64,000 bases of DNA from Chryseobacterium sp. Leaf404. GTDB taxonomy: Bacteria; Bacteroidota; Bacteroidia; Flavobacteriales; Weeksellaceae. The notes under the pieces are model-generated. The model was not told where the DNA came from. It did no database searches and saw nothing but the letters and a program-made list of their open reading frames with translations. The stretch is taken from contig NZ_LMQM01000011.1 in the NCBI RefSeq assembly GCF_001424145.1, positions 304,476 to 368,475 on the forward strand. Reading direction: 5' to 3'. The translations under genes were made by a program, and so were the position numbers. The stretch's first letter is position 1. The number at the start of each line of letters is the position of its first letter. This document shows positions 1-64,000 of this stretch, piece by piece.

Positions 1-19
1 TTGTATTTAAATAACATAA

Positions 20-45
20 AAAGCCTTTCATTTCTGAAAGGCTTT
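20..45 (-). terminator. Rho-independent terminator of the marC unit
   Basis: A perfect stem (AAGCCTTTCA / TGAAAGGCTT) with a four-base loop is followed, read on the minus strand, by a T-rich tract. It lies just after the stop of the small membrane protein gene and would end the unit that begins with marC. Confidence 0.8.
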
Positions 46-68
46 CCGTTTGAATGATAAAATTCAAA

Positions 69-263
69 TTATTTTTTTACGCCGATTTTACTCCATGTAT
101 TCATTACGAAAATTATAGCGACACCCAGAATACCGGCGATTGCTGAGAATACAAATTTAGAATTGTCTTCTTCCGTAAGTTTCAAATTCCAATCGATTGC
201 GTAAACGTTGATTGCCGTAAACACAATAAAAACTACTAAAAATACCTTATAAAATTTCTGCAT
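69..263 (-). CDS. Small two-helix membrane protein, unknown function
   Basis: This 64-residue protein has a hydrophobic segment at about residues 5-22, which could be a signal sequence ending at a VYA-like cleavage site. A second helix spans about 39-56 and the tail is basic. The start is an ATG four bases after the marC stop, so the two genes are probably cotranscribed, and the terminator at 20-45 follows it. I do not recognise a family. If residues 1-22 are cleaved, the mature protein would be a single-span peptide of about 42 residues. Its position after marC is the only functional hint. Confidence 0.65.
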   Translation of the reverse strand: MQKFYKVFLVVFIVFTAINVYAIDWNLKLTEEDNSKFVFSAIAGILGVAIIFVMNTWSKIGVKK

Positions 264-267
264 AACC

Positions 268-873
268 TTAAAAATTAATATAATTCTGCACCAGCTGTGT
301 AAAGTTGGCCGTAAATAATTTAACTGAAATTGCCAGCAATATAATCCCGAAAACTTTCTGCAGAATAGACAGTGTAGCCTCCCCCATCTTTTTCTCGAGC
401 CATGGTGCCATTTTCAGCACCAAATATACAAAAATTGTGTTGAGTACGATTCCTAAAATAATGTTAATATCATGATATTCCGCACGTAGAGAAAGCGTAG
501 TTGTTAAAGTTCCCGCACCTGCAACCAATGGAAAAGCGATAGGAACAATAGATGCAGCTTTAGCTTCAGTGGTTTTGTTAATTTCGATACCAAGAATCAT
601 TTCTAAAGCAATTACGAAAATAACGAAAGCTCCCGCCACTGCAAAAGAGTTGATATCTACTCCGATAAATTTCAAAAGTTTGTTCCCTACAAACAGGAAG
701 GAAATCATAATTAAACCCGCAGTAATAGACGCTTTTTTGGAATCAATATGACCAAATTTCTGTTTTAAGCTGACAATAATAGGAATGGATCCTAAAATAT
801 CAATCACCGCAAAAAGAACCATGAAACAGGTGATTATTTCCTTAATAGAAAAACCGTCAAAAATTTCATTCAT
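268..873 (-). CDS. MarC family integral membrane protein
   Basis: About 201 residues with six hydrophobic segments spread over the whole length, the usual size of the MarC/UPF0056 family. The family signature near the N-terminus is present (FAVIDILGSIPI at about residues 21-32), as is the loop between helices 3 and 4 with IVPIAFPLVAGAGT. MarC proteins are inner-membrane proteins of poorly defined transport function; the early link to multiple antibiotic resistance was not upheld for the E. coli protein. An ATG at 873 is preferred to the TTG two codons upstream. The gene precedes a small membrane protein and lies 44 bases after batD on the same strand, so read-through from the Bat operon is possible. 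Confidence 0.9.
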   Translation of the reverse strand: MNEIFDGFSIKEIITCFMVLFAVIDILGSIPIIVSLKQKFGHIDSKKASITAGLIMISFLFVGNKLLKFIGVDINSFAVAGAFVIFVIALEMILGIEINKTTEAKAASIVPIAFPLVAGAGTLTTTLSLRAEYHDINIILGIVLNTIFVYLVLKMAPWLEKKMGEATLSILQKVFGIILLAISVKLFTANFTQLVQNYINF

Positions 874-916
874 AACCAATTTTTAATAATTTCGCAAAAT
901 TATGAATAAAAAATGA

Positions 917-2656
917 TTATTTGCTAATTTTAGAATAAATATTGACGATATCTTGATAAAGCTCGTCCAGAGACTGCGCAGAATGGAGTGGCGAATATTT
1001 TTCCATCTGAATTCTTTGCTGGAGATTTTCATATTCTTCTGCTACAGATCGTCCCTTATAGCTTTCAATAAAAGATACGAAACTGCTTCCGTGACCTTCA
1101 AAATACTCGCTCCGGACAGTCGCATCCAGCTCGGAAACTGTTGAAAAGAAACTTTGATAATTCTCTTCTTTCTTCAGACTGTTCAGATATGAAAAATAAT
1201 CATTTACATCAGTTTTAAGACTTTCTCTGATTTCTGCTTCAGTTTCTGCAACAGACCCTAAGGATTTAGTACTTATACTTTCAACAACTAAACGCTGTTT
1301 TTTTTGCCATTTTCTAAATGCAAAATAGATAAACAATAATCCCGCAAGAATTGATGCGTTGATCATTAAAATATTCCAGTGAAACTTTCTTTTTTCCTTT
1401 ACTCTAAATGCAGTAGTTTTCAAAACCGGGCTGTCTACCGTTTCAAGGAAATCGTTGGTGTAGTCGTTAACCTTTTCCACAGCAGTTTTGCTTGCATCGA
1501 GCTGCTCTTCAGTGAGTGCATTCAGAACAAGCGACTTTCCACCCAGGTCTACATACTGTGCATTTTCAGGGTTAAAGAATGAAAATTTTTCCGTTTTTAT
1601 ATTCAGAATACCTGCTTTGTGCGGAATAATAATATAATTAGCTGAAATATCTCCGGTAAAACCTGTAGGCCCCGCCACAATGTTGTTAACAATTTTCGGG
1701 GCAAAAATTTCGTAGTCTTCAGATTTTTCAATTTCTGGCAGATGCATATTCGCCAAATTACCTTCCCCTGAAACTTTCACTGTAACGTTAATCGGTTTTT
1801 TAGCTTCAATTTTTTCGTCGGTAGTTTTATAAACGTCTACTTTGAATTTCCCAACAGCATTTTTAAATCCTTCAGGAGCATCTGCCGGAAGTTTTTTTAC
1901 ATTAAGTTTTACCTTATTCGAACTTATCTTACTGCTGTTTGAATAGGAGCTTACAGAAGCTGAGACCGATGGCACCTCTACATAGCCAGACTCATTGGGA
2001 AAGACCATAAATACGGCCAGAATCTGTGTCGGCATATTAGAAATTCCTGACGGATCAATTTCAGATTTATTAAAATTGATTGGGTGCACATCAAGATGAT
2101 CATCCTCCGGAAGTGCAATGTTTTTAACCCTTCTTAAATTATCAATATTTTTTGAATATCCTCTTAAAATTGCGATGGTGGGCTGATCCTGATAGACTTC
2201 ACGGTCATCGATTTCCATATTCAGGTAAACATCATTGGAAGCTACAGTCTTTGCAGGAATTTTTTTCTCAACATCTTTTATGAAAATATCAAAAGGTTCG
2301 GTTTTATAAATTTTATTATTCACCGTTACCAGAACAGATCCTATTCTGATTTTACCCTTTTGCTTAGGCTCAAGGGCAATTCTGGTGATTGATTTTGTAG
2401 AGCTTGTATTGGTTTCAGGATCCAGAACACCGTCGCGGTAAGATCCGCTACCTACCATATTAAATTTTGAGAGATCAGGAAGGTTCAATCGGCTTTGCTG
2501 TACCAGATCATCACCGTTCAGCTCAAGAACTATTGTTAAATTTACTACATCCCGACTCTCATAATCTGTTTTATCAGGCTTCATAGATAAATTTACCTGA
2601 CCATAAGAAGCTATGGAGGTAAACAGTATCAGTATGTAAATAAATTTTTCTTTCAT
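917..2656 (-). CDS. batD: BatD-like oxygen tolerance protein
   Basis: This roughly 579-residue protein has an N-terminal signal peptide, a long beta-rich extracytoplasmic part, one transmembrane helix at about residues 430-450 (ILMINASILAGLLFIYFAF) and a helical cytoplasmic tail of about 130 residues. That is the BatD layout. BatD belongs to the Bacteroides aerotolerance operon and is thought to form a periplasmic complex with the von Willebrand proteins BatA and BatB; the biochemical activity is unknown. The ATG at 2656 shares one base with the stop of the upstream TPR gene (TGATG), which points to translational coupling and favours this start over TTG and GTG codons just upstream. Confidence 0.88.
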   Translation of the reverse strand: MKEKFIYILILFTSIASYGQVNLSMKPDKTDYESRDVVNLTIVLELNGDDLVQQSRLNLPDLSKFNMVGSGSYRDGVLDPETNTSSTKSITRIALEPKQKGKIRIGSVLVTVNNKIYKTEPFDIFIKDVEKKIPAKTVASNDVYLNMEIDDREVYQDQPTIAILRGYSKNIDNLRRVKNIALPEDDHLDVHPINFNKSEIDPSGISNMPTQILAVFMVFPNESGYVEVPSVSASVSSYSNSSKISSNKVKLNVKKLPADAPEGFKNAVGKFKVDVYKTTDEKIEAKKPINVTVKVSGEGNLANMHLPEIEKSEDYEIFAPKIVNNIVAGPTGFTGDISANYIIIPHKAGILNIKTEKFSFFNPENAQYVDLGGKSLVLNALTEEQLDASKTAVEKVNDYTNDFLETVDSPVLKTTAFRVKEKRKFHWNILMINASILAGLLFIYFAFRKWQKKQRLVVESISTKSLGSVAETEAEIRESLKTDVNDYFSYLNSLKKEENYQSFFSTVSELDATVRSEYFEGHGSSFVSFIESYKGRSVAEEYENLQQRIQMEKYSPLHSAQSLDELYQDIVNIYSKISK

Positions 2657-3393
2657 CACCAATCTTTCTCGTTGCTCTCTGGCATCGAATAAGAATTGTC
2701 ATTTAATATTCTTCTGGCAGTCTGCTTTTCTTTTTCGCCGATATGATCCAGCAGTCTTTTCTGATCCTCCTTAGAAAGTTTCCCTTCTCTGTCGCCGTCT
2801 TTGGCATTTTCAGGATTTTTTCCTTCGCCTTCATTCTGCTGGCCTTTTCCCTGGCTTTGACTTTTGTCTTTGCTGTTGCCATCTTTTCCCTTGTTCTGAT
2901 CATCACCGCCGCCAGATTTTCCTGAGCTGCTGGATTGATCCTGATCTCTCTGCTCTTTTTTCTGTTTGAGCATTGCTATTTCGTAGTTCTTACGCGTTGG
3001 CTCACTGTATGGCTTCTGCTTCAAAGAACTTTTGTAAGCCTGCGCTGCCTTTTCAGCATCTTCCAGCTTCATGTACGCATTGCCCAGATTATGAAGTGCC
3101 GCAGCTTTATCTTCGGTATTCTGCGCGAGCTTCTCTGCTTTTGAAAATTCTGCTTTAGCCTCCTCATATTTTTCACTTTTGTAAAGCGAATTTCCGAGAT
3201 TGTAATGAGCTGCAAAGTCTTCACCATTCTCTTTTACCGCTTCTGTAAATTTAGCAGAAGCACCACTGTAGTCTTTTGCCTTAAACTTTACGTTGCCTTC
3301 TTTTACCAAAATCCGGTATTCTGTCTGCCCAAAAACTGAATTCTGAAACAAAAAAACCATTAGAAACGACAAAAAGAATATTTTAGTATTCAT
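2656..3393 (-). CDS. batC: TPR-repeat protein of the Bat operon (BatC-like)
   Basis: About 245 residues. A signal peptide (about 1-23, ending VFGQ) is followed by about three tetratricopeptide repeats (roughly residues 28-135) with typical YNLGNSLYK and HNLGNAYMK helices. The C-terminus is a long charged tail rich in Gln, Gly, Ser and Lys. TPR proteins accompany batA and batB in Bacteroides and probably scaffold the periplasmic Bat complex. The ATG at 3393 starts the signal peptide directly; an upstream TTG would add only three residues. The stop overlaps the batD start by one base. No second TPR/SH3 gene (BatE) follows batD here, so this may be the only TPR partner. Confidence 0.82.
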   Translation of the reverse strand: MNTKIFFLSFLMVFLFQNSVFGQTEYRILVKEGNVKFKAKDYSGASAKFTEAVKENGEDFAAHYNLGNSLYKSEKYEEAKAEFSKAEKLAQNTEDKAAALHNLGNAYMKLEDAEKAAQAYKSSLKQKPYSEPTRKNYEIAMLKQKKEQRDQDQSSSSGKSGGGDDQNKGKDGNSKDKSQSQGKGQQNEGEGKNPENAKDGDREGKLSKEDQKRLLDHIGEKEKQTARRILNDNSYSMPESNEKDW

Positions 3394-3487
3394 CTGATGC
3401 AAAATTATTCGTTTATATGTTAATAAACAGTGTTTTAATTGTTAAAGTTGGGTTAAAGTGCCTCTTAAAAAATGAACTGAATATTGT

Positions 3488-4495
3488 TTAGACAGAAAAA
3501 TCTCTTTTCGGATTAAAAAAGAAGATGATCAGGAACAAAAATATTGAAATTCCCAAAAAATACTGATAATAGTGATTTGCATTTTGAGATTTTACATACG
3601 TTTCAGACCTGCTTCCTTTTTTCATGAGATCTTCAATAATTCTATCCGGCGCATCTTTCAAAGAATTTCCGTCAACATAGCTCCCACCAGTAGATTGAGA
3701 CATATTTACCATTGCTTCGGTCTGTCTTTTTGTAATCACCATCTGGCCGGAGTTATCCAGTTTGTATCCCATCAGCTGGCCATATTCATACGTCGGAACC
3801 GGTGCGCCTTCTTCTGTGCCTATGCCTACGGAAGTAATGGTAATTCCTTCTGAGTTTGCTAGCCTTACTGCTTTGTTATCATTACCCTCATTATCCTCAC
3901 CATCACTGATGAGCACCACCTTTCTGGAACCTTTTGCAACATCTTTAAATTTGTCTGAAGTGATCTGTATCGCCTTCAAAAAATCTGTCCCCTGAACTCT
4001 CATGGCGGTAGTCTGCACTTCACTCAAATATGTTTCTGCGGCTCCGTAATCTGTGGTTAAAGGCATTACTGATACTGCATCCCCAGCAAAAACCACAATT
4101 CCGATTTTATCATTTTTCATCTTCTGCATCGTGTTGATCACGATATTTTTTGCCTGATCCAGCCGGCTCGGTTCAATATCTTCAGCATTCATTGAATTGG
4201 AGATATCGAGTACAAACATTACGTTGCTGAGTTTCTGTTCAGATTTTACTGTTTCAGAACCATTCAGCAAATCAATTATTGAAAAAATTAAAAATAAAAC
4301 CGCCAGCAGATACAGAAACGGAAAGAATTTTACAAAAGACGAATTCTTATCAAATAGAGTTTCATGGAATTTCGATTCTGCAAACAGTGCCTTTCTCGCT
4401 TTTTTCCATCTTAAAAACCGAATAACGATGAAAGAAAGCAGCGGCAGAAGCAACAGCAGAAGTAAATACCAGTAATTTCCCAGATCCCAGCTCAT
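3488..4495 (-). CDS. batB: BatB, membrane-anchored von Willebrand A protein
   Basis: A 335-residue protein with two N-terminal transmembrane helices (about 8-26 and 57-76), a VWA domain (about 90-290) and a C-terminal helix (about 309-327). The metal-ion-dependent adhesion site has DISNS with the later T and D positions (GTDF; ISDGED) present, so metal binding is likely intact. BatA and BatB are integral membrane VWA proteins implicated in aerotolerance, possibly through export or folding of envelope factors. The start codon shares one base with the batA stop (TGATG). An 85-95-base gap separates it from the TPR gene downstream. Confidence 0.9.
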   Translation of the reverse strand: MSWDLGNYWYLLLLLLLPLLSFIVIRFLRWKKARKALFAESKFHETLFDKNSSFVKFFPFLYLLAVLFLIFSIIDLLNGSETVKSEQKLSNVMFVLDISNSMNAEDIEPSRLDQAKNIVINTMQKMKNDKIGIVVFAGDAVSVMPLTTDYGAAETYLSEVQTTAMRVQGTDFLKAIQITSDKFKDVAKGSRKVVLISDGEDNEGNDNKAVRLANSEGITITSVGIGTEEGAPVPTYEYGQLMGYKLDNSGQMVITKRQTEAMVNMSQSTGGSYVDGNSLKDAPDRIIEDLMKKGSRSETYVKSQNANHYYQYFLGISIFLFLIIFFFNPKRDFSV

Positions 4496-5484
4496 CAGTT
4501 TAAAAATTTATATAAAACCCATCTCAAAAGTGCATCAAAAAGCAAAATCCCGAGTGCTATCCAAAGAAAAAATCTGAAATGCTCTTCATAATTAAAGGTT
4601 TTGGAAGATTTTACATCAGATTTCTCAAGTTGATTTATCTCATCATATACCTCCTCAAGCTTATCTCCTGAAGTGGCGCGGTAGTATTTTCCGCCCGTAA
4701 TCTGAGCAATCTCACGTAAAGTGGCTTCGTCAATGGTTACTGGCATTTCATTGTAAATATATCCAAATTCGTCTACACCAGTGGGCATGAGTGCATAGCC
4801 TTCGGTGCCTATCCCTATACAGTAGACTTTTATATTGCTCGACTTCGCCAGTTCGGCTGCCAGAAGTGGAGGAATTACGTTTTGAATATTACTCACCCCA
4901 TCGGTCATTAAAATCACAATTTTACTTTTCGCCTTGCTTTTGGTAAGATGATTAACTGCGACAGCCAAACCCTCGCCTACCGCAGTTCCGTCTTCCATTT
5001 CCCTTTGATTGATGTTTTTAATTTCATAAATCAAAGCATCATGATCGAACGTCAGTGGCATCTTTGGGAAGGCTTCCAGTTTGTATGTCACAAGACCGAT
5101 TCTGTCATTAGGTCTTTTATTCACAAAATCGACAGCAATATTTTTAACAACAGACAGTCTGTCGGGCTCAAAATCTGTTGCCAACATACTCAGGGAAACG
5201 TCTAAAGCAAGCATAATATCAATCCCTTTCGTCTCATCCTGATCCTGACTGATGGTGAAGCTTCTGGGTCTTGCCATAGCAATAATCAGACAGGTCAAAA
5301 TAAGGTATTTCGAAATCTTTAGAAGAAAAAGAACGGCTTTAATCCCGTTTCGGCCTTCCATATTTTTGGTGGAAGGTACCAAAACCCCTTTTCTTTTTTT
5401 TCTGGTAAAATCTAAAATAATCAGTGGCAGAAATGACAGGAAAAGAAGCAAAAACCACGGACTGTACAATTCGATATCAAACAT
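4495..5484 (-). CDS. batA: BatA, membrane-anchored von Willebrand A protein
   Basis: I place the start at the ATG at 5484 (MFDIELYSPWF), which gives about 329 residues. The longer in-frame reading from 5532 would lie wholly inside the upstream gene and lacks the family N-terminus. Two N-terminal helices, a VWA domain with an intact MIDAS (DVSLS, TDGVS) and a final C-terminal helix match BatA. The start overlaps the upstream stop by eight bases, and the stop overlaps the batB start. BatA is a sister protein of BatB, and the two probably act as a pair in the inner membrane. Confidence 0.9.
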   Translation of the reverse strand: MFDIELYSPWFLLLFLSFLPLIILDFTRKKRKGVLVPSTKNMEGRNGIKAVLFLLKISKYLILTCLIIAMARPRSFTISQDQDETKGIDIMLALDVSLSMLATDFEPDRLSVVKNIAVDFVNKRPNDRIGLVTYKLEAFPKMPLTFDHDALIYEIKNINQREMEDGTAVGEGLAVAVNHLTKSKAKSKIVILMTDGVSNIQNVIPPLLAAELAKSSNIKVYCIGIGTEGYALMPTGVDEFGYIYNEMPVTIDEATLREIAQITGGKYYRATSGDKLEEVYDEINQLEKSDVKSSKTFNYEEHFRFFLWIALGILLFDALLRWVLYKFLN

Positions 5485-6373
5485 CTTTTCTGAGATTTTC
5501 AAATTCAATATCCTTGGCAGACTTTTCCACAACGGTTTTTATATCTGCAAAATCTTTCTGCATCGTGGTTTCATCGGGAAATGTTTTGGCAAATTTCACA
5601 AGGTCACCACGAAGGAAAACCTCTTCAACAGTTTTTTCGCTTTCGGGTGAGATTGTATTGCTCTGCTTCATCGCATCTATCAAATCATCAGTAAGCAAAA
5701 CATCCGCAGGCAGCTGATACTGCGTGGTTATAAAACGTCTTGAAATATCAATTAATTCCACATAAAAAGATCTGAAATCTCCGTTTTCGATGTATTTTTT
5801 CTTTTTTAAACCTTCCAGTTCTTTTAAAGTAAGGTTGGTGGTAATTTTCGGGGAAGATTTTGCTCTCCTTCCGTATTTTACAATAATGTAGATTGCTGTG
5901 ATTAAAGCGATGACGGCAATTGCGGCCAAAATGTAAAATTTGTAAAGCTCCCAGTAATCTGCCATTTCAAGATCAACTTCTTTGTTGCTCATAATGTCGT
6001 TGATTACATCTTCTTTTTTGGCAGTATTTACCACTTCAATTTCATAGGCCGGAGTTTTAAGAATTTCATTTCCTACTTTAAATTCGAGCTCAGGGATGGT
6101 ATATTTTCCTTCTTGAAAAACAGCAAATTCAATTTTTCTGATGTATTGATCGTCCGAAGAACCTATGCTGTCTTTAATTTCTTCGAAATGAAATGGCAAA
6201 AGTTCGTTTTCTCTGGCAGAATTTACCTTCTGTGAACCGAGATAATTGATTTTTATAATCAGCTGATCTGTCTCGCCCAATGCCAGCATTTTTTTCTGCA
6301 GGTTGGAGGTAATCATCTGCGCCATTGAAAGCGATGAAATAATTATAGAAAATATGAAAAGTATTTTTTTCAA
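5477..6373 (-). CDS. BatI-like membrane-anchored protein of the Bat operon
   Basis: A 298-residue protein with a signal peptide (about 1-18, ending SMAQ), a beta-rich extracytoplasmic domain to about residue 135, a transmembrane helix (about 149-170) and a helical cytoplasmic domain. This layout fits the accessory protein between the DUF58 gene and batA in Bacteroidota Bat operons, sometimes called BatI; its role is not known. The start is a TTG at 6373. No ATG precedes the signal peptide, so TTG is needed to keep it. The gene overlaps batA by eight bases. Confidence 0.75.
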   Translation of the reverse strand: MKKILFIFSIIISSLSMAQMITSNLQKKMLALGETDQLIIKINYLGSQKVNSARENELLPFHFEEIKDSIGSSDDQYIRKIEFAVFQEGKYTIPELEFKVGNEILKTPAYEIEVVNTAKKEDVINDIMSNKEVDLEMADYWELYKFYILAAIAVIALITAIYIIVKYGRRAKSSPKITTNLTLKELEGLKKKKYIENGDFRSFYVELIDISRRFITTQYQLPADVLLTDDLIDAMKQSNTISPESEKTVEEVFLRGDLVKFAKTFPDETTMQKDFADIKTVVEKSAKDIEFENLRKDV

Positions 6374-6403
6374 TTGAAGTTTAAGTTTTAAAATATCATT
6401 AAA

Positions 6404-7267
6404 TTATTTCTTCTGAAAGTACTGATACAGCAGTTTCGAATATTCCGTTCCGGTGCCGATGTTCATAAAACCGGCAGACGAATTGGCGAAATTTTCTTCC
6501 AGTTGTCTGAGTTTCTGTTTTTGTGCCTCAGCATAAGTGTAACGCCATCTTGCGTTCGAAGTGTTGACGTAAATTTCTCTTCCTGTTTCAGAATCGTGTA
6601 GTAGAGCGTAACCGACATTTGGAATTTCATTGTCTTTTTCATCAAACACCCTCATTCCCAGAAGCTGATGTTTTTTTGAAGCCACCATCAGAATTTTAGA
6701 ATCAAAATCATCCTCAAAGTCAGACAGGAGAAAAACCAGCGATTTCCTTTTAAAGACGCTCATCATATAATTTAAAGCTTTATCAATCTGAGATTCAGCG
6801 GGAATATATTCTGCGGTAAGAATGCTGCTGATCATCGATAAAACGTGCTTTCTTCCTTTCTGCGGTGGTATAACTTTATAGATCTTATCTGCAAAAAGAA
6901 TCAAACCTACTTTATCATTATTTCCCGCTGCAGAAAAGCCTAAACTCGCAGCGATTTCCGCAACATATTCCCTTTTCAGCTGATGTTTCGTGCCGTAATT
7001 CATCGATGCTGAAATATCAACCAGAATCATCATCGTCAGTTCACGCTCCTCCTCCATCACTTTCACAAAAGGTTCCTGAAAACGGGCGGTTTTATTCCAG
7101 TCGATTCTACGGATTTCATCGCCAAACTGATATTGTCTTACTTCAGAAAAAGTCATTCCCTGTCCTTTAAAGGCCGAGTGATACTGCCCCATCAGTGAGT
7201 TTTCCGTCTTCCTTCTGGTACGGATTTCTATCTGCTTTACTTTTTTAACGATGTCTTTAATTTTCAT
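6404..7267 (-). CDS. DUF58 protein with VWA-like core
   Basis: From the ATG at 7267 (MKIKDIVKKV) the protein is 287 residues long; earlier codons would add an N-terminus unlike the family. The DUF58 signature region (FSEVRQYQFGDEIRRIDWN at about residues 45-63) is followed by a VWA-like fold with DISAS. DUF58 proteins regularly sit beside MoxR ATPases and are thought to be cytoplasmic partners or targets of them. Here the gene lies between moxR and the membrane Bat genes, as in Bacteroides. Confidence 0.9.
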   Translation of the reverse strand: MKIKDIVKKVKQIEIRTRRKTENSLMGQYHSAFKGQGMTFSEVRQYQFGDEIRRIDWNKTARFQEPFVKVMEEERELTMMILVDISASMNYGTKHQLKREYVAEIAASLGFSAAGNNDKVGLILFADKIYKVIPPQKGRKHVLSMISSILTAEYIPAESQIDKALNYMMSVFKRKSLVFLLSDFEDDFDSKILMVASKKHQLLGMRVFDEKDNEIPNVGYALLHDSETGREIYVNTSNARWRYTYAEAQKQKLRQLEENFANSSAGFMNIGTGTEYSKLLYQYFQKK

Positions 7268-7353
7268 ATTCCAATATAAATGATGGATGATCATTGATGA
7301 TTGATATGAGTGCGAATTCACATCAATTATCGATTATCATTTATCCATCATAA

Positions 7354-8358
7354 TTATGGTGCCTGTATTTTAGCCAGGATTCTGTTCACAATTTCTTCGG
7401 AAGTGATTTCTTCCGCTTCAGCTTCAAAAGTCAGTCCGATTCTGTGTCTTAAAACGTCCTGTGCCAAAGCTTTTACATCTTCAGGAATCACAAATGCTCT
7501 ACCTTTTAAAAATGCATAGGCTCGTGAAGCGATGGCTAGGTTGATTGATGCTCTTGGTGAAGCTCCGAAACTGATGTAATTTTTAAGTTCAGACAGTCCG
7601 TATTTTTCAGGAAAACGGGTTGCGAAAACCATATCCAAAATATATTTTTCAATTTTTTCGTCAAGATATATTTTATTGACAATTTCTTTAGCATCAACAA
7701 TATTCTGCAGAGAAATCACCTGTCTCACATCCTGTGACTGCGATGTAGAAACCATTCTCATTACCGCTCTTTCGTCTTCAAATTCAGGATAATCGATGGT
7801 ACATTTCAGCATAAAACGGTCGCTTTGAGCTTCGGGTAAAAGATAAGTCCCTTCCTGATCGATTGGGTTTTGAGTGGCTAAAACCAAAAATGGTTTAGGC
7901 AGTTTCATAGTCTCATCGCCGATGGTTACCTGCTTTTCCTGCATAACCTCAAGTAAAGCCGACTGTACTTTTGCCGGAGCACGGTTGATCTCATCCGCAA
8001 GTACAAAATTGGCAAATACAGGACCTCTTTTTATTGAAAAATCGTTTTCTCTGACATTATAAATCATCGTACCAACGACATCTGCAGGCAATAAATCCGG
8101 AGTAAACTGAATTCTTGAAAACTGTCCGTGAACGGCGTCTGCCAGCGTCTTTATAGCTAAAGTTTTCGCCAGACCGGGAACCCCTTCCAAAAGAACGTGT
8201 CCGTTTCCTAAAAGCCCCACCAAAAGACGATCAACCATATATTGCTGACCAATAATTACTTTGTTGATCTCCTGTCTGAGAAGAGAGAAAAAATAATTCT
8301 GTTCTTTCACTTTTTCGGTAAGCTGACGGATGTCTTCGGCTTGAAATGTATCTGACAT
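7354..8358 (-). CDS. moxR: MoxR family AAA+ ATPase
   Basis: A 334-residue AAA+ ATPase. Walker A (EGVPGLAKT) lies at about residues 59-67 and Walker B (LADEINR) at about 120-126. Sensor and arginine-finger regions follow, with the C-terminal lid beginning near the conserved GASPRAS motif (about 266-272). MoxR ATPases act as chaperone-like motors for VWA-domain proteins. It is the first gene of the Bat operon, and the gap to the divergent DinB gene (8359-8542) should hold its promoter, although I found no good TAnnTTTG box for it. Confidence 0.93.
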   Translation of the reverse strand: MSDTFQAEDIRQLTEKVKEQNYFFSLLRQEINKVIIGQQYMVDRLLVGLLGNGHVLLEGVPGLAKTLAIKTLADAVHGQFSRIQFTPDLLPADVVGTMIYNVRENDFSIKRGPVFANFVLADEINRAPAKVQSALLEVMQEKQVTIGDETMKLPKPFLVLATQNPIDQEGTYLLPEAQSDRFMLKCTIDYPEFEDERAVMRMVSTSQSQDVRQVISLQNIVDAKEIVNKIYLDEKIEKYILDMVFATRFPEKYGLSELKNYISFGASPRASINLAIASRAYAFLKGRAFVIPEDVKALAQDVLRHRIGLTFEAEAEEITSEEIVNRILAKIQAP

Positions 8359-8491
8359 AAGTTTATTAAATAATTGGTAAATTTCTGATAAATACTTGCA
8401 TTTGCCAACATAACAAATGCCATTATTGAGTTAAAGTTTGTTAAATCTAAAATATTTTATATATTATAAAAGTTTAAACTAAGGCTTAAAA

Positions 8492-8522
8492 TTGTCGCAT
8501 CCACTTTATTAAACTATTTTTG
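8492..8522 (+). promoter_or_regulatory. Bacteroidota sigma-A promoter of the DinB gene
   Basis: A -33 TTG (8492-8494) and a -7 TATTTTTG (8515-8522) are separated by 20 bases, matching the Flavobacterium consensus TTG-N17-23-TAnnTTTG. Transcription would start about 15 bases before the DinB ATG. Confidence 0.7.
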
Positions 8523-8542
8523 GAGATTAAAAATTCTGTACG

Positions 8543-9013
8543 ATGAATTATCATTTTCAGGCACACAGACAGGTGAGAAAAAACCTTCTACAGATCCTGC
8601 AGGAAACTTCGCATGAAGACCTTCTGCTGATTCCGGATGGTTTCAATAATAATCTTTATTGGAATATTGCCCACACTGTCGCAACACAGCAGCTTCTGCA
8701 TTATTACCTGAGCGGAAATCCGTTCAGAATAGACAAGTACTGGGTAGAAACCTACAAAAAAGGCACACTCCCAAATCTTAATGTGCAAAAATCTGAGGTG
8801 GAAGATCTTGAATTTCTTCTTACAGAAACTTCGAAAATTTTGATGAAAGATTTCGATGCCGACCTTTTTTCAGATTACACGCCGTACACCACAAGTTTGG
8901 GGATGGATTTGAAAAGTATTCAGGATGCTATTATCTTCAACAACATGCACGAATCATTGCACTACGGATATGCTTTGGCGCAGAAGAGAGCGATTTTGGG
9001 AGAAAAGGATTAG
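8543..9013 (+). CDS. DinB-like four-helix metal-binding protein
   Basis: This 156-residue helical protein has the spaced histidines of the DinB/YfiT fold: one in NIAHTVATQQ (about residue 48) and two in MHESLHYG (about 134-138). Together they form the usual divalent-metal triad. Family members include bacillithiol- and mycothiol-dependent transferases and DNA-damage-inducible proteins of unknown activity. A thiol-transferase role would fit an organism carrying YpdA at 16.8 kb, but this is inference. It has its own promoter and is monocistronic. Confidence 0.8.
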   Translation: MNYHFQAHRQVRKNLLQILQETSHEDLLLIPDGFNNNLYWNIAHTVATQQLLHYYLSGNPFRIDKYWVETYKKGTLPNLNVQKSEVEDLEFLLTETSKILMKDFDADLFSDYTPYTTSLGMDLKSIQDAIIFNNMHESLHYGYALAQKRAILGEKD

Positions 9014-9090
9014 AAAGAGCCAAGGAAAAAGTTAAAAGAGACAAGTTAAAAGGTAAAAGAGCCAAGGCTGATTAAAAGATTATAATAAAG

Positions 9091-9121
9091 ATGAAATTGC
9101 TTCGTTCCTTGAAAATGACAA
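9091..9121. repeat. Degenerate half-copy of the GCAATGAC repeat
   Basis: The stretch GAAATTGCTTCGTTCCTTG...AATGACA resembles one arm of the intergenic repeats at 14554-14632 and 17786-17882, with substitutions. It lies between the DinB and rRNA methylase genes and has no matching second arm. Confidence 0.5.
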
Positions 9122-9156
9122 TTTCAAATTTCAAATTTTAGATTTCAAATTAAAGA

Positions 9157-9903
9157 ATGAACGACGATTTTATATTCGGGTTGCGTCCCGTACTGGAAGC
9201 TATAGAAGCTGGAAAAACAATAGACAAGATATTTGTGCAAAATGCTTTGCAGGGAGAAATATATGCAGAACTGAAAGCGGCTTTGGCAAAAAATAAAATC
9301 CGTCCCAATTATGTTCCGGTAGAAAAACTAAACCGTTTCACGAGAAAAAACCATCAGGGAGTAGTGGCATTTATTTCGGATGTGCCTTTCCATAAAATTG
9401 AAAATATTATACCTGAATTATTTGAAGAAGGAAAAACACCTTTTATCTTAATTCTGGACAGATTAACGGATGTAAGAAACTTCGGAGCTATTTGCAGAAC
9501 TGCAGAATGTGTTGGAATTGACGCGATCGTAATTCCTGAAAAAGGAGGTGCACCGGTAAATTCTGATGCCATCAAAACTTCTGCGGGAGCATTATACAAC
9601 ATTAAAATCTGTAAAGAAAATAATCTTGCTCATGTGGTGGATTTTCTTCAGCAAAGCGGAGTTTCAGTGTTTGCAGCATCTGAAAAAGCTCAGAAATTAA
9701 TCTATGATGTAGATTTCACAGAACCTTGCGCCATCGTTATGGGTAATGAGGAAACCGGAATTTCAAAAGAAGTTCTGCATCATGCCGATGAAAAAATAAA
9801 ACTTCCGATTGTGGGAAAAACTCAGTCTTTAAATGTTTCTGTTGCTTGCGGAGCAATTATGTACGAGGCCTTAAGACAGAAAACTATCAAAACATCACTT
9901 TAA
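9157..9903 (+). CDS. rlmB: 23S rRNA (guanosine-2'-O-)-methyltransferase, RlmB type
   Basis: A 248-residue SpoU/TrmH (SPOUT) methyltransferase. An N-terminal RNA-binding domain (about 1-75) with FGLRPVLEAIEAG precedes the SPOUT domain. The three SPOUT motifs are present: LTDVRNFGAICRTAEC (about 105-120), IVMGNEETGIS (about 193-203) and LPIVGKTQSLNVSVA (about 217-231). RlmB methylates the 2'-OH of G2251 in E. coli 23S rRNA using SAM. The family is close to other TrmH-like enzymes, so the exact target nucleotide is inferred. Confidence 0.9.
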   Translation: MNDDFIFGLRPVLEAIEAGKTIDKIFVQNALQGEIYAELKAALAKNKIRPNYVPVEKLNRFTRKNHQGVVAFISDVPFHKIENIIPELFEEGKTPFILILDRLTDVRNFGAICRTAECVGIDAIVIPEKGGAPVNSDAIKTSAGALYNIKICKENNLAHVVDFLQQSGVSVFAASEKAQKLIYDVDFTEPCAIVMGNEETGISKEVLHHADEKIKLPIVGKTQSLNVSVACGAIMYEALRQKTIKTSL

Positions 9904-10002
9904 TTTTAAACATAATTCATCAAATCGCCTGCATTTGAATACACAAAAACCAATTAAAAGAAAGCGATTGTAAATGGTGAATTAACAACAATAAATATAC
10001 TT

Positions 10003-11049
10003 ATGAAAAATATAGCAGTATTTGCATTACTATCCATCGCTTTGGTATCGTGCAAAAAAGAAACCGCAACCATCACAAAAGTAGATCCTAAGACAGGAAA
10101 AACAATCACGGTGGAAGTGCCTGCAGATTCTATAAAAAAGGTGGAAGCCAACCCTGCAATCAAAGATTCACTGGGAGTTTTCAGACAAACCTTTAAACTT
10201 AAAAAAGGAGAAACTTATCCACTTACAACCTATCAGAGAGATGTAAGAACGATGACGGATCCTTCCGGAAAAACCATTTCAGGAACAAGCGATTCTACCG
10301 ATGAGATGAATTTTACTGTAAATGATATTAAGGGTAAAGTTTACGATATCACCATCAATTTAATTTCAAAAAGAAGTTCACAAAATTCTCAGGGAAAAAC
10401 AATTGCTGTTGACACAAAAGAGGCCGCTCCAAAGGAAGATCAGCTGAAAATGGTTTGGAATATCAATAAAGCTTTGGTAGGAAATAAACTTCAGATGAAA
10501 ATGGATGATCATGGGAACGTGATTTCTATTACAGGATTCGAGCCTATTTACAAAAAGATCGCTGACGTTGTCGCTAAAATCGTGAAAGATAAAACGCAGG
10601 AAACAGGTGTTGTCGAAAGCTTGAAACAAACCTTCAACGAGAAAGTTTTAAAAGAACAGTTCGAAAAAAACCTTTCTGTAATGCCTAAAAAAGGAGTGAA
10701 GATTGGTGAAAAATGGACTTTAAGCGAAAGTGCAGACGAAGCGGGAAAAGTAAAAGTAACATCAAACTACCAGCTGAAAAGTGTAGGAAACGGTATTGCT
10801 GAAATCTCTGTAACCGGCGGAATTCCGAAGAAGACCGATAAACAGAAACAGGGTGAAATGACACACAGTTTAACCAGCGAACTTTCGCAGGACGGCGTTA
10901 TTAAATTTGACCAGAATACAGGTTGGATTACGCATCAGAACATCAGTGTAAAAACCACTCAGGTTGAGACGATTGCCAATGCAAAAGAGTCACAGTCTAT
11001 GAAGAGTGTTTCTAATTCTACGGTTATGGTAAATCCTTCTGCGAAATAA
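10003..11049 (+). CDS. DUF6263-type lipoprotein
   Basis: A 348-residue lipoprotein whose signal peptide ends in a lipobox (ALVSC, Cys17). The rest is beta-rich, with an acidic/Lys-rich linker after the Cys and an internal part (about 210-320) rich in alternating hydrophobic residues. This matches the uncharacterised DUF6263 family of Bacteroidota lipoproteins. The mature protein should sit in the outer or inner membrane facing the periplasm. The next gene starts 15 bases after the stop, so they may share a transcript. Confidence 0.75.
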   Translation: MKNIAVFALLSIALVSCKKETATITKVDPKTGKTITVEVPADSIKKVEANPAIKDSLGVFRQTFKLKKGETYPLTTYQRDVRTMTDPSGKTISGTSDSTDEMNFTVNDIKGKVYDITINLISKRSSQNSQGKTIAVDTKEAAPKEDQLKMVWNINKALVGNKLQMKMDDHGNVISITGFEPIYKKIADVVAKIVKDKTQETGVVESLKQTFNEKVLKEQFEKNLSVMPKKGVKIGEKWTLSESADEAGKVKVTSNYQLKSVGNGIAEISVTGGIPKKTDKQKQGEMTHSLTSELSQDGVIKFDQNTGWITHQNISVKTTQVETIANAKESQSMKSVSNSTVMVNPSAK

Positions 11050-11064
11050 ATCTAAGTCGCAACT

Positions 11065-11700
11065 ATGAAAAATACCTGGATAGCTCTTTTTGTGATTCTT
11101 TCAAATTTTTTATACTCACAGCCTGGTTTTGAAAAAGGAGAGGCCATAACAAAAAATGGTGAAAAAATAGAAGGTTTATTCAGCAGGTCGGCGTACCATT
11201 CTGTTCCGGAATTTTTAATATTTAAAAAATCTGACGAAGCAAAACCAGAAAATATTTTCACTGGAAATCTGAAAGAATTTTGGGTAGGAAAAAAAATTTT
11301 TTTCCTGGGTGAGGCAATGATTGACCGTTCTTTAACAGCCAACCGGATAAGAGCAATCTCAAAGAATCCTCATTTTGAAAGCAATTTAGAGACGATCTGG
11401 TTGGAAATCTTATTGACAGGTAAACTCAATCTATATAATTATTACAAACACGAAGTAGTGAGATATTTTTATAGAAAAGAATCAGAACAGGAAATTAAAC
11501 AGCTCAATTACAAAGAATACTCAACGAATGAGAATTACTTAAAACGAAATGAAGAATATAAAAATCAATTGACAGAATTATTTTCTGACTGTCCAAAAAT
11601 TACACAGGATAAAATCGAAAAATTGTATTACGACGCAGAGCCATTGAAAAGGATTTTTAAGCTTTATAATAATGACGGCATGGCAAGTAAGAGAAATTGA
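11065..11700 (+). CDS. Secreted protein of unknown function
   Basis: This 211-residue protein has an N-terminal signal peptide (about 1-19, ending YSQP). The N-terminal half contains the phrase GEAITKNGEKIEGLF, which resembles the start of many flavobacterial secreted proteins of unknown role. The C-terminal half is helical and rich in Lys, Glu and Tyr. I do not recognise a named family. The gene follows the DUF6263 lipoprotein closely. Confidence 0.6.
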   Translation: MKNTWIALFVILSNFLYSQPGFEKGEAITKNGEKIEGLFSRSAYHSVPEFLIFKKSDEAKPENIFTGNLKEFWVGKKIFFLGEAMIDRSLTANRIRAISKNPHFESNLETIWLEILLTGKLNLYNYYKHEVVRYFYRKESEQEIKQLNYKEYSTNENYLKRNEEYKNQLTELFSDCPKITQDKIEKLYYDAEPLKRIFKLYNNDGMASKRN

Positions 11701-11754
11701 TAACTCAATATAATTAAAAGTAATAGAGCAAAACTCAAAATACTATCTAAAGTA

Positions 11755-11979
11755 ATGAAATATTTATTAGAATTCGTACTCATCACCATCGTACTGTTTT
11801 TCGTCTGGAATATTTTAAAGAAAATCTTCTTCAACAAATTTTATAAATATACAGGCTTCAAACCTCAGGAAAGGGCTCCAAAACAGGAGACCAAAAATGC
11901 AAACATTGAGAAAAAAGTAAAGTGGGACGCAGAAACTGTGGAATATGAGGAGGTGAAGGAAAGCAAAGACAAAAGGTAA
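11755..11979 (+). CDS. DUF4834 small membrane protein
   Basis: This 74-residue protein has a single N-terminal helix (about 5-24) followed by a basic then charged cytoplasmic tail. The length and the helix-basic-tail pattern fit the DUF4834 family, which in Flavobacteriia often lies directly upstream of a YfhO-type membrane protein, as here. Function is unknown. The intergenic distance to the YfhO gene is 38 bases, so they are probably cotranscribed. Confidence 0.72.
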   Translation: MKYLLEFVLITIVLFFVWNILKKIFFNKFYKYTGFKPQERAPKQETKNANIEKKVKWDAETVEYEEVKESKDKR

Positions 11980-12017
11980 TCATTCAGACCAAATAAAAAA
12001 AGATAACAACCATCAGC

Positions 12018-14552
12018 ATGGCAAAAAATAAAAACTTAGTTTACATTGCAATTTCAATCGTTGCATTCTTGGTTTTAGCATTTTTATATTCAACGCCGGT
12101 ACTCACCGGAAAGCAGCTTTTTCAGCATGATATCGTGCAGTATCGTGGCGGCGCAAAAGAACTCATCGATTACAGAGAAAGTTTCGACAAAGAAACCTAC
12201 TGGAGCGACTCTATGTTTGGAGGAATGCCAACGTATCAGATGGGAAGCCGCTTTGAAGGCGATATCATAAAAAAAATAGACAGCTATCTGAATATTTTGC
12301 CAAGACCTGTCAACTATATGTTTTTACTGTTCGCAGGATTTTTCCTTTTGGGAATGGTTGCCGTTCGAAACTGGAAATACGCACTTCTGGGAGCCACATT
12401 TTTCGGACTTTCCACCTATTTTTACATCATTATTGCCGCTGGACACAACGGAAAAGTGAATACCATCGAATATTTCGCACCACTTTTAGCCGGAATTCTT
12501 TTGGTTTATATCCGCAAAAAATACATCCTTGGTTTCATTGTCACCACCCTATTCTTCGGGCTACAGGTCGCGGCAAACCATCCTCAGATGACTTACTATC
12601 TGTTTTTAGGACTCGGATTTTTGTTTATTTCTGAACTGATCAGAGCGATTCTGAAAAAAGTTCCGATGAAACATTTTTTAATTTCTTCAGGAATCATCGC
12701 CTTTTCATTAGCCATGGGGGTTGGGATGAATTCCCAGAGAATCATGGCCAATTCTGAGTACATCAAAGAAACCGTAAGAGGAAAACAGATTTTAAATAAC
12801 GAAAATCACACCGCAGGAAACTCCGGGATGGATAAAGCAAGCATCTTGAACTGGAGCTACGGAAAACTGGAAACCCTGAATCTTTTCATCCCAAGACTGA
12901 TGGGTGGAGGAAGCCAGCAGGAATTTTCAGATTCTTATCCTAATAAACTGAGAGAATCATTGGCTACTCAAACCAATGACGAAAGTCAGATTGAAGAAGG
13001 TGTTCAGAGTATCGTGCAGCAGACAACACCATATTGGGGCGATCAGCCCGGAACTTCAGGGCCTGCTTATCAGGGAGCTGTAGTTTGTTTTCTTGCCATT
13101 TTAGGATTCTTCTTTGCGCCAAAAAAATACCGTTACTGGATTCTCGGAGCAACGATTCTGACAGTCCTTTTAGCTTGGGGAAGCAATTTTATGCCGCTGT
13201 CGGATTTCTTTATTGATTATATTCCTTTTTACAGCAAATTCAGAGCGCCTTCATCAATTTTAGTTGTTGTGGAATTACTCTTTCCGCTCATTGCAATCAT
13301 TGGTTTGTATAAATTTTTCACAGATTCTAATTTAACTGAAGAGTATAAAAAGAAAATTCTGCTTTATGTAAGTGGTGGTACTTTAGGTTTAACTTTAATT
13401 CTGCTTCTTTTCGGAAAATCTTTACTCGGATTTACGAATGATTCTGAAAAAGAAATTCCGAATTTTATTTTGGATGTAATTATTGAAGACAGGATAAAAT
13501 TATTCAGAATTGATGCTTTCAAAGCATTGATTTATGTAGGAATCACCGCAGCCGTTTTATTTTTAGCACTAAAACAGAAACTCAATCAAAACATCGCACT
13601 TGTAATCATCGCACTGGTAAGTTTGTTTGATTTGTGGAGTGTGAACAGAAATTATCTGAATGACAAAAATTATGTAGACGAAATCTTTGCTGAAAACCCT
13701 TTCCAGACAGAAGGCACAGATTATTTGGCGGAAAAAGTGGGCGACAATCCTAATTTACAGTCAATTCTCGCAAGCATTCCTGTTAACAAAACATTGGAAA
13801 CTATCGCTCAGAAAGACCAAAAGCACTACAGAGTTTACAATCAGGTTTTAGGGGTAACAGGAGAAACAAATACTTCTTATTTCAGACCGTCCATCGGTGG
13901 TTACCACGCGGTAAGACTGAGAAGATATGATGATCTGATGAATGCCTATATTTCGCAGCCAGACAGTGTAAAAACTCCAAAAATTCTTAATTTACTGAAT
14001 ACAAAATATATGATTTTCGGTAAGCCATCCGAGCCACAGGTAGTTCCGAATCCTAATGCCAACGGAAATGCGTGGTTTGTAAGTGATTTAAAATTTGCCA
14101 ATAATCCAAACGAAGAAATCGCTTTGGTGGGTGAAATCGACAGTAAGAAAACAGCAGTTATCAACGTTGATGATAAAAAATATTTTAATGGTAAAAATCT
14201 ACAGCCAGATTCTACTGCAACGATTAATTTAACGAAATACGAGCCCAACGAACTTGAATTCAAATCTTCTTCAAAAACGCCACAGCTGGCTGTTTTCTCA
14301 GAAATTTATTATCCTCACGGCTGGAAAATATCTGTTGATGGAAAAGATGCTGATTATGTAAGAGCAGATTACTTATTGCGTGCCGTTCATATTCCTGCCG
14401 GAAATCACAATATCAAAATGGTTTTCGAGCCGCAAGTCATTGAAAACGGAAAATGGATTTCACTGATTTGCTTCGCCCTGTTTGTATTATTGAGCGCTGG
14501 TGGAATTTATTTTGTTTACCGTAAGAGAGACGAAGCTACAGTTATCGGTTAA
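12018..14552 (+). CDS. YfhO family multi-span membrane protein
   Basis: An 844-residue protein with about a dozen hydrophobic helices (first at about 9-28, last at about 817-837) and a large soluble domain near the C-terminus (about 560-810). YfhO proteins belong to the GT-C fold glycosyltransferase-like membrane enzymes; Gram-positive members take part in glycosylation of lipoteichoic acid, and Bacteroidota members are uncharacterised. The N-terminal loop contains VQYRGGAKELIDYR, with acidic residues where GT-C enzymes place catalytic Asp/Glu. The glycosyltransferase gene that follows (from 14650) supports a role in surface glycan assembly, by inference. Confidence 0.85.
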   Translation: MAKNKNLVYIAISIVAFLVLAFLYSTPVLTGKQLFQHDIVQYRGGAKELIDYRESFDKETYWSDSMFGGMPTYQMGSRFEGDIIKKIDSYLNILPRPVNYMFLLFAGFFLLGMVAVRNWKYALLGATFFGLSTYFYIIIAAGHNGKVNTIEYFAPLLAGILLVYIRKKYILGFIVTTLFFGLQVAANHPQMTYYLFLGLGFLFISELIRAILKKVPMKHFLISSGIIAFSLAMGVGMNSQRIMANSEYIKETVRGKQILNNENHTAGNSGMDKASILNWSYGKLETLNLFIPRLMGGGSQQEFSDSYPNKLRESLATQTNDESQIEEGVQSIVQQTTPYWGDQPGTSGPAYQGAVVCFLAILGFFFAPKKYRYWILGATILTVLLAWGSNFMPLSDFFIDYIPFYSKFRAPSSILVVVELLFPLIAIIGLYKFFTDSNLTEEYKKKILLYVSGGTLGLTLILLLFGKSLLGFTNDSEKEIPNFILDVIIEDRIKLFRIDAFKALIYVGITAAVLFLALKQKLNQNIALVIIALVSLFDLWSVNRNYLNDKNYVDEIFAENPFQTEGTDYLAEKVGDNPNLQSILASIPVNKTLETIAQKDQKHYRVYNQVLGVTGETNTSYFRPSIGGYHAVRLRRYDDLMNAYISQPDSVKTPKILNLLNTKYMIFGKPSEPQVVPNPNANGNAWFVSDLKFANNPNEEIALVGEIDSKKTAVINVDDKKYFNGKNLQPDSTATINLTKYEPNELEFKSSSKTPQLAVFSEIYYPHGWKISVDGKDADYVRADYLLRAVHIPAGNHNIKMVFEPQVIENGKWISLICFALFVLLSAGGIYFVYRKRDEATVIG

Positions 14553-14553
14553 C

Positions 14554-14632
14554 GTAATTGCGAGGAGGAATGGCGAAGCAATCTTTTGAAATTAATTACA
14601 GTTGATGAGATTGCTTCGGTCCTCGCAATGAC
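14554..14632. repeat. Paired inverted GCAATGAC repeat (copy 1)
   Basis: Two imperfect arms, ATTGCGAGGAGGAATGGC...GAAGCAATC (14556-14583) and GATTGCTTCGGTCCTCGCAATGAC (14609-14632), are inverted to each other around a 25-base spacer. The element fills the gap between the YfhO and glycosyltransferase genes. It would form a long RNA hairpin. A second copy is at 17786-17882. Confidence 0.8.
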
Positions 14633-14649
14633 AGTTTCCAAAATTGATT

Positions 14650-15939
14650 ATGGAATTAAAAAAAATCCTTATCATCACTTACTACTGGCCACCTGCTGGA
14701 GGCCCGGGCGTTCAGCGGTGGTTGAAATTTGCAAAATATCTCCCCGAATTCGGCTGGAAACCCATTATTTATACCCCGGAAAATCCAAGTTATCCTTTGC
14801 TGGATGAAAGTCTGATGAAAGACGTTCCTGAAGGTTTGGAAATCGTAAGAACAAAGATCTGGGAGCCTTATCAGCTGGCTGAAAAGCTCAATAAAAGCAA
14901 CAAAAAATTCAAAGCCGGACAGTTTGATGTGGGTGAGAATCAAAGCTGGAAATCCAAACTTTCGATTTGGGTGAGAGGAAATTTCTTCATTCCCGATGCA
15001 AGAGTTTTTTGGGTAAAACCTTCCACGCAGTTTCTGGAAAAATATCTGAAGGAAAATAATATTGAAACTATCGTTACGACTGGCCCTCCCCACTCGATGC
15101 ATTTGATTGGATTAAATTTAAAAAAGAAATTCCCCGAACTGAAATGGATCGCCGATTTCCGCGACCCATGGACGGAAATTTCCTACTATAAACATTTAAA
15201 ACTGACCAACAGATCAGATAAAAAACACCGTTTTCTGGAAAGCGATGTTTTCAAAAATGCAGACATAACTTTGGCGACAAGTTATACCGATGCAGAAAAT
15301 TTCCGTAAAAACGGAGCCAACGCATTCTGTATTACCAACGGTTTTGACGAAACAGATGCTTCGACTTCGCTCAGCATGACACAGAAGTCCACTAAATTTA
15401 CTTTAAGTTATATCGGAGTTCTGGAGCAGTTGCGAAACCCAGAAAACCTCTGGAAAGCATTAGATAATTTAGTAAAAACAAATTCAGATTTTGCTGAAAA
15501 TTTCAGTTTAAAATTTGTGGGTAGAATTGATGATAAAATTTTAGAATCGATTGAAAATTCAGCCTTAAAAAATCACATTTTAAATCTTGGCTACCTTTCC
15601 CACGATAAAGCGGTTTCAGAAATGTCGAATTCTAATCTTTTGCTGATGACCAATTTCCCGAACGATTCATCAAAAGGCATTATTCCGGGGAAAATATTTG
15701 AATATTTAGCAACCGGTAAACAGATCATTTCATTTGGACCCGACGAGGCTGATGTTGCAAAAATTTTGGATGAAACAAAAGCCGGAAAGCATTTCAGCTA
15801 CAGTGATTCCAAAGAAATTGAAGATTTTATTCTGGAAAAATTTGAGTTGTGGAAAAACGGAAACCTTCTAGAAAACACGCAGAATATTGAGCAGTTTTCA
15901 AGACGGAATTTAACTAAACAACTTTCAGAAATACTATAA
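14650..15939 (+). CDS. Family 4 glycosyltransferase (GT-B)
   Basis: I choose the ATG at 14650 over the TTG at 14644. The 429-residue product opens with KKILIITYYWPPAGGPGVQ, the glycine-rich N-terminus of GT4-type enzymes that bind an acceptor in the N-domain. The C-terminal domain contains the donor-site region GIIPGKIFEYLATGKQII (about 336-353). It should transfer a sugar from a nucleotide sugar to a surface glycan at the cytoplasmic membrane; the specific sugars are not predictable. Codons at about residues 237-244 (ASTSLSMT) are encoded by a TTCGACTTCGCTCAGCATGAC repeat, so that loop looks acquired. The stop codon abuts the stop of the convergent gene at 15940. Confidence 0.88.
   Translation: MELKKILIITYYWPPAGGPGVQRWLKFAKYLPEFGWKPIIYTPENPSYPLLDESLMKDVPEGLEIVRTKIWEPYQLAEKLNKSNKKFKAGQFDVGENQSWKSKLSIWVRGNFFIPDARVFWVKPSTQFLEKYLKENNIETIVTTGPPHSMHLIGLNLKKKFPELKWIADFRDPWTEISYYKHLKLTNRSDKKHRFLESDVFKNADITLATSYTDAENFRKNGANAFCITNGFDETDASTSLSMTQKSTKFTLSYIGVLEQLRNPENLWKALDNLVKTNSDFAENFSLKFVGRIDDKILESIENSALKNHILNLGYLSHDKAVSEMSNSNLLLMTNFPNDSSKGIIPGKIFEYLATGKQIISFGPDEADVAKILDETKAGKHFSYSDSKEIEDFILEKFELWKNGNLLENTQNIEQFSRRNLTKQLSEIL
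15359..15380 (+). repeat. TTCGAC...CTCAG-ATGAC repeat inside glycosyltransferase
   Basis: CTTCGACTTCGCTCAGCATG matches the core of the intergenic repeats at 16632-16665 and 45117-45150 (TTCGACGGGCTCAGGATGAC) with a few differences. Here it is read in frame as part of the glycosyltransferase. Confidence 0.6.
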
Positions 15940-16575
15940 TTAAATCGTCCACTCATCATTGATTACGGCAACAATATAATATTTCCCTTCAAATTCTTCG
16001 AAAACGAAGCGCAGTGCATTCCAGTCCATACCGCTGCTTTTTTCAGAGCCGGAAATGTAATTTTCTGTAAAATTAGTTCCCGGATATATTTCTTTCAGAT
16101 TATTAAGTGAATTCCCGCTTCTAAGGAATTTATTGTATGCATATTCAGATTTGGTAAAATCTTTTTTAAACACCCAATTTTTCATATACTGGTTGATGGT
16201 CGCTTTGTAAATTTCCCCCGAACCGTCACGTGAACCCCACGTAAAAATAGTTTTTGTTGAATAATATTTCTCAAAATCTGCCCTTGAAAAATGCTTGTCT
16301 TCATTTTTATTCACAAACGCGTACATTGAAAACCTCACTCCTTTCTGAGGATGAATATATTTTGCAAAAACATCGTAAAAGTTGACTTTCAAGGCTTGCA
16401 GGATCTCATCATTGGTCTTTTTCAGCGCAACTTCTGTAGAAAATGATTCCTGTTTGGTCTCCGTTCTTTCATTGCTTCGTTTCAAATTATCTGTAGAAAC
16501 TGTCGGGCTTCTGTCCTGCTTTTTATCACAGGCCAAAACGGCAAAGACAGATAGGATTGCAAGTGCTTTTCTCAT
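15940..16575 (-). CDS. Lipoprotein of unknown function
   Basis: From the ATG at 16575 (MRKALAILSVF) the protein has 211 residues and a lipoprotein signal with AVLAC (Cys16). The nine extra upstream residues would spoil the signal peptide. The mature part has a Lys/Ser-rich linker, then a mixed alpha/beta domain with YIHPQKGVRFSMYAFV and several Trp/Tyr residues. I do not recognise a domain. The stop lies directly against the stop of the convergent glycosyltransferase, with no room for a terminator between them. Confidence 0.68.
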   Translation of the reverse strand: MRKALAILSVFAVLACDKKQDRSPTVSTDNLKRSNERTETKQESFSTEVALKKTNDEILQALKVNFYDVFAKYIHPQKGVRFSMYAFVNKNEDKHFSRADFEKYYSTKTIFTWGSRDGSGEIYKATINQYMKNWVFKKDFTKSEYAYNKFLRSGNSLNNLKEIYPGTNFTENYISGSEKSSGMDWNALRFVFEEFEGKYYIVAVINDEWTI

Positions 16576-16631
16576 TTTTTTTAATTTTTGAAAAAAGTCC
16601 AAATGCGATGCCAGTTTGAGTTGGAGGGGTG

Positions 16632-16665
16632 GAGTCCTTCGACGGGCTCAGGATGACATTCGTTA
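16632..16665 (+). repeat. 34-base repeat, inverted copy at 45117-45150
   Basis: GAGTCCTTCGACGGGCTCAG followed by GATGACATTCGTTA is exactly the reverse complement of 45117-45150. Both copies are flanked by G/T- or C/A-rich runs made of CAAACCC-like units. This copy lies upstream of the lipoprotein gene and outside any gene I support. Confidence 0.85.
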
Positions 16666-16783
16666 GAGTATGAGGGTTTGAGAGTATTAGGGTTTGGGTG
16701 ATTTTTGTTGTCATCGAAATTAAATATAAAAGCAGTCACTGTTTTTACCTGACTGATTTTTACTTTTCCAAAAGGCTTTTTCG

Positions 16784-16791
16784 TATTTTTG
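16784..16791 (+). promoter_or_regulatory. -7 box four bases before the ypdA start
   Basis: TATTTTTG fits TAnnTTTG. It ends four bases before the ATG at 16796, so transcription would begin at or next to the start codon. No clear -33 TTG was found at the usual distance. Confidence 0.5.
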
Positions 16792-16795
16792 ATGT

Positions 16796-17758
16796 ATGGA
16801 AATTTTGGATATTCTCATTATCGGAGCCGGACCGATTGGATTAAACTGTGCTCTTGAAGCGAAAAAAAATAATCTGAATTATTTGATTATCGAAAAAGGA
16901 ACGATTGTGAATTCACTTTACAATTATCCTTTGTACATGAAGTTTTTTTCGACGGCTGATAAACTTGAAATTGCAGAAATTCCTTTTATTTCCGCCGCTC
17001 CCAAACCGGGAAGACAGGAAGCTCTGGAATATTATCAGGGAATTGCAAGGCAGAAAAATCTGAACATCAATCTTTATGAAAAAGTGTTGAAAGTTTCCAA
17101 AAATGAAGAATTATTTGAAATAAAAACCTCAAAATCTACATATCAGGCAAAAAACGTCATCATTTCTACCGGATTTTACGACATCCCGAATCTGATGAAT
17201 ATACCTGGAGAAGATTTGCCTAAAGTGAAGCATTACTACAACGAACCCTACCCCTTTGCACGACAGAAAATTGTGGTGGTAGGCTCGAGCAATTCTTCCG
17301 TTGATGCCGCCCTTGAAACCTACAGAAAAGGTGCTGATGTCACAATGATTATCCGCAATCCCGAAATTTCTTCCAACGTGAAATATTGGGTAAAACCTGA
17401 TATTGAAAACCGGATTTCAGAAGGAAGTATTAAAGCTTATTTTAATGCTGAAATGCTTGAAATCAGGGAAAATTCTGTTATTTTTAGAGATGAAAACAGA
17501 GATCATATTGAAATTGAAAATGATTTTGTCCTCGCGATGACCGGTTATCTTCCCGATTTTGATTTCCTGAAAAATTCCGGAATTGAATTGCAGGGCGACT
17601 GTTTAAATCCTCTTTATAATTCAGAAACCATGGAAACCAATGTTCCGAATTTATATCTTGCTGGCGTAGTTTGTGGTGGAAAAGACACGCATCTTTGGTT
17701 TATTGAAAACTCAAGAATTCATGCGGAAATGATTGTGAAAAGTATTCTTTCGAAATAA
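16796..17758 (+). CDS. ypdA: YpdA family bacillithiol disulfide reductase
   Basis: A 320-residue two-dinucleotide-domain flavoprotein. The FAD motif GAGPIG is at residues 10-15, and the second nucleotide site VVVGSSNSSVDAAL is at about 161-174. The C-terminal FAD contact is near NVPNLYLAGVVCGG (about 282-295). There is no CxxC active site, which separates it from thioredoxin reductase and fits YpdA. YpdA uses NADPH to reduce oxidised bacillithiol, and Flavobacteriia commonly make bacillithiol. The gene is monocistronic and followed by a paired repeat. Confidence 0.88.
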   Translation: MEILDILIIGAGPIGLNCALEAKKNNLNYLIIEKGTIVNSLYNYPLYMKFFSTADKLEIAEIPFISAAPKPGRQEALEYYQGIARQKNLNINLYEKVLKVSKNEELFEIKTSKSTYQAKNVIISTGFYDIPNLMNIPGEDLPKVKHYYNEPYPFARQKIVVVGSSNSSVDAALETYRKGADVTMIIRNPEISSNVKYWVKPDIENRISEGSIKAYFNAEMLEIRENSVIFRDENRDHIEIENDFVLAMTGYLPDFDFLKNSGIELQGDCLNPLYNSETMETNVPNLYLAGVVCGGKDTHLWFIENSRIHAEMIVKSILSK

Positions 17759-17785
17759 CGTCATTGCAAACAAATTGAAAGAATC

Positions 17786-17882
17786 GTCATTGCGAGGAAT
17801 GAGGAAACGAATGACGAAGCAATCTGTTGAAAATGTTACGCTGTCACGAACAGATTGCTTCGTCGTTCCTCCTCGCAATGAC
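17786..17882. repeat. Paired inverted GCAATGAC repeat (copy 2)
   Basis: Arms starting GTCATTGCGAGGAATGAGG (17786) and CAGATTGCTTCGTCGTTCC (17851-17882) pair to give a long hairpin ending at GCAATGAC. A partial extra GTCATTGC lies at 17760. The element fits exactly between the convergent ends of ypdA and the TonB receptor gene, whose stop codon follows one base later, so it may also serve as a two-way transcript end. Confidence 0.8.
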
Positions 17883-17883
17883 G

Positions 17884-19914
17884 CTAGAAATCTACCTTCA
17901 TTCCCAATACAAAATTCCGTTTCGCTGCAGGATTGTAATACCGGTTTCCAAATGCGTTGGTATCAAAGCCTAAAACATACTCTTCATTGTAAAGATTCTG
18001 AATTTGAAAATATAAATTCAATCTTGTCTTGTCGATATCTACAGGAAATCTGAACTGGATATTTCCTATTAAATTAGCTTCTGACCAAACGGAATTGGCA
18101 TCATTTAAAGGAATTTTGGAAGTGTAAAAGTGGGAATAGTCAACAGATAATTTTTTGAAAAATGTAAAATTCAGTAAGCTGTTAACTGTGGTTTCAGGAA
18201 CTCCGGTTAAGTCATTTCCTGAGAAATCATTTCCGTTTTGCTGATAATTCTTAAATTTAAAATCGTAAAAACTCCCTGAAAATCTGAATTTAAAATTGCT
18301 GAAAAAGTAGTTTTTCAAATCAAAATTTTTAGATTCCAGTAAAACTTCAAAACCTTTTTGTATGGTTTCTCCGGAGTTGACAAAAAATTCCTGTCCGCTC
18401 TCATTTTGCCTTCTCACAATCGCATCTTTCATCCGAAAATCAAAGTAAATTCCTTCTACAAATAATAAATTTCCAAACTGTTTTCTGATGCCGATTTCTT
18501 TGTTCCAGCCGTATTCCGGACTTAGATTCTGATTAAACTGCTGCGTTGAAGAACGGATTTCTTCACTCGTGGGTGCAGAATTTCCCTTACCGATTTTTCC
18601 TCTGGCTGAAAAACCTTTACCGAGAAAATATGTCACACCAAAATTGGGCAGCCATTGGTTTTTAAATTGAATTTTCCCGGTTTCAGTACTTGGAAAAAGC
18701 CGTTCCCAATCGTAGTAATTTGAATTTAAACTGATGGAAATATCGGTAAATAATTTTTCATTAAAATTTAATTTCTGGGAAAGAAAATAAAATCCCGAAG
18801 CATTCTTCAGCTGATCAAAATTCTGCGGATTACCCTCAATGCCTCGGTTGTTATCGTAGTTTTTAATTAAAATATCATTGATTCCACCTTCAAAACCAAA
18901 ACGGTACGCCAGAGAAACTTTTTCCCACGTTTTTTCATAATTAAAATGGGTTCTTAAGGCAAAATTCTTCTCAAAACGATTTTCAAAATTGGTAATAAAC
19001 GGATTCTCAAAATCCACATACGAACCCTGAAATAAAATGAAATGAGAGAAATTCTGGTTGAACTGATATTCATTTGAAAGTCCGGCCAAAACCATTTTAT
19101 TTCTGATTCCTGCATTCTGATCTGCCGCTCCTGGAAGCGTCGCTGTTTTTGGTCTAGCCTGTTTTCTATTGAGATTCATCTGTTCCAGGGTAAGTCCGCC
19201 AGGTGTTTGATAATCGAGGTCGGAGTACATCAGCATTCCTTTTAAAATTCCTTTTTTTGAATACTGAAGATTGTCTTTTATGAAAATCTGCTTTCTTTTT
19301 ACCTTCGACTGATCCCTGTAAGAATCTGTCTGATAATAGTTCTGAAAAACTTCCAGAAAATGTTTCCCCAGCTGTTTTGAGAAATCAAAACTTTGGTTGA
19401 ATGTGCCATAACTCCCGGCTGAAATATTGGCTGAAATGTTATCCGAAGTCTGTGTTCTTAAAAGGATGGTTCCGCCTGTGACGGCACCGTAATCGCCACT
19501 TTCAGGACCTTTGTAAATCTCCATTCTGTCAATTAATTCAGGAGAGATTACATTGAAATAGGTATTTCCCGAAGCATCAGATAAAATAAAATCATCCAGA
19601 TACACTTTCACATTCCGAACGCCGAAAGGTGACCTTAAAGTGCTTCCGCGAAGGGAGATCCTGTAACTTCCCGGCGACCTTTCTTCCATTCTTGCTCCTG
19701 CAATCTGGTTGATGGATTCCAGCATTCTTTCCGGCGTATTCTGATTCAGCAAATTTTCTGAAATGACTGATACCGACTTTGTGGAATTGATGAGTGCTGT
19801 AGGTTTTTTATAAGCATCGATTTTCACTTCTGAAATGAGATTTGCAGAATCTTTTTTTTGTGAAAATACTATTGAGGCGGAAAAAAGAGGGAGAACGAAG
19901 TAGAGCTTTTTCAT
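17884..19914 (-). CDS. TonB-dependent outer membrane receptor
   Basis: A 676-residue receptor with a signal peptide (about 1-18), a plug domain (about 45-155, with SVSVISENLLNQNTPERML and VKVYLDDFILSDASGNTY) and a 22-strand-type barrel ending in VLGMKVDF with a terminal Phe. It has no N-terminal carboxypeptidase-like domain, so it is a classical importer rather than a SusC protein. Ligands of such proteins are usually ferric siderophores, haem or cobalamin, and the sequence alone does not decide. No siderophore or haem genes are adjacent. The stop is a TAG next to the repeat at 17786-17882. Confidence 0.88.
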   Translation of the reverse strand: MKKLYFVLPLFSASIVFSQKKDSANLISEVKIDAYKKPTALINSTKSVSVISENLLNQNTPERMLESINQIAGARMEERSPGSYRISLRGSTLRSPFGVRNVKVYLDDFILSDASGNTYFNVISPELIDRMEIYKGPESGDYGAVTGGTILLRTQTSDNISANISAGSYGTFNQSFDFSKQLGKHFLEVFQNYYQTDSYRDQSKVKRKQIFIKDNLQYSKKGILKGMLMYSDLDYQTPGGLTLEQMNLNRKQARPKTATLPGAADQNAGIRNKMVLAGLSNEYQFNQNFSHFILFQGSYVDFENPFITNFENRFEKNFALRTHFNYEKTWEKVSLAYRFGFEGGINDILIKNYDNNRGIEGNPQNFDQLKNASGFYFLSQKLNFNEKLFTDISISLNSNYYDWERLFPSTETGKIQFKNQWLPNFGVTYFLGKGFSARGKIGKGNSAPTSEEIRSSTQQFNQNLSPEYGWNKEIGIRKQFGNLLFVEGIYFDFRMKDAIVRRQNESGQEFFVNSGETIQKGFEVLLESKNFDLKNYFFSNFKFRFSGSFYDFKFKNYQQNGNDFSGNDLTGVPETTVNSLLNFTFFKKLSVDYSHFYTSKIPLNDANSVWSEANLIGNIQFRFPVDIDKTRLNLYFQIQNLYNEEYVLGFDTNAFGNRYYNPAAKRNFVLGMKVDF

Positions 19915-19996
19915 TGCGAATGGCTATGCAAAAATTGTACTGTTTATCAATGAAAGCTTAAGTTGTGGTTAAAAAATCTTTTTGGTTTATCTGAAA

Positions 19997-20029
19997 AACC
20001 CTGCCAGGGTTTGGAACACTGGCAGGGTT
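19997..20029. repeat. Inverted repeat AACCCTGCCAG
   Basis: AACCCTGCCAG (19997-20007) and CTGGCAGGGTT (20019-20029) are perfect complements around an 11-base loop. A related AACCCTGAAGGTT lies at about 20085. No T tract follows, so it is a palindromic repeat rather than a standard terminator. Confidence 0.75.
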
Positions 20030-20140
20030 GAGCGGTTGAGCTGGATTTTGCAGATATTCATTTTAGAAAGCCGCAAGAGTTTGAAAACCCTGAAGGTTTG
20101 AAGGAGATTGAAAAAGTTGTTTTAGGAAAAAATATGTTTT

Positions 20141-20297
20141 ACGTGTACCCTTCTTTGCGTGAGGGATGTGGCGGGCGGCGACGAAGGAGCCGGTGCGGAG
20201 TGAGGTACGAACGGAGCACGGAAGCGAAGCGGACCCCAGAGCAGCCCGACCCGAAGTTTTGGCGGTGGAATCAGCGGTGGAAAAACGAAGGGGCACG
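20141..20297 (-). repeat. GC-rich structured intergenic element
   Basis: Counting bases 20161-20280 gives 81 G/C in 120, far above the AT-rich surroundings. Read on the minus strand it opens with GGGCGTGCCCCTTCG, contains GGGTCGGGCT and closes with ACATCCCTCACGC. It starts about 14 bases after the MFS transporter stop. From memory, elements with this frame recur in Flavobacteriia genomes; I cannot check that here. Confidence 0.6.
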
Positions 20298-20310
20298 CCC
20301 AAATTTTCAT

Positions 20311-21537
20311 TTAAATCTTCTCTTTTTGTGCACCAATCATCCACGGAACTACAAAATAAAATGCAATGGCGATGGCAGCTGCTGTGATTCCGGTTCCGAT
20401 CCACAGGATCGTGAAGCCCAGTTTTTCGGCAATTAATGTTCCTAAATAAGGAGTTACGATGAATGCGATTGAGAATGAAATCCCGTTCAAACCCATGTAT
20501 GCGCCTTTGTTGTTTTTACCTGATCTTAACGCTGTAATCGTGGACATAAACGGCAACGCCCAGATCTCTCCTACCGACAGCAAAGTCATCGAAATGATAA
20601 GCGTGAAGATGCTGTAATCGAAGCCGAGCATGGCATACGAGAGTCCGCAAATAAACGTTCCTAAGAACATGGTTCTTGCAAGGCTTAAATATTTTTCGGC
20701 GACCTGAACCAGGCCCATTTCGAGGAGGACTACGATGAAACCGCTGTAACCTAAAAGGTAACCGATATTTTGCTGATTCAGATTTGCAGTGTCTTTGTAA
20801 AAGATAGTCAACGTACTGAATAACTGGAAGAAACAGATTGCAAAAAGCATACACAAAACACAGTAAATTAAAAATTTACCATCTCTGTACGGCGAGTTTT
20901 CTTTTTTAATTCCTATGATTTCTTTTGCTTTTCTGGCTTTTAATTTGGCTAATTTATTTCGTTTTCTGAAGAAGATGATGTATAAAATTCCCGCTGCCAA
21001 AGCCGCTAAAGCATTGGTATAAAACAGAAAATCATAGGAGATTGCAGATAAAATTCCGCCCAAAGCCGGACCGATGGAGAATCCTAAGTTCACCGCCATT
21101 CGGTTGAGTGAAAAGGCTCTGGTGATATTTTCCGGTTTGGCATATTTGGTAATCGCCACGGAATTTGCAGGTCTAAATGCATCACTGACAATGCTTTGCA
21201 GCAAAATAATCGCAGCAACACCTACTTCTGTTTTGAAAACGGGAATTAAACAGAACAGCGGAACGCTCAGCAACAAACTGAAATACTGCACTTTATACTC
21301 CCCGATTCTGTCGGTAATAAATCCGCCCAACCAAGAACCGATTACGGAGCCGATACCGAAAAAGCTGAGAACAATTCCTGTTTTTTCGATGCTGAATTTG
21401 AGATGCGCTGTCATATAAACTCCCAAAAAAGGGAGCACCATCGAACCGGCACGGTTGATGAGCATGACCAAGGCAAGCATCCAGCTTTCCTGAGAGAGGT
21501 CTTTGAAGGAGTTGGTGTAGAGATTTATGAGTTTCAT
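20311..21537 (-). CDS. MFS transporter
   Basis: A 408-residue protein with twelve predicted transmembrane helices. The loop between helices 2 and 3 carries the family motif region GSWLGGFITDRIGEYK (about 68-83), and a weaker second copy follows the central cytoplasmic loop. Length and motif fit drug:H+ antiporter-like major facilitator proteins. The substrate is unknown and nothing adjacent suggests one. Two nearby GTs and an outer membrane receptor are on other units. Confidence 0.85.
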   Translation of the reverse strand: MKLINLYTNSFKDLSQESWMLALVMLINRAGSMVLPFLGVYMTAHLKFSIEKTGIVLSFFGIGSVIGSWLGGFITDRIGEYKVQYFSLLLSVPLFCLIPVFKTEVGVAAIILLQSIVSDAFRPANSVAITKYAKPENITRAFSLNRMAVNLGFSIGPALGGILSAISYDFLFYTNALAALAAGILYIIFFRKRNKLAKLKARKAKEIIGIKKENSPYRDGKFLIYCVLCMLFAICFFQLFSTLTIFYKDTANLNQQNIGYLLGYSGFIVVLLEMGLVQVAEKYLSLARTMFLGTFICGLSYAMLGFDYSIFTLIISMTLLSVGEIWALPFMSTITALRSGKNNKGAYMGLNGISFSIAFIVTPYLGTLIAEKLGFTILWIGTGITAAAIAIAFYFVVPWMIGAQKEKI

Positions 21538-21647
21538 GATGAATATGATTGAGGATAGATGATGGATGATGGATGATTGGTGTTGGGTGTTTTCTTTTTT
21601 CTGAGTGATACAGTCAATATTCGTTAATTTGGCCAGTTTAAAAACAA

Positions 21648-21680
21648 AAAAACAGGACTTAAAAAAATTAAGCCCTGTTT
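21648..21680 (-). terminator. Terminator of glnS
   Basis: Read on the minus strand, AAACAGGGCTTAA and TTAAGTCCTGTTT pair (one mismatch) and are followed by TTTTTGTTTTT. It lies 25 bases after the glnS stop. Confidence 0.85.
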
Positions 21681-21704
21681 CATTTATAAAATATAAATAA
21701 ATTT

Positions 21705-23378
21705 TTACTCCGGCTTATAGGAGTCTTTTAAAGTCACGGTTCTGTTGAATACAAAATTGGTATCTGTAGAGTCTTTATCTTTTGTGAAATATCCAATTCT
21801 CTGGAATTGAAGAGGTTCTTCCACAGCCACATCCTTTAAGCTTGGTTCCCCAAATCCTTTGATAACAGTGACAGATTCAGGATTGATAAAGTTCAGAAAA
21901 TCTACATCTTTCTCAGCATCAGGTTGTTCTACAGTGAATAATTTCTCGTAATTTCTGATTTCCAGAGGGATGGCATGCTGTGCAGAAACCCAGTGAATCG
22001 TTCCTTTTACTTTTCTTAAACTTTCTTCAGTTCCGCTTCCGGATTTTGATTTTGGATCATACGAAGCGTAAATCGTTGTGATTTCACCATTTTCGTCTTT
22101 CTCTACTCTTTCACCTTTGATGATGTAAGCAGATTTCAGACGTACTTCACCGCCCAGTTTCAGTCTGAAAAATTTGTTTCCAGCTTCTTCCTTAAAATCT
22201 TCACGCTCAATATATAATTCTCTTGAGAACGGAATTTCTCTCGTTCCCGCATCTTCCTGCTCGTTATTATTTTCTGTGGTTAACCATTCTTCCTGTACTT
22301 CCAGATAGTTTTCAATGATTAATTTTACAGGGTCTACAACCGCCATTACACGTTTAGCAACCTTGTTTAAATCTTCACGGACGCAGAAATCGAGTAACTG
22401 AATTTCAATTAAATTTTCTCTTTTGGCAACGCCTACTTTATCGATGAAATTCCTGATGGCATTTGCTGTAAAACCTTTACGTCTCATCCCCGAAATTGTG
22501 GGCATTCTAGGATCATCCCAGCCATTCACTACATTCTCAGCAATAAGTCTCTGCAGTTTTCTTTTGGAAGTAATCATGTAAGACACGTTCATTCTGGCAA
22601 ACTCTCTCTGCTTGTTTTTTACCTTTCCTTCCTCATACACCTGATCTAAATACCAGTTGTATAAAGGTCTGTGGTTTTCAAACTCTAATGAACACAGCGA
22701 GTGTGAGATTTGCTCGATATAATCAGATTCACCGTGAGCCCAGTCGTACATTGGATAAATTTTCCAGTCTGTACCGGTTCTGTGGTGAGGCTTGTTTAAA
22801 ATTCTGTACATCACAGGGTCACGCATATTCATGTTTGGCGAAACCATGTCGATTTTTGCACGGAGAGACATTGAACCACTTTCGAATTCACCGTTTTTCA
22901 TCCTTTCGAATAAATCTAAAGATTCTTCCAAAGGACGGTTTCTGTACGGAGATTCAATACCAGGTTCTGTTGGGTTTTTTCTCTGCTCGGTAATGACTTC
23001 GGAAGGCTGCTCATCAACGTAAGCTTTTCCTTCTTTAATCAACTGAACTGCCCAATCGTAAAGCTGCTGGAAGTAATCTGAAGCATACAGCACTTTATCC
23101 CATTTAAAGCCTAACCATTCAACGTCTTTCATGATAGAATCTACAAATTCCTGCTCTTCTTTTTCAGGATTTGTATCGTCGAAACGAAGGTTTACGGGAG
23201 CGTTGTATTTTTCACCCAAACCGAAATTGATGCAGATTGCTTTTGTATGACCTACATGCAGGTATCCGTTTGGTTCAGGCGGAAAACGGAAACGGAGCTC
23301 ATCATTTCTGAGACCGTTTGCCAAATCATCTTCTATAATTTGCTCAATAAAATTGAGTGATTTTTTTTCTTCTTCCAT
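21705..23378 (-). CDS. glnS: Glutaminyl-tRNA synthetase
   Basis: I use the ATG at 23378 (MEEEKKSLNFIEQ), which gives 557 residues. Fourteen codons further upstream would be read through the likely promoter. The class I signatures are present: PPEPNGYLHVGH (HIGH-type) near residues 34-45 and the KMSKS-equivalent ITSKRKL near 268-274. The enzyme charges tRNA-Gln directly, so this lineage need not depend on the GatCAB amidation route for Gln. C-terminal anticodon-binding beta-barrels are complete. It is monocistronic with a terminator. Confidence 0.95.
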   Translation of the reverse strand: MEEEKKSLNFIEQIIEDDLANGLRNDELRFRFPPEPNGYLHVGHTKAICINFGLGEKYNAPVNLRFDDTNPEKEEQEFVDSIMKDVEWLGFKWDKVLYASDYFQQLYDWAVQLIKEGKAYVDEQPSEVITEQRKNPTEPGIESPYRNRPLEESLDLFERMKNGEFESGSMSLRAKIDMVSPNMNMRDPVMYRILNKPHHRTGTDWKIYPMYDWAHGESDYIEQISHSLCSLEFENHRPLYNWYLDQVYEEGKVKNKQREFARMNVSYMITSKRKLQRLIAENVVNGWDDPRMPTISGMRRKGFTANAIRNFIDKVGVAKRENLIEIQLLDFCVREDLNKVAKRVMAVVDPVKLIIENYLEVQEEWLTTENNNEQEDAGTREIPFSRELYIEREDFKEEAGNKFFRLKLGGEVRLKSAYIIKGERVEKDENGEITTIYASYDPKSKSGSGTEESLRKVKGTIHWVSAQHAIPLEIRNYEKLFTVEQPDAEKDVDFLNFINPESVTVIKGFGEPSLKDVAVEEPLQFQRIGYFTKDKDSTDTNFVFNRTVTLKDSYKPE

Positions 23379-23417
23379 TAAAATTCGCTTTATAATGCCG
23401 ATTGATACGACAATTTG

Positions 23418-23425
23418 CAAATTTA
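23418..23425 (-). promoter_or_regulatory. -7 box of the glnS promoter
   Basis: On the minus strand TAAATTTG fits TAnnTTTG and would place transcription start about 35 bases before the glnS ATG at 23378. No clear -33 TTG was found. Confidence 0.45.
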
Positions 23426-23732
23426 GGAAAATTAAAGATTAAAAAAAAAAGATAATTTACTGCATATTTCATTCGGGTTGTGTTTTTTTTGACGAACTTT
23501 AATGTGGAAAAAAGAACTCCGCAAACTTTACCCGAAATCCTGTTATTACAGATTACAGTTGTGAAATGATCGCCTGAATTTTGATTAAACTCTGAATTTC
23601 AGGCATCTGTAAATGCTAATTGGAATTAAAATTTCTGATAACATTGTGACAAATGCAAACATTAAGAATTTAATGAAAAAGAAAATTCACCTATTATAGA
23701 AAAAATATTCTTAATAATGGCATAAATTTTGT

Positions 23733-23740
23733 TAACTTTG
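23733..23740 (+). promoter_or_regulatory. -7 box before the 25-residue ORF
   Basis: TAACTTTG fits TAnnTTTG and lies 21 bases before the ATG at 23762. A -33 TTG at the usual distance is not clear. Confidence 0.4.
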
Positions 23741-23761
23741 CAATCCCAATCATGACGTAAA

Positions 23762-23839
23762 ATGAAAACGATGAAGAAAAAGTTTACCACATTTTTAGAT
23801 TACCTGAAAAAAGCAATTTTTGCTGAAGATGTAGTTTAA
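23762..23839 (+). CDS. Candidate 25-residue peptide
   Basis: This short frame starts ATGAAAACGATGAAG and ends at TAA at 23837-23839. The product has a basic start (MKTMKKKF), an amphipathic middle (TTFLDYLKKAIF) and an acidic end (AEDVV). It has a -7 box at the right distance upstream and lies in a gap of nearly 400 bases otherwise empty of genes. It converges on menC, whose stop codon is nine bases away. I do not know a function, and the evidence is position, promoter and codon content only. Confidence 0.4.
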   Translation: MKTMKKKFTTFLDYLKKAIFAEDVV

Positions 23840-23848
23840 AACCCTGAT

Positions 23849-24856
23849 TTACTTAACCTTAAAATAGAGCCGGTCTCCTGTAAGTTTGAGATCGCTTTCG
23901 AAATTATTTGTAAATAATCCTCCTGTACCCAAACCTTGAGGCATGGAGTTATTTTTTGTAAATGTATACTGTGCAATAGCATTAAGACCAATATTGCTTT
24001 CCAGTGCAGATGTTATCCACCAGCCAATTCTTTTCTCTTCACAAAGAGAAATCCATTCATCACAGCCTGAGAACCCTCCTACCAAAGCAGGTTTGAGGAT
24101 GATGTACTGAGGTTTTACTGTTTTTAACAATCTTTCTTTTTCAGAAAGATCAGTTATTCCGATCAGTTCTTCATCTAATGCAATGGGTGTGGGAGTCTGT
24201 GCACATAATTCTTTCATATCACTCCTGTTCCCAGCTTTTATGGGTTGTTCAATGGAATGTATATTCAAATCTGAAAGTTGCTTTAATACTATTCTTGCCT
24301 CATCTTTGGTAAAACCTCCGTTCGCATCAACGCGCAGTTCTAACTCATCTTCTGAAAATTTCTGTCTTAATTTCTGCAGAATCTGATGCTCAGATTTCCA
24401 GTTGACGCCAATTTTCAGTTTGATACAGTGGAAACCCTGTTCCAGTTTATCCTGAATCTGCTCTTCCATGAAAGAAATTTCTCCCATCCAGATTAAACCG
24501 TTGATATTTACAGGAGTTTTGCCATCGGTAAATTCGCTGGGGAAATAAAGATTACCTCCGTGTTTCAGATTTAAACCAGCCTGTTCATAACCAAACCAAA
24601 TTGACGGAAACTCTCTTAATTTTTCCTTTAAATATTCAGAATCAAGGTTGATATTTTCACAAAGCCACTGCAGTTTGTCTTCATAATCCGGTCTGTCATC
24701 AAAGCTGAGGCCCCGGAAGACTGCACATTCTCCAACTCCTTTTTTATTATCCTTAAAAACCTCCAGAATGAAGGTCTCTTTTTCAAGCAAAACGCCTCGA
24801 GAGGTTCCTCCCGGGCGTTTGAATTCTAAAAGATATTTAAAATATTGTGCTGTCAT
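23849..24856 (-). CDS. menC: o-Succinylbenzoate synthase
   Basis: A 335-residue enolase-superfamily enzyme. In order it has the KxK pair (CIKLKIG, about 141-147), metal ligands in RVDANGGF (about 176), IEQP (about 201) and ALDEEL (about 227), then the second Lys in IILKPALVGG (about 252-261). The C-terminal phrase PQGLGTGGLFTNN is typical of Bacteroidota MenC. MenC dehydrates SHCHC to o-succinylbenzoate in menaquinone synthesis. The start codon follows the fbp stop with no gap, so the two are likely cotranscribed, although no other men gene is here. Muconate-cycloisomerase-like relatives (dipeptide epimerases) are the alternative. Confidence 0.88.
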   Translation of the reverse strand: MTAQYFKYLLEFKRPGGTSRGVLLEKETFILEVFKDNKKGVGECAVFRGLSFDDRPDYEDKLQWLCENINLDSEYLKEKLREFPSIWFGYEQAGLNLKHGGNLYFPSEFTDGKTPVNINGLIWMGEISFMEEQIQDKLEQGFHCIKLKIGVNWKSEHQILQKLRQKFSEDELELRVDANGGFTKDEARIVLKQLSDLNIHSIEQPIKAGNRSDMKELCAQTPTPIALDEELIGITDLSEKERLLKTVKPQYIILKPALVGGFSGCDEWISLCEEKRIGWWITSALESNIGLNAIAQYTFTKNNSMPQGLGTGGLFTNNFESDLKLTGDRLYFKVK

Positions 24857-25873
24857 TTATTTTACACTGTCAATTCGCATAAACTCTTCTGCCTTTTCCA
24901 CCATTTTGATGCTCCCTGCAAAAAACGGAATTCTTTGATGCAGTTCTGTAGGCTCCACTTCAAGTATTCTTCTAAAACCGTCGGTTGCTTTACCACCCGC
25001 CTGCTCGGCTAAAAATGCCATCGGATTACATTCATACAGAAGTCTCAGTTTTCCGTTGGGCGACTGCCCGTATGACGGATAAATGTAGATCCCACCTTTT
25101 AACATATTTCTGTGGAAATCTGCTACCAATGAACCGATATATCTTGAGGTGTAAGGACGGTCGCCCTCTTCCATCTGACAGTATTTAAGGTAATTTTTTA
25201 CTCCCTGAGGGAATTTGATGTAATTTCCTTCATTAATGGAGTAGATTTTTCCGGTTTCAGGAAATCTCATGTTTGGATGAGAAAGGTAATAGGTTCCCAA
25301 AGAAGGATCTAAGGTAAATCCGTTCACACCATTTCCTGTAGTGTACACAATCATAGTTGAAGAGCCGTAAATTACGTATCCTGCAGCAATCTGATTAACA
25401 CCTTTCTGTAGAAAGTCTTCGAGCTGAACAGGAGTTCCCGGCTCTGTAACCCTTCTGTAGATTGAGAAAATAGTACCTACAGAAACATTAACATCAATAT
25501 TTGAAGACCCGTCCAAGGGATCAATTAAAACAACATATTTACTCAGATGTCCGTTTTCTCCACATTTGATATCGATGAAATCGTCGTTTTCTTCAGAAGC
25601 AATTCCACAAACCACTTCTCTCTGAGAAAGCGCTGTAATGAAAATATCATTGGCAATAACGTCCAGTTTCTGCTGTTCTTCGCCCTGAATATTCTGATTA
25701 CCGGCAGCTCCTGTAATATCTACAATCCCTGCTTTGTTTACTTCTCTGTTGACTACTTTGGAAGCCAATCTGATTGCACTTAAAAGACGCGAAAATTCAC
25801 CTGTAGAATACTGGAAATCTTCCTGTTTATCAATTAAAAACTCACCTAAAGTCTGTAGTGACTGATCTGACAT
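24857..25873 (-). CDS. fbp: Class 1 fructose-1,6-bisphosphatase
   Basis: A 338-residue enzyme with the class 1 metal/substrate motif [20 protein letters not shown] (about 115-134) and the C-terminal phosphate-binding region [20 protein letters not shown] (about 274-293). It hydrolyses fructose-1,6-bisphosphate to fructose-6-phosphate in gluconeogenesis in the cytoplasm. It is transcribed divergently from the aspartate kinase gene and heads a two-gene unit with menC. Confidence 0.95.
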
Positions 25874-26191
25874 ATTTTTATTTTAAAACGGTTTTGTCAA
25901 AGGTCGTGAAATTTAAACTATTTTTAAAGTAATTGTTAAACTTTTAATTAAATACTGTAAATCAATGACTTAAAAGCTGAATTTCAATTTAAAAACCTGT
26001 TTTTTATTAAAATTTAATTAAATTAAATCACATAAATACGAGTCTGTTGCGTGATTTTGTGCTGATTACGGCTAAGAGGTATCCACAGAAGATGAAAGGC
26101 AAGTTTTCATAATTCGCTGTAAATGTATAATTTTGACCTTCGAAAAAAAACTGAATGATTAATATCTAACAATTTTATTCTTAATAATTTA
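25874..26191. other. Divergent promoter region, fbp and aspartate kinase
   Basis: This 318-base AT-rich gap holds no gene. On the plus strand TAATTTTG (26128-26135) fits the -7 box for the aspartate kinase gene and gives a leader of about 50 bases. I could not pick out the fbp promoter. Confidence 0.5.
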
Positions 26192-27430
26192 ATGAAAATT
26201 TTCAAATTTGGTGGTGCATCAGTAAAGGATGCAGAAGGTGTAAAAAATGTATCTGCGGTGTTAGAAAGCCAGGGTTTTTCTAAATGTCTGCTTGTAATCT
26301 CTGCAATGGGAAAAACTACAAACGAGCTGGAAAAGGTTGTAGAACTTTACTTTAAAAAAGATAATTACCAAACCGAAATTGAAAAGATAAAACGAAAGCA
26401 CATTGAAATAGCAAACGGACTTTTCCCGGAAAATCACGCTGTTTTTGCAGAGATCAATCTGTTTTTTGATGATATAGATTCTTTTTTAAGAAGAAATAAA
26501 TCTCCCAACTATAATTTTGTTTACGATCAGGTGGTGAGTTGTGGCGAAATGATTTCCACAAAAATTGTAAGTGAGTACCTTAATGAAATTCAGTTTACAA
26601 ACCAATGGCTTGATGCCAGAGATTATATACAAACAGACAATTCTTACCGTGAAGGAATGGTAAACTGGGCAAAAACTGAAGAATTTATTTCACGCCTCAA
26701 TAAAGACATCTGCTATGTTACACAAGGCTTCATTGGCTCTGATGAAAACAATTTTACGGTGACTTTGGGAAGAGAAGGTTCAGATTATTCTGCAGCTATT
26801 TTCGCCTATTGCCTAAATTCTGAGGCGATGACCATCTGGAAAGACGTTCCCGGTGTGATGACCGGCGATCCCCGAAAATTTAAAGATGTAGCACTGCTTT
26901 CCAATATTTCTTACGAAGAAGCAATTGAGCTGGCTTACTACGGAGCAAGTATAATTCACCCTAAAACGCTGCAGCCACTTCAGCAGAAAAATATTCCTTT
27001 TTATGTGAAATCATTTATTGATCCCACAAAACCGGGAACTAAGGTTGGATTTTCTGAAAGCAACCAGAACGAAGAATCTTATATTCTGAAGGAAGATCAA
27101 ACCTTGCTTAAGATCTCTACCAGAGACTTTTCTTTCATTGCAGAAGATCACATGAGCCAGGTTTTTGCCTTTCTGGCCAAATACAAAATAAAAGTTTCTT
27201 TGATGCAGAATTCAGCAATTTCATTAGCTTTATGCCTTGAAGATAAATTCCTGAATGTGGATGAGCTGAACAGCGAACTGCAAAAAGAATTCGAAACAGA
27301 ACTGATAAAAAATGTATCTTTATTTACCGTAAGACACGCCAGAAAAGAAAACATCGATCAGTTTTACCAGCAGAAGAATGTGCTTTTGGAGCAAATCTCT
27401 AAAAATACACTTCAAATGGTAACACAATAA
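26192..27430 (+). CDS. lysC: Aspartate kinase (monofunctional)
   Basis: A 412-residue amino-acid kinase. The nucleotide/aspartate motif is KFGGASVKDAEGV at residues 4-16 and the second is VTLGREGSDYSAA at about 190-202. A C-terminal ACT-type regulatory region begins near residue 310. The enzyme phosphorylates L-aspartate, the first step to lysine, threonine, methionine and diaminopimelate. There is no fused homoserine dehydrogenase. The acyltransferase gene follows after 23 bases and may share the transcript. Confidence 0.9.
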   Translation: MKIFKFGGASVKDAEGVKNVSAVLESQGFSKCLLVISAMGKTTNELEKVVELYFKKDNYQTEIEKIKRKHIEIANGLFPENHAVFAEINLFFDDIDSFLRRNKSPNYNFVYDQVVSCGEMISTKIVSEYLNEIQFTNQWLDARDYIQTDNSYREGMVNWAKTEEFISRLNKDICYVTQGFIGSDENNFTVTLGREGSDYSAAIFAYCLNSEAMTIWKDVPGVMTGDPRKFKDVALLSNISYEEAIELAYYGASIIHPKTLQPLQQKNIPFYVKSFIDPTKPGTKVGFSESNQNEESYILKEDQTLLKISTRDFSFIAEDHMSQVFAFLAKYKIKVSLMQNSAISLALCLEDKFLNVDELNSELQKEFETELIKNVSLFTVRHARKENIDQFYQQKNVLLEQISKNTLQMVTQ

Positions 27431-27453
27431 AACTAATTGCGACTAAAAAAAAC

Positions 27454-29295
27454 ATGAGTTTAATTTCGAAAAACGATCTTATTAAAGCTTCCGGACTTGG
27501 GCGGCTGGGTTTCCTTAAAAACCCTGTTGCTTCTGCCGTGATGAGTCTTACCAAAATAAATGAAGTCAACACTCTTTATAATAAGCTAAAAGATAAAAAA
27601 GACAAAGATTTTTTCGATTCTTTCGTGAAGGAGAGAAATTTAAGCTACATCGTTTTTGAAGAAGATCTCGCTAAAGTTCCTAAAACTGGACCTTTTATAT
27701 TGGTCTCAAATCATCCGCTGGGTGCGATTGACGGTATTCTGATGTGTAAAATCCTTTCGGAAATCCGTCCGGATTTTAAGGTGATGGGAAACTTCCTTTT
27801 AGAGAAAATTCAGCCCATGGAACCTTATGTGATACCTGTAAATCCTTTCGAGAAAAGAAAAGACGCCTACAATAGCGCATCTGGAATGCGTGGAACGCTG
27901 AAACATCTGCAAAACGGCGGCTGCGTGGGAATTTTCCCGGCGGGCGAAGTGTCTAACAAAAATAATCCTTATGGGGAGATTTTAGATAAAGAATGGGAAA
28001 CTCCGGCTTTGAAACTCATCAAAATGGCCAAAGTGCCTGTTGTTCCGATGTATTTCCATGCCAAAAACAGCAGAATGTTTTATCAGGTGGCCAAAATGCA
28101 TCCCAACCTTCAGACGATCATGCTTCCATCAGAAATGATGAAAGACAGAGAAGAACCCATCAGAATTAGAATTGGTAAACCTATCACCGTCAAAGTGATG
28201 GATGACAGCGAAAGTATTGAGGAACTGGGCGAATTTTTAAGACGAAAAGTCTACATGATGAAGTCTTATTATGAGAAAAGAAAATCATTGGCACAGGCCA
28301 TTAACCTTAAAAATTTATCTTTAAAATTCCCTCTCTTAAAGGAGGAAAATATTGTTCAGAACATCATCGACGAAACTCCGAAAGAGGATTTACTGAAAGA
28401 TATTTCTAAACTGCGCGGAACCGAACGTATGCTTTTCAGCAACGGGAATTACGAAATTTATTTTACATCATACGAAGAAATCCCTTCTATCATGAGGGAA
28501 ATCGGTAGACAGCGTGAGCTCACTTTCCGGGCAGTGGGTGAAGGAAGCAACCTCCCTTTTGACCTTGATGAATATGATAAGCATTACCATCATTTATTTT
28601 TGTGGGATAATACTGCAGAAAAGCTGGCTGGAGCTTACAGAATGGCATTGGGGAAAGATGTGATGAAAAAATCAGGAATCAAAGGCTTTTATACGAGTTC
28701 TTTGTTTGAATTTGAGCAGGATATTCATCCATTCTTCAAAAAGGTAATTGAGATGGGAAGGGCTTATATTTCTGAAGAATATCAGCAGAAACCGCTTCCG
28801 CTTTTCCTTTTGTGGCGCGGGATTGTACATGTCTGCCTGAGAAATCCTGATCATAAATTTCTGATGGGCGGCGTAAGTATTTCAAATAAATTTTCAGAAT
28901 TTTCTAAATCTCTGATGATTGAATTTATGCGTTCAAATTATTACGACTCCGCTGTCGCGCAATACATTACACCCAAAAATGAATTTAAAGTAAAACTTAA
29001 AGACCGTGATAAACATCTGTTTCTGGATGAAATGGAATCTGATCTCAATAAACTCGACAAAATCATTGATGACCTTGAGCCTGAATTGAGAATGCCTGTT
29101 TTAATTAAAAAATATATTAAGCAGAACGCAAAAGTAATTGCCTTTAATGTAGATCCTAATTTTAATGATGCAATTGACGGCTTGATGTACATCCGAATCA
29201 GCGACCTTCCCGAAAGCACGATAAAACCCGTCCTGGAGGAGATGAGTGAGCAGATAAGAAGAGAGCAGGAAAATAATCAAACTGAAAATCAATAG
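27454..29295 (+). CDS. Two-domain acyltransferase for aminolipids (OlsF-like)
   Basis: A 613-residue fusion. The N-terminal part (about 60-270) is an AGPAT-type O-acyltransferase with an HPLGAID active-site motif near residue 88 and the IFPAGEVSNK substrate motif near 164. The C-terminal part (about 320-560) is a GNAT/OlsB-like N-acyltransferase (RELTFRAVGEG; VIEMGRAYISEEY). This order matches OlsF, the bifunctional enzyme of ornithine lipid synthesis described in Serratia and Flavobacterium. The domains should N-acylate an amino acid with a 3-hydroxy fatty acid and then O-acylate it at the inner membrane. Glycine rather than ornithine could be the head group, as with Bacteroides GlsA/GlsB. 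Confidence 0.82.
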   Translation: MSLISKNDLIKASGLGRLGFLKNPVASAVMSLTKINEVNTLYNKLKDKKDKDFFDSFVKERNLSYIVFEEDLAKVPKTGPFILVSNHPLGAIDGILMCKILSEIRPDFKVMGNFLLEKIQPMEPYVIPVNPFEKRKDAYNSASGMRGTLKHLQNGGCVGIFPAGEVSNKNNPYGEILDKEWETPALKLIKMAKVPVVPMYFHAKNSRMFYQVAKMHPNLQTIMLPSEMMKDREEPIRIRIGKPITVKVMDDSESIEELGEFLRRKVYMMKSYYEKRKSLAQAINLKNLSLKFPLLKEENIVQNIIDETPKEDLLKDISKLRGTERMLFSNGNYEIYFTSYEEIPSIMREIGRQRELTFRAVGEGSNLPFDLDEYDKHYHHLFLWDNTAEKLAGAYRMALGKDVMKKSGIKGFYTSSLFEFEQDIHPFFKKVIEMGRAYISEEYQQKPLPLFLLWRGIVHVCLRNPDHKFLMGGVSISNKFSEFSKSLMIEFMRSNYYDSAVAQYITPKNEFKVKLKDRDKHLFLDEMESDLNKLDKIIDDLEPELRMPVLIKKYIKQNAKVIAFNVDPNFNDAIDGLMYIRISDLPESTIKPVLEEMSEQIRREQENNQTENQ

Positions 29296-29330
29296 GTTTT
29301 TAAGATTTATAGAAAAAAGTAGAATTAATA

Positions 29331-29362
29331 TTTGCATCATATACCAAAACTTGCTACTTTTG
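29331..29362 (+). promoter_or_regulatory. Promoter of the tRNA-Phe pair
   Basis: TTTG (29331-29334) and TACTTTTG (29355-29362) are spaced by 20 bases, matching the TTTG-N20-TAnnTTTG consensus. The first tRNA begins 31 bases after the -7 box. Confidence 0.8.
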
Positions 29363-29393
29363 CATCACTTTAAAACAACGAAGTATTAAGAAT

Positions 29394-29466
29394 GGTTTCT
29401 TAGCTCAGTTGGTAGAGCAATGGATTGAAAATCCATGTGTCCCTGGTTCGATTCCTGGAGAAACCA
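29394..29466 (+). tRNA. tRNA-Phe (GAA), copy 1
   Basis: A 73-base cloverleaf with a perfect seven-pair acceptor stem (GGTTTCT/AGAAACC). The D-arm has GCTC/GAGC, the anticodon stem is ATGGA/TCCAT around loop TTGAAAA (anticodon GAA), and the T-arm is CCTGG-TTCGATT-CCTGG. CCA is not encoded after the discriminator A. A strong promoter precedes it and a terminator follows. Confidence 0.95.
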
Positions 29467-29470
29467 CAAA

Positions 29471-29497
29471 AAACCGCCTCACCAAAGGCGGTTTTTT
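29471..29497 (+). terminator. Terminator between the two tRNA-Phe genes
   Basis: AAACCGCCT and AGGCGGTTT pair and are followed by a run of six T. It would end most transcripts after the first tRNA. Confidence 0.85.
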
Positions 29498-29524
29498 CTT
29501 CCAGACTTTAAAGTGCAAAACTTC

Positions 29525-29597
29525 GGTTTCTTAGCTCAGTTGGTAGAGCAATGGATTGAAAATCCATGTGTCCCTGGTTCGATTCCTGGAGAAACCA
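29525..29597 (+). tRNA. tRNA-Phe (GAA), copy 2
   Basis: Identical over its 73 bases to the copy at 29394-29466. The two copies start 131 bases apart. No separate TAnnTTTG box was found in the 27 bases between the first terminator and this gene, so expression may depend on read-through. Confidence 0.95.
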
Positions 29598-29601
29598 CTT
29601 A

Positions 29602-29630
29602 AACCACTCTTTTCTGAAGAGTGGTTTTTT
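29602..29630 (+). terminator. Terminator after tRNA-Phe copy 2
   Basis: AACCACTCTT and AAGAGTGGTT form a perfect stem followed by six T. Its sequence differs from the first terminator. Confidence 0.85.
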
Positions 29631-29690
29631 GTTTTTAAGACGTTTGGGATTTTTTAATTATCTTCGCCTGGTCAATTTTTTAATTTAAAA

Positions 29691-30872
29691 ATGAAAAACT
29701 TAGTTACTACATTCTTTATTCTCATATTCTCATTCACATTCGCTCAGGAAGATGGAATTAAATTTGACCAAAGCTCATTTAAAGAACTTCTTGCCAAAGC
29801 AAAAAAAGAAAAAAAGCTTCTGTTTATCGATGCTTACGCTGTTTGGTGCGGTCCGTGCAAAATGATGGACAGAAATGTTTTTACCCAAAAATCAGTTGGA
29901 GATTATTTCAATAAAAGCTTCATCAGCTCAAGAATTGATATGGAAAAAGGTGAAGGCAGGGAGATTGCCCAGAAATTTTCTGTACGCTCCTATCCTACTT
30001 ACCTCTTTCTGAACGGCGACGGCGAAATGGTTTCCCAGAACTATGGGTATATGGAACCTGGTCTTTTTCTTTCAATGGCGCAGGATGTGAACGCCGGAAA
30101 CTCTAAAGGCGGATCTATGAAAGACCGTTTTGCAAAAGGCGAAAGCAGCCCCGAGTTTCTTATGAATATTATGAAACTGAACTCCACTTCAGATTTTGAA
30201 TTTGCCAAAAAAGCTTCTGAAAAATATTTTGCCGGGAAAAAAGCCAGTGAACCATTAACAAAAGAGGAAGTAGGTTTTTTATTTTTCTTCATTAAATCTT
30301 CCAAAGATGCCAACTTTAAATATCTGGTGAATAAAAAATCAGAAATCATTCAGTTTTTACCTGAAGAAAGTTATACCGAGTACAAAAATCAGATTCTTCT
30401 TTCAGACATCATCGAAACTGCCATAGACACAAAAAATAACAGAATTGATGATGCAAAATTTATGGCAGCAGCTGAGCCGTTGGTTGGGAAAGAAGTTGCA
30501 GAAAAAAAACTTAACCAAATAAAACTGGGCTATTTTGAGCAGAATGCCAACTATGCAGAATACGAAAAAACAGCTTTGGAATATTACAAAAATCCTGATC
30601 TTTTCGAGCCCAATGAAATTCTAAAGGCCGCATGGATTTTTTCTGAACATATTAAAGAAAAATCTTCCCTGAAGAAAGCTGCAGAATGGGCAGAAAAATC
30701 TGTAATGCGCGGCGAGACATCAGAAAACACATATATTCTTGCAAAAATTTATTTCCTGACGGGCAACAAAGATTTAGCCAAAAATTTTGCCGAACTATCG
30801 AACAGCCTCGCAAAACAGACAGGAAAAGACACTAAACTTTCAGACGAATTGTTGAATCAAATAAAAAATTAG
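29691..30872 (+). CDS. Secreted thioredoxin-fold protein
   Basis: A 393-residue protein with a signal peptide (about 1-18, ending TFAQ) and a thioredoxin domain at about 25-135. The redox motif WCGPC is at about residues 51-55 and a cis-Pro region (RSYPTY) at about 100-105. After it comes a long helical part (about 150-390) with TPR-like repeats near the end. It should act in the periplasm as a disulfide reductase or oxidase, a layout common in Bacteroidota; the partner is unknown. The next gene starts five bases after the stop. Confidence 0.82.
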   Translation: MKNLVTTFFILIFSFTFAQEDGIKFDQSSFKELLAKAKKEKKLLFIDAYAVWCGPCKMMDRNVFTQKSVGDYFNKSFISSRIDMEKGEGREIAQKFSVRSYPTYLFLNGDGEMVSQNYGYMEPGLFLSMAQDVNAGNSKGGSMKDRFAKGESSPEFLMNIMKLNSTSDFEFAKKASEKYFAGKKASEPLTKEEVGFLFFFIKSSKDANFKYLVNKKSEIIQFLPEESYTEYKNQILLSDIIETAIDTKNNRIDDAKFMAAAEPLVGKEVAEKKLNQIKLGYFEQNANYAEYEKTALEYYKNPDLFEPNEILKAAWIFSEHIKEKSSLKKAAEWAEKSVMRGETSENTYILAKIYFLTGNKDLAKNFAELSNSLAKQTGKDTKLSDELLNQIKN

Positions 30873-30876
30873 AAAA

Positions 30877-31530
30877 TTGAAAAATATTTTATTAGCTGCT
30901 GTAACATTGGTATCTGTGAACGCTCTTAATGCTCAGCAGGATGACAGCCCAAAAACACAGTATCTGTCTCAGACAGAAAATTCTGATAAAGGAATCAGGC
31001 TAAAAGCCAATGCGCTTTTTCTGCCTTTAGGTATTATAAATGTTGCCGGTGAATTTCAGGTTGATAAAAAAATCACTATACAGGGTGATGTTTTAGTTTC
31101 TCCATGGAAATCTTTTTCCGGTCATGAACTGCAGTATTATTCGGCATCTGTGGAAGGTAGATATTATTTCAAACAGGCTTTTGACGGTTTTTATCTGGGT
31201 GCCAACATTGCGGCTTCCAGCTACACTCTACAGAAGTGGAATTACTGGAAAGACGAACCTTATTACAACGAAAAAAATGAGACTTTCACAAAATCAGATT
31301 TATACCAGAAAGGGCATTCTTATCTTTTAGGAATTACTGCGGGATATCAGTTCAGGCTGTCTGACAAATGGTTTATGGATATTTACGGAACCGTAGGGAG
31401 CTCGCAGGATTTTTACAAAGGTTACGAGCGAGGTACCGGAAAAAGATATGACGATGCGGTGGGATATAACAAAAGCAGCGAGATTTTACCGTACAGAGGC
31501 GGAATTATGATTGCGTACAAAATCAGATAA
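30877..31530 (+). CDS. DUF3575-type outer membrane protein
   Basis: A 217-residue protein read from a TTG at 30877. No ATG occurs until far inside the mature part, and TTG gives a proper signal peptide (LLAAVTLVSVNALNAQ). The mature protein is beta-rich with aromatic/glycine alternation (YYSASVEGRYYF; FYLGANIAASSY) and ends in GGIMIAYKIR, as for a small barrel of the DUF3575 family. Family members are uncharacterised outer membrane proteins, some near fimbrial genes. It is probably cotranscribed with the thioredoxin-like gene and with the small membrane protein that starts five bases after its stop. Confidence 0.75.
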   Translation: MKNILLAAVTLVSVNALNAQQDDSPKTQYLSQTENSDKGIRLKANALFLPLGIINVAGEFQVDKKITIQGDVLVSPWKSFSGHELQYYSASVEGRYYFKQAFDGFYLGANIAASSYTLQKWNYWKDEPYYNEKNETFTKSDLYQKGHSYLLGITAGYQFRLSDKWFMDIYGTVGSSQDFYKGYERGTGKRYDDAVGYNKSSEILPYRGGIMIAYKIR

Positions 31531-31534
31531 TTTT

Positions 31535-31741
31535 ATGAAACTTTTCGGAAGAAACCATATCGTTTTAATGGCCATTACTTTTGCCATTTTATTTGCCATG
31601 AACTACATTGGCAATACAGAACCAGACAAACTTCAACGTGCGCTGCTAACAGCCGCCTGTGGTATTATTGGTTTAACTATAGGGCTCATCATTTACAACA
31701 GAGGAAAGAATGACAACAGCCCACCGCAGAATTTTGACTGA
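31535..31741 (+). CDS. Small two-helix membrane protein
   Basis: A 68-residue protein from the ATG at 31535, placed just after the preceding stop. Two hydrophobic helices (about 8-24 and 38-55) flank a charged loop, and the tail is polar (NRGKNDNSPPQNFD). I do not recognise a family. It is the last gene of the thioredoxin-like/DUF3575 unit and precedes a shared terminator. Confidence 0.6.
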   Translation: MKLFGRNHIVLMAITFAILFAMNYIGNTEPDKLQRALLTAACGIIGLTIGLIIYNRGKNDNSPPQNFD

Positions 31742-31776
31742 TGAAATCTTCAAATTTTTGAAATCAGATAAATAAC

Positions 31777-31814
31777 AAAAAATCGTCCAGAATTTCAGCT
31801 CCGGACGATTTTTT
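31777..31814. terminator. Bidirectional terminator
   Basis: AAAAAATCGTCC and GGACGATTTTTT form a stem with A and T runs on either side. It lies between the convergent ends of the small membrane protein gene and the NamZ-type gene and should serve both. Confidence 0.85.
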
Positions 31815-31837
31815 ATTTTACAGAACAGATGCACAAT

Positions 31838-33034
31838 TTAATTTTCATAAAGAACGTACTTTGCTCTGATTTTCTTAAATTTTTCAAGGTCTGCCTGCCA
31901 TGAAGCCTTGATTTCTTTTTCAGATTTTCCTGCAGTAATCTGCTTTCTTAATTGGTCACTTCCGGCTAGCTTATCAAAGAATAAATTTTTCAGGAAAAAA
32001 TCCTGTTGAGGATTCTTGTAATTTTTATAAGCCTTTAAAAGCCATCCTAAATTCAGCTCTCTAAGATCATTTCTGTAGTCAGAAAGATCTTCTCCGTAGC
32101 ACATCTGTCCGTTTAAAAAAGGATCTTTTGCGCCATCCGAAGGTTTTGGTGTAAACTGATAAGGCAGATTTTTCGTCCACGGAGAACCGTAAATCTGAAA
32201 AGGGAGAGGCGTACCACGACCTACAGAAACCTGGGTTCCCTCAAAAAAGCAGAGACTTGGATAAAGGTTGATTGATCTATCGTTGGGTAAATTTGGGGAA
32301 GGTTTATCAGAAATAGAATATCTTTTTTTCTTGTAATAATTCTTCATTTCCACTAAAGAATATTTTGCCTGAACACCGTTCTTCAGCCACTTCTCTCCGT
32401 TTACCATTTTTCCGTATTCACCTATCGTCAAACCATACACCACAGGAACTTCGTGCATTCCCACGAAACTTTCCCATTTCTTTTTCAGTACCGGGCCGTC
32501 TACATATCCATCGTGAGGATTTGGTCTGTCTAGAACAATTACCTCCACATTATTTTCTGCACAGGCTTCCATTACATACGTTAATGTTGAAATATACGTG
32601 TAAAACCTCACCCCAACATCCTGAATATCAAAAAGAACTACATCAATACCTTTCAGCTGTTCAGCTTTAGGCTTTTTATTGGGACCGTAAAGTGAAATGA
32701 TTGCAATTCCTGTTTTTACATCAATACCGTTTTTCACTTTCTCGCCGGCATCTGCATCACCTCTGAAACCATGTTCCGGAGCGAAGATCGATTTAATTTT
32801 AATATTGTTTTTAACCAAAAAATCTACAAGATGCGTTTTATCTTTCATCAGACCAGTCTGGTTGGTAACAATAGCCACTGTTTTATTTTTCAGCATCGTA
32901 AGGTAGAGCTCTGGTTGATCTGCACCTGTTTTAAAAGCACTCTGTTCTTTGCTCTGTGAAAAAGTGCAATTGATTGTTCCTAAAAAAATTAGGCACATAA
33001 GAAGTAAATCTTTAATTTTGAAATCTAAATTCAT
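31838..33034 (-). CDS. namZ: NamZ family exo-muramidase (DUF1343)
   Basis: I place the start at the ATG at 33034 (MNLDFKIKDLLLMC), giving 398 residues with a signal peptide. The longer frame above it is antisense to the divergent permease gene. The protein has the DUF1343 core: VTNQTGLM, SIFAPEHGFRGDADAGE and DVVLFDIQDVGVRFYTY. This family includes the exo-beta-N-acetylmuramidase NamZ of Tannerella forsythia, which removes N-acetylmuramic acid ends from peptidoglycan fragments. It should act in the periplasm in muropeptide recovery or cell-wall feeding. Its start lies four bases from the divergent start at 33039. Confidence 0.85.
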   Translation of the reverse strand: MNLDFKIKDLLLMCLIFLGTINCTFSQSKEQSAFKTGADQPELYLTMLKNKTVAIVTNQTGLMKDKTHLVDFLVKNNIKIKSIFAPEHGFRGDADAGEKVKNGIDVKTGIAIISLYGPNKKPKAEQLKGIDVVLFDIQDVGVRFYTYISTLTYVMEACAENNVEVIVLDRPNPHDGYVDGPVLKKKWESFVGMHEVPVVYGLTIGEYGKMVNGEKWLKNGVQAKYSLVEMKNYYKKKRYSISDKPSPNLPNDRSINLYPSLCFFEGTQVSVGRGTPLPFQIYGSPWTKNLPYQFTPKPSDGAKDPFLNGQMCYGEDLSDYRNDLRELNLGWLLKAYKNYKNPQQDFFLKNLFFDKLAGSDQLRKQITAGKSEKEIKASWQADLEKFKKIRAKYVLYEN

Positions 33035-33038
33035 AAGC

Positions 33039-34361
33039 TTGAAGTTTCCTTTATATTTCTCAAGAAAAATAGCGTTTTCCAAAGATAACAAAAATAACCT
33101 ATCAAGGGTGATTGTGGTGATTGGCAGACTTTCTGTAGCAATCGGAATTATCGTTTCTCTCATCACCATTTCTACGGGATATGGCTCTAAAAAAGCGATT
33201 AAAGAGAGATTGGCAGACTTTAGTGGAAATATAAATGTAAAATCAACCCGCTCCAACTCTTCTTATAACACCTCGGTTCTTGACAATGACGGTTTGGATA
33301 TCAAAAAAATCGCTGAAATCCCAGAGGTGGCAGGTGTACAGAAATACGCAACCGTAACGGGAATCATGCGTACTGAAAAAGATTTTGCAGGAATCATCTT
33401 TAAAGGTATCGGAACTGATTTTGACAGTCTCAGATTTAAAAAATTCCTGGTACAGGGTATTTCTCCGAAGCCCGCAGATAAGGGATATTTCAACGGCGTA
33501 ACCATATCCCAGAAAATTGCCGCAGACCTTCATCTGAAACTGCATGACAGCATTGTAACTGTATTCTCAAAAGAAGATCAGCAGCCCATTTACAGAAAAT
33601 TTGAAGTAGTAGGAATTTATAAAACCGACATCAAACTGATTGACGATCAAACGGTTTTGGGAGATATAAACCATGTGAGAAAAATTCAGAATATGTCTGA
33701 CACTGATGTTGGTGGCTTAGATATCTTCATTAAAGATTACAGCTTTTTTGAAACTTTCATGGCGAAATTAAAGAAAGCAGACAGAGAAGGAAATTCTATT
33801 CCTCACGTGATGGGTTTAATTTTTGAAAAATATGACAGTTCTTCAGAAGCCATGCCTGCCATAGAGAAATTTGTAGGCTACAAAAACTATTTGGAAAACG
33901 CACTGGAAAGATACCCGCAGATAAAAGATTGGATCAGCATTTTTGATATCAATATTGCTTTAATCATCGTGATCATGCTCATTGTGGTTATTATCAATAT
34001 CATTATGGTACTTTTAATTTTAATTATTGAAAGAACAAATTCTATTGGTCTGCTGAAAACTTTGGGAGCCACAAACAGGCAGATAAGAGCAACCTTCATC
34101 AATTATACTTTAATCATCATGATTCCAGGGCTTGCAGTAGGAAATGCGATAGGGCTGTCTCTGCTGTTTATACAGAAATATTTTGGTGTGATTAAACTTA
34201 ATCCGGAAAACTATTATGTGAGCACGGTTCCTGTAGATCTTGATCCTTTGCCTATTATATCAATTTCTTTTGGGATTTTAATTATTTCAGGGCTTGCTTT
34301 AATAATTCCGAGTTATCTGATCAGCAAAATTTCTCCCGTAAAGGCAATTAAATATAATTAA
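33039..34361 (+). CDS. FtsX/LolE-type ABC transporter permease
   Basis: A 440-residue permease that I read from the TTG at 33039 (KFPLYFSRKIAFS), the usual N-terminus of flavobacterial LolC/E-like proteins. One N-terminal helix is followed by a large periplasmic domain (about 60-290) and three C-terminal helices with the FtsX-type coupling segment ERTNSIGLLKTLGATNRQIR. Members shuttle lipoproteins to the outer membrane or work as mechanotransmitters. No ATPase gene is adjacent, so its LolD-like partner must be elsewhere. It is divergent from the NamZ-type gene. Confidence 0.83.
   Translation: MKFPLYFSRKIAFSKDNKNNLSRVIVVIGRLSVAIGIIVSLITISTGYGSKKAIKERLADFSGNINVKSTRSNSSYNTSVLDNDGLDIKKIAEIPEVAGVQKYATVTGIMRTEKDFAGIIFKGIGTDFDSLRFKKFLVQGISPKPADKGYFNGVTISQKIAADLHLKLHDSIVTVFSKEDQQPIYRKFEVVGIYKTDIKLIDDQTVLGDINHVRKIQNMSDTDVGGLDIFIKDYSFFETFMAKLKKADREGNSIPHVMGLIFEKYDSSSEAMPAIEKFVGYKNYLENALERYPQIKDWISIFDINIALIIVIMLIVVIINIIMVLLILIIERTNSIGLLKTLGATNRQIRATFINYTLIIMIPGLAVGNAIGLSLLFIQKYFGVIKLNPENYYVSTVPVDLDPLPIISISFGILIISGLALIIPSYLISKISPVKAIKYN
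33080..33087 (-). promoter_or_regulatory. Possible -7 box of the namZ promoter inside the permease gene
   Basis: On the minus strand TATCTTTG fits TAnnTTTG and lies 46 bases before the NamZ-type start, within the first codons of the divergent permease gene. A -33 candidate (TTG, 33103-33105) is 15 bases away, a little short. Confidence 0.4.
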
Positions 34362-34535
34362 TTGAGGCTTTTTAAATTCAAAAAAATTCCGAAAATTTCA
34401 GACTTTTAAACTGAAGTTTGAAACTGTTATTTATTTTTTCTGATTTTATTGATTTTATTTTTAAATTTCCAACGTAATTTAAAATTTGTATCATTTAAGA
34501 TTTTATTACATTTAAAACCTTAAAATTGAAAGGTT

Positions 34536-34543
34536 TATATTTG
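34536..34543 (+). promoter_or_regulatory. -7 box of the PLP-enzyme gene
   Basis: TATATTTG fits TAnnTTTG and ends 20 bases before the ATG at 34564. It rules out the upstream GTG at 34543 as the start. Confidence 0.5.
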
Positions 34544-34563
34544 TGACTTTAGAAAAGATAAGT

Positions 34564-35547
34564 ATGAAATACGCAGAAAATATACTGGAAACCATCGGAA
34601 ATACGCCTTTGGTAAAGCTAAACAGAGTTTTAGGAGAAGACTTTCCGGCACTGGTTTTGGCAAAAGTAGAAACATTTAACCCCGGAAACTCTGTAAAGGA
34701 CAGAATGGCGGTAAAAATGATTGAAGATGCAGAAAAAGACGGAAGATTAAAACCTGGTGGAACCATCATTGAAGGTACTTCCGGAAACACAGGAATGGGT
34801 CTGGCTCTGGCGGCAATTGTAAAAGGATACAAATGTATTTTTGTGACCAACTCAAAGCAATCTAAAGAAAAATGTGATATTCTCCGTGCCGTGGGTGCTG
34901 AAGTGATCGTTTGCCCTACAGATGTGAAGCCTACAGATCCGCGTTCTTATTATTCAGTTTCAAAAAGGCTGGCAAAAGAGACAGAAAATGGCTGGTACGT
35001 CAATCAATACGACAATTTATCAAACCGAACTGCTCATTACGAATCTACGGCACCGGAAATCTGGGAACAGACAGAGGGAAAACTTACTCACTTTTTGGTG
35101 GGAGCAGGAACCGGCGGAACCATCACAGGATGCGGAAAATTCTTCAAAGAAAAAAACGGAAATATCAAGGTAATTGGTGTTGATACCTACGGCTCTATTT
35201 TAAAAGAGATTCACGAAACCGGAGAAATTCACCTTGAAAATGCCTACACCTACGTTACAGAAGGAATTGGCGAAGATATACTTCCTGAAAACTACGATAT
35301 GTCTTTTATTGATCATTTTGAAAAAGTAACTGATAAAGACGGCGCAGTCTATGCGAGAAAACTGGCAAAAGAAGAGGGAATTTTCTGTGGTTATTCTGCT
35401 GGAAGTGCGATGGCTGCTTTGGTTCAGATGAAAGATCAGTTTACGGAAGATGACGTGATTGTTGTTTTGCTTCATGACCACGGCTCAAGATACGTTGCAA
35501 AAATTTATAATGACGACTGGATGCGTGAAATGGGTTGGTTAGACTAA
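34564..35547 (+). CDS. PLP-dependent cysteine/cystathionine beta-synthase
   Basis: A 327-residue fold-type II PLP enzyme from the ATG at 34564. The PLP lysine is in NPGNSVKDRM (about residue 44), the substrate loop is EGTSGNTG (about 69-76) and the phosphate cup is GAGTGGTITG (about 180-189). The C-terminal DHGSRYVAKIYNDDWMRE resembles the catalytic core of cystathionine beta-synthase more than CysK, but no CBS-domain pair follows. It makes cysteine from O-acetylserine or cystathionine from serine and homocysteine; I cannot choose between these by eye. It is monocistronic with its own promoter and terminator. Confidence 0.85.
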   Translation: MKYAENILETIGNTPLVKLNRVLGEDFPALVLAKVETFNPGNSVKDRMAVKMIEDAEKDGRLKPGGTIIEGTSGNTGMGLALAAIVKGYKCIFVTNSKQSKEKCDILRAVGAEVIVCPTDVKPTDPRSYYSVSKRLAKETENGWYVNQYDNLSNRTAHYESTAPEIWEQTEGKLTHFLVGAGTGGTITGCGKFFKEKNGNIKVIGVDTYGSILKEIHETGEIHLENAYTYVTEGIGEDILPENYDMSFIDHFEKVTDKDGAVYARKLAKEEGIFCGYSAGSAMAALVQMKDQFTEDDVIVVLLHDHGSRYVAKIYNDDWMREMGWLD

Positions 35548-35565
35548 GAATTTCCGTTGATAAAT

Positions 35566-35597
35566 AAAAAACTCAGAGTGTAGGCTCTGAGTTTTTT
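35566..35597 (+). terminator. Terminator of the PLP-enzyme gene
   Basis: AAAAACTCAGAG and CTCTGAGTTTTTT form a perfect stem with a long T run. The A run on the other side also makes it usable for the convergent gene at 35623. Confidence 0.9.
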
Positions 35598-35622
35598 GTT
35601 TTTGATTTATATCTCTTACAAT

Positions 35623-36147
35623 TCAGCTGAGTTGCGTTTCAGTCATCTTTTTTAAAGCAGAAAAATCACTTCCGCTCATCGATTTTTTGGGGAACATATA
35701 GCTGTATTTTCCTTCCAGAGCAATATAATTTTCGTTGATTTCGTACGTCTGAAAATCCTGCCATTTGCTGGTTTCTTCTTTCCCATCAATGTTTACGGTA
35801 AAAAATTCCTGAGTAAAATTCAGTTCATAAATCTTACAGTTTTCGAGTTTGATGAGATATGCATTGACCTGCTTTTTCCATCGCGAAACTTTGTTGACAC
35901 TTACAGAAAGAAAAACCGCCGTCAATAGAAAAAGGAAACTCACAAAGTACAGAATCCCGAATTTTTCTTTGCTTAAATCATCCTTAAAAAAGAAAAGAAT
36001 CCCCAAAATCAGAGCAATAATGATGAGCGTAAAAGTTTTACCACGCGTATCGCGGGAAAGAAATAAGCTTCCCTGATTTCCGCTGAAATAGATTTCTTCA
36101 AAGTCCTGCCTTTTTGGTTTAATCATGATTTTCTTTCCGTCGCTCAT
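35623..36147 (-). CDS. YcxB-like membrane protein
   Basis: About 174 residues from the ATG at 36147 (MSDGKKIMIK), with two adjacent transmembrane helices (about 45-62 and 72-92). A C-terminal cytoplasmic part follows with FTVNIDGKEETSKWQDFQTY and a late FPKKSM phrase. This resembles the YcxB-like C-terminal domain (PF14317), whose function is unknown. The longer frame begins nine codons earlier at an ATG, but the family-like N-terminus is served by this start. It ends near the shared terminator at 35566-35597. Confidence 0.68.
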   Translation of the reverse strand: MSDGKKIMIKPKRQDFEEIYFSGNQGSLFLSRDTRGKTFTLIIIALILGILFFFKDDLSKEKFGILYFVSFLFLLTAVFLSVSVNKVSRWKKQVNAYLIKLENCKIYELNFTQEFFTVNIDGKEETSKWQDFQTYEINENYIALEGKYSYMFPKKSMSGSDFSALKKMTETQLS

Positions 36148-36240
36148 ATTGTAGAATCTGTATTGAGGTTGCAAAGATAGGTTTTTAAGTCATTTTTAAA
36201 ATGGAAGTACAGTTCATTTTGATTTTTACTGCAAACTATT

Positions 36241-36480
36241 CATTTATCGTCTGTGCATTTTCTCCTGCGTATTTTTCAAGAATATGCTCTGTGGCTGGTC
36301 TCAATTCCTTCTGATTGTCGGGATTTTTACCATCCAACGTAAAAAATTCAACTTTATTCTGATGTTTTGAATACCATGTTTTTCCAAGTGCATTTTCTAA
36401 GGTTAAAGTATCATTGCGTTTGATTTAATGCGGGACAACTGCCACCACCTCCTTTTACACAGCCGTAATTTTTTTTGAAG
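36241..36480 (-). pseudogene. Remnant of a gene of unknown function
   Basis: On the minus strand the frame ending at about 36241 encodes about 62 residues with no start codon (TLTLENALGKTWYSKHQNKV and ATEHILEKYAGENAQ near the end). Just upstream the sequence shifts into another frame reading NYGCVKGGGGSCPALNQTQ. The two parts join naturally around 36415-36426 if a base was lost. No complete gene can be built, and I do not recognise the family. The rest of the 36148-36515 interval holds only an inverted repeat at 36480-36505. Confidence 0.5.
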
Positions 36481-36510
36481 GACAGATTGCACAAATCTGT
36501 CCTTTTTCAT
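36480..36510 (+). terminator. Stem-loop with T run before the kinase pseudogene
   Basis: AAGGACAGATT and AATCTGTCCTT form a perfect stem around GCACA, followed by TTTTT on the plus strand. No plus-strand gene precedes it, so it may be a relic of a lost gene or an attenuator for the kinase gene that begins at about 36516. Confidence 0.5.
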
Positions 36511-36515
36511 ATATT

Positions 36516-38183
36516 TTGCAGTCTAAACCACCATCTCTTGAAAAAAAATTGGCCGCTCTCCTTTTACTGATTTTAGCCACTGGCTGTGGCAGGAAAAAAC
36601 GAATCAGCAGAAATTCCGGAAAGGATAATGAGAGCTATGCAAAAGCCCGTAAATTCAGAGATTCCGGCCAAAAAGATTCTGCATTTATCTATTACAATTC
36701 AGCTAAAATAGAATACAAAAAAGATAACGACTCATTAGGTTTCATATGGCTCGAATTCAAACCGATCACGGTGATTACTACGGTGGTATAGAATCTTCCT
36801 TAGAAGCAGAAAAGTATTTAAAAGACATCAAAATTACTTCGGTACGGGAAAATATTTCCAGAAATTATAATTCTCTTGCGTTGGCTTCCTCCAGACTGAG
36901 TAATTATGAAGATTAAATATTATGAAAAAGCTTTGCCCCACACTGCAAAAGAATATCTCTCTTTCATTTACAACAATATTGGAGATTCTTATAATGAGCG
37001 GGGACAGTACAAGAAGGCTATAGGTTTGTTCCAACGGTCTTTTCAGGATTCAGACAGCGCCAATCTGGCTCGCGTAATTACTAATCTGGCTACGGCAGAA
37101 TTCAGATTCAATCCAGAATATAATCCCGCGAAACAATATCATAAAGCTCTAAAAATCAGAATGAGTTTAAATGATCAGCAGGGATTGAACTCAAGTTATT
37201 CTGCTTTATCAAATTATTACAATGAAAAAAATAAAGACTCTGCGTTATTTTATGCCAGAAAAATGCTCGGTGAGGCTGTAAAAATTAAAAACCCAGACGA
37301 TCAGCTTCAGGCTTTAAGAAAGATAATTAAAATTGATGAAGATCATTCTTGCCAATATACTAAAATATTTATTTCAATAAATGACAGCTTAAACGGCGCA
37401 AGATTTAAAGCAAAAAATCAATTCGCACTCATCAAAGCAAACATGGCTGAAGCCGAAGCTGAAAATGCAGAACTGGCGTTGAAGTTCAGTGAAAACAGAA
37501 ATCAGAAAATCTATGCTCAGTTTGGAATTCTGATACTCATTATCCTGCTTATCATAGGTACAAGCTATTATATCAGAAGAAAAAAAATCCAGCAGCAGGA
37601 GAAAGAGCTTGAAGTAAAAAAGACAGAAATAAAATATTCTAAAAAAGTACACGATGTAGTTGCCAACGGGATTTATCAAATCATGACAAAAATAGAAAAC
37701 CATCAGGAAATCAGCATAAATGAAACTTTGAATGACCTTGAAGACGTTTACAACATATCCAGAAATATCTCCTATGATTCTAATGATGATAAAGATGATG
37801 ATCTTTTTTACTAAAAAATAAGGAAATTATTTTCTTATTTTAAGAATGATAATACCCAGACTTATCTGGCAGGTAATGATGCTGAACTGTGGCAGAATAT
37901 AGCGCTGCCCACAAGGTCAGAAATTTATCAGATCCTGCGCGAAATACTGGTTAATATGAAAAAACACAGCCACGCTGACCAGGTAACTGTAAGGTTCATA
38001 AAAGAGACAGACAAAATAGAAATTGCGTACAACGACAACGGAATTGGCATTAAAAATAAATTTTTTTTTAAAAATGGTCTCCAAAATGTGGTTTCACGTA
38101 TTGAAAATCTAAATGGAGATATTATTTTTGACACCGAAACAGAAAAAGGACTGAAAATTAATTTTTCATTTCCCATTTCCTAA
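36516..38183 (+). pseudogene. TPR-containing sensor histidine kinase, frameshifted
   Basis: Three consecutive frames add up to one kinase: a lipoprotein-like leader (LILATGC), TPR-type helices (SFIYNNIGDSYNERGQYKKA), a membrane helix (about 37520-37580), a DHp segment with the phospho-accepting His (KKVHDVVANGIYQIM) and an HATPase part with an N-box (REILVNMKKHSHADQ) and NDNGIGI. Frame changes occur at about 36750, at 36912 (GAAGATTAAATATT, about five bases lost) and in a T6 run at about 37808, where one T less restores DLFTKKIRKLF. The type is the Bacteroidota kinase that pairs with LuxR/FixJ regulators. As written it cannot be translated whole. Confidence 0.85.
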
Positions 38184-38190
38184 AAATTAA

Positions 38191-38856
38191 ATGATGTTTA
38201 AAAAAATTTTAATCGCTGAAGACCACGAAGTTATCAATCTCTCTGTTCAGCGCACTGTAAAGGAAATTGAAATACCGCTCGTAGATCACGTTTTCTACTG
38301 TGATGATGCCTTGGAAAAGGTAAAAAAGAGCCTGCGTGACAATGAACATTATGATTTAATCATCACCGATCTTTATTACAACGATCACCATCAGCAAAAT
38401 CTTAAGAACGGTAAAGAAATGATTGCTGCAATCAAAGAAATTCTGCCAGATGTGAAAGTGATTTTCTTTTCCGGAGAACATTAATCCGGGGTGATTGATT
38501 CGCTTTTTACCCAATTACAGATAGACGGTTTTGTACGAAAAGGCAGAAACGATGCAAAGGAACTTAAAAAGGCTGTCACAATGGTTTGGGAGGGCCAGAA
38601 ATACCTATCTCTGGATGTGAAAAATGACCTGAAAGAGCTCAACAGCTATGAATTTACCTCTTATGACATTACACTTATTTCTTTGCTGGCACAAGGTGTT
38701 TTTCTAAAAAATATCCCTACTTATCTTCAGAATAACAACATTAAGCTCCACAGTTTGAGCAGTGTAGAAAAAAAACTCACGGGTTTACGGGAAGGCCTGA
38801 AAATCAATAATAATGAACAGCTTGTGGCATTTTGTAAAGATTTGGGATTAATCTAA
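38191..38856 (+). pseudogene. Response regulator interrupted by an in-frame stop
   Basis: The receiver domain (ILIAEDHEVINLS; LIITDLYYND with the phospho-Asp) runs to FSGEH, then TAA at 38482-38484, then resumes in the same frame with SGVIDSLFTQLQIDGFVRKG and a C-terminal helix-turn-helix-like domain (ITLISLLAQG...LSSVEKKL). CAA to TAA at one codon would explain it. The gene follows the frameshifted kinase by seven bases and is its evident partner. The truncated product would keep most of the receiver but not the DNA-binding part; reinitiation at GTG 38491 could in theory make the second half. Confidence 0.85.
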
Positions 38857-38912
38857 AACGAGATATTTAAAATTAAAATGTTTATTTTTATCGGGATTTA
38901 ATATTTATTTCA

Positions 38913-39611
38913 ATGAAAATTCCTGATTCTGACCATACCTGTTTTGAAACAGTCTCATCCTTTTCTGAACTGATTGATACTGATTTTCACGGAACGGTAA
39001 ATGCACTATGCTGGAAAAGGGAACTGAACGGTGATTTCAGGGAAGTAGTTTCTCAACTTCAGCTGGAAGAAAATATTACCGTCATTACGTCTGAAGATCT
39101 TTCAAAACTGAAACTTTCTGAATATGGTGAGACAGCGAGAGAAATTATCTTAAATGATCTGCGACTCCTTAAAGATTTCGGAGCATCACCAACGCTGAAT
39201 TTACTCAAAAATTATGAGCGCGATGATGAATTTGATTTTATTTCAACTGACGTCTATTCCTTTCATGTAGACCGTTCGCCAGTTTTGACCGATACTTTTT
39301 TATGCACTTATCACGGTGCCTCCAGCGATATTCTGCCGAATGATCAGGCGGTTCAGAATATTTTAATTCCCGAAATACGTGAGAAGCTGAAAGCATTGCA
39401 TGAAGGTCCGGAAAATGAATTTGAAACTTTTTTAGAGGAAAATTTCTTTGATTTACATTATCAATCAAAGTCTGATTCCCAGCCCATTACTTTAGGACAG
39501 GGAAATCTATGGAGACTTGCAGTAGACCATCCGGAACAGAAGGTTTTGCCAAGCATTCACCGTGCTCCGGTGGAAAATGATGGGGAATACAGACTTTTGC
39601 TGATTTGCTGA
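38913..39611 (+). CDS. DUF1826 family protein
   Basis: A 232-residue intact frame. The C-terminal half carries the DUF1826 features FLCTYHGASSDILPNDQA (about 129-146) and the final GEYRLLLIC. DUF1826 proteins are cytoplasmic and of unknown function; in proteobacteria they are often found in zinc-responsive (Zur) gene sets, which suggests a link to zinc shortage, but no Zur box was identified here. It stands alone between broken genes and has kept its frame, so it is probably under selection. Confidence 0.78.
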   Translation: MKIPDSDHTCFETVSSFSELIDTDFHGTVNALCWKRELNGDFREVVSQLQLEENITVITSEDLSKLKLSEYGETAREIILNDLRLLKDFGASPTLNLLKNYERDDEFDFISTDVYSFHVDRSPVLTDTFLCTYHGASSDILPNDQAVQNILIPEIREKLKALHEGPENEFETFLEENFFDLHYQSKSDSQPITLGQGNLWRLAVDHPEQKVLPSIHRAPVENDGEYRLLLIC

Positions 39612-39639
39612 ATTGAGTTGGTCAAAAAACAAATTCGGA

Positions 39640-39859
39640 ATGCAAAAAGATATTTCTAAAACAACTTTGCAGAACCAAAAAATCTACCGTTTTTTATCCT
39701 TCTTCGCTGGTCCGTTTCTATATTTTAATTGTGATTTCATACAGTATTTCGGAGTTTTCGAATGAGGATTATTTACTTATAATTCCATGGATTTTCATAG
39801 TCATTTGGGTATTATATTATTTTAAATTCAGAAAAATAATTAAACTTAAAAGTGAATAA
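39640..39859 (+). pseudogene. Small membrane protein gene with a frameshift
   Basis: From ATG 39640 the frame gives MQKDISKTTLQNQKIYRFLS and then a stop after 41 codons. The next frame from about 39705 reads VRFYILIVISYSISEF and IIPWIFIVIWVLYYFKFRK to a TAA at 39859. Joined, the two parts make a roughly 72-residue two-helix membrane protein. One indel near 39700-39715 separates them. No family recognised. Confidence 0.55.
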
Positions 39860-39894
39860 TTTGTTTTAAATTTAATTAAATCTAAAAACAAGCA

Positions 39895-40731
39895 ATGATG
39901 AAATTATTAAACTACATCACTTTCATTTTCTGTTTTTTATTGATTGCCTGCAGCAACGATACTACCAAGAAAAATATAAAAATCTCTGATGTACATTCTG
40001 AAGAGAAAAAATCGGTTCCATTTACATCAGATGCGAAAACCATTCACGTTTTTGTGGCATTGTGTGACAATAAATATCAGGGGATTGTACCCGTTCCCGA
40101 AAACATTGGAAATGGTCAGGATCCCGACAACAATCTGTATTGGGGTTGCGGATTTGGCGTACGAACTTATTTCAAAAAAAGTAAGGAATGGAAATTTATC
40201 GAAAGCCGAAAACTAAAATCTGAAAAGCTTGAAAGAATAATTTTTAAACATTCCACCAAAAATTATTATCTCGTTGCCGATGCTTACGATGGTCAGTTCA
40301 TCAAAAATACAACAGTTGATTTCCTTAAAAGCAGTTCAGGAAACTTAAAAGATACTTTAAAAACCGGAAAAACCGTCATAGGAATTGGTGGAAATGCAAA
40401 GCTTTTAGCATACGTTGGCCACGATGGACTGATGGATTTCCAATTAAATGAAACCTTTGAAAACACCGATCAACAGAAGCGTGACGTAATCATTCTGGCC
40501 TGCTACAGCAAAAAATATTTCACACCTCATCTTCAGAAAACCAACGTCAATCCTTTGGTTTGGACTACAGGATTAATGAGTCCTGAAGCCTACACTTTGC
40601 ACGACGCCATTTCCGGCTATCTGAATTCCGAAAGTAATGAGCAAATTCGTTCCCGCGCAGCAAAAGCCTATTCAAAATACCAGAAATGCAGTGACAAAGC
40701 CGCTCGAAATCTGTTGGTTACAGGTTGGTAG
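39895..40731 (+). CDS. Lipoprotein with caspase-like His/Cys pattern
   Basis: A 278-residue lipoprotein (lipobox LIAC, Cys19). Conserved-looking blocks are HVFVALCDNKYQGIVPVP (51-68), NLYWGCGFGV, a hydrophobic strand ending in His176 (LLAYVGHDG) and another ending in Cys203 (VIILACYS), then WTTGLMSPEAYTL. The strand-His-Gly and strand-Ala-Cys spacing is that of clan CD cysteine peptidases (caspase, gingipain, legumain), although Asp replaces the usual Gly directly after His. No peptidase assignment is secure. It would act on the periplasmic face of a membrane. The frame is intact although both neighbours are broken. Confidence 0.65.
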   Translation: MMKLLNYITFIFCFLLIACSNDTTKKNIKISDVHSEEKKSVPFTSDAKTIHVFVALCDNKYQGIVPVPENIGNGQDPDNNLYWGCGFGVRTYFKKSKEWKFIESRKLKSEKLERIIFKHSTKNYYLVADAYDGQFIKNTTVDFLKSSSGNLKDTLKTGKTVIGIGGNAKLLAYVGHDGLMDFQLNETFENTDQQKRDVIILACYSKKYFTPHLQKTNVNPLVWTTGLMSPEAYTLHDAISGYLNSESNEQIRSRAAKAYSKYQKCSDKAARNLLVTGW

Positions 40732-40742
40732 AATTTATAATT

Positions 40743-42326
40743 TTAAATAATTTTCAGCCTTTCTTCTTCCAGATCAATTTGGTACAGCTGCTGGCGGATG
40801 ATGTCTTCATTGATTGCAGGATCCTGATTGAGTTCCGTAAGATATTCCCGCTGGCTTTCCAGGATTTCAGTGAAGATCTGTTTGGTTCGTTGTTCATCCA
40901 GCTGTCGTCTGATGCTTTTGCGCGTTCTTCCCACTGGGTGAGAAGTTTTTCTATCATCAGATTTCCCTGATATTTGTTTTCATATTTATCTTTCAGCACC
41001 TCGTACACGTGTTTTTTTAAGCCCTGTTTCATTTGAAGTTTAGTAGATTCTTCGTTTTCATCGAGGATTAATTCATCAAAAAATTTCATCCTTTTAATGA
41101 AAACCGGAAGCGTTAATCCCTGAACTAAGAGCGTTAATAAAATCACGACAAAGGTGATGAACAAAATTAAATTCCGATGCGGAAATGGCTCTCCATTGCT
41201 CAGAGTAACCGGAATTGACAGTGCTGCTGCTAAAGAAACCACTCCTCTCATCCCTGTCCGCCCCAAAAGTATAGGCATGAGGAAGCGCATTTTGTTTGAT
41301 CTTGCTCTTGGTGCAACACCTGGTCTGAAAATCAAGGTAGCAATGAGTGCGGAATAAGAACTGATCATTCTTGCAGCAATTAAAATTGCAGTAACCAAAA
41401 CACCATAACCAACAGCAGTGCTGAGTGGAATCCCTTCTGAACGGATGCCGTCTGCAATTTCCGGAAGTTCAAGACCGATAATCAGGAAAACAATCCCATT
41501 CAAAATGAACACAAAACTTTCCCCAGACGCTGTATCCACGGATTCTGCTTGCGCTGTTTAAGAAAATCAAACGCTTTGAAGACATGTATAATCCGCCGCA
41601 CACAACCGCCATTACACCAGAACTGTGAAGCTGCTCGGCGATCCAGTACATAAGATACGGTTCAATCAAAGTTAAAGCTATATGTGAAGGTGCGTCTGTA
41701 GGCAAACGTTTATGCGCCTGAACAAAAAGCCACGCAATCACCAAACCAATTGCTGCACCGCCGATAACCATCCACAAAAAACTAAGCGATGCTTCCTGCC
41801 AGATAAACTGTCCCGTTCCCACAGCAATTAATGCGAATCTGAAAATAATTAATGAAGATGCGTCATTCAAAAGACTTTCCCCCTCGAGAATTGCTGATGT
41901 GGATTTAGGAATTTTCACAAATTTCATGATTGCTCCTGTGCTCACTGCGTCTGGAGGAGAAACAATTCCGCCGAGAAGAAATCCTAAGGCAATCGTGAAC
42001 CCAGGGATAAAATAGTTGGCAGCCAAAGCGACTGCAAAAGCTGTAAAAAATACAACGAGAAATGCAAAACTGCCAATGATTCTCCACCATTTTTTCATTT
42101 CTTTAAATGAAATTGCCCAGGCTGCTTCGAAAAGTAATGGTGGAAGAAAAATAAAGAAAATCATGTCTGGATCTATCTTCACAACAGGCAGACCGGGTAT
42201 AAAACTGATGGCCAAACCGCCAACAACAAGCAAAATGGGATATGCAATCCTGAGTTTTGTTGCCCACATATTGAGCAGTACGATAACGGCAATCATTGCA
42301 AGAAAAAATGGAAGAAGGGTGTGCAT
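40743..42326 (-). pseudogene. CPA1 Na+/H+ antiporter, two frameshifts
   Basis: The first frame (42326 down to about 41530) gives a canonical CPA1 N-terminus: ten or so helices, FFIFLPPLLFEAAW, and the transport-site region GGIVSPPDAVSTGAI and EGESLLNDASS. At about 41525 an extra G in a G4 run shifts the frame; with three G the sequence reads VWESFVFILNGIVFLIIGLE. That frame continues through RTGMRGVVSLAAALSIP and a cytoplasmic tail to about 40885. A second shift there moves to the frame ending TKQIFTEILESQREYL...EEERLKII. The full protein would be about 525 residues. Confidence 0.88.
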
Positions 42327-42364
42327 AAAATCTATTTGTGTTTTAAAAAAAATATCGAAAAAGT

Positions 42365-43374
42365 TTACATCAGAACATCATTCACAGGCTCGATTGGTTT
42401 TGGCAAATCAGTCTCGCCGAGGATCTGAAGCAAATCAATCTCAATGGTTCTGCAGATAGAAAGCATGGGAATATCTGTACCAAGGCCTTCAAAAGGGTTT
42501 TCTGAATAGTCGCCAATAAGTTCCATCACAACATATATCCAGCTAACAACCGTTCCGAATGGAATCATCAGCCAAACACCCGCCTCACCTAATTTTGCAA
42601 ACTCGGCAACAATACCCAAAGGCAGAAGAAAAATAAAAATACCGTTAAAAATAAAGCTCAGATTGGCATACTGACGCGGCAGAGGAAACTTTTTAATACG
42701 TTCAGCCCTGCCCTGATGATCGTAGAAATCGTTCAGAATGTTTTGCATATCAAGCTGTCGTCTCATGTGGAGAATTTCCTGTTCTTCCAGCAATGCCAAA
42801 TCCTGTGACTGCAGATTGATGATTTGCGTAGCTTTGTTGGCTGCTTTGTCCCACTCTTTTTCGTTTGCAAAGTAATTTTTCTGATGTTTGTCATTCAGAT
42901 AATCCTGAAACTGCCCTACCCCGAATTGATCTCTCCGCCTGGTGGCAATTCTCGCAAAATGATGAGTGAGACTCACATGCTCCCACTGTGTAGGAACGAG
43001 CAGCTGCTCCCGGAAGGTCTAAAGCCATGCGATATGACGGTAAATGAGATTGGTCTTTATTTTTTTGATTTCTTCATCAGAATACTGACCGTTTTTCACA
43101 TAAGAATTAACCATCACACCCCAGCTCCGGCTGCTGTTGACAATCGCTCCCCAGATTTTCCTGGCTTCCCAGACACGGTCATAACTTTGATTATTTTTAA
43201 ATCCCACATAAAACGCAACCGCCGTTCCCACCAGTGAAACCGGCAGCCAGGGAATCGAAATCCAGTGCCTTTGTATGCTACAGCCACAATCAGTATATAC
43301 GCAACCAGCCACCATAGGTGATGACCTGCAAACTCCAAAACTCCTTTTACAGTAAAACTCTTCTTAACTAACAT
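42365..43374 (-). pseudogene. Bestrophin-type anion channel, frameshift and stop
   Basis: The N-terminus from ATG 43374 (KKSFTVKGVLEFAGHHLWWL) is in one frame to about 43260. The bulk is in another: IPWLPVSLVGTAVAFYVGFK and SYDRVWEARKIWGAIVNSSRSW, the bestrophin/UPF0187 signatures. In that frame a TAG at 43019-43021 splits HIAWL from TFREQLLVPTQWEHV. The remainder is complete to residue about 336, with IPFGTVVSWIYVVMELIGDYSENPFE. The gene ends 38 bases before the antiporter start on the same strand, so the two probably formed one operon. Confidence 0.85.
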
Positions 43375-43532
43375 CTGTGTAAAATTTTATTTAAACTCCC
43401 GAATATAATGAAAGTTTTTTTTATGATGCAAAAAGAGAAAATTTCACACTACAGCTTCTATAGAGTTTAAAGATGACGAATCTTAAATAAAAATGTAATG
43501 TCTGAAAACATTGTGAGGAAAATTGATGGCGG

Positions 43533-44999
43533 TTACTTTCCGATACAAAACTTAGAAAAAATATTCCCCAACACCTCATCATTGGTAAACTCCCCTGATA
43601 TCTCCCCCAGATATTCCAAAGCATATCGAAGTTCATACGCCAGAAGTTCTGTTGAGATTTTTCCGGAAATGGCAGCTTCCACCTGCTTCACAGATTCCAG
43701 AGATTTCTGTAAAGCTTCATAGTGCCGCTGGTTGGTGATGATGGTACTTTCCTGAGTTTCCAGATTTTGAATGTACTCTGTAAGTTCAGACTTTAACTCT
43801 TCAATTCCTGTCTTATTTTTAGCAGAAATTCCTATAATCTGGGAAGTATATTTTGGGAAAAGCTCAGATTTCAGATGCGTATCAAACTCATTTACAGTTT
43901 GTTCAGACTGAAGATCAATTTTATTATGAAGAAGTATGATTTTCAAATCATCACGGTAAAATTCTTTGATAAACTCAATCACTTCCTGCGGTGTAGAATC
44001 GAATTCATCATATAAGTACAGAAGAATTTTTGCCTTTTCAATTTTTTCCTTTGATTTTTTTACACCAATTTCCTCAATAACGTCGGTCGTTTCACGAATT
44101 CCCGCCGTATCAATGAATCGAAAGGCGGTTCCCTCAATGTGCAAGACTTCCTCAATCGTATCACGGGTCGTTCCGGCAATTTCAGAAACAATCGCGCGTT
44201 CTTCCTTCAGCAATGCATTCAGCAAAGTAGATTTTCCGGCATTTGGTTTCCCGATGATGGCAACATCCACCCCATTTTTAATCGCATTTCCGTACTGGAA
44301 ACTGTCAATCAGCGAACGCAATTTTACTTCGGTTCTGTTCAGTGAGGCCGTCAGAGCTGCCCTGTCGGCAAATTCTACATCTTCTTCTGCAAAATCAAGT
44401 TCCAGCTCAATCAGTGAAGTAAAATTCAATAAATCAGTTCTCAGAATCGAAATTTCATTCGTAATTCCTCCTTTCAGTTGGTTTAAAGCCACTTTTCGCG
44501 AAGCCTCGTTTTCAGAAGCAATCAAATCAGCAATCGATTCGGCCTGGCTCAGATCAATTCTTCCGTTCATAAAAGCACGCATCGTAAATTCGCCTGCTTT
44601 CGCCATTCTTGCGCCATTTTTAATCAGAACTTCCAGAATTTTCCTCGCAATATGCGGCGAACCGTGAAAAGAAATCTCCACAGAATCCTCAGCCGTAAAA
44701 GTTTTCGGACCTTTGAAAAGAGAAACCATCACTTCGTCAATGATTTCAGGCTGGATGTCAGACGCTGGATGCTGGATGTTTTCCGAAGCATTTTCCGCAG
44801 TTTGCAAAGTCCCCCTCGGGGATTTAGGGGATTCCACAATAAACCCGTAATGAACCGTATGCGAATCCACTTTTTCAAGATTTTTACCCTTAAAAACGCT
44901 GTTTACAATTTCAAAAGATTTATTTCCCGAAATTCTGATAATTCCGATAGCTCCGATTCCGTTGGCAGTGGCCAGTGCGCAGATAGTGTCCTGATTCAT
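43533..44999 (-). CDS. mnmE: tRNA modification GTPase MnmE
   Basis: A 488-residue protein with the tetrahydrofolate-binding N-domain (NQDTICALATANGIGAIGI), the central helical domain, and a G domain with GKPNAGKST (about 222-230), DTAG and NKID. The C-terminal CIGK tail carries the functional Cys. With MnmG it installs carboxymethylaminomethyl groups on U34 of tRNAs. Residues 56-84 (SPKSPRGTLQTAENASENIQ onwards) are an extra segment between HYGFIV and IIDEVMVSLF that other MnmE proteins lack. It is encoded by repeat-like DNA at 44749-44835. The frame is intact. Confidence 0.95.
   Translation of the reverse strand: MNQDTICALATANGIGAIGIIRISGNKSFEIVNSVFKGKNLEKVDSHTVHYGFIVESPKSPRGTLQTAENASENIQHPASDIQPEIIDEVMVSLFKGPKTFTAEDSVEISFHGSPHIARKILEVLIKNGARMAKAGEFTMRAFMNGRIDLSQAESIADLIASENEASRKVALNQLKGGITNEISILRTDLLNFTSLIELELDFAEEDVEFADRAALTASLNRTEVKLRSLIDSFQYGNAIKNGVDVAIIGKPNAGKSTLLNALLKEERAIVSEIAGTTRDTIEEVLHIEGTAFRFIDTAGIRETTDVIEEIGVKKSKEKIEKAKILLYLYDEFDSTPQEVIEFIKEFYRDDLKIILLHNKIDLQSEQTVNEFDTHLKSELFPKYTSQIIGISAKNKTGIEELKSELTEYIQNLETQESTIITNQRHYEALQKSLESVKQVEAAISGKISTELLAYELRYALEYLGEISGEFTNDEVLGNIFSKFCIGK
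44749..44835. repeat. Repeat-like DNA inserted in mnmE
   Basis: The stretch contains GACGCTGGATGCTGGATG and AGTCCCCCTCGGGG-ATTTAGGGG, both of which look like palindromic or tandem intergenic repeats rather than gene sequence. It is 87 bases, a multiple of three, and keeps the MnmE frame. Confidence 0.6.
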
Positions 45000-45116
45000 G
45001 CTGCAAAATTACGGAATAAACATTTAAAATTTAAGATTCATAATTCAGGTTTTAAAACATCACTTTCAATCAAACTCAACTGCCCACACCCCTCAAACCC
45101 TCAAACCCTCCTACTG

Positions 45117-45150
45117 TAACGAATGTCATCCTGAGCCCGTCGAAGGACTC
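45117..45150 (-). repeat. 34-base repeat, inverted copy of 16632-16665
   Basis: TAACGAATGTCATCCTGAGC followed by CCGTCGAAGGACTC is the exact reverse complement of 16632-16665. It is flanked on both sides by CAAACCC-like runs. Confidence 0.85.
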
Positions 45151-45179
45151 AAACCCAAACACCCTCCCACATTTTCAGG

Positions 45180-45292
45180 AGCCGGGAACCTGCTGTCCGC
45201 TGTATCTTTTTTGCTTTCAGAAAGGTTTTATAACAACAAAGGATGTATCAGCAAAAAAGGATGCCGCTTCCATCAGGGCTAAGGAATAACGC
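45180..45292. repeat. Structured intergenic element with long hairpin
   Basis: GCTGTCCGCTGTATC leads into ATCTTTTTTGCT (45204-45215), which pairs with AGCAAAAAAGGAT (45250-45262, one bulged G), then GCCGCTTCCATCAGGGCTAA. The frame of conserved-looking GC-rich ends around an AT hairpin resembles the element at 20141-20297. Confidence 0.55.
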
Positions 45293-45315
45293 TTTTTTAT
45301 AAATATCTCTGTTAA

Positions 45316-46097
45316 TTGAAAAACATTTTTTGTAATTTAGATTACAGAAATACATCTGATATTTTTGAAAAGACTTTACGCTATTGCATTAGACAAAAAT
45401 TGATAAACGTATATTTCATGGGAATTTTAGCACTCGTTTTAATACTTATCATCATAATAATATTTTTTATATTAAAAATTCCCAAACTTTCAGGTTCAGA
45501 GAAAATAGTAATTGTAATATCAGTGTTGCTGCTGTGTGCAATCATTTCAGCGGTGTTTTTTATTACAGGCTTTGAGCGGGGAAGAGAGCTGGAAGAGGAA
45601 GAAGAACATTTTACGGCCAAAAAAAATCAGACACGGTAAAAAAAGAAGGCAGCCCACTCACAAAAGTTTCAGAAGAAAAAATGCCATCAGCCATTAATTT
45701 TAAGGAAAACAACGCAATTTTATTTGAAATTGAAGGTACTTATCAAGCGAAGAATGAAAAAGACTGCAAGATGAATCTGATTTTATACTACTACAAAAAT
45801 CAGCTTAAATATAAACTCAAAACCAAAACCCAGGAGTTCTCAAATGATGCTGAAATTGAATTGAATGAGGAAAAAAACGGTTATTACATCACCTTTAAAA
45901 ATATTGAATGGAGTGAATATCTCGGCGCTCTGGATAATGAAGGCGAACCCATCAGCAAAGATATTGAAGTGCCGGACATGGTTTCCGGTTCTCTGTATAA
46001 AGATCAGATAACCCTGCAGAATTACGGCAATTCGATGAACTATTATGTATTATTTGATGATTGTGATGAAAAATATATAGAATTGATCAGGAAGTAA
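45316..46097 (+). pseudogene. Membrane protein gene split at an A8 run
   Basis: The first frame (from TTG 45316 or ATG 45418) encodes two helices (GILALVLILIIIIIFFILK; IVIVISVLLLCAIISAVFFI) and an acidic stretch (ELEEEEEHF), ending at a TAA at 45639. One more A in the A8 run at 45619-45626 would join it to SDTVKKEGSPLTKVSEEKMP and the 139-residue soluble part from 45681 (MNLILYYYKNQLKYKLKTKT; SGSLYKDQITLQNYG). The joined protein would have about 260 residues. No family recognised. A weak hairpin follows at 46103-46124. Confidence 0.6.
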
Positions 46098-46102
46098 AAA
46101 TA

Positions 46103-46124
46103 TCCTGCAAAATTCAATGCAGGA
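46103..46124 (+). terminator. Weak stem-loop after the split membrane protein gene
   Basis: TCCTGCA and TGCAGGA pair around an eight-base loop, followed by an AT-rich but not T-pure stretch. Confidence 0.4.
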
Positions 46125-46238
46125 CATTTATATATGTAAACGGTTAGTTTTGAAACAAGCTTAATAATCTGAAAATATTAAATAAATCTTAATGGTTCAG
46201 TCTGAAATTCACTATTAACATTTCACTTTTAACATTTT

Positions 46239-48008
46239 TTAAATCGGGCTCACCAGTTCTAAAAACCAGTCTTTCACTTCGCCTTCCAGATGTGGCGTCA
46301 GTTTTTCTTCACAGGTTTTATGGTAGGCGTTCAGCCAGTTGATTTCATCCTGAGAAAGCAGTTCTTTCACGATATCATTTTTGAAAAACGGACAGAAAGT
46401 TAATGTTTCAAACTCGTAAAAAGTTCCGTGAATCGTGGTTTCAGATTCTTTTACGGCAATCAGATTTTCGTGACGGATTCCGTATTCACCTTCCAGATAA
46501 TATCCCGGTTCGTTAGACACAACCATTCCCACCAAAAGCTCCTGCGGATTCATATCTTTTCTGATATTTTGCGGGCCTTCATGCACGTTCATAAAACTCC
46601 CAACACCGTGACCAGTTCCGTGATTGTAATCTTTTGCATGCATCCACAACGGCAGTCTTGCAATCGCATCCAACTGAACACCTCTCGTTCCTTTCGGGAA
46701 TTTCACCATCGAAAGACGGATCATACCCTGTAAAACCAAAGTAGAATTAATTTTAAATTCCTCAGACACCGCTCCCAAGGCCAAAGTTCGGGTAATGTCC
46801 GTCGTTCCTTCCAAATACTGTCCACCGGAATCCACCAAAATACTCGCGTCACTCGTCACTTCTTTACTACCCTCGCTTTTTGCGGAATAATGCATCATCG
46901 CACCATTTTCTTTAAACCCGACGATGCTTCCGAAACTTTCACCCACAAAATTTTCACCTGCAGCACGGAAACTTTTCAGTTTTTCACCTATTGAATATTC
47001 GTTCATCGTTTCTTTGCCTGCACTGTGTGTTAACCAGTATAGAAATTTCACCATGGCAACACCATCTCTCACCATCACTTTTCTGAAACCTTCCAGCTCA
47101 GTCTCGTTCTTCTGAGCTTTCATCAGATTTCCGGGAACAGCCGCCTTCACAAATTCGTTTCCAACTTTCAAAGCTTCAAAAACCGACTGGTTGCTGTTCG
47201 GAGAAACTAAAACTCTTTCATTTTTTACAGTTCTCAGATGATTGTAAAACTCTTCGTAAGGCATCATTTTTACCCAAGCCTCATCCATTTGTTTTCTGGC
47301 CTCAACTTCCATTTTATCAAGGTCGGTAAAGAGAAATGCATCATTTTTAGTGATAATTACATATCCTAAAAATACAGGATTACTTTCTACATCGCTTCCT
47401 CTCAAATTCAGAGTCCAGGCCACATCATCCAAACTTGAAATAACGTGAACAGAAACTTCCTGCTCTTCCATTTTCTGGCGGATCGCAGAGAGTTTATCGT
47501 TAACAGACTTTCCTGCTCTCTCAACAGGATGCGTATAAATCGGATTTTTTGATGGCGTACCTCTTTCTTTCCAGACTTCTTTCAATAGAGGAAGATCCAC
47601 CAAAGTCAAATTTTTCGCACTAAGTTTTTGGTAAAGAAGTTCCCAGTTGGAATGTGAAGTTGCCAAAGCATTTACCGCCACTTTTCCGCCTGCCGGGATT
47701 TCAGAAATAATCCAGTCAATATAGTTTGGCGTTCCTTCCATCCCATCTTTGAACAGGTCGATTCCTGAACCAGCGAGTTCGATGGGAGCCTGAGTAAAAT
47801 ATCTTCCGTCCGTCCAGAGTCCCGCCTTACCTTTTGTAACTACCACAAAACCTGCAGAACCAAGAAAACCTGACAGCCAAGCTCTTTCCTGCCATTCTTC
47901 AGGCAAATATTCGCTCATGTGAGGGTCAGCAGAATAAACTATAAATGCATCGACATTATTTTTTTGCATTTCTTCACGAAGTGCAGCAACTTTTTCGCTA
48001 GAAGTCAT
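46239..48008 (-). CDS. Aminopeptidase P family (M24B) metallopeptidase
   Basis: A 589-residue protein with two creatinase-like N-domains and a C-terminal pita-bread catalytic domain. Metal ligands are visible: Asp in VDSGGQYLEGTTDITRT (about 402-413), His in GTGHGVGSFMNVHEGP (about 482) and Glu in SNEPGYY and GIRHENL. The three-domain length matches the long Xaa-Pro aminopeptidases (APP1 type). It removes N-terminal residues preceding proline, probably in the cytoplasm since no signal peptide is visible. It is transcribed alone. Confidence 0.92.
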   Translation of the reverse strand: MTSSEKVAALREEMQKNNVDAFIVYSADPHMSEYLPEEWQERAWLSGFLGSAGFVVVTKGKAGLWTDGRYFTQAPIELAGSGIDLFKDGMEGTPNYIDWIISEIPAGGKVAVNALATSHSNWELLYQKLSAKNLTLVDLPLLKEVWKERGTPSKNPIYTHPVERAGKSVNDKLSAIRQKMEEQEVSVHVISSLDDVAWTLNLRGSDVESNPVFLGYVIITKNDAFLFTDLDKMEVEARKQMDEAWVKMMPYEEFYNHLRTVKNERVLVSPNSNQSVFEALKVGNEFVKAAVPGNLMKAQKNETELEGFRKVMVRDGVAMVKFLYWLTHSAGKETMNEYSIGEKLKSFRAAGENFVGESFGSIVGFKENGAMMHYSAKSEGSKEVTSDASILVDSGGQYLEGTTDITRTLALGAVSEEFKINSTLVLQGMIRLSMVKFPKGTRGVQLDAIARLPLWMHAKDYNHGTGHGVGSFMNVHEGPQNIRKDMNPQELLVGMVVSNEPGYYLEGEYGIRHENLIAVKESETTIHGTFYEFETLTFCPFFKNDIVKELLSQDEINWLNAYHKTCEEKLTPHLEGEVKDWFLELVSPI

Positions 48009-48140
48009 CTTTTATCAATTTTAAAAACGTGAAGTTACGGATTTTTGGGATTAAAATGTGGAATTTTGGTACGGGATGCGAGTTTCGGGATGCGTGTTTA
48101 TACTTGTATCTAACTCCGACCTACCATCTCCCACCTCCAC

Positions 48141-48178
48141 TCTTCCCTCCCTTCTGTACTCTTCCCTCCCTTCTGTAC
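48141..48178. repeat. Two tandem copies of a 19-base unit
   Basis: TCTTCCCTCCCTTCTGTAC occurs twice head to tail with a decayed third copy after it. The strand is almost purely pyrimidine. It lies in the leader region of the DUF6526 gene. Confidence 0.85.
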
Positions 48179-48249
48179 TCTTTCCTCTCCTATCTCCTAA
48201 AACCTACCACACAAATTCACTTTGGAAAGATTATTGTAATGTTAAATTT

Positions 48250-48687
48250 ATGAAAACGCAGAATTACCAGAATCACCGAAAATTTTATGCTCCTCATCAC
48301 TTCATTTATCTCCCTTTAGTAATTTTTTTACAGGGATATGGGGTTTATAAAGTTTTCGGTGATTCTGATAATCATCTTTTATGGATTTTATTTTCCATCA
48401 TTATATTTCTGATTTTATATTTAGCAGTAATGGTTCGGCAACATTATGCCCTCGGACTTCAAAACAGATTGGTGAGACTGGAATTTAAGCAGAGATATTT
48501 TGAAATCTTCAATAAAAGGTCTGATGAAGTGGAAGCAAAATTAAACTTTGGTCAGATTGCAGCTCTGAGATTCGCTTATGACGATGAATTTAAAATTCTT
48601 TTAGATAAAGCACTACAGGAAAGGATTTCAGGCGACGAAATTAAAAAATCTGTAAAAAACTGGAGAGCAGATGAGCAGAGGATTTGA
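48250..48687 (+). CDS. DUF6526 membrane protein
   Basis: I choose the ATG at 48250 (MKTQNYQNHRKFYAPHHF), giving 145 residues. The frame continues upstream only through the pyrimidine-rich tandem repeat, which would add an unlikely Pro/Ser/Leu N-terminus. Two adjacent helices (about 19-36 and 45-63) precede a basic cytoplasmic part rich in Arg/Lys/Glu. The opening and the two-helix hairpin match DUF6526, a Bacteroidota family without known function. Confidence 0.75.
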   Translation: MKTQNYQNHRKFYAPHHFIYLPLVIFLQGYGVYKVFGDSDNHLLWILFSIIIFLILYLAVMVRQHYALGLQNRLVRLEFKQRYFEIFNKRSDEVEAKLNFGQIAALRFAYDDEFKILLDKALQERISGDEIKKSVKNWRADEQRI

Positions 48688-48780
48688 TTCTCCCACACGC
48701 TCCGAAATTTGAGATTTGAGATTTCAAACATTTAATAATATTCACCCAACAATACTATAAACATCAAAAATTAAATTATT

Positions 48781-48948
48781 ATGAAAAAGCTAAGTTTATT
48801 ATTCATGTCAATGTTCAGCTTGATGCTTTTAACAAGCTGCGAAGCTGTAGAAACGATTTTTAAAGCAGGAATGTGGTGGGGAATCATCGTTGTCGTAGGA
48901 ATTTTGGGAATTATCTTATGGTTATTCTCAAGGGGTAAAAACTCATAG
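48781..48948 (+). CDS. Small lipoprotein with one membrane helix
   Basis: A 55-residue frame: signal sequence with lipobox LLTSC (Cys20), then EAVETIFKAGMW, then a second helix WGIIVVVGILGIILWLFS and a short basic end. An identical pattern is, from memory, frequent in Chryseobacterium as an unnamed small protein. It starts 93 bases after the DUF6526 stop and ends eight bases before the topoisomerase IB start, so it is probably cotranscribed with the latter. Function unknown. Confidence 0.65.
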   Translation: MKKLSLLFMSMFSLMLLTSCEAVETIFKAGMWWGIIVVVGILGIILWLFSRGKNS

Positions 48949-48956
48949 TTGATCGT

Positions 48957-50060
48957 ATGGAAAATTCAGATCTTGAAATTATTTCACATTTAAAACCTTC
49001 CAAGATCATCAAAATCATGAAAGATCCGGTGGCTTCTGCAAAGGCTGTAAATTTAATTTACACTTCCGATGCAGAGGCCTCCGGCATTATCCGGCGGAAG
49101 AGAGGGAAGAAATTTCAGTATTTCAAAGGCGATGAAAGAGTAAAAGACAAAGAAGAAATTAAACGAATCAACAGTTTGGTGATTCCGCCGGCATGGGAAA
49201 ATGTGTGGATTTGTGCTTTAGACAACGGTCATCTTCAGGCAACAGGTTTTGATGTGAAAAACAGAAAACAGTACCGGTATCATCCACTTTGGAGTGCACT
49301 TAGAAACCACACGAAATTTTACAGAATGCTTCAGTTTGGATATGCCCTGTCAGAAATCCGTCTACAGCTAGAGAAAGATTTGGCCTTAAGAAATTTCGAC
49401 AAAAGAAAAGTTTTAGCTTTGATTGTCAGCTTAATGCAACGCACTAATATCCGTATCGGAAATAACATTTATGAAAAACTTTACGGTTCTTTTGGACTGA
49501 CTACTTTAAAGGAAAAACACGTAAAAGTGGAAGGTCAGAAAATCAATTTTTCATTCAAAGGAAAAAAGGGCGTGATGCACAATGTCAATCTTAAAAGTAA
49601 AAGGCTGGCAAAACTCATTATGAAATGTAAGGAAATACCGGGTAAAGAACTTTTTCAATACATTGATGCTGAAGGGAACACGCATTCTGTAGATTCAGGA
49701 ATGGTGAATGATTATATTAAAGAATTGAGCGGCGAAGATTTTACGGCGAAAGATTTCAGAACCTGGTCCGGAACTGTAAATGCTCTGATCGCTTTCAAAG
49801 AAATAGGCTATGCTGAAAACAATACTCAATATAAAAAGAAAGTGAAAGCTGCCTTGGATATTGTTGCTGAACACTTAGGCAATACGAGCACGGTTTGCAG
49901 AAAATATTACGTACATCCTTTAGTCATCAATCTTTACGAAAATAATACGATTAAAAAATATCTGGATGAGCTTGAAATGATAGAAGAAAATGATGGAAAA
50001 GCTGGTTTGACACACGAGGAAAAATTAGTTTTGAAAATTCTGGAAACGGAGAAGATGTGA
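48957..50060 (+). CDS. DNA topoisomerase IB (poxvirus type)
   Basis: A 367-residue protein with the bacterial TopIB N-domain (YTSDAEASGIIRRKRGKKFQ; IPPAWENVWIC) and the tyrosine-recombinase-like catalytic domain. Catalytic residues fit: Arg in RTNIRIGN (about 160-167), Lys in the following beta-hairpin (LKEKHVKV), Arg in DFRTWSG (about 265) and the nucleophile Tyr in VCRKYYVHP (about 322). It relaxes supercoils through a 3'-phosphotyrosine bond. Such enzymes are scattered in bacteria and their cellular role is not settled. Confidence 0.9.
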   Translation: MENSDLEIISHLKPSKIIKIMKDPVASAKAVNLIYTSDAEASGIIRRKRGKKFQYFKGDERVKDKEEIKRINSLVIPPAWENVWICALDNGHLQATGFDVKNRKQYRYHPLWSALRNHTKFYRMLQFGYALSEIRLQLEKDLALRNFDKRKVLALIVSLMQRTNIRIGNNIYEKLYGSFGLTTLKEKHVKVEGQKINFSFKGKKGVMHNVNLKSKRLAKLIMKCKEIPGKELFQYIDAEGNTHSVDSGMVNDYIKELSGEDFTAKDFRTWSGTVNALIAFKEIGYAENNTQYKKKVKAALDIVAEHLGNTSTVCRKYYVHPLVINLYENNTIKKYLDELEMIEENDGKAGLTHEEKLVLKILETEKM

Positions 50061-50553
50061 ACAGGTGAATTGTGGATGTTTAATTCGCTTCGTTTGTCAA
50101 TTTTTTTAATTTTAAACATTTAAGAAAAATTGAACCATTAAGATTTTTTAGTTTATAAGATTTCTTAAGATTCAGATAAATCTGAATCAAGCGATCCGCT
50201 CAATTATGTATGCGGATATTTTCCTAAACCAATATAAAATTTCAATATTTCAATGATTAAATTTCGCAGAGATGCTTTCAGCATGATAAAACGACGTGAA
50301 ATTTAGAATTGCAATATCATCAACTCTAGTTAGAACAAATGGTGTAGATAGCTTAATAAAATCTTCAGATATTTCTTAAACCAACTTAAAAACTTCAAGA
50401 CCTTAATGGTTTAAAATTCACTATTCACTCGCAAAGCAAAATTCACAATTGCCCTTCTTATTTGCAAAGCAAAATTCACTATTCACATTTTTTCATCATA
50501 AATTTTAAAAGTTGTAAATTTGTAAAACAGCAAAATAAAACAATACAACTTAT
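50061..50553. other. Gene-free interval before the P5C dehydrogenase gene
   Basis: This 493-base AT-rich gap has no supported gene. GCAAAGCAAAATTCAC occurs twice (50431-50446 and 50464-50479). The -7 box TAAATTTG (50515-50522) lies 31 bases before the next ATG. Nothing else was recognised. Confidence 0.6.
50515..50522 (+). promoter_or_regulatory. -7 box of the P5C dehydrogenase gene
   Basis: TAAATTTG fits TAnnTTTG and predicts a leader of about 27 bases. No good -33 TTG is seen. Confidence 0.45.
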
Positions 50554-52179
50554 ATGTCAAAAGCAATTTCGCAAGTACCATTTGCAGTAAATGAGCCGGT
50601 AACTTCTTACGAACCGGGATCAAAGGAAGTAAAATCTCTTCTTGCAACGTACAAAAAAATGTGGGCAGAAAAGACAGAAATCCCAATGGTCATCAACGGA
50701 AAAGAAGTGAAAACAGGCGATACTGTTCATCTTCAGTCTCCTCAGGATCACAAACATGATTTCGGTTTTTATCATAAGGGGACGATGCAGCATGTGGATG
50801 ATGCCATCAACTCTGCTTTAGCAGCAAAACAGGCGTGGAATGACCTGGGATGGGAGCACCGTGCAGCCATTTTCTTAAAGGCAGCTGATCTTTTGGCAGG
50901 GCCTTACAGAGATGTAATCAATGCTGCAACCATGATTGGGCAGTCTAAAAATGTTCATCAGACTGAAATTGACGCAGCTTGTGAATTCATCGACTTCTTA
51001 AGATTCAATGTAGAATTTATGACTGAAATGTATTCTGAACAACCGATTTCTGACGCAGGAATCTGGAACAGAGTAGAATACAGACCATTGGAAGGATTCT
51101 GTTTTGCAGTTACACCTTTCAACTTTACAGCGATTTCCGGAAACTTACCTACATGTATGGCAATGCTTGGAAACGTGGTGGTTTGGAAGCCTTCAGACAA
51201 GCAGATCTATTCTGCAAAAGTGATCATGGATGTTTTAATCGAGGCCGGGCTTCCTGCAGGAGTGATCAACATGATTTTTACAGACGGTAAAGAAACTGCT
51301 GAAAAAGTGATGGCTCACAGAGATTTTGCCGGACTTCACTTTACAGGTTCTACCAAGGTTTTCCAGGGAATGTGGAAAATGATTGGTGACAATATTCACA
51401 ATTACAGAACGTACCCAAGAATTGTGGGAGAAACCGGCGGAAAAGATTTCGTAATCGCTCACCCTTCTGCAAACGTAGAAGCTGTTGCTACAGGTTTGGT
51501 AAGAGGTTCTTTCGAATATCAGGGACAGAAATGTTCTGCTGCTTCAAGAGCTTATATTCCTAAATCTCTTTGGCCAGATGTGAAAAAAGTAATGGAAACT
51601 CAGATCGCTTCAATTAAAGTAGGTTCGCCAGAAGATCCGTCAAACTTTGTGAATGCGGTAATCGATAAAAATTCTTTCGAAAAATGTAAAGGATATATTG
51701 ATAGAGCGAATGCTTCAAGTGTTGCAAACGTTGTAATAGGTGGAAAAACTGATGATTCTAAAGGTTGGTTTGTATATCCTACAGTTATTGAAACTACAGA
51801 TTCTCAGTACGAAAGCATGGTAGAAGAAATCTTCGGCCCGATTTTGTCTGTTTTCGTTTACGAAGATGAAGATTGGGCAGAAACTTTAAAAGTGGTAGAT
51901 TCTTCGTCTCCTTATTCATTAACAGGTTCAGTTTTCGCACAAGACAGATATGCGGTAAATGAAGCTTTCAAAGCACTGGAAAATGCATCTGGAAACTTCT
52001 ATATCAACGACAAACCAACTGGTGCAGTTGTGGGTCAACAGCCTTTTGGTGGAGGAAGAGCTTCAGGAACCAACGATAAGGCAGGTTCTAAAATGAACTT
52101 ACTTAGATGGACTTCCGTGAGATCAATAAAAGAAACTTTTGTTTCTCCTAAAGATTATAAATACCCTTATCTGGGATAA
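50554..52179 (+). CDS. pruA: L-glutamate gamma-semialdehyde (P5C) dehydrogenase
   Basis: A 541-residue aldehyde dehydrogenase. The catalytic Cys is in YQGQKCSAASRAY (about residue 325), the general-base Glu region is GETGGKDFV (about 291-299), and the NAD region GLHFTGSTKVFQG lies at about 261-273. Length and the C-terminal PFGGGRASGTNDKAG are typical of the stand-alone P5C dehydrogenase of Bacteroidota. It oxidises glutamate semialdehyde to glutamate in proline and arginine breakdown. No proline dehydrogenase gene is adjacent. It is monocistronic and followed by a terminator. Confidence 0.93.
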   Translation: MSKAISQVPFAVNEPVTSYEPGSKEVKSLLATYKKMWAEKTEIPMVINGKEVKTGDTVHLQSPQDHKHDFGFYHKGTMQHVDDAINSALAAKQAWNDLGWEHRAAIFLKAADLLAGPYRDVINAATMIGQSKNVHQTEIDAACEFIDFLRFNVEFMTEMYSEQPISDAGIWNRVEYRPLEGFCFAVTPFNFTAISGNLPTCMAMLGNVVVWKPSDKQIYSAKVIMDVLIEAGLPAGVINMIFTDGKETAEKVMAHRDFAGLHFTGSTKVFQGMWKMIGDNIHNYRTYPRIVGETGGKDFVIAHPSANVEAVATGLVRGSFEYQGQKCSAASRAYIPKSLWPDVKKVMETQIASIKVGSPEDPSNFVNAVIDKNSFEKCKGYIDRANASSVANVVIGGKTDDSKGWFVYPTVIETTDSQYESMVEEIFGPILSVFVYEDEDWAETLKVVDSSSPYSLTGSVFAQDRYAVNEAFKALENASGNFYINDKPTGAVVGQQPFGGGRASGTNDKAGSKMNLLRWTSVRSIKETFVSPKDYKYPYLG

Positions 52180-52221
52180 GTAATGAATAATGGGCAATGA
52201 GTAATTGTTCCTTTTAAATGT

Positions 52222-52250
52222 AAGCCTCGAAATTCTGGTTTTGAGGCTTT
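52222..52250 (+). terminator. Terminator of pruA
   Basis: AAGCCTC and GAGGCTT pair, with AAA/TTT extension toward the loop, followed by TCATTTT. Confidence 0.75.
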
Positions 52251-52389
52251 CATTTTGAATAAATTTAAAAATCATTAATGACTGAAGGTAATATTAACAA
52301 ACTTTAATGTTCTTTATCTTATTTTAAGATTTATTTCTAGTCAATTGGAATAATAATTGACATAAAACTATTACACCAAACAAAATATT

Positions 52390-52593
52390 ATGAAAAAGTT
52401 AATAATCGCATCAATCTTTGGATTTACAGTCACAGCTTGTGGAACTAAAGAAACTTCTACCAGCGGAACAGAAAGAGATTCTACTACAGTAGACAACACG
52501 CAGAGTATGTCTCCATCTACAATGGACAGTACAATGCAGTCCGCACCAGCTGATACTGCGGTAATGAAAACAGACTCAGCTTCAGTAAAGTAA
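52390..52593 (+). CDS. Small Ser/Thr-rich lipoprotein
   Basis: A 67-residue lipoprotein with lipobox VTAC (Cys17). The mature part has no predicted fold and is made of Ser, Thr, Asp and Met-Asp-Ser repeats (SMSPSTMDSTMQS). It resembles the next small lipoprotein in design but not in sequence. It has its own terminator. Such low-complexity surface lipoproteins are common in Flavobacteriia and their role is unknown. Confidence 0.68.
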   Translation: MKKLIIASIFGFTVTACGTKETSTSGTERDSTTVDNTQSMSPSTMDSTMQSAPADTAVMKTDSASVK

Positions 52594-52610
52594 ATTTTAT
52601 TCAAAAACCT

Positions 52611-52642
52611 AATCCTCAAATATTGTTTTGAGGATTTTTTTT
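52611..52642 (+). terminator. Terminator of the small lipoprotein gene
   Basis: AATCCTCAAA and TTTTGAGGATT form a stem followed by eight T. Confidence 0.85.
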
Positions 52643-52708
52643 GCGCTTTTACCAGATTATTTTACTGAAATTAGTTTATATTTGATTAATCAATCCAAAT
52701 AATTTAAA

Positions 52709-52963
52709 ATGAAAAATACAATCCTGAGTACTTTAACCCTACTCGCATTAGCAACAAGCTGTGCAGACAAAAAAGAAAACAGAGAAGAATTTAAAGAAAA
52801 TCACAACAAAGATTCTCTCAGAAACACATCGGGAGATAATGCTGTGAATAATTCCGAGCCTGTGAATTCTGCTGATTCTTCCAGATATAAAACAGACACA
52901 GCTCAAACTCCTACTAATTACAAAGACCTTCCGGTAAATAAGCAAGGCGGGGGAAGCCGTTAG
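52709..52963 (+). CDS. Small hydrophilic lipoprotein
   Basis: An 84-residue lipoprotein with lipobox ATSC (Cys18), then a Lys/Glu/Asn-rich disordered chain ending LPVNKQGGGSR. No family recognised. It follows another small lipoprotein on the same strand but after a terminator, so it is a separate unit; the downstream patatin gene starts 62 bases after the stop and could be cotranscribed. Confidence 0.62.
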   Translation: MKNTILSTLTLLALATSCADKKENREEFKENHNKDSLRNTSGDNAVNNSEPVNSADSSRYKTDTAQTPTNYKDLPVNKQGGGSR

Positions 52964-53024
52964 TTTTATTAAAATTTAACACTGAAATTAATTCTCTTAC
53001 AGCAGATATTCATAATTTTATATC

Positions 53025-53828
53025 ATGAATTCAGAAAAGACAGGATTAGTGCTGTCCGGCGGCGGAACCAAAGGAATTGCTCATGCAGGAGTTATAAAAT
53101 TTTTGAATGAAAAGAATATTAAAGTTGACATTCTTTCATGCTGCAGTGCAGGCTCAATCGTAGGCTGTCTCTACGCAATAGGAAAATCTCCTGAAGAAAT
53201 TTTAGACTTTTTTAATTCTGTCTATTTTTTCAACTGGAAGCATTTTGCGTTTAATCAACCTGGGTTGGTATCTTCAGGAATCTTCAGAAACTATCTGAAA
53301 CCTATTTTTAGTGACCTAAAAATAGGAGATTTAGAGAAAAAAGTAAAAATTGTTGCCACAGAACTGGTTTCTGGAACACAAAAAATTTTTGATGATGATT
53401 TTGAAATCGTAGATGCCATCATCGCCTCCTGCTCTATTCCGGGAATTACCACGCCATATATTATTGGCGGTGAAATGTATTGTGACGGTGGGGTTTTAAA
53501 CAATTTTCCGGCAGATATCATCCGGAATGAATGTGAGCATCTGATTGGCGTTTTTGTCTCACCACCCCATAATATGGAAATTAATGATCTCAAAACTATA
53601 AAAGCAATTGTATCAAGATCTTACGACCTTTTGTCATATCGGGTTGAAAAAATTAAATTTGATTATTGTGATTGGCTGATTACGTCTCAGGATTTCTCCA
53701 GCTACGGTACTTTTGAAAGAAAAAAAAACCGTCTGGAAGAGCTTTTCAACATTGGATACAAGTCTGCGGAAAACAGCTATGATCAGGTTTCGGATATTAA
53801 ACAAAATCCAGCAGACAGCACATTTTAA
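53025..53828 (+). CDS. Patatin-like phospholipase
   Basis: A 267-residue patatin-fold protein. The oxyanion-hole loop SGGGTKGIAHAG is at residues 11-22, the nucleophile is Ser41 in CCSAG, and the catalytic Asp154 is in DGGVLNNFP. The usual GxSxG has Cys for the first Gly (Cys39-Cys40-Ser41-Ala42-Gly43), the only departure from the family pattern. No signal peptide is visible, so it should be cytoplasmic, acting on membrane lipids or acyl esters; substrate unknown. A hairpin with AAAAAACC/GGTTTTTT follows at 53864-53900. Confidence 0.87.
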   Translation: MNSEKTGLVLSGGGTKGIAHAGVIKFLNEKNIKVDILSCCSAGSIVGCLYAIGKSPEEILDFFNSVYFFNWKHFAFNQPGLVSSGIFRNYLKPIFSDLKIGDLEKKVKIVATELVSGTQKIFDDDFEIVDAIIASCSIPGITTPYIIGGEMYCDGGVLNNFPADIIRNECEHLIGVFVSPPHNMEINDLKTIKAIVSRSYDLLSYRVEKIKFDYCDWLITSQDFSSYGTFERKKNRLEELFNIGYKSAENSYDQVSDIKQNPADSTF

Positions 53829-53863
53829 TATATATCTGACTGTAAAAGACTAAAATAGCAAAG

Positions 53864-53900
53864 AAAAAACCGGGTTATATTTTGTATGTTCAGGTTTTTT
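53864..53900 (+). terminator. Probable terminator of the patatin gene
   Basis: AAAAAACC and GGTTTTTT can pair across a 21-base loop, ending in a T run before the tssB leader. Confidence 0.5.
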
Positions 53901-53976
53901 CATAAATTTAAACTGTGGATTGGCAATTGATTTGCTGATTTCACCCAAAACCAAAAATCTCAAAATAAATAATAAT

Positions 53977-54423
53977 ATGGCAATGTTTAATTATGGCGTT
54001 GGCGGAAACGAAGTGAAAGTTGATGCCAATGAAGCAATCGCACAGATTCAGGAAAACAAATCTTTAATCGTGAGCCAGCTTACCACAGACGAATCTTACA
54101 CCCCGGAAATCGTAACCGGACTTAAAACGGTAGAAGATGTTTTCAGGCACTTCCAGCCTTCCGTTGAAGTGCAGCACGAAGATGCAGAAGGCAATTCTGT
54201 TGAAGAAGAATTCCGCTTTAAAAATCTCGCAGACTTTACCCCGAAAAATCTTGTTAACAACTCAGAATATCTTCAGAAACTGAGCATGGAGCAGGATCAG
54301 TACAACAAAATTGTACGTCAGCTGAAAACCAACAAAATCCTCAGAAATATGCTTGAAAACGAACAGTCAAGAGCAGCATTTTTAGAAGTTTTGAAAAATG
54401 TAGCTCAGGAACTTGAAAAATAA
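53977..54423 (+). CDS. tssB: Type VI secretion sheath small subunit TssB (subtype iii)
   Basis: From the ATG at 53977 (MAMFNYGVGGNEVKVDANEA) the protein is 148 residues; the 19 codons before it come from a non-coding leader. The sequence matches the small sheath subunit of Bacteroidota T6SS subtype iii, with EFRFKNLADFTPKNL (about 75-89) corresponding to the conserved VipA core and a helical end (LRNMLENEQSRAAFLEVL). TssB and TssC interlock to build the contractile tube around Hcp in the cytoplasm. The tssC gene begins 20 bases after the stop. Confidence 0.85.
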   Translation: MAMFNYGVGGNEVKVDANEAIAQIQENKSLIVSQLTTDESYTPEIVTGLKTVEDVFRHFQPSVEVQHEDAEGNSVEEEFRFKNLADFTPKNLVNNSEYLQKLSMEQDQYNKIVRQLKTNKILRNMLENEQSRAAFLEVLKNVAQELEK

Positions 54424-54442
54424 AAAAACACCGCAAAATATT

Positions 54443-55807
54443 ATGGAAAACAAACTTCAGACATCCGAAAATCCGCAAGAACAGAAGCAGTTTCAGGATA
54501 AAAGACCGTCGTCTGCCAATCCGTTGGAAGAGCTGAACAGAATTGGAGGCTTTGGCTTTATAGAATCTGTTGTGGATGGCATTGCCAATATGAATCCTAC
54601 GAGAAAAGCGAGAAAAGAAATATTCTTAAATGATTCTAATAAATCTGATGAAAGGAAAGAACTTCTTCAGAAAATAAATCTTTGGGTAGAGCTTCTGGAA
54701 GGAAGCGAAAACGCCGAAAAAATGGCCGAAACCTGTAAAAACAAAGCCCAAAGTGCTGAGAACAATTTAAAAATTAATCTTAAAAACGCCTTAGATTCTG
54801 TTCGTCAGTTGGAAACTTCATACCGCACAGTCGCTCAGTTTTATAAAAATACTGAGCTCGATAAAGTAGACAATGTAAGCATCGTCAACGCAAGTCTTGA
54901 TCAGGTTTCAGATCTTGATAATCCTGTATTTATTGATGCGATTGCAGATGAGTTTAAACAGTATTATGATCGTCTGGATCTTAGGGACAACTACTCTATT
55001 CTGGCCATTCCGGGATATTTGGGTTCAAATAAAGTTGTAGAAAAATGGGCTAAGATATGTAATGAAAATAAGGTAATGATGGTTACCGATTTTGCCAATC
55101 TTGACAAACCGGATGATGTGGTAGATCTTTTCCACTCTGCAAATCTTACAGGTGGTGAACTTCACAGAAGTAACGTCATTATGACCTGCAACTGGCTTGT
55201 AGGAAGAGGTAGAGCTGAAGAAGTGGGCGAAGAAGAAAATGTGGAACTGCCACCATCCACTTCACTGGCAGGAAAAATTCACAAAACTTTGATGTCTCAG
55301 GTGGCTGCCGGTAAAAAACACGGTAACATTAACGAAGTAGATGCTGTAAAATTTGATTTAAAGAAAAGTGAAATTTCTCAGCTTGAAAAGATGGGTCTTG
55401 TGCCAATGGTTAACGAGTATGGAAAAATCATGGCGTTCTCAGCAAAAACATTGTTTACAGGCGATAACATCGGTCTTCAGACCTATTCTGTAGTTCGTGT
55501 TTTTGATTATGTAACCAAAGTTTTACTCGATTTCTTAAACAGAAGAGCTTTCGAAAACTGGAATGCAAGAAACGAAGATGATCTGAGAAGACAAATCGTG
55601 AGCTTCCTTGACGGAATCAAAGGAGCAGATAAACTTATCGAAAAATTCAAAATCGTAAGATTTGAGCAGGATAAAGTGAATAAAGACAGAGTTTGGTTAG
55701 ACATCAGGCTTACTCCTTATTTTCCTACAAAAAGTTTTGTTATCAAACTTGACGGTCACAAAGGCGATGACGGAAACGAGTGGGATGCAGAATATATTCA
55801 GGATTAA
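54443..55807 (+). CDS. tssC: Type VI secretion sheath large subunit TssC (subtype iii, DUF5458)
   Basis: I use the ATG at 54443 (MENKLQTSENP); an earlier TTG would overlap tssB. The 454-residue protein fits the DUF5458 large sheath subunit of Bacteroidota T6SS, with the central domain GYLGSNKVVEKWAKICNENK (about 193-212) and the C-terminal handshake region RLTPYFPTKSFVIKLDGHKG. It assembles with TssB into the contractile sheath. No other tss gene (tssD/Hcp, tssE, F, G, H, K, N-R) lies within this window, so the rest of the machine would have to be encoded elsewhere. A terminator follows. Confidence 0.87.
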   Translation: MENKLQTSENPQEQKQFQDKRPSSANPLEELNRIGGFGFIESVVDGIANMNPTRKARKEIFLNDSNKSDERKELLQKINLWVELLEGSENAEKMAETCKNKAQSAENNLKINLKNALDSVRQLETSYRTVAQFYKNTELDKVDNVSIVNASLDQVSDLDNPVFIDAIADEFKQYYDRLDLRDNYSILAIPGYLGSNKVVEKWAKICNENKVMMVTDFANLDKPDDVVDLFHSANLTGGELHRSNVIMTCNWLVGRGRAEEVGEEENVELPPSTSLAGKIHKTLMSQVAAGKKHGNINEVDAVKFDLKKSEISQLEKMGLVPMVNEYGKIMAFSAKTLFTGDNIGLQTYSVVRVFDYVTKVLLDFLNRRAFENWNARNEDDLRRQIVSFLDGIKGADKLIEKFKIVRFEQDKVNKDRVWLDIRLTPYFPTKSFVIKLDGHKGDDGNEWDAEYIQD

Positions 55808-55826
55808 TTTAATTATAATAAATCAT

Positions 55827-55866
55827 AAAAACAGACTGTCATTTTTGGCGGTCTGTTTTGTTTTGA
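55827..55866 (+). terminator. Terminator of tssBC
   Basis: AAAACAGAC and GTCTGTTTT form a stem around a 14-base loop, followed by GTTTTG. Confidence 0.8.
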
Positions 55867-56010
55867 TCTAATTCAATATGTGAAAAAATTGATTGCTAGC
55901 TAAAGTAAGAGAAACTTTGAATTTTTTGTATATTTTGCAAGCTTTTGAAATTTCTTACTGTAATTAATTCTTTTGTCGCTTCAGCGGTTTCAAAACATTT
56001 CATATTTAAG

Positions 56011-56018
56011 TATCTTTG
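56011..56018 (+). promoter_or_regulatory. -7 box of the mutY promoter
   Basis: TATCTTTG fits TAnnTTTG. It lies 25 bases before the proposed TTG start at 56043 and shows that starts further upstream would not be transcribed. Confidence 0.5.
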
Positions 56019-56042
56019 CACTTTACTATTGAGATTCTTTAC

Positions 56043-57077
56043 TTGAAACCAAAAAAAAACTCCACAGACTTTCTACACATCGGAAACAAAATCCAGAACT
56101 GGTACACCCAAAATGCCCGAGATTTACCTTTCCGAAATACAAAAGATCCCTATAAAATATGGATTTGTGAAATTGTGTTTCAGCAAACCAGAATTGCTCA
56201 GGGTTTGGGACATTATAACAGGTTTATTGAAAGATTTCCGGATATAGAAACTTTGGCGGAAGCCGATGAAAACGAAGTAATTCTTTATTGGAAAGGTTTG
56301 GGATATTACTCCAGAGCCATCAATATTCATAAAGCTTCAAAGCAGATTATGACGGAGTTTTCGGGGAAATTCCCGTCTGATTATGATGATATTTTAACGT
56401 TAAAAGGAGTGGGAAAATACACGGCTGCTGCTGTTTCGAGTATTTGTTTCGGGGAAAGAAGACCTGCCGTTGATGGAAATTTCTACAGAGTTTTAAGCAG
56501 AATATTTGCTGATGATTTCGATGTTTCTCAAACAAATGCATTTCCCTATTTTTCTGAATTGGCTTTTTTAATTATGCCCGAAAACGCTGGCGATTTTAAT
56601 CAGGCGATGATGGATTTGGGTTCGGAAATCTGTAAACCGAAAAACCCAGATTGTGGCGATTGTCCTGTAAAAGATGATTGTCTTGCTTCTGCACTCGGGA
56701 AAGTCTCAGAATTTCCTCAAAAGACAAAAAAAGTGAAAGTTGAAAATCTTTCATTGAAATATTATTTTGTTCACAGAGACGGAAAATTTATCATTCAGCA
56801 ACGTGGCGACGGCTTTATCTGGAAAAAACTGTATGAATTTTTACCTGAAATATCATCAGAACTGATTCCGTTTATAAAAAATTTTAAAATAATCAGTCAT
56901 AAACTTACGCACAGGAATCTCAGCATCGAAATTTGTGATACTGAAATAACTTCTGAAACCGTTTGGAATGAATTGATTTCCGATAAAAATTTCATTATTT
57001 CCGACTTTAAAGATTCTCAAAATAGATCATTTCCCAAACCGTTGGAAAATTATATTCAAAACACATTGAAAGACTGA
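56043..57077 (+). CDS. mutY: A/G-specific adenine glycosylase
   Basis: I start at TTG 56043 because the -7 box at 56011-56018 puts earlier codons outside the message; no ATG is available. The 344-residue protein has the catalytic Glu in WICEIVFQQTR (about 36), a helix-hairpin-helix LKGVGKYTAAAV (about 114-125), the catalytic Asp in AVDGNFYRVLSRIF (about 138) and the iron-sulfur ligands C-x6-C-x2-C-x5-C in CKPKNPDCGDCPVKDDC. A Nudix-like 8-oxoG recognition domain ends the protein. It removes adenine mispaired with 8-oxoguanine. Confidence 0.92.
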   Translation: MKPKKNSTDFLHIGNKIQNWYTQNARDLPFRNTKDPYKIWICEIVFQQTRIAQGLGHYNRFIERFPDIETLAEADENEVILYWKGLGYYSRAINIHKASKQIMTEFSGKFPSDYDDILTLKGVGKYTAAAVSSICFGERRPAVDGNFYRVLSRIFADDFDVSQTNAFPYFSELAFLIMPENAGDFNQAMMDLGSEICKPKNPDCGDCPVKDDCLASALGKVSEFPQKTKKVKVENLSLKYYFVHRDGKFIIQQRGDGFIWKKLYEFLPEISSELIPFIKNFKIISHKLTHRNLSIEICDTEITSETVWNELISDKNFIISDFKDSQNRSFPKPLENYIQNTLKD

Positions 57078-57109
57078 AATTTGTCTCTTAAAATCTAAAA
57101 TCTAATTTG

Positions 57110-57117
57110 TATTTTTG
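57110..57117 (+). promoter_or_regulatory. -7 box four bases before the gldD start
   Basis: TATTTTTG fits TAnnTTTG and ends four bases before the ATG at 57122. A TTTG at 57080-57083 is 26 bases upstream, slightly too far for a -33 element. Confidence 0.5.
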
Positions 57118-57121
57118 CCGG

Positions 57122-57679
57122 ATGATAAAAAAAGTCAGTTTTATTTGTGCATCTGTTGTACTTATTTCATGTGGAAAGGAGACAACACCGAAACCTTTTG
57201 GTGAATTAAGATTAGAATATCCAGCACCAAAATATCAGAAGATGGATAAAAACTGTAATTACAGCTTTGAATATTCAGGTTTCGCCAATCTCAGTGACGC
57301 AAAACGTCCCTGCTGGTATTACCTTAATTACCCGAAAATGAAGGCAAAGGTTTTTATATCATACTACCCTATTCAGAATAATTTTGACGATCAGGTAGCT
57401 GAAGCCGAGAAAATGGTTTACAGACATACCGTAAAAGCAAGTTCTATCGATACAAAATCATTCGAATATCCTGAAAGAAAAGTCTACGGAAATTTTTACG
57501 AACTGAAAGGCCAGACTGCCGCCAACATCCAGTTCTATGCAACAGACAGTACAAAACATTTTGTAACGGCTTATCTCTATTTCAACTCAAGACCGAAACC
57601 GGATTCTTTAGCGCCTGCTGTAGATTACATCAAGAAAGACCTGATGCACATTTTGGACACTTTTGAGTGGAAAAAATAA
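57122..57679 (+). CDS. gldD: Gliding motility lipoprotein GldD
   Basis: From the ATG at 57122 (MIKKVSFICASV) the lipoprotein has 185 residues and a lipobox LISC (Cys17). The mature protein carries GldD-like features: a Pro-rich start (FGELRLEYPAPKYQ), paired Cys, and PCWYYLNYPKMKAKVFISY (about 64-82). In Flavobacterium johnsoniae GldD is needed for gliding and for the type IX secretion system, and it lies in the periplasmic or outer-membrane part of the machine. Here it follows mutY, a neighbour also common in Flavobacteriia. No other gld gene is in the window. Confidence 0.88.
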   Translation: MIKKVSFICASVVLISCGKETTPKPFGELRLEYPAPKYQKMDKNCNYSFEYSGFANLSDAKRPCWYYLNYPKMKAKVFISYYPIQNNFDDQVAEAEKMVYRHTVKASSIDTKSFEYPERKVYGNFYELKGQTAANIQFYATDSTKHFVTAYLYFNSRPKPDSLAPAVDYIKKDLMHILDTFEWKK

Positions 57680-57785
57680 AAATAAATAATAAACATATCA
57701 ATATGAAACCGCTTTTAACTTTTTATAAGAAAAAAATTAAATAAAAATCTGCGGAAACATATAAAAAGAAAATAAACATAAAAAT

Positions 57786-58709
57786 ATGAAACTTTTAGTA
57801 GTAGGAAGTGTAGCATTTGATGCAATTGAAACCCCATTTGGTAAAACAGATAAAATTTTAGGTGGCGCAGCTACTTACATCGCAATAACTTCATCAATTT
57901 TAGGTGTAAAATCAGGAATTGTTTCTGTGGTGGGAGGAGATTTCCCACAGGAATATCTTGATATGTTCAGCAAAAGAGACGTTAATCTTGAAGGCCTGGA
58001 AATCGTGAAAGACGGAAAGACATTCTTCTGGTCTGGGAAATATCACAATGATTTGAATTCTAGAGATACTTTGGCTACCGAAGTGAATGTTCTGGAAAAC
58101 TTTGATCCGAAAATTCCAGATTCTATGCAGGATGCAGAGGTTTTATTGCTTGGAAACCTTCACCCCGGCGTTCAGCTTTCGGTTTTGGAGAAGATGAAAA
58201 ACCGTCCGAAACTTACAATTCTGGACACGATGAACTTCTGGATGGATACAGCGATGGATACTCTGAAACTGATGATTGCCAAAACAGACGTGATCAGTAT
58301 TAATGATGAAGAGGCAAGACAGCTTTCAGGCGAATATTCTCTGGTAAAAGCAGCGAAGAAAATTCACGAGATGGGACCCAAATACGTAATCATCAAAAAA
58401 GGGGAACACGGAGCAATTTTATTTGGTGAAGGAAAAATCTTCGCCATCCCGGCACTTCCACTGGAGGAAGTTTTTGATCCAACAGGAGCCGGTGATACTT
58501 TTGCAGGTGGTTTTGCTGCTTACATTGCTAAAAAAGGTACATTTGATTTCGATACAATGAAGGCTGCCCTGATCGTAGGTTCTGCGATGGCATCTTTCAC
58601 GGTAGAAAAATTCGGAACGGAAAGAATTGAAGAAGTAGAAGAAACTGACGTTTATTTGAGAATAAAACAGTTCAAAGAATTAACTACTTTCGAAATCGAT
58701 CTTGCTTAA
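57786..58709 (+). CDS. PfkB family sugar kinase
   Basis: A 307-residue ribokinase-fold enzyme. An N-terminal substrate part (GSVAFDAIETPFGKTDKILG) precedes the ATP/anion-hole signature DPTGAGDTFAGGFAAYIA (about 234-251), which includes the catalytic Asp. Family members phosphorylate ribose, fructose, adenosine and related sugars; this one is often annotated only as PfkB/sugar kinase in Bacteroidota, and I cannot name a substrate. It lies alone between gldD and the foldase gene, 86 bases upstream of the latter. Confidence 0.85.
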   Translation: MKLLVVGSVAFDAIETPFGKTDKILGGAATYIAITSSILGVKSGIVSVVGGDFPQEYLDMFSKRDVNLEGLEIVKDGKTFFWSGKYHNDLNSRDTLATEVNVLENFDPKIPDSMQDAEVLLLGNLHPGVQLSVLEKMKNRPKLTILDTMNFWMDTAMDTLKLMIAKTDVISINDEEARQLSGEYSLVKAAKKIHEMGPKYVIIKKGEHGAILFGEGKIFAIPALPLEEVFDPTGAGDTFAGGFAAYIAKKGTFDFDTMKAALIVGSAMASFTVEKFGTERIEEVEETDVYLRIKQFKELTTFEIDLA

Positions 58710-58766
58710 TCATTGGTTTTAAGAAATATTTATAATAAAAAATTTAGTACGTTTCATTAAGAATTC

Positions 58767-58774
58767 TAAATTTG
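58767..58774 (+). promoter_or_regulatory. -7 box of the foldase gene
   Basis: TAAATTTG fits TAnnTTTG and lies 21 bases before the ATG at 58796. Confidence 0.45.
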
Positions 58775-58795
58775 CAACTTGTTTAATAGTAAAAA

Positions 58796-60160
58796 ATGAT
58801 AAATAAATTTAAAATTGCTTTTCTTTTAGGTATTTTCGCGATGCTTTTCTCGGTAAACACCTCAGCTCAGCTAAAGAAAGGTCAATTGGTAGATGGGATT
58901 GCTGCGGTAATTGGCGATGAGATCATCCTTGAATCTGATGTTGAAGAACAGCTTAATTACGCAAAACAGCAAGGTGCGGCAGAAACCAACAAATGCGAAT
59001 TTCTTGAAAACCTTCTCAACAATAAACTACTTGTAGTTCAGGCAAAAAAAGATACGCTTATTGAGAACCGTTCTGCAGCCATTAAGGAGCAGGCAAATGC
59101 AAAGTACAACCAGCTTATTTCTCAGTTTCCGGACGAGAAAACAATGCTTGCAGCTTACAAATTCCGTAATCAGTATGAGATGAAAAATGCCATCGAAAAA
59201 ATTGATACCGATCAATATTACGGACAGGCAAAATATCAGAGAATTACTGAAAAAGCAGACGTTACTCCTAATGAAGTAACAGATTTTTACAATCAGTTTA
59301 AAACTCAGCTTCCGCAGATTAAAGACGAAGTTTCTCTTTCTCAGATTTTTATGTATCCAAAATTAACGGAAAAACATAAAGACGAATTAATTGCAAGACT
59401 GAAAAAAATAAAAGCAGACATCCAGGGTGGTGAATCTTTCGAAAGCCAGGCAAGAATTTATTCTGAAGACAAAGGTTCCGCTGCTACGGGAGGTTTGATG
59501 AAAAACGTTTTCAAAGGTCAGATGGTAAAGCCTTTCGAGGCTGCAGCACTGAATCTTCAGGAAGGCGAAATTTCTGATCCTGTAGAGTCTGAATTTGGTT
59601 ATCACATTATTCAGCTGGTGAAAAAATCAGGTAAAGCTTACGATGCGCGTCATATCCTTTTAATGGCAACACCAAATGAGGAAGAGATTGCTTCTGCAAA
59701 GGTAAAATTAGACAGCATCCGAGGTTTGATTCAGTCTGGAAAAATTACTTTCAAAGAGGCAGCCTTCAAGTTTTCTGATGATAAAAGAACAAAATTCAAT
59801 GCAGGAGTAATTCCTGGTGCGGACGGTTCCAACAAAATCGAAAGAGAAGGTATCCCGGGAACCATAACGTACGAATTGGCAGGTCTGAAAAAAGGAGATA
59901 TCACAACAGCATTTGATGATAAGGACGAAAGAGACAGAGTTGTGGTAAAAATTGTAAAAATTGAAGATGACATCGCTGCTCACCAGATTACTTTGGAAAC
60001 AGACTACGACAGAATTAAGCAACTGGCTTTAAACAGACGCCGAAATGAAATGGTAGAGAAATATGTGAACGAAAAAATCCCTACTACATTTGTATCAATC
60101 GACGGACGTTACAACTGCGAATTTAAAAGCAACTGGAAGAAAGCTTCCATTTCTAAATAA
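58796..60160 (+). CDS. SurA-like peptidyl-prolyl isomerase
   Basis: A 454-residue periplasmic protein with a signal peptide (about 1-24, ending TSAQ), a SurA-type N-terminal chaperone region (VDGIAAVIGDEIILESDVEE) and two parvulin-type PpiC domains (about 170-280, with GGLMKNVFKGQMVKPFEAAA, and about 280-390). It should assist folding of outer membrane proteins in the periplasm. It has its own promoter box and a clean terminator. E. coli SurA has the same order of domains at a similar length. Confidence 0.88.
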   Translation: MINKFKIAFLLGIFAMLFSVNTSAQLKKGQLVDGIAAVIGDEIILESDVEEQLNYAKQQGAAETNKCEFLENLLNNKLLVVQAKKDTLIENRSAAIKEQANAKYNQLISQFPDEKTMLAAYKFRNQYEMKNAIEKIDTDQYYGQAKYQRITEKADVTPNEVTDFYNQFKTQLPQIKDEVSLSQIFMYPKLTEKHKDELIARLKKIKADIQGGESFESQARIYSEDKGSAATGGLMKNVFKGQMVKPFEAAALNLQEGEISDPVESEFGYHIIQLVKKSGKAYDARHILLMATPNEEEIASAKVKLDSIRGLIQSGKITFKEAAFKFSDDKRTKFNAGVIPGADGSNKIEREGIPGTITYELAGLKKGDITTAFDDKDERDRVVVKIVKIEDDIAAHQITLETDYDRIKQLALNRRRNEMVEKYVNEKIPTTFVSIDGRYNCEFKSNWKKASISK

Positions 60161-60166
60161 ATCTTT

Positions 60167-60192
60167 AAACCTTCTTAAATGAAGGTTTTTTT
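60167..60192 (+). terminator. Terminator of the foldase gene
   Basis: AAACCTTC and GAAGGTTT pair around a six-base loop and are followed by more T. Confidence 0.85.
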
Positions 60193-60264
60193 ATGCCATA
60201 AAGATTAGTTTTAGTATTTTTATCAGGTTTGTACAGTAACATTGATTTCATTTAAAAATAAAAT

Positions 60265-61209
60265 ATGCAGGCAGAGCAAAACAGAATCACGCAACTTTTT
60301 AATATTCAATATCCTGTCATTCAGGCTGGGATGATTTGGCATTCCGGCTGGAGGCTTGCTTCCGCAGTATCCAACTCCGGTGGTTTGGGACTGATAGGTT
60401 CCGCAAGTATGTATCCCGATGTTTTGCGGGAGAATATCCAGAAATGTAAGCAAGCTACAGATAAACCTTTCGGAGTGAATGTTGCCCTGCTCTATCCTAA
60501 TTTAGATGAAATTATTCAGATTATTTTAGAAGAAAAAGTAGAAATTGTTTTCACCTCAGCAGGGAATCCCAAACTTTATACAGAAATACTTCAGAAAGAA
60601 GGCATAAAAGTCGCTCATGTGGTTTCATCTACCAAATTTGCTGTAAAATGCGAAGAGGCAGGGGTGGACGCCATCGTAGCAGAAGGCTTTGAGGCAGGCG
60701 GTCATAACGGACGGGACGAGACCACCACACTGTGTCTTATTCCCAATGTTAAAAAACATATTTCGAAGCCTCTAATCGCTGCCGGCGGAATTGCCTTAGG
60801 CTCCCAAATGAAAGCTGCGATGATCTTAGGCGCAGACGGGGTGCAGATTGGCTCCAGATTCGCAGCGACGGTGGAAGCCAGCGCCCACGACAACTGGAAA
60901 AATAAAATCACGGAGCTTAAAGAAGGCGATACGCATCTCACACTGAAAGAGCTTGCTCCGGTACGTTTGGTTAAAAATAAATTCTTTAATGAACTGGAGG
61001 AAATATATAACCAGGGGCGGAACAAAGAAGCTTTGAATGCAACTCTGGGCAGAGCGCGCGCAAAACTTGGGATGTTTGAAGGAAATTTGGACGATGGAGA
61101 GCTGGAAATTGGTCAGGTTTCGGCGCTCATTGATGATGTGCTGCCGGTAGAGGATGTAATGATAAATCTCATCAAAGAGTTTAATGATTGCCGGGTACCA
61201 CATTTATAA
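60265..61209 (+). CDS. Nitronate monooxygenase family flavoprotein
   Basis: A 314-residue FMN-dependent TIM-barrel enzyme of the 2-nitropropane dioxygenase/nitronate monooxygenase family. Signatures are QAGMIWHSGWRLASAVSNSG (about 18-37), the FMN region EGFEAGGHNGRDETTT (about 138-153) and the phosphate-binding GGIALGSQMKAAMILGADGV (about 174-193). The general-base His is present in AGGHNG. It may oxidise nitronates, or act as an NADH:quinone reductase or enoyl reductase like other members; substrate unknown. The NrtR-like regulator gene follows 80 bases downstream and might control or share its transcript. Confidence 0.85.
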   Translation: MQAEQNRITQLFNIQYPVIQAGMIWHSGWRLASAVSNSGGLGLIGSASMYPDVLRENIQKCKQATDKPFGVNVALLYPNLDEIIQIILEEKVEIVFTSAGNPKLYTEILQKEGIKVAHVVSSTKFAVKCEEAGVDAIVAEGFEAGGHNGRDETTTLCLIPNVKKHISKPLIAAGGIALGSQMKAAMILGADGVQIGSRFAATVEASAHDNWKNKITELKEGDTHLTLKELAPVRLVKNKFFNELEEIYNQGRNKEALNATLGRARAKLGMFEGNLDDGELEIGQVSALIDDVLPVEDVMINLIKEFNDCRVPHL

Positions 61210-61289
61210 GTGCTTTTGAGTTATATTTTATTTAAAAAAAAATTCGATATTAGCAGAATATAATTTTTAGCCAAATTTTCTCAAGTCAA

Positions 61290-62039
61290 ATGGATTCTAA
61301 ACAGCAATTTTTAAATATATCTGATGAAGCGAAAGAGATATATCTTTCACATATTTCTGCAGATCCCGTAATTTTCGGGTTTGAAAATAACGAGCTCAAA
61401 GTTCTTCTCGTGAAAATGAATTACCGCAACAAATGGCTTCTGCCGGGAGGTTACATAAGAAAAGATGAAGATTTGGACGATGCAGTGCAGAGAATTATAC
61501 AGGAGAGATCTGGTCTTTCTGACGTCTATCTGCAGGAATTCGGGATTTTTGGTAAAAAAAGCCGCAGTGAAGAATATTTTGAAGATTTTGATGATACGCT
61601 TTTTCACAAACAGCGCTTTATCTCTGTAGGATATCTGGCTCTCTACAACCCGTCAAGCAGTGATCTGGTGAAAGATGAGCTCAGCCAGTCATGCGAATGG
61701 GTCTATCTAAGCCAGCTGAATGATTTTGACCTGGCAATGGATCACCGTGAGATTATTGAGAAAGCACTGCTTGCCCTGAGAGAAAAAATTGCAATCAGAC
61801 CAATAGGTTACAACCTGCTTCCGGAAAAATTTACTCTGTCTGAAATTCAGAAACTTTATGAAACTATTTTGGGTAAAGAATTAAACAGAGGGAATTTTTA
61901 CCGCAAGATAAAAAACTTAGGCATCCTCAAAAAGCTGGATGAGCAGAGACGCGGAGGCGCTCACAAGTCTCCCGATCTCTATACCTTTGACGAAGAAAAC
62001 TACAGAAAAGCCTTAGAAAACGGACTTACCAACTGGTAA
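61290..62039 (+). CDS. NrtR-type regulator with degenerate Nudix domain
   Basis: A 249-residue protein with an N-terminal Nudix fold (about 25-150) and a C-terminal winged helix (about 165-245; KFTLSEIQKLYETIL; NFYRKIKNLGILKKLDE). The Nudix box (G54-x5-E60-x7-R68-x-x-x-E72-x-x-G75) has Ile69 and Arg73 in place of two of the conserved Glu residues, so hydrolysis is unlikely and ligand sensing is more probable. NrtR family members respond to ADP-ribose, sugars or related ligands. It sits between the NMO gene and a divergent FAD oxidoreductase, either of which could be its target. Confidence 0.85.
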   Translation: MDSKQQFLNISDEAKEIYLSHISADPVIFGFENNELKVLLVKMNYRNKWLLPGGYIRKDEDLDDAVQRIIQERSGLSDVYLQEFGIFGKKSRSEEYFEDFDDTLFHKQRFISVGYLALYNPSSSDLVKDELSQSCEWVYLSQLNDFDLAMDHREIIEKALLALREKIAIRPIGYNLLPEKFTLSEIQKLYETILGKELNRGNFYRKIKNLGILKKLDEQRRGGAHKSPDLYTFDEENYRKALENGLTNW

Positions 62040-62082
62040 TCTGATTTTTCAGTCTGCATCTCAGGAAATACATTTCTGATTC

Positions 62083-63288
62083 TCATCTTCCAAATTTGAA
62101 GTACTCTGAAAGGGGGTGTTTTTTCCCTTTCATAAACGCTGAGGCCATTTCCATACCTGTTACCGAGAATGTAATTCCGTTTCCGCCAAATCCGCAGACG
62201 AAGTAAGAATTTTTAAAATTTTTGTGCCCGCCAATGTAGGGTAAGCCATCATCAGTTTCACCAAAAGTTCCGGCCCATACAAAATCTGTGTAGAAATGTT
62301 CACCGGGTTTTATTCTTTTAAGATTTCTCAGAATTTCTTTTTCTTTTTTGCCCAAAAGAGCATCTCTTTTTTCGGCATTATCAAAATCTTCGTCACCGCC
62401 ACCTATTAAAAAACGTCCGTCATCTGTACTTCTCATGTAGAGGTAAGGCTCATCTGTATTCCAGATCAGCATATTTTCGATGCTTTTAAACCCTTTCGGA
62501 TTAACCTCCGATACTAAGGCAAAAGTACTTTTAAGATTTACAAAATTTTCTTTAATTAATTCTTTCGCTTCATACCCTACACAGTAAATGATTTTCTTTG
62601 CAGCAATGGTAAATCCGCTTGTGGTTAACGCAAGATTGTGATCTTTAAGATATTTTACAGACCGGAGCTCGGTTTTATCATAAATTTCAATCCCTGATTT
62701 TTCATTAAATCTTAGAAGTTCGTGAGAAAATTTAAAGGCATCAATACTTCCGCCAGATTTGGATAAAATTCCACCGTAGGTATTGGTGATTTCGTATCTT
62801 CTTTCAATTTCCCGCGAAGAAAGATATTCAACTTCAAAACCTGCTTTGCGCCGTGCTTCAAACTCCTGTTCCAGCCAGTCTGCATCTTTCTTTCTTGCTG
62901 CATAGTAAAGAGACATTTTTTTTCGGAATCCGGATCTCGATTTGATGGTCTTCACGAGTTCGGCAATATCATTTATTGATTTTTCACAAGCTTTGTAGCA
63001 CTCTACAGCTGCCTTTTCACCGATCATTTGAGACATTTTGTACAAAGGAACATCAATTTCGTACTGAAGCATTGAGGTTGTTGCAGAAGTGCTCCCATTA
63101 CAGATTTCTCTTTTATCAATAAGAATTGTGGAGTATCCGTCTTTAATCATCTGATGGGAAATGAGGCTGCCTGTGATGCCTCCTCCAATGATCAGCACAT
63201 CACATTTTTTATCTTCTTTCAGAGACGGATAGGATGAAATAAGACCATTTTTAATCAACCAGAACGGTTCATTAGATTTAAGATCCAT
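62083..63288 (-). CDS. FAD-dependent amine/amino-acid oxidase-type oxidoreductase
   Basis: A 401-residue DAO-fold flavoprotein with the FAD motif IIGGGITGSLISHQM near residue 33. The substrate domain has SMLQYEIDVPLY and the C-terminal FAD contact is GGNGITFSVTGMEMA (about 371-385). The family includes glycine/sarcosine oxidases, gamma-glutamylputrescine oxidases and glycerol-3-phosphate dehydrogenase-like enzymes. Without substrate-site detail I give only the fold. The gene is convergent with the NrtR regulator and divergent from the STAS-like gene at 63397. Confidence 0.83.
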   Translation of the reverse strand: MDLKSNEPFWLIKNGLISSYPSLKEDKKCDVLIIGGGITGSLISHQMIKDGYSTILIDKREICNGSTSATTSMLQYEIDVPLYKMSQMIGEKAAVECYKACEKSINDIAELVKTIKSRSGFRKKMSLYYAARKKDADWLEQEFEARRKAGFEVEYLSSREIERRYEITNTYGGILSKSGGSIDAFKFSHELLRFNEKSGIEIYDKTELRSVKYLKDHNLALTTSGFTIAAKKIIYCVGYEAKELIKENFVNLKSTFALVSEVNPKGFKSIENMLIWNTDEPYLYMRSTDDGRFLIGGGDEDFDNAEKRDALLGKKEKEILRNLKRIKPGEHFYTDFVWAGTFGETDDGLPYIGGHKNFKNSYFVCGFGGNGITFSVTGMEMASAFMKGKKHPLSEYFKFGR

Positions 63289-63396
63289 AGTTTAATTTTT
63301 TTAAGGGGATTATCAACAATCAAGCCTTTTTTCCTTCAAAACAGATTGGTTTAATTATTGTTTAAACTGAACCACCCAAACATTAAAAATTAATAT

Positions 63397-63777
63397 ATGA
63401 TCACAATTATTCCAGACGCTCCGGAGAATGTTGCTGCGTTCAAAGCTTCGGGTGAAATTACCAAAACAGATTTTGAAAATATTGTACATCCTGAAGTAAA
63501 AAGAAAGGTTGAAAAATACGAGGAACTCAACTATCTTATGCTGATTGATACAGATCTCAGCCAGTTTACTGCCGGTGCATGGTTTGAAGATGTACTTTTA
63601 GGTGTGAAAAATCTTGCCAGATGGAACCGTGCAGCCATTGTTACAGACAGTACAGGAATCCAGAATTTCACAGATGCATTCAGCGTTTTGATGCCGGGAG
63701 AATTTAAAGGATTTCCGAAAGACAATCTTTACAATGCACTGTACTGGTGCCAGAACGGAAACGAGGTCGAAGGCTAA
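63397..63777 (+). CDS. STAS/SpoIIAA-like protein
   Basis: A 126-residue protein of the STAS/SpoIIAA-like (SEC14-related) superfamily: MLIDTDLSQFTAGAWFEDV, ARWNRAAIVTD and a late PGEFKGFPKDNLYNAL. These proteins are cytoplasmic, sometimes stress-linked, and without a defined biochemical activity. The gene is monocistronic, preceded by a 108-base gap and followed by a strong terminator. Confidence 0.8.
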   Translation: MITIIPDAPENVAAFKASGEITKTDFENIVHPEVKRKVEKYEELNYLMLIDTDLSQFTAGAWFEDVLLGVKNLARWNRAAIVTDSTGIQNFTDAFSVLMPGEFKGFPKDNLYNALYWCQNGNEVEG

Positions 63778-63814
63778 GGTTTACGTTCAGGTTAAGTAAA
63801 AGTTACTTTACAAT

Positions 63815-63846
63815 AAGCTCTGTTTTTATTACAAAACAGAGCTTTT
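63815..63846. terminator. Bidirectional terminator at the window end
   Basis: AAGCTCTGTTTT and AAAACAGAGCTT form a perfect stem with T run on the plus side and A/T on the other, between convergent genes. Confidence 0.85.
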
Positions 63847-63866
63847 CTATGTTAAATATTTCTAAT

Positions 63867-64000
63867 TTATTCCGAAATCAGTTCTTTAGGCTGAGCACTT
63901 CTGTACAATATTAAATAACGGATGCTAATCAACAGTCCGATTCCAGTCATCCCCACACCAACCAGCGAAGGATAATTGTATGGAAGCTTGTACTCCAGAG
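63867..64000 (-). CDS. C-terminal end of a membrane protein (cut by window)
   Basis: The last 44 codons of a minus-strand gene, ending at a TAA at 63867-63869. The piece LVGVGMTGIGLLISIRYLIL is a transmembrane helix and SAQPKELISE the cytoplasmic tail. The tail resembles the end of amino-acid or cation permeases, but nothing so short can be assigned. Confidence 0.6.
   Translation of the reverse strand, partial: LEYKLPYNYPSLVGVGMTGIGLLISIRYLILYRSAQPKELISE

Follow-up and report, generated by a model that had tools for sequence, protein, structure and literature searches.

A lone tssBC pair in Chryseobacterium sp. Leaf404 as the probable sheath unit of a dispersed type VI secretion system

Genes for the two sheath subunits of a type VI secretion system of subtype iii (T6SS-iii), tssB and tssC, stand alone in a 64,000-nucleotide stretch of the Chryseobacterium sp. 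Leaf404 genome (hereafter the window), which raises the question of what such a sheath could serve. A sequence-only reading of the window had placed the pair by itself, flanked by a patatin gene and mutY and ending in a terminator, and this arrangement was confirmed by profile matches and by a terminator-like hairpin behind tssC (Table 1). The tssC product is a full-length match to PF17541 (Pfam TssC; 753 bits, E 1e-226), the Bacteroidota type of the family, and with TssB adjoining it the pair is of the T6SS-iii kind, the tssB product itself passing PF05591 (T6SS_VipA) narrowly in a Pfam profile search (26.7 bits, cut-off 24). A sequence search of solved structures returned no match for TssC and only weak matches for TssB. 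The window TssC shares 96% identity with its counterparts in Chryseobacterium sp. Leaf394 and C. caseinilyticum, in which the order of the flanking genes is identical as well.

The same reading had described the pair as being without any other T6SS gene. This holds for the neighbourhood, as the window's contig (C11) has no further match among the tss families searched, but not for the genome (3.94 Mb in 17 contigs, rated 100% complete), where protein-family searches and inspection of selected genomic stretches recovered the rest of one T6SS-iii at other loci (Table 1). There is exactly one TssC by family search, the window copy. Both outcomes named beforehand as refuting, a full second cluster carrying another tssBC and a genome devoid of tss genes, are excluded. 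The tube protein Hcp (TssD, PF17642) is encoded in four copies on C12 and C17 (110-112 bits each). Baseplate genes for TssE, TssF, TssG and TssK lie at two places on C10, a TssF match being adjoined by a TssE-like GPW_gp25 gene and TssN (294.6 bits) by TssK and TssG. Since TssK scores only 14.4 bits, below the Pfam cut-off, its assignment rests on synteny and on homology to the Elizabethkingia gene that is flanked by tssN and tssB. The membrane complex TssNQOPR is completed by a row on C12 consisting of TssR, a PKD-domain gene at the place of TssP, TssO, and, in the position of TssQ, another gene of the TssO family. VgrG spike genes and a ClpV ATPase gene are likewise present, the latter also being homologous to the gene 3' of tssC in Elizabethkingia. 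The vgrG-like genes on C17 (L009:6597-11575) are fragmented and contain ambiguous bases, which probably reflects assembly trouble in repeated vgrG copies. A split locus in this lineage, as had been suggested, is thus borne out, and a layout of this kind has been published for the genus (PMC10781749).

Table 1. Positions of the tssBC pair, its surroundings and related features. Bare numbers are positions in the window; C, contig of the same genome; L, examined locus.
Feature	Position	Strand	Remarks
Patatin-like phospholipase gene	53025-53828	same as tssB	PF01734
Conserved nucleotide block	53879-53921		about 55-100 nt 5' of tssB
Promoter-like element TTG-N18-TAAATTTA	53882-53910	+	5' of tssB; predicted; one mismatch to TANNTTTG
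tssB (VipA)	53977-54423	+	T6SS-iii sheath small subunit, 148 aa; ATG start at 53977
tssC (VipB)	54443-55807	+	T6SS-iii sheath large subunit, 454 aa; ATG start at 54443
Intrinsic-terminator-like hairpin	55828-55859	+	14-pair stem, 4-base loop, T-rich tail; closes tssBC
TATCTTTG element	56011		5' of mutY
mutY	downstream of tssC		TIGR01084, 284.6 bits, slightly below the 286.5 cut-off
eCIS	C10, about 49-70 kb (L089, L090)
tssG-tssN-tssK	C10, about 260.5-263.6 kb
Further VgrG-like gene	C10, about 427 kb
tssE-tssF	C10, about 787-788 kb
hcp (two)-vgrG-tssQOPR	C12, about 404-420 kb
hcp (two)-vgrG-clpV	C17, about 8-18 kb		vgrG in pieces
TCGTAGNNNTACTACA copies	C12:408805, 409451, 409472; C17:13846, 13867, 14613; C10:427257		exact matches
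LuxR-type response regulator gene	L007:7370-8041; L189:415-1068	+ (L007)	adjoins tssQ in two distantly related lineages of the genus

A sheath pair on its own might instead belong to some other contractile apparatus, for example an extracellular contractile injection system (eCIS) or a phage-tail particle, and an eCIS is indeed encoded on C10, with an eCIS core protein, baseplate J and spike proteins. That device, the only other one found, carries its own sheath (PF17482/PF04984) and its own tube (PF06841), and so has no need of TssBC. The window TssC matches PF17541 alone and neither of the eCIS sheath families PF04984 and PF17482, in other genera its nearest relatives are encoded within or beside sets of T6SS genes, and tssBC is absent jointly with tssN where it is absent (below). 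We therefore consider service in another device, which had been raised as the alternative to a split locus, extremely improbable.

The place of the pair is conserved among relatives. In each of the 80 named loci compared, tssC is accompanied by a tssB orthologue, and the pair precedes mutY in 75 of them; among the 19 examined genus loci with a complete neighbourhood of the window type, mutY is beside tssBC in 18 and about 5 kb away in the nineteenth. Queries with the T6SS proteins of the window's genome (TssE excluded) revealed no further T6SS gene in the examined flanks at 77 of the 80 named loci. The three exceptions are two Elizabethkingia loci and Chryseobacterium sp. FP211-J200, in which tssQOPR is followed by tssBC. 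A tree of TssC sequences groups the window protein with other lone Chryseobacterium copies, with moderate support for the lone group (69/82), and these copies share a clade with linked copies from Elizabethkingia and other genera, far from a second T6SS type. Dispersal of an ancestrally linked system within Chryseobacterium is the simplest explanation, the tree itself leaving the direction unfixed.

TssC is matched in 145 and TssN in 143 of 148 genomes of the genus, and TssN is likewise missing from the four genomes that have no intact TssC (G072, G079, G134 and G067, the last retaining a fragment, E 1.5e-7), a joint absence that reaches a Fisher p of 2.6e-7 when kinship among the genomes is ignored. 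One genome with a fragmented assembly (G021) has a TssC match without a detected TssN. In the close relative G067, a short broken piece of tssC remains at the equivalent place between patatin and mutY (L082:10478-10630), as would be expected if tssBC were a decaying remnant of a lost T6SS. In the window, however, both frames are intact, and every other core component sought was found in the genome. Relative to other Chryseobacterium, dN/dS is about 0.04-0.06 for tssB and about 0.02-0.05 for tssC (0.02-0.06 for the pair), with dS high in the more distant comparisons; both genes are under strong purifying selection, as is the case for working genes. A decaying remnant is accordingly very unlikely for the window's pair.

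The loss in G067 ties tssBC to the scattered T6SS and at the same time sets the patatin gene apart from it, as that genome keeps the patatin despite having lost both tssBC and tssN. This bears on the proposal that the upstream patatin is a T6SS effector forming a unit with tssBC. Patatin-type phospholipases do occur among T6SS effectors, and the gene is on the same strand as tssB and ends 148 nt 5' of it. Against this, the patatin is beside tssBC in the closest relatives only (1 of 19 and 2 of 80 loci), its place being taken in most other loci examined by two M13-peptidase-like genes, as judged by eye. An effector role in one unit with the sheath genes thus finds no support and has a very small probability in our estimation; given its restriction to the nearest relatives and its retention in the T6SS-less G067, the patatin is probably unrelated to the T6SS.

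A single TssC, the presence of the other parts elsewhere in the genome, the joint absence with tssN, the conserved order with mutY, the linkage in Elizabethkingia and the purifying selection all argue for tssBC being part of the scattered T6SS. We put at roughly 0.95 the probability that the lone tssBC is the sheath unit of a T6SS-iii that is complete and probably working, with its genes spread across at least five places on the chromosome. We count against it the TssB score near its cut-off, the TssK score below its cut-off, the one ambiguous vgrG region on C17, the genome with tssC and no detected tssN, and a genome carrying a second-type system alone (G053, below). Assembly, firing and function we infer from homology with the B. 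fragilis system. By this homology, TssB and TssC would polymerise around an Hcp tube supplied by the hcp loci. Sheath and tube would stand on a baseplate of TssEFGK, which the membrane complex TssNQOPR would hold in place. Contraction of the sheath would then fire the VgrG-tipped tube, after which ClpV may recycle the sheath. In Chryseobacterium, a lone tssBC is the usual form that the sheath genes of this conserved, dispersed T6SS take and not an orphan device, and genomes in which tss genes lie apart should not for that reason be scored as T6SS-negative in annotation.

Dispersal over several loci raises the matter of how such units might be expressed together. Upstream of tssB, a nucleotide block that overlaps the promoter-like element is strongly conserved across the genus. 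The promoter consensus at -7 in Flavobacteriia is TANNTTTG. The block is a short open frame in many species and could be read as coding for a short upstream peptide (MLQFFFKFKHWIG... in most species, often in the frame of tssB), but we do not regard this as the most likely interpretation, because the DNA is conserved despite a stop at codon 3 (L119-L121) or a later break, the window included. A promoter is more likely than a peptide on this pattern of conservation. No copy of the block precedes the other T6SS units in the examined stretches of the window's genome.

Tube and spike units appear to share a different element. The motif TCGTAGNNNTACTACA was first noticed on visual inspection of the sequences 5' of hcp in the window's genome and tested elsewhere afterwards. 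Its seven exact copies there all lie 5' of hcp or vgrG genes: six on C12 and C17, upstream of all four hcp genes and in tandem pairs at two of them, and one upstream of the C10 vgrG. As the motif was derived from these sites, the hcp count in this genome is circular, which does not apply to the vgrG copy or to the counts from other genomes. Summed over 40 genomes of the genus, there are 222 exact copies against 9 of the reversed pattern; one of the 40 (G008) has no exact copy despite having a T6SS. Among 65 examined site groups, a non-random choice, hcp is the next gene at 35 and vgrG at 16, the remainder including LysM-domain genes, a Tae4 amidase and Imm51 immunity genes. At hcp sites, the motif ends 48 nt 5' of the TANNTTTG element, with tandem copies 21 bp apart. 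In Elizabethkingia, it is found 5' of hcp within the T6SS cluster; it is absent from all four second-type T6SS loci examined and, even with one mismatch allowed, from the region before tssB across the relatives' loci. Among the papers searched, none described a regulator site at Bacteroidota hcp promoters, which is no proof of absence. We put forward TCGTAGNNNTACTACA as a new candidate regulatory site shared by tube and spike units in different loci. In the window's genome, a gene for a LuxR-type response regulator is oriented divergently from tssQ; such a gene lies beside tssQ in FP211-J200 as well. It is a candidate regulator of the scattered T6SS; that it binds TCGTAGNNNTACTACA is a guess. 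We hypothesize, at even odds, that a regulator, perhaps of this tssQ-side LuxR type, binds TCGTAGNNNTACTACA to turn on tube, spike and some effector genes across loci, the sheath genes, tssBC among them, being expressed from a different conserved promoter. The presence of TCGTAGNNNTACTACA at hcp and vgrG units offers a testable handle on the coordination of a scattered weapon.

Three known systems place the window's case in context. The T6SS-iii of Elizabethkingia has orthologous tssB and tssC, with a TssC 88-91% identical to the window's and in the same clade, but is encoded in one linked cluster (tssF-G-N-K-B-C-clpV) with hcp and vgrG near. About 23 Chryseobacterium genomes of the sample carry a second, linked T6SS-iii, the core genes of which are identical in kind. 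Its TssC, however, is only about 60% identical to that of the window and forms a separate clade, and its tssBC is linked to tssF and usually also to hcp or vgrG. With its single TssC, the window's genome is without this second type; in one genome (G053; L070, L071, L084), the second, linked T6SS-iii occurs alone and no tssBC precedes mutY. The third system is the Chryseobacterium T6SS-iii surveyed by Bongiovanni et al. 2024 (PMC10781749), which is divided into up to four or five loci, with tssBC as one pair, tssN between tssK and tssG, tssE with tssF, and tssQOPR together. The window's genome is alike in both the split and the groupings and differs in nothing substantial, having an extra vgrG locus on C10. 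As it agrees with that survey in every respect tested, the scattered T6SS-iii layout found here is one already known for the genus.
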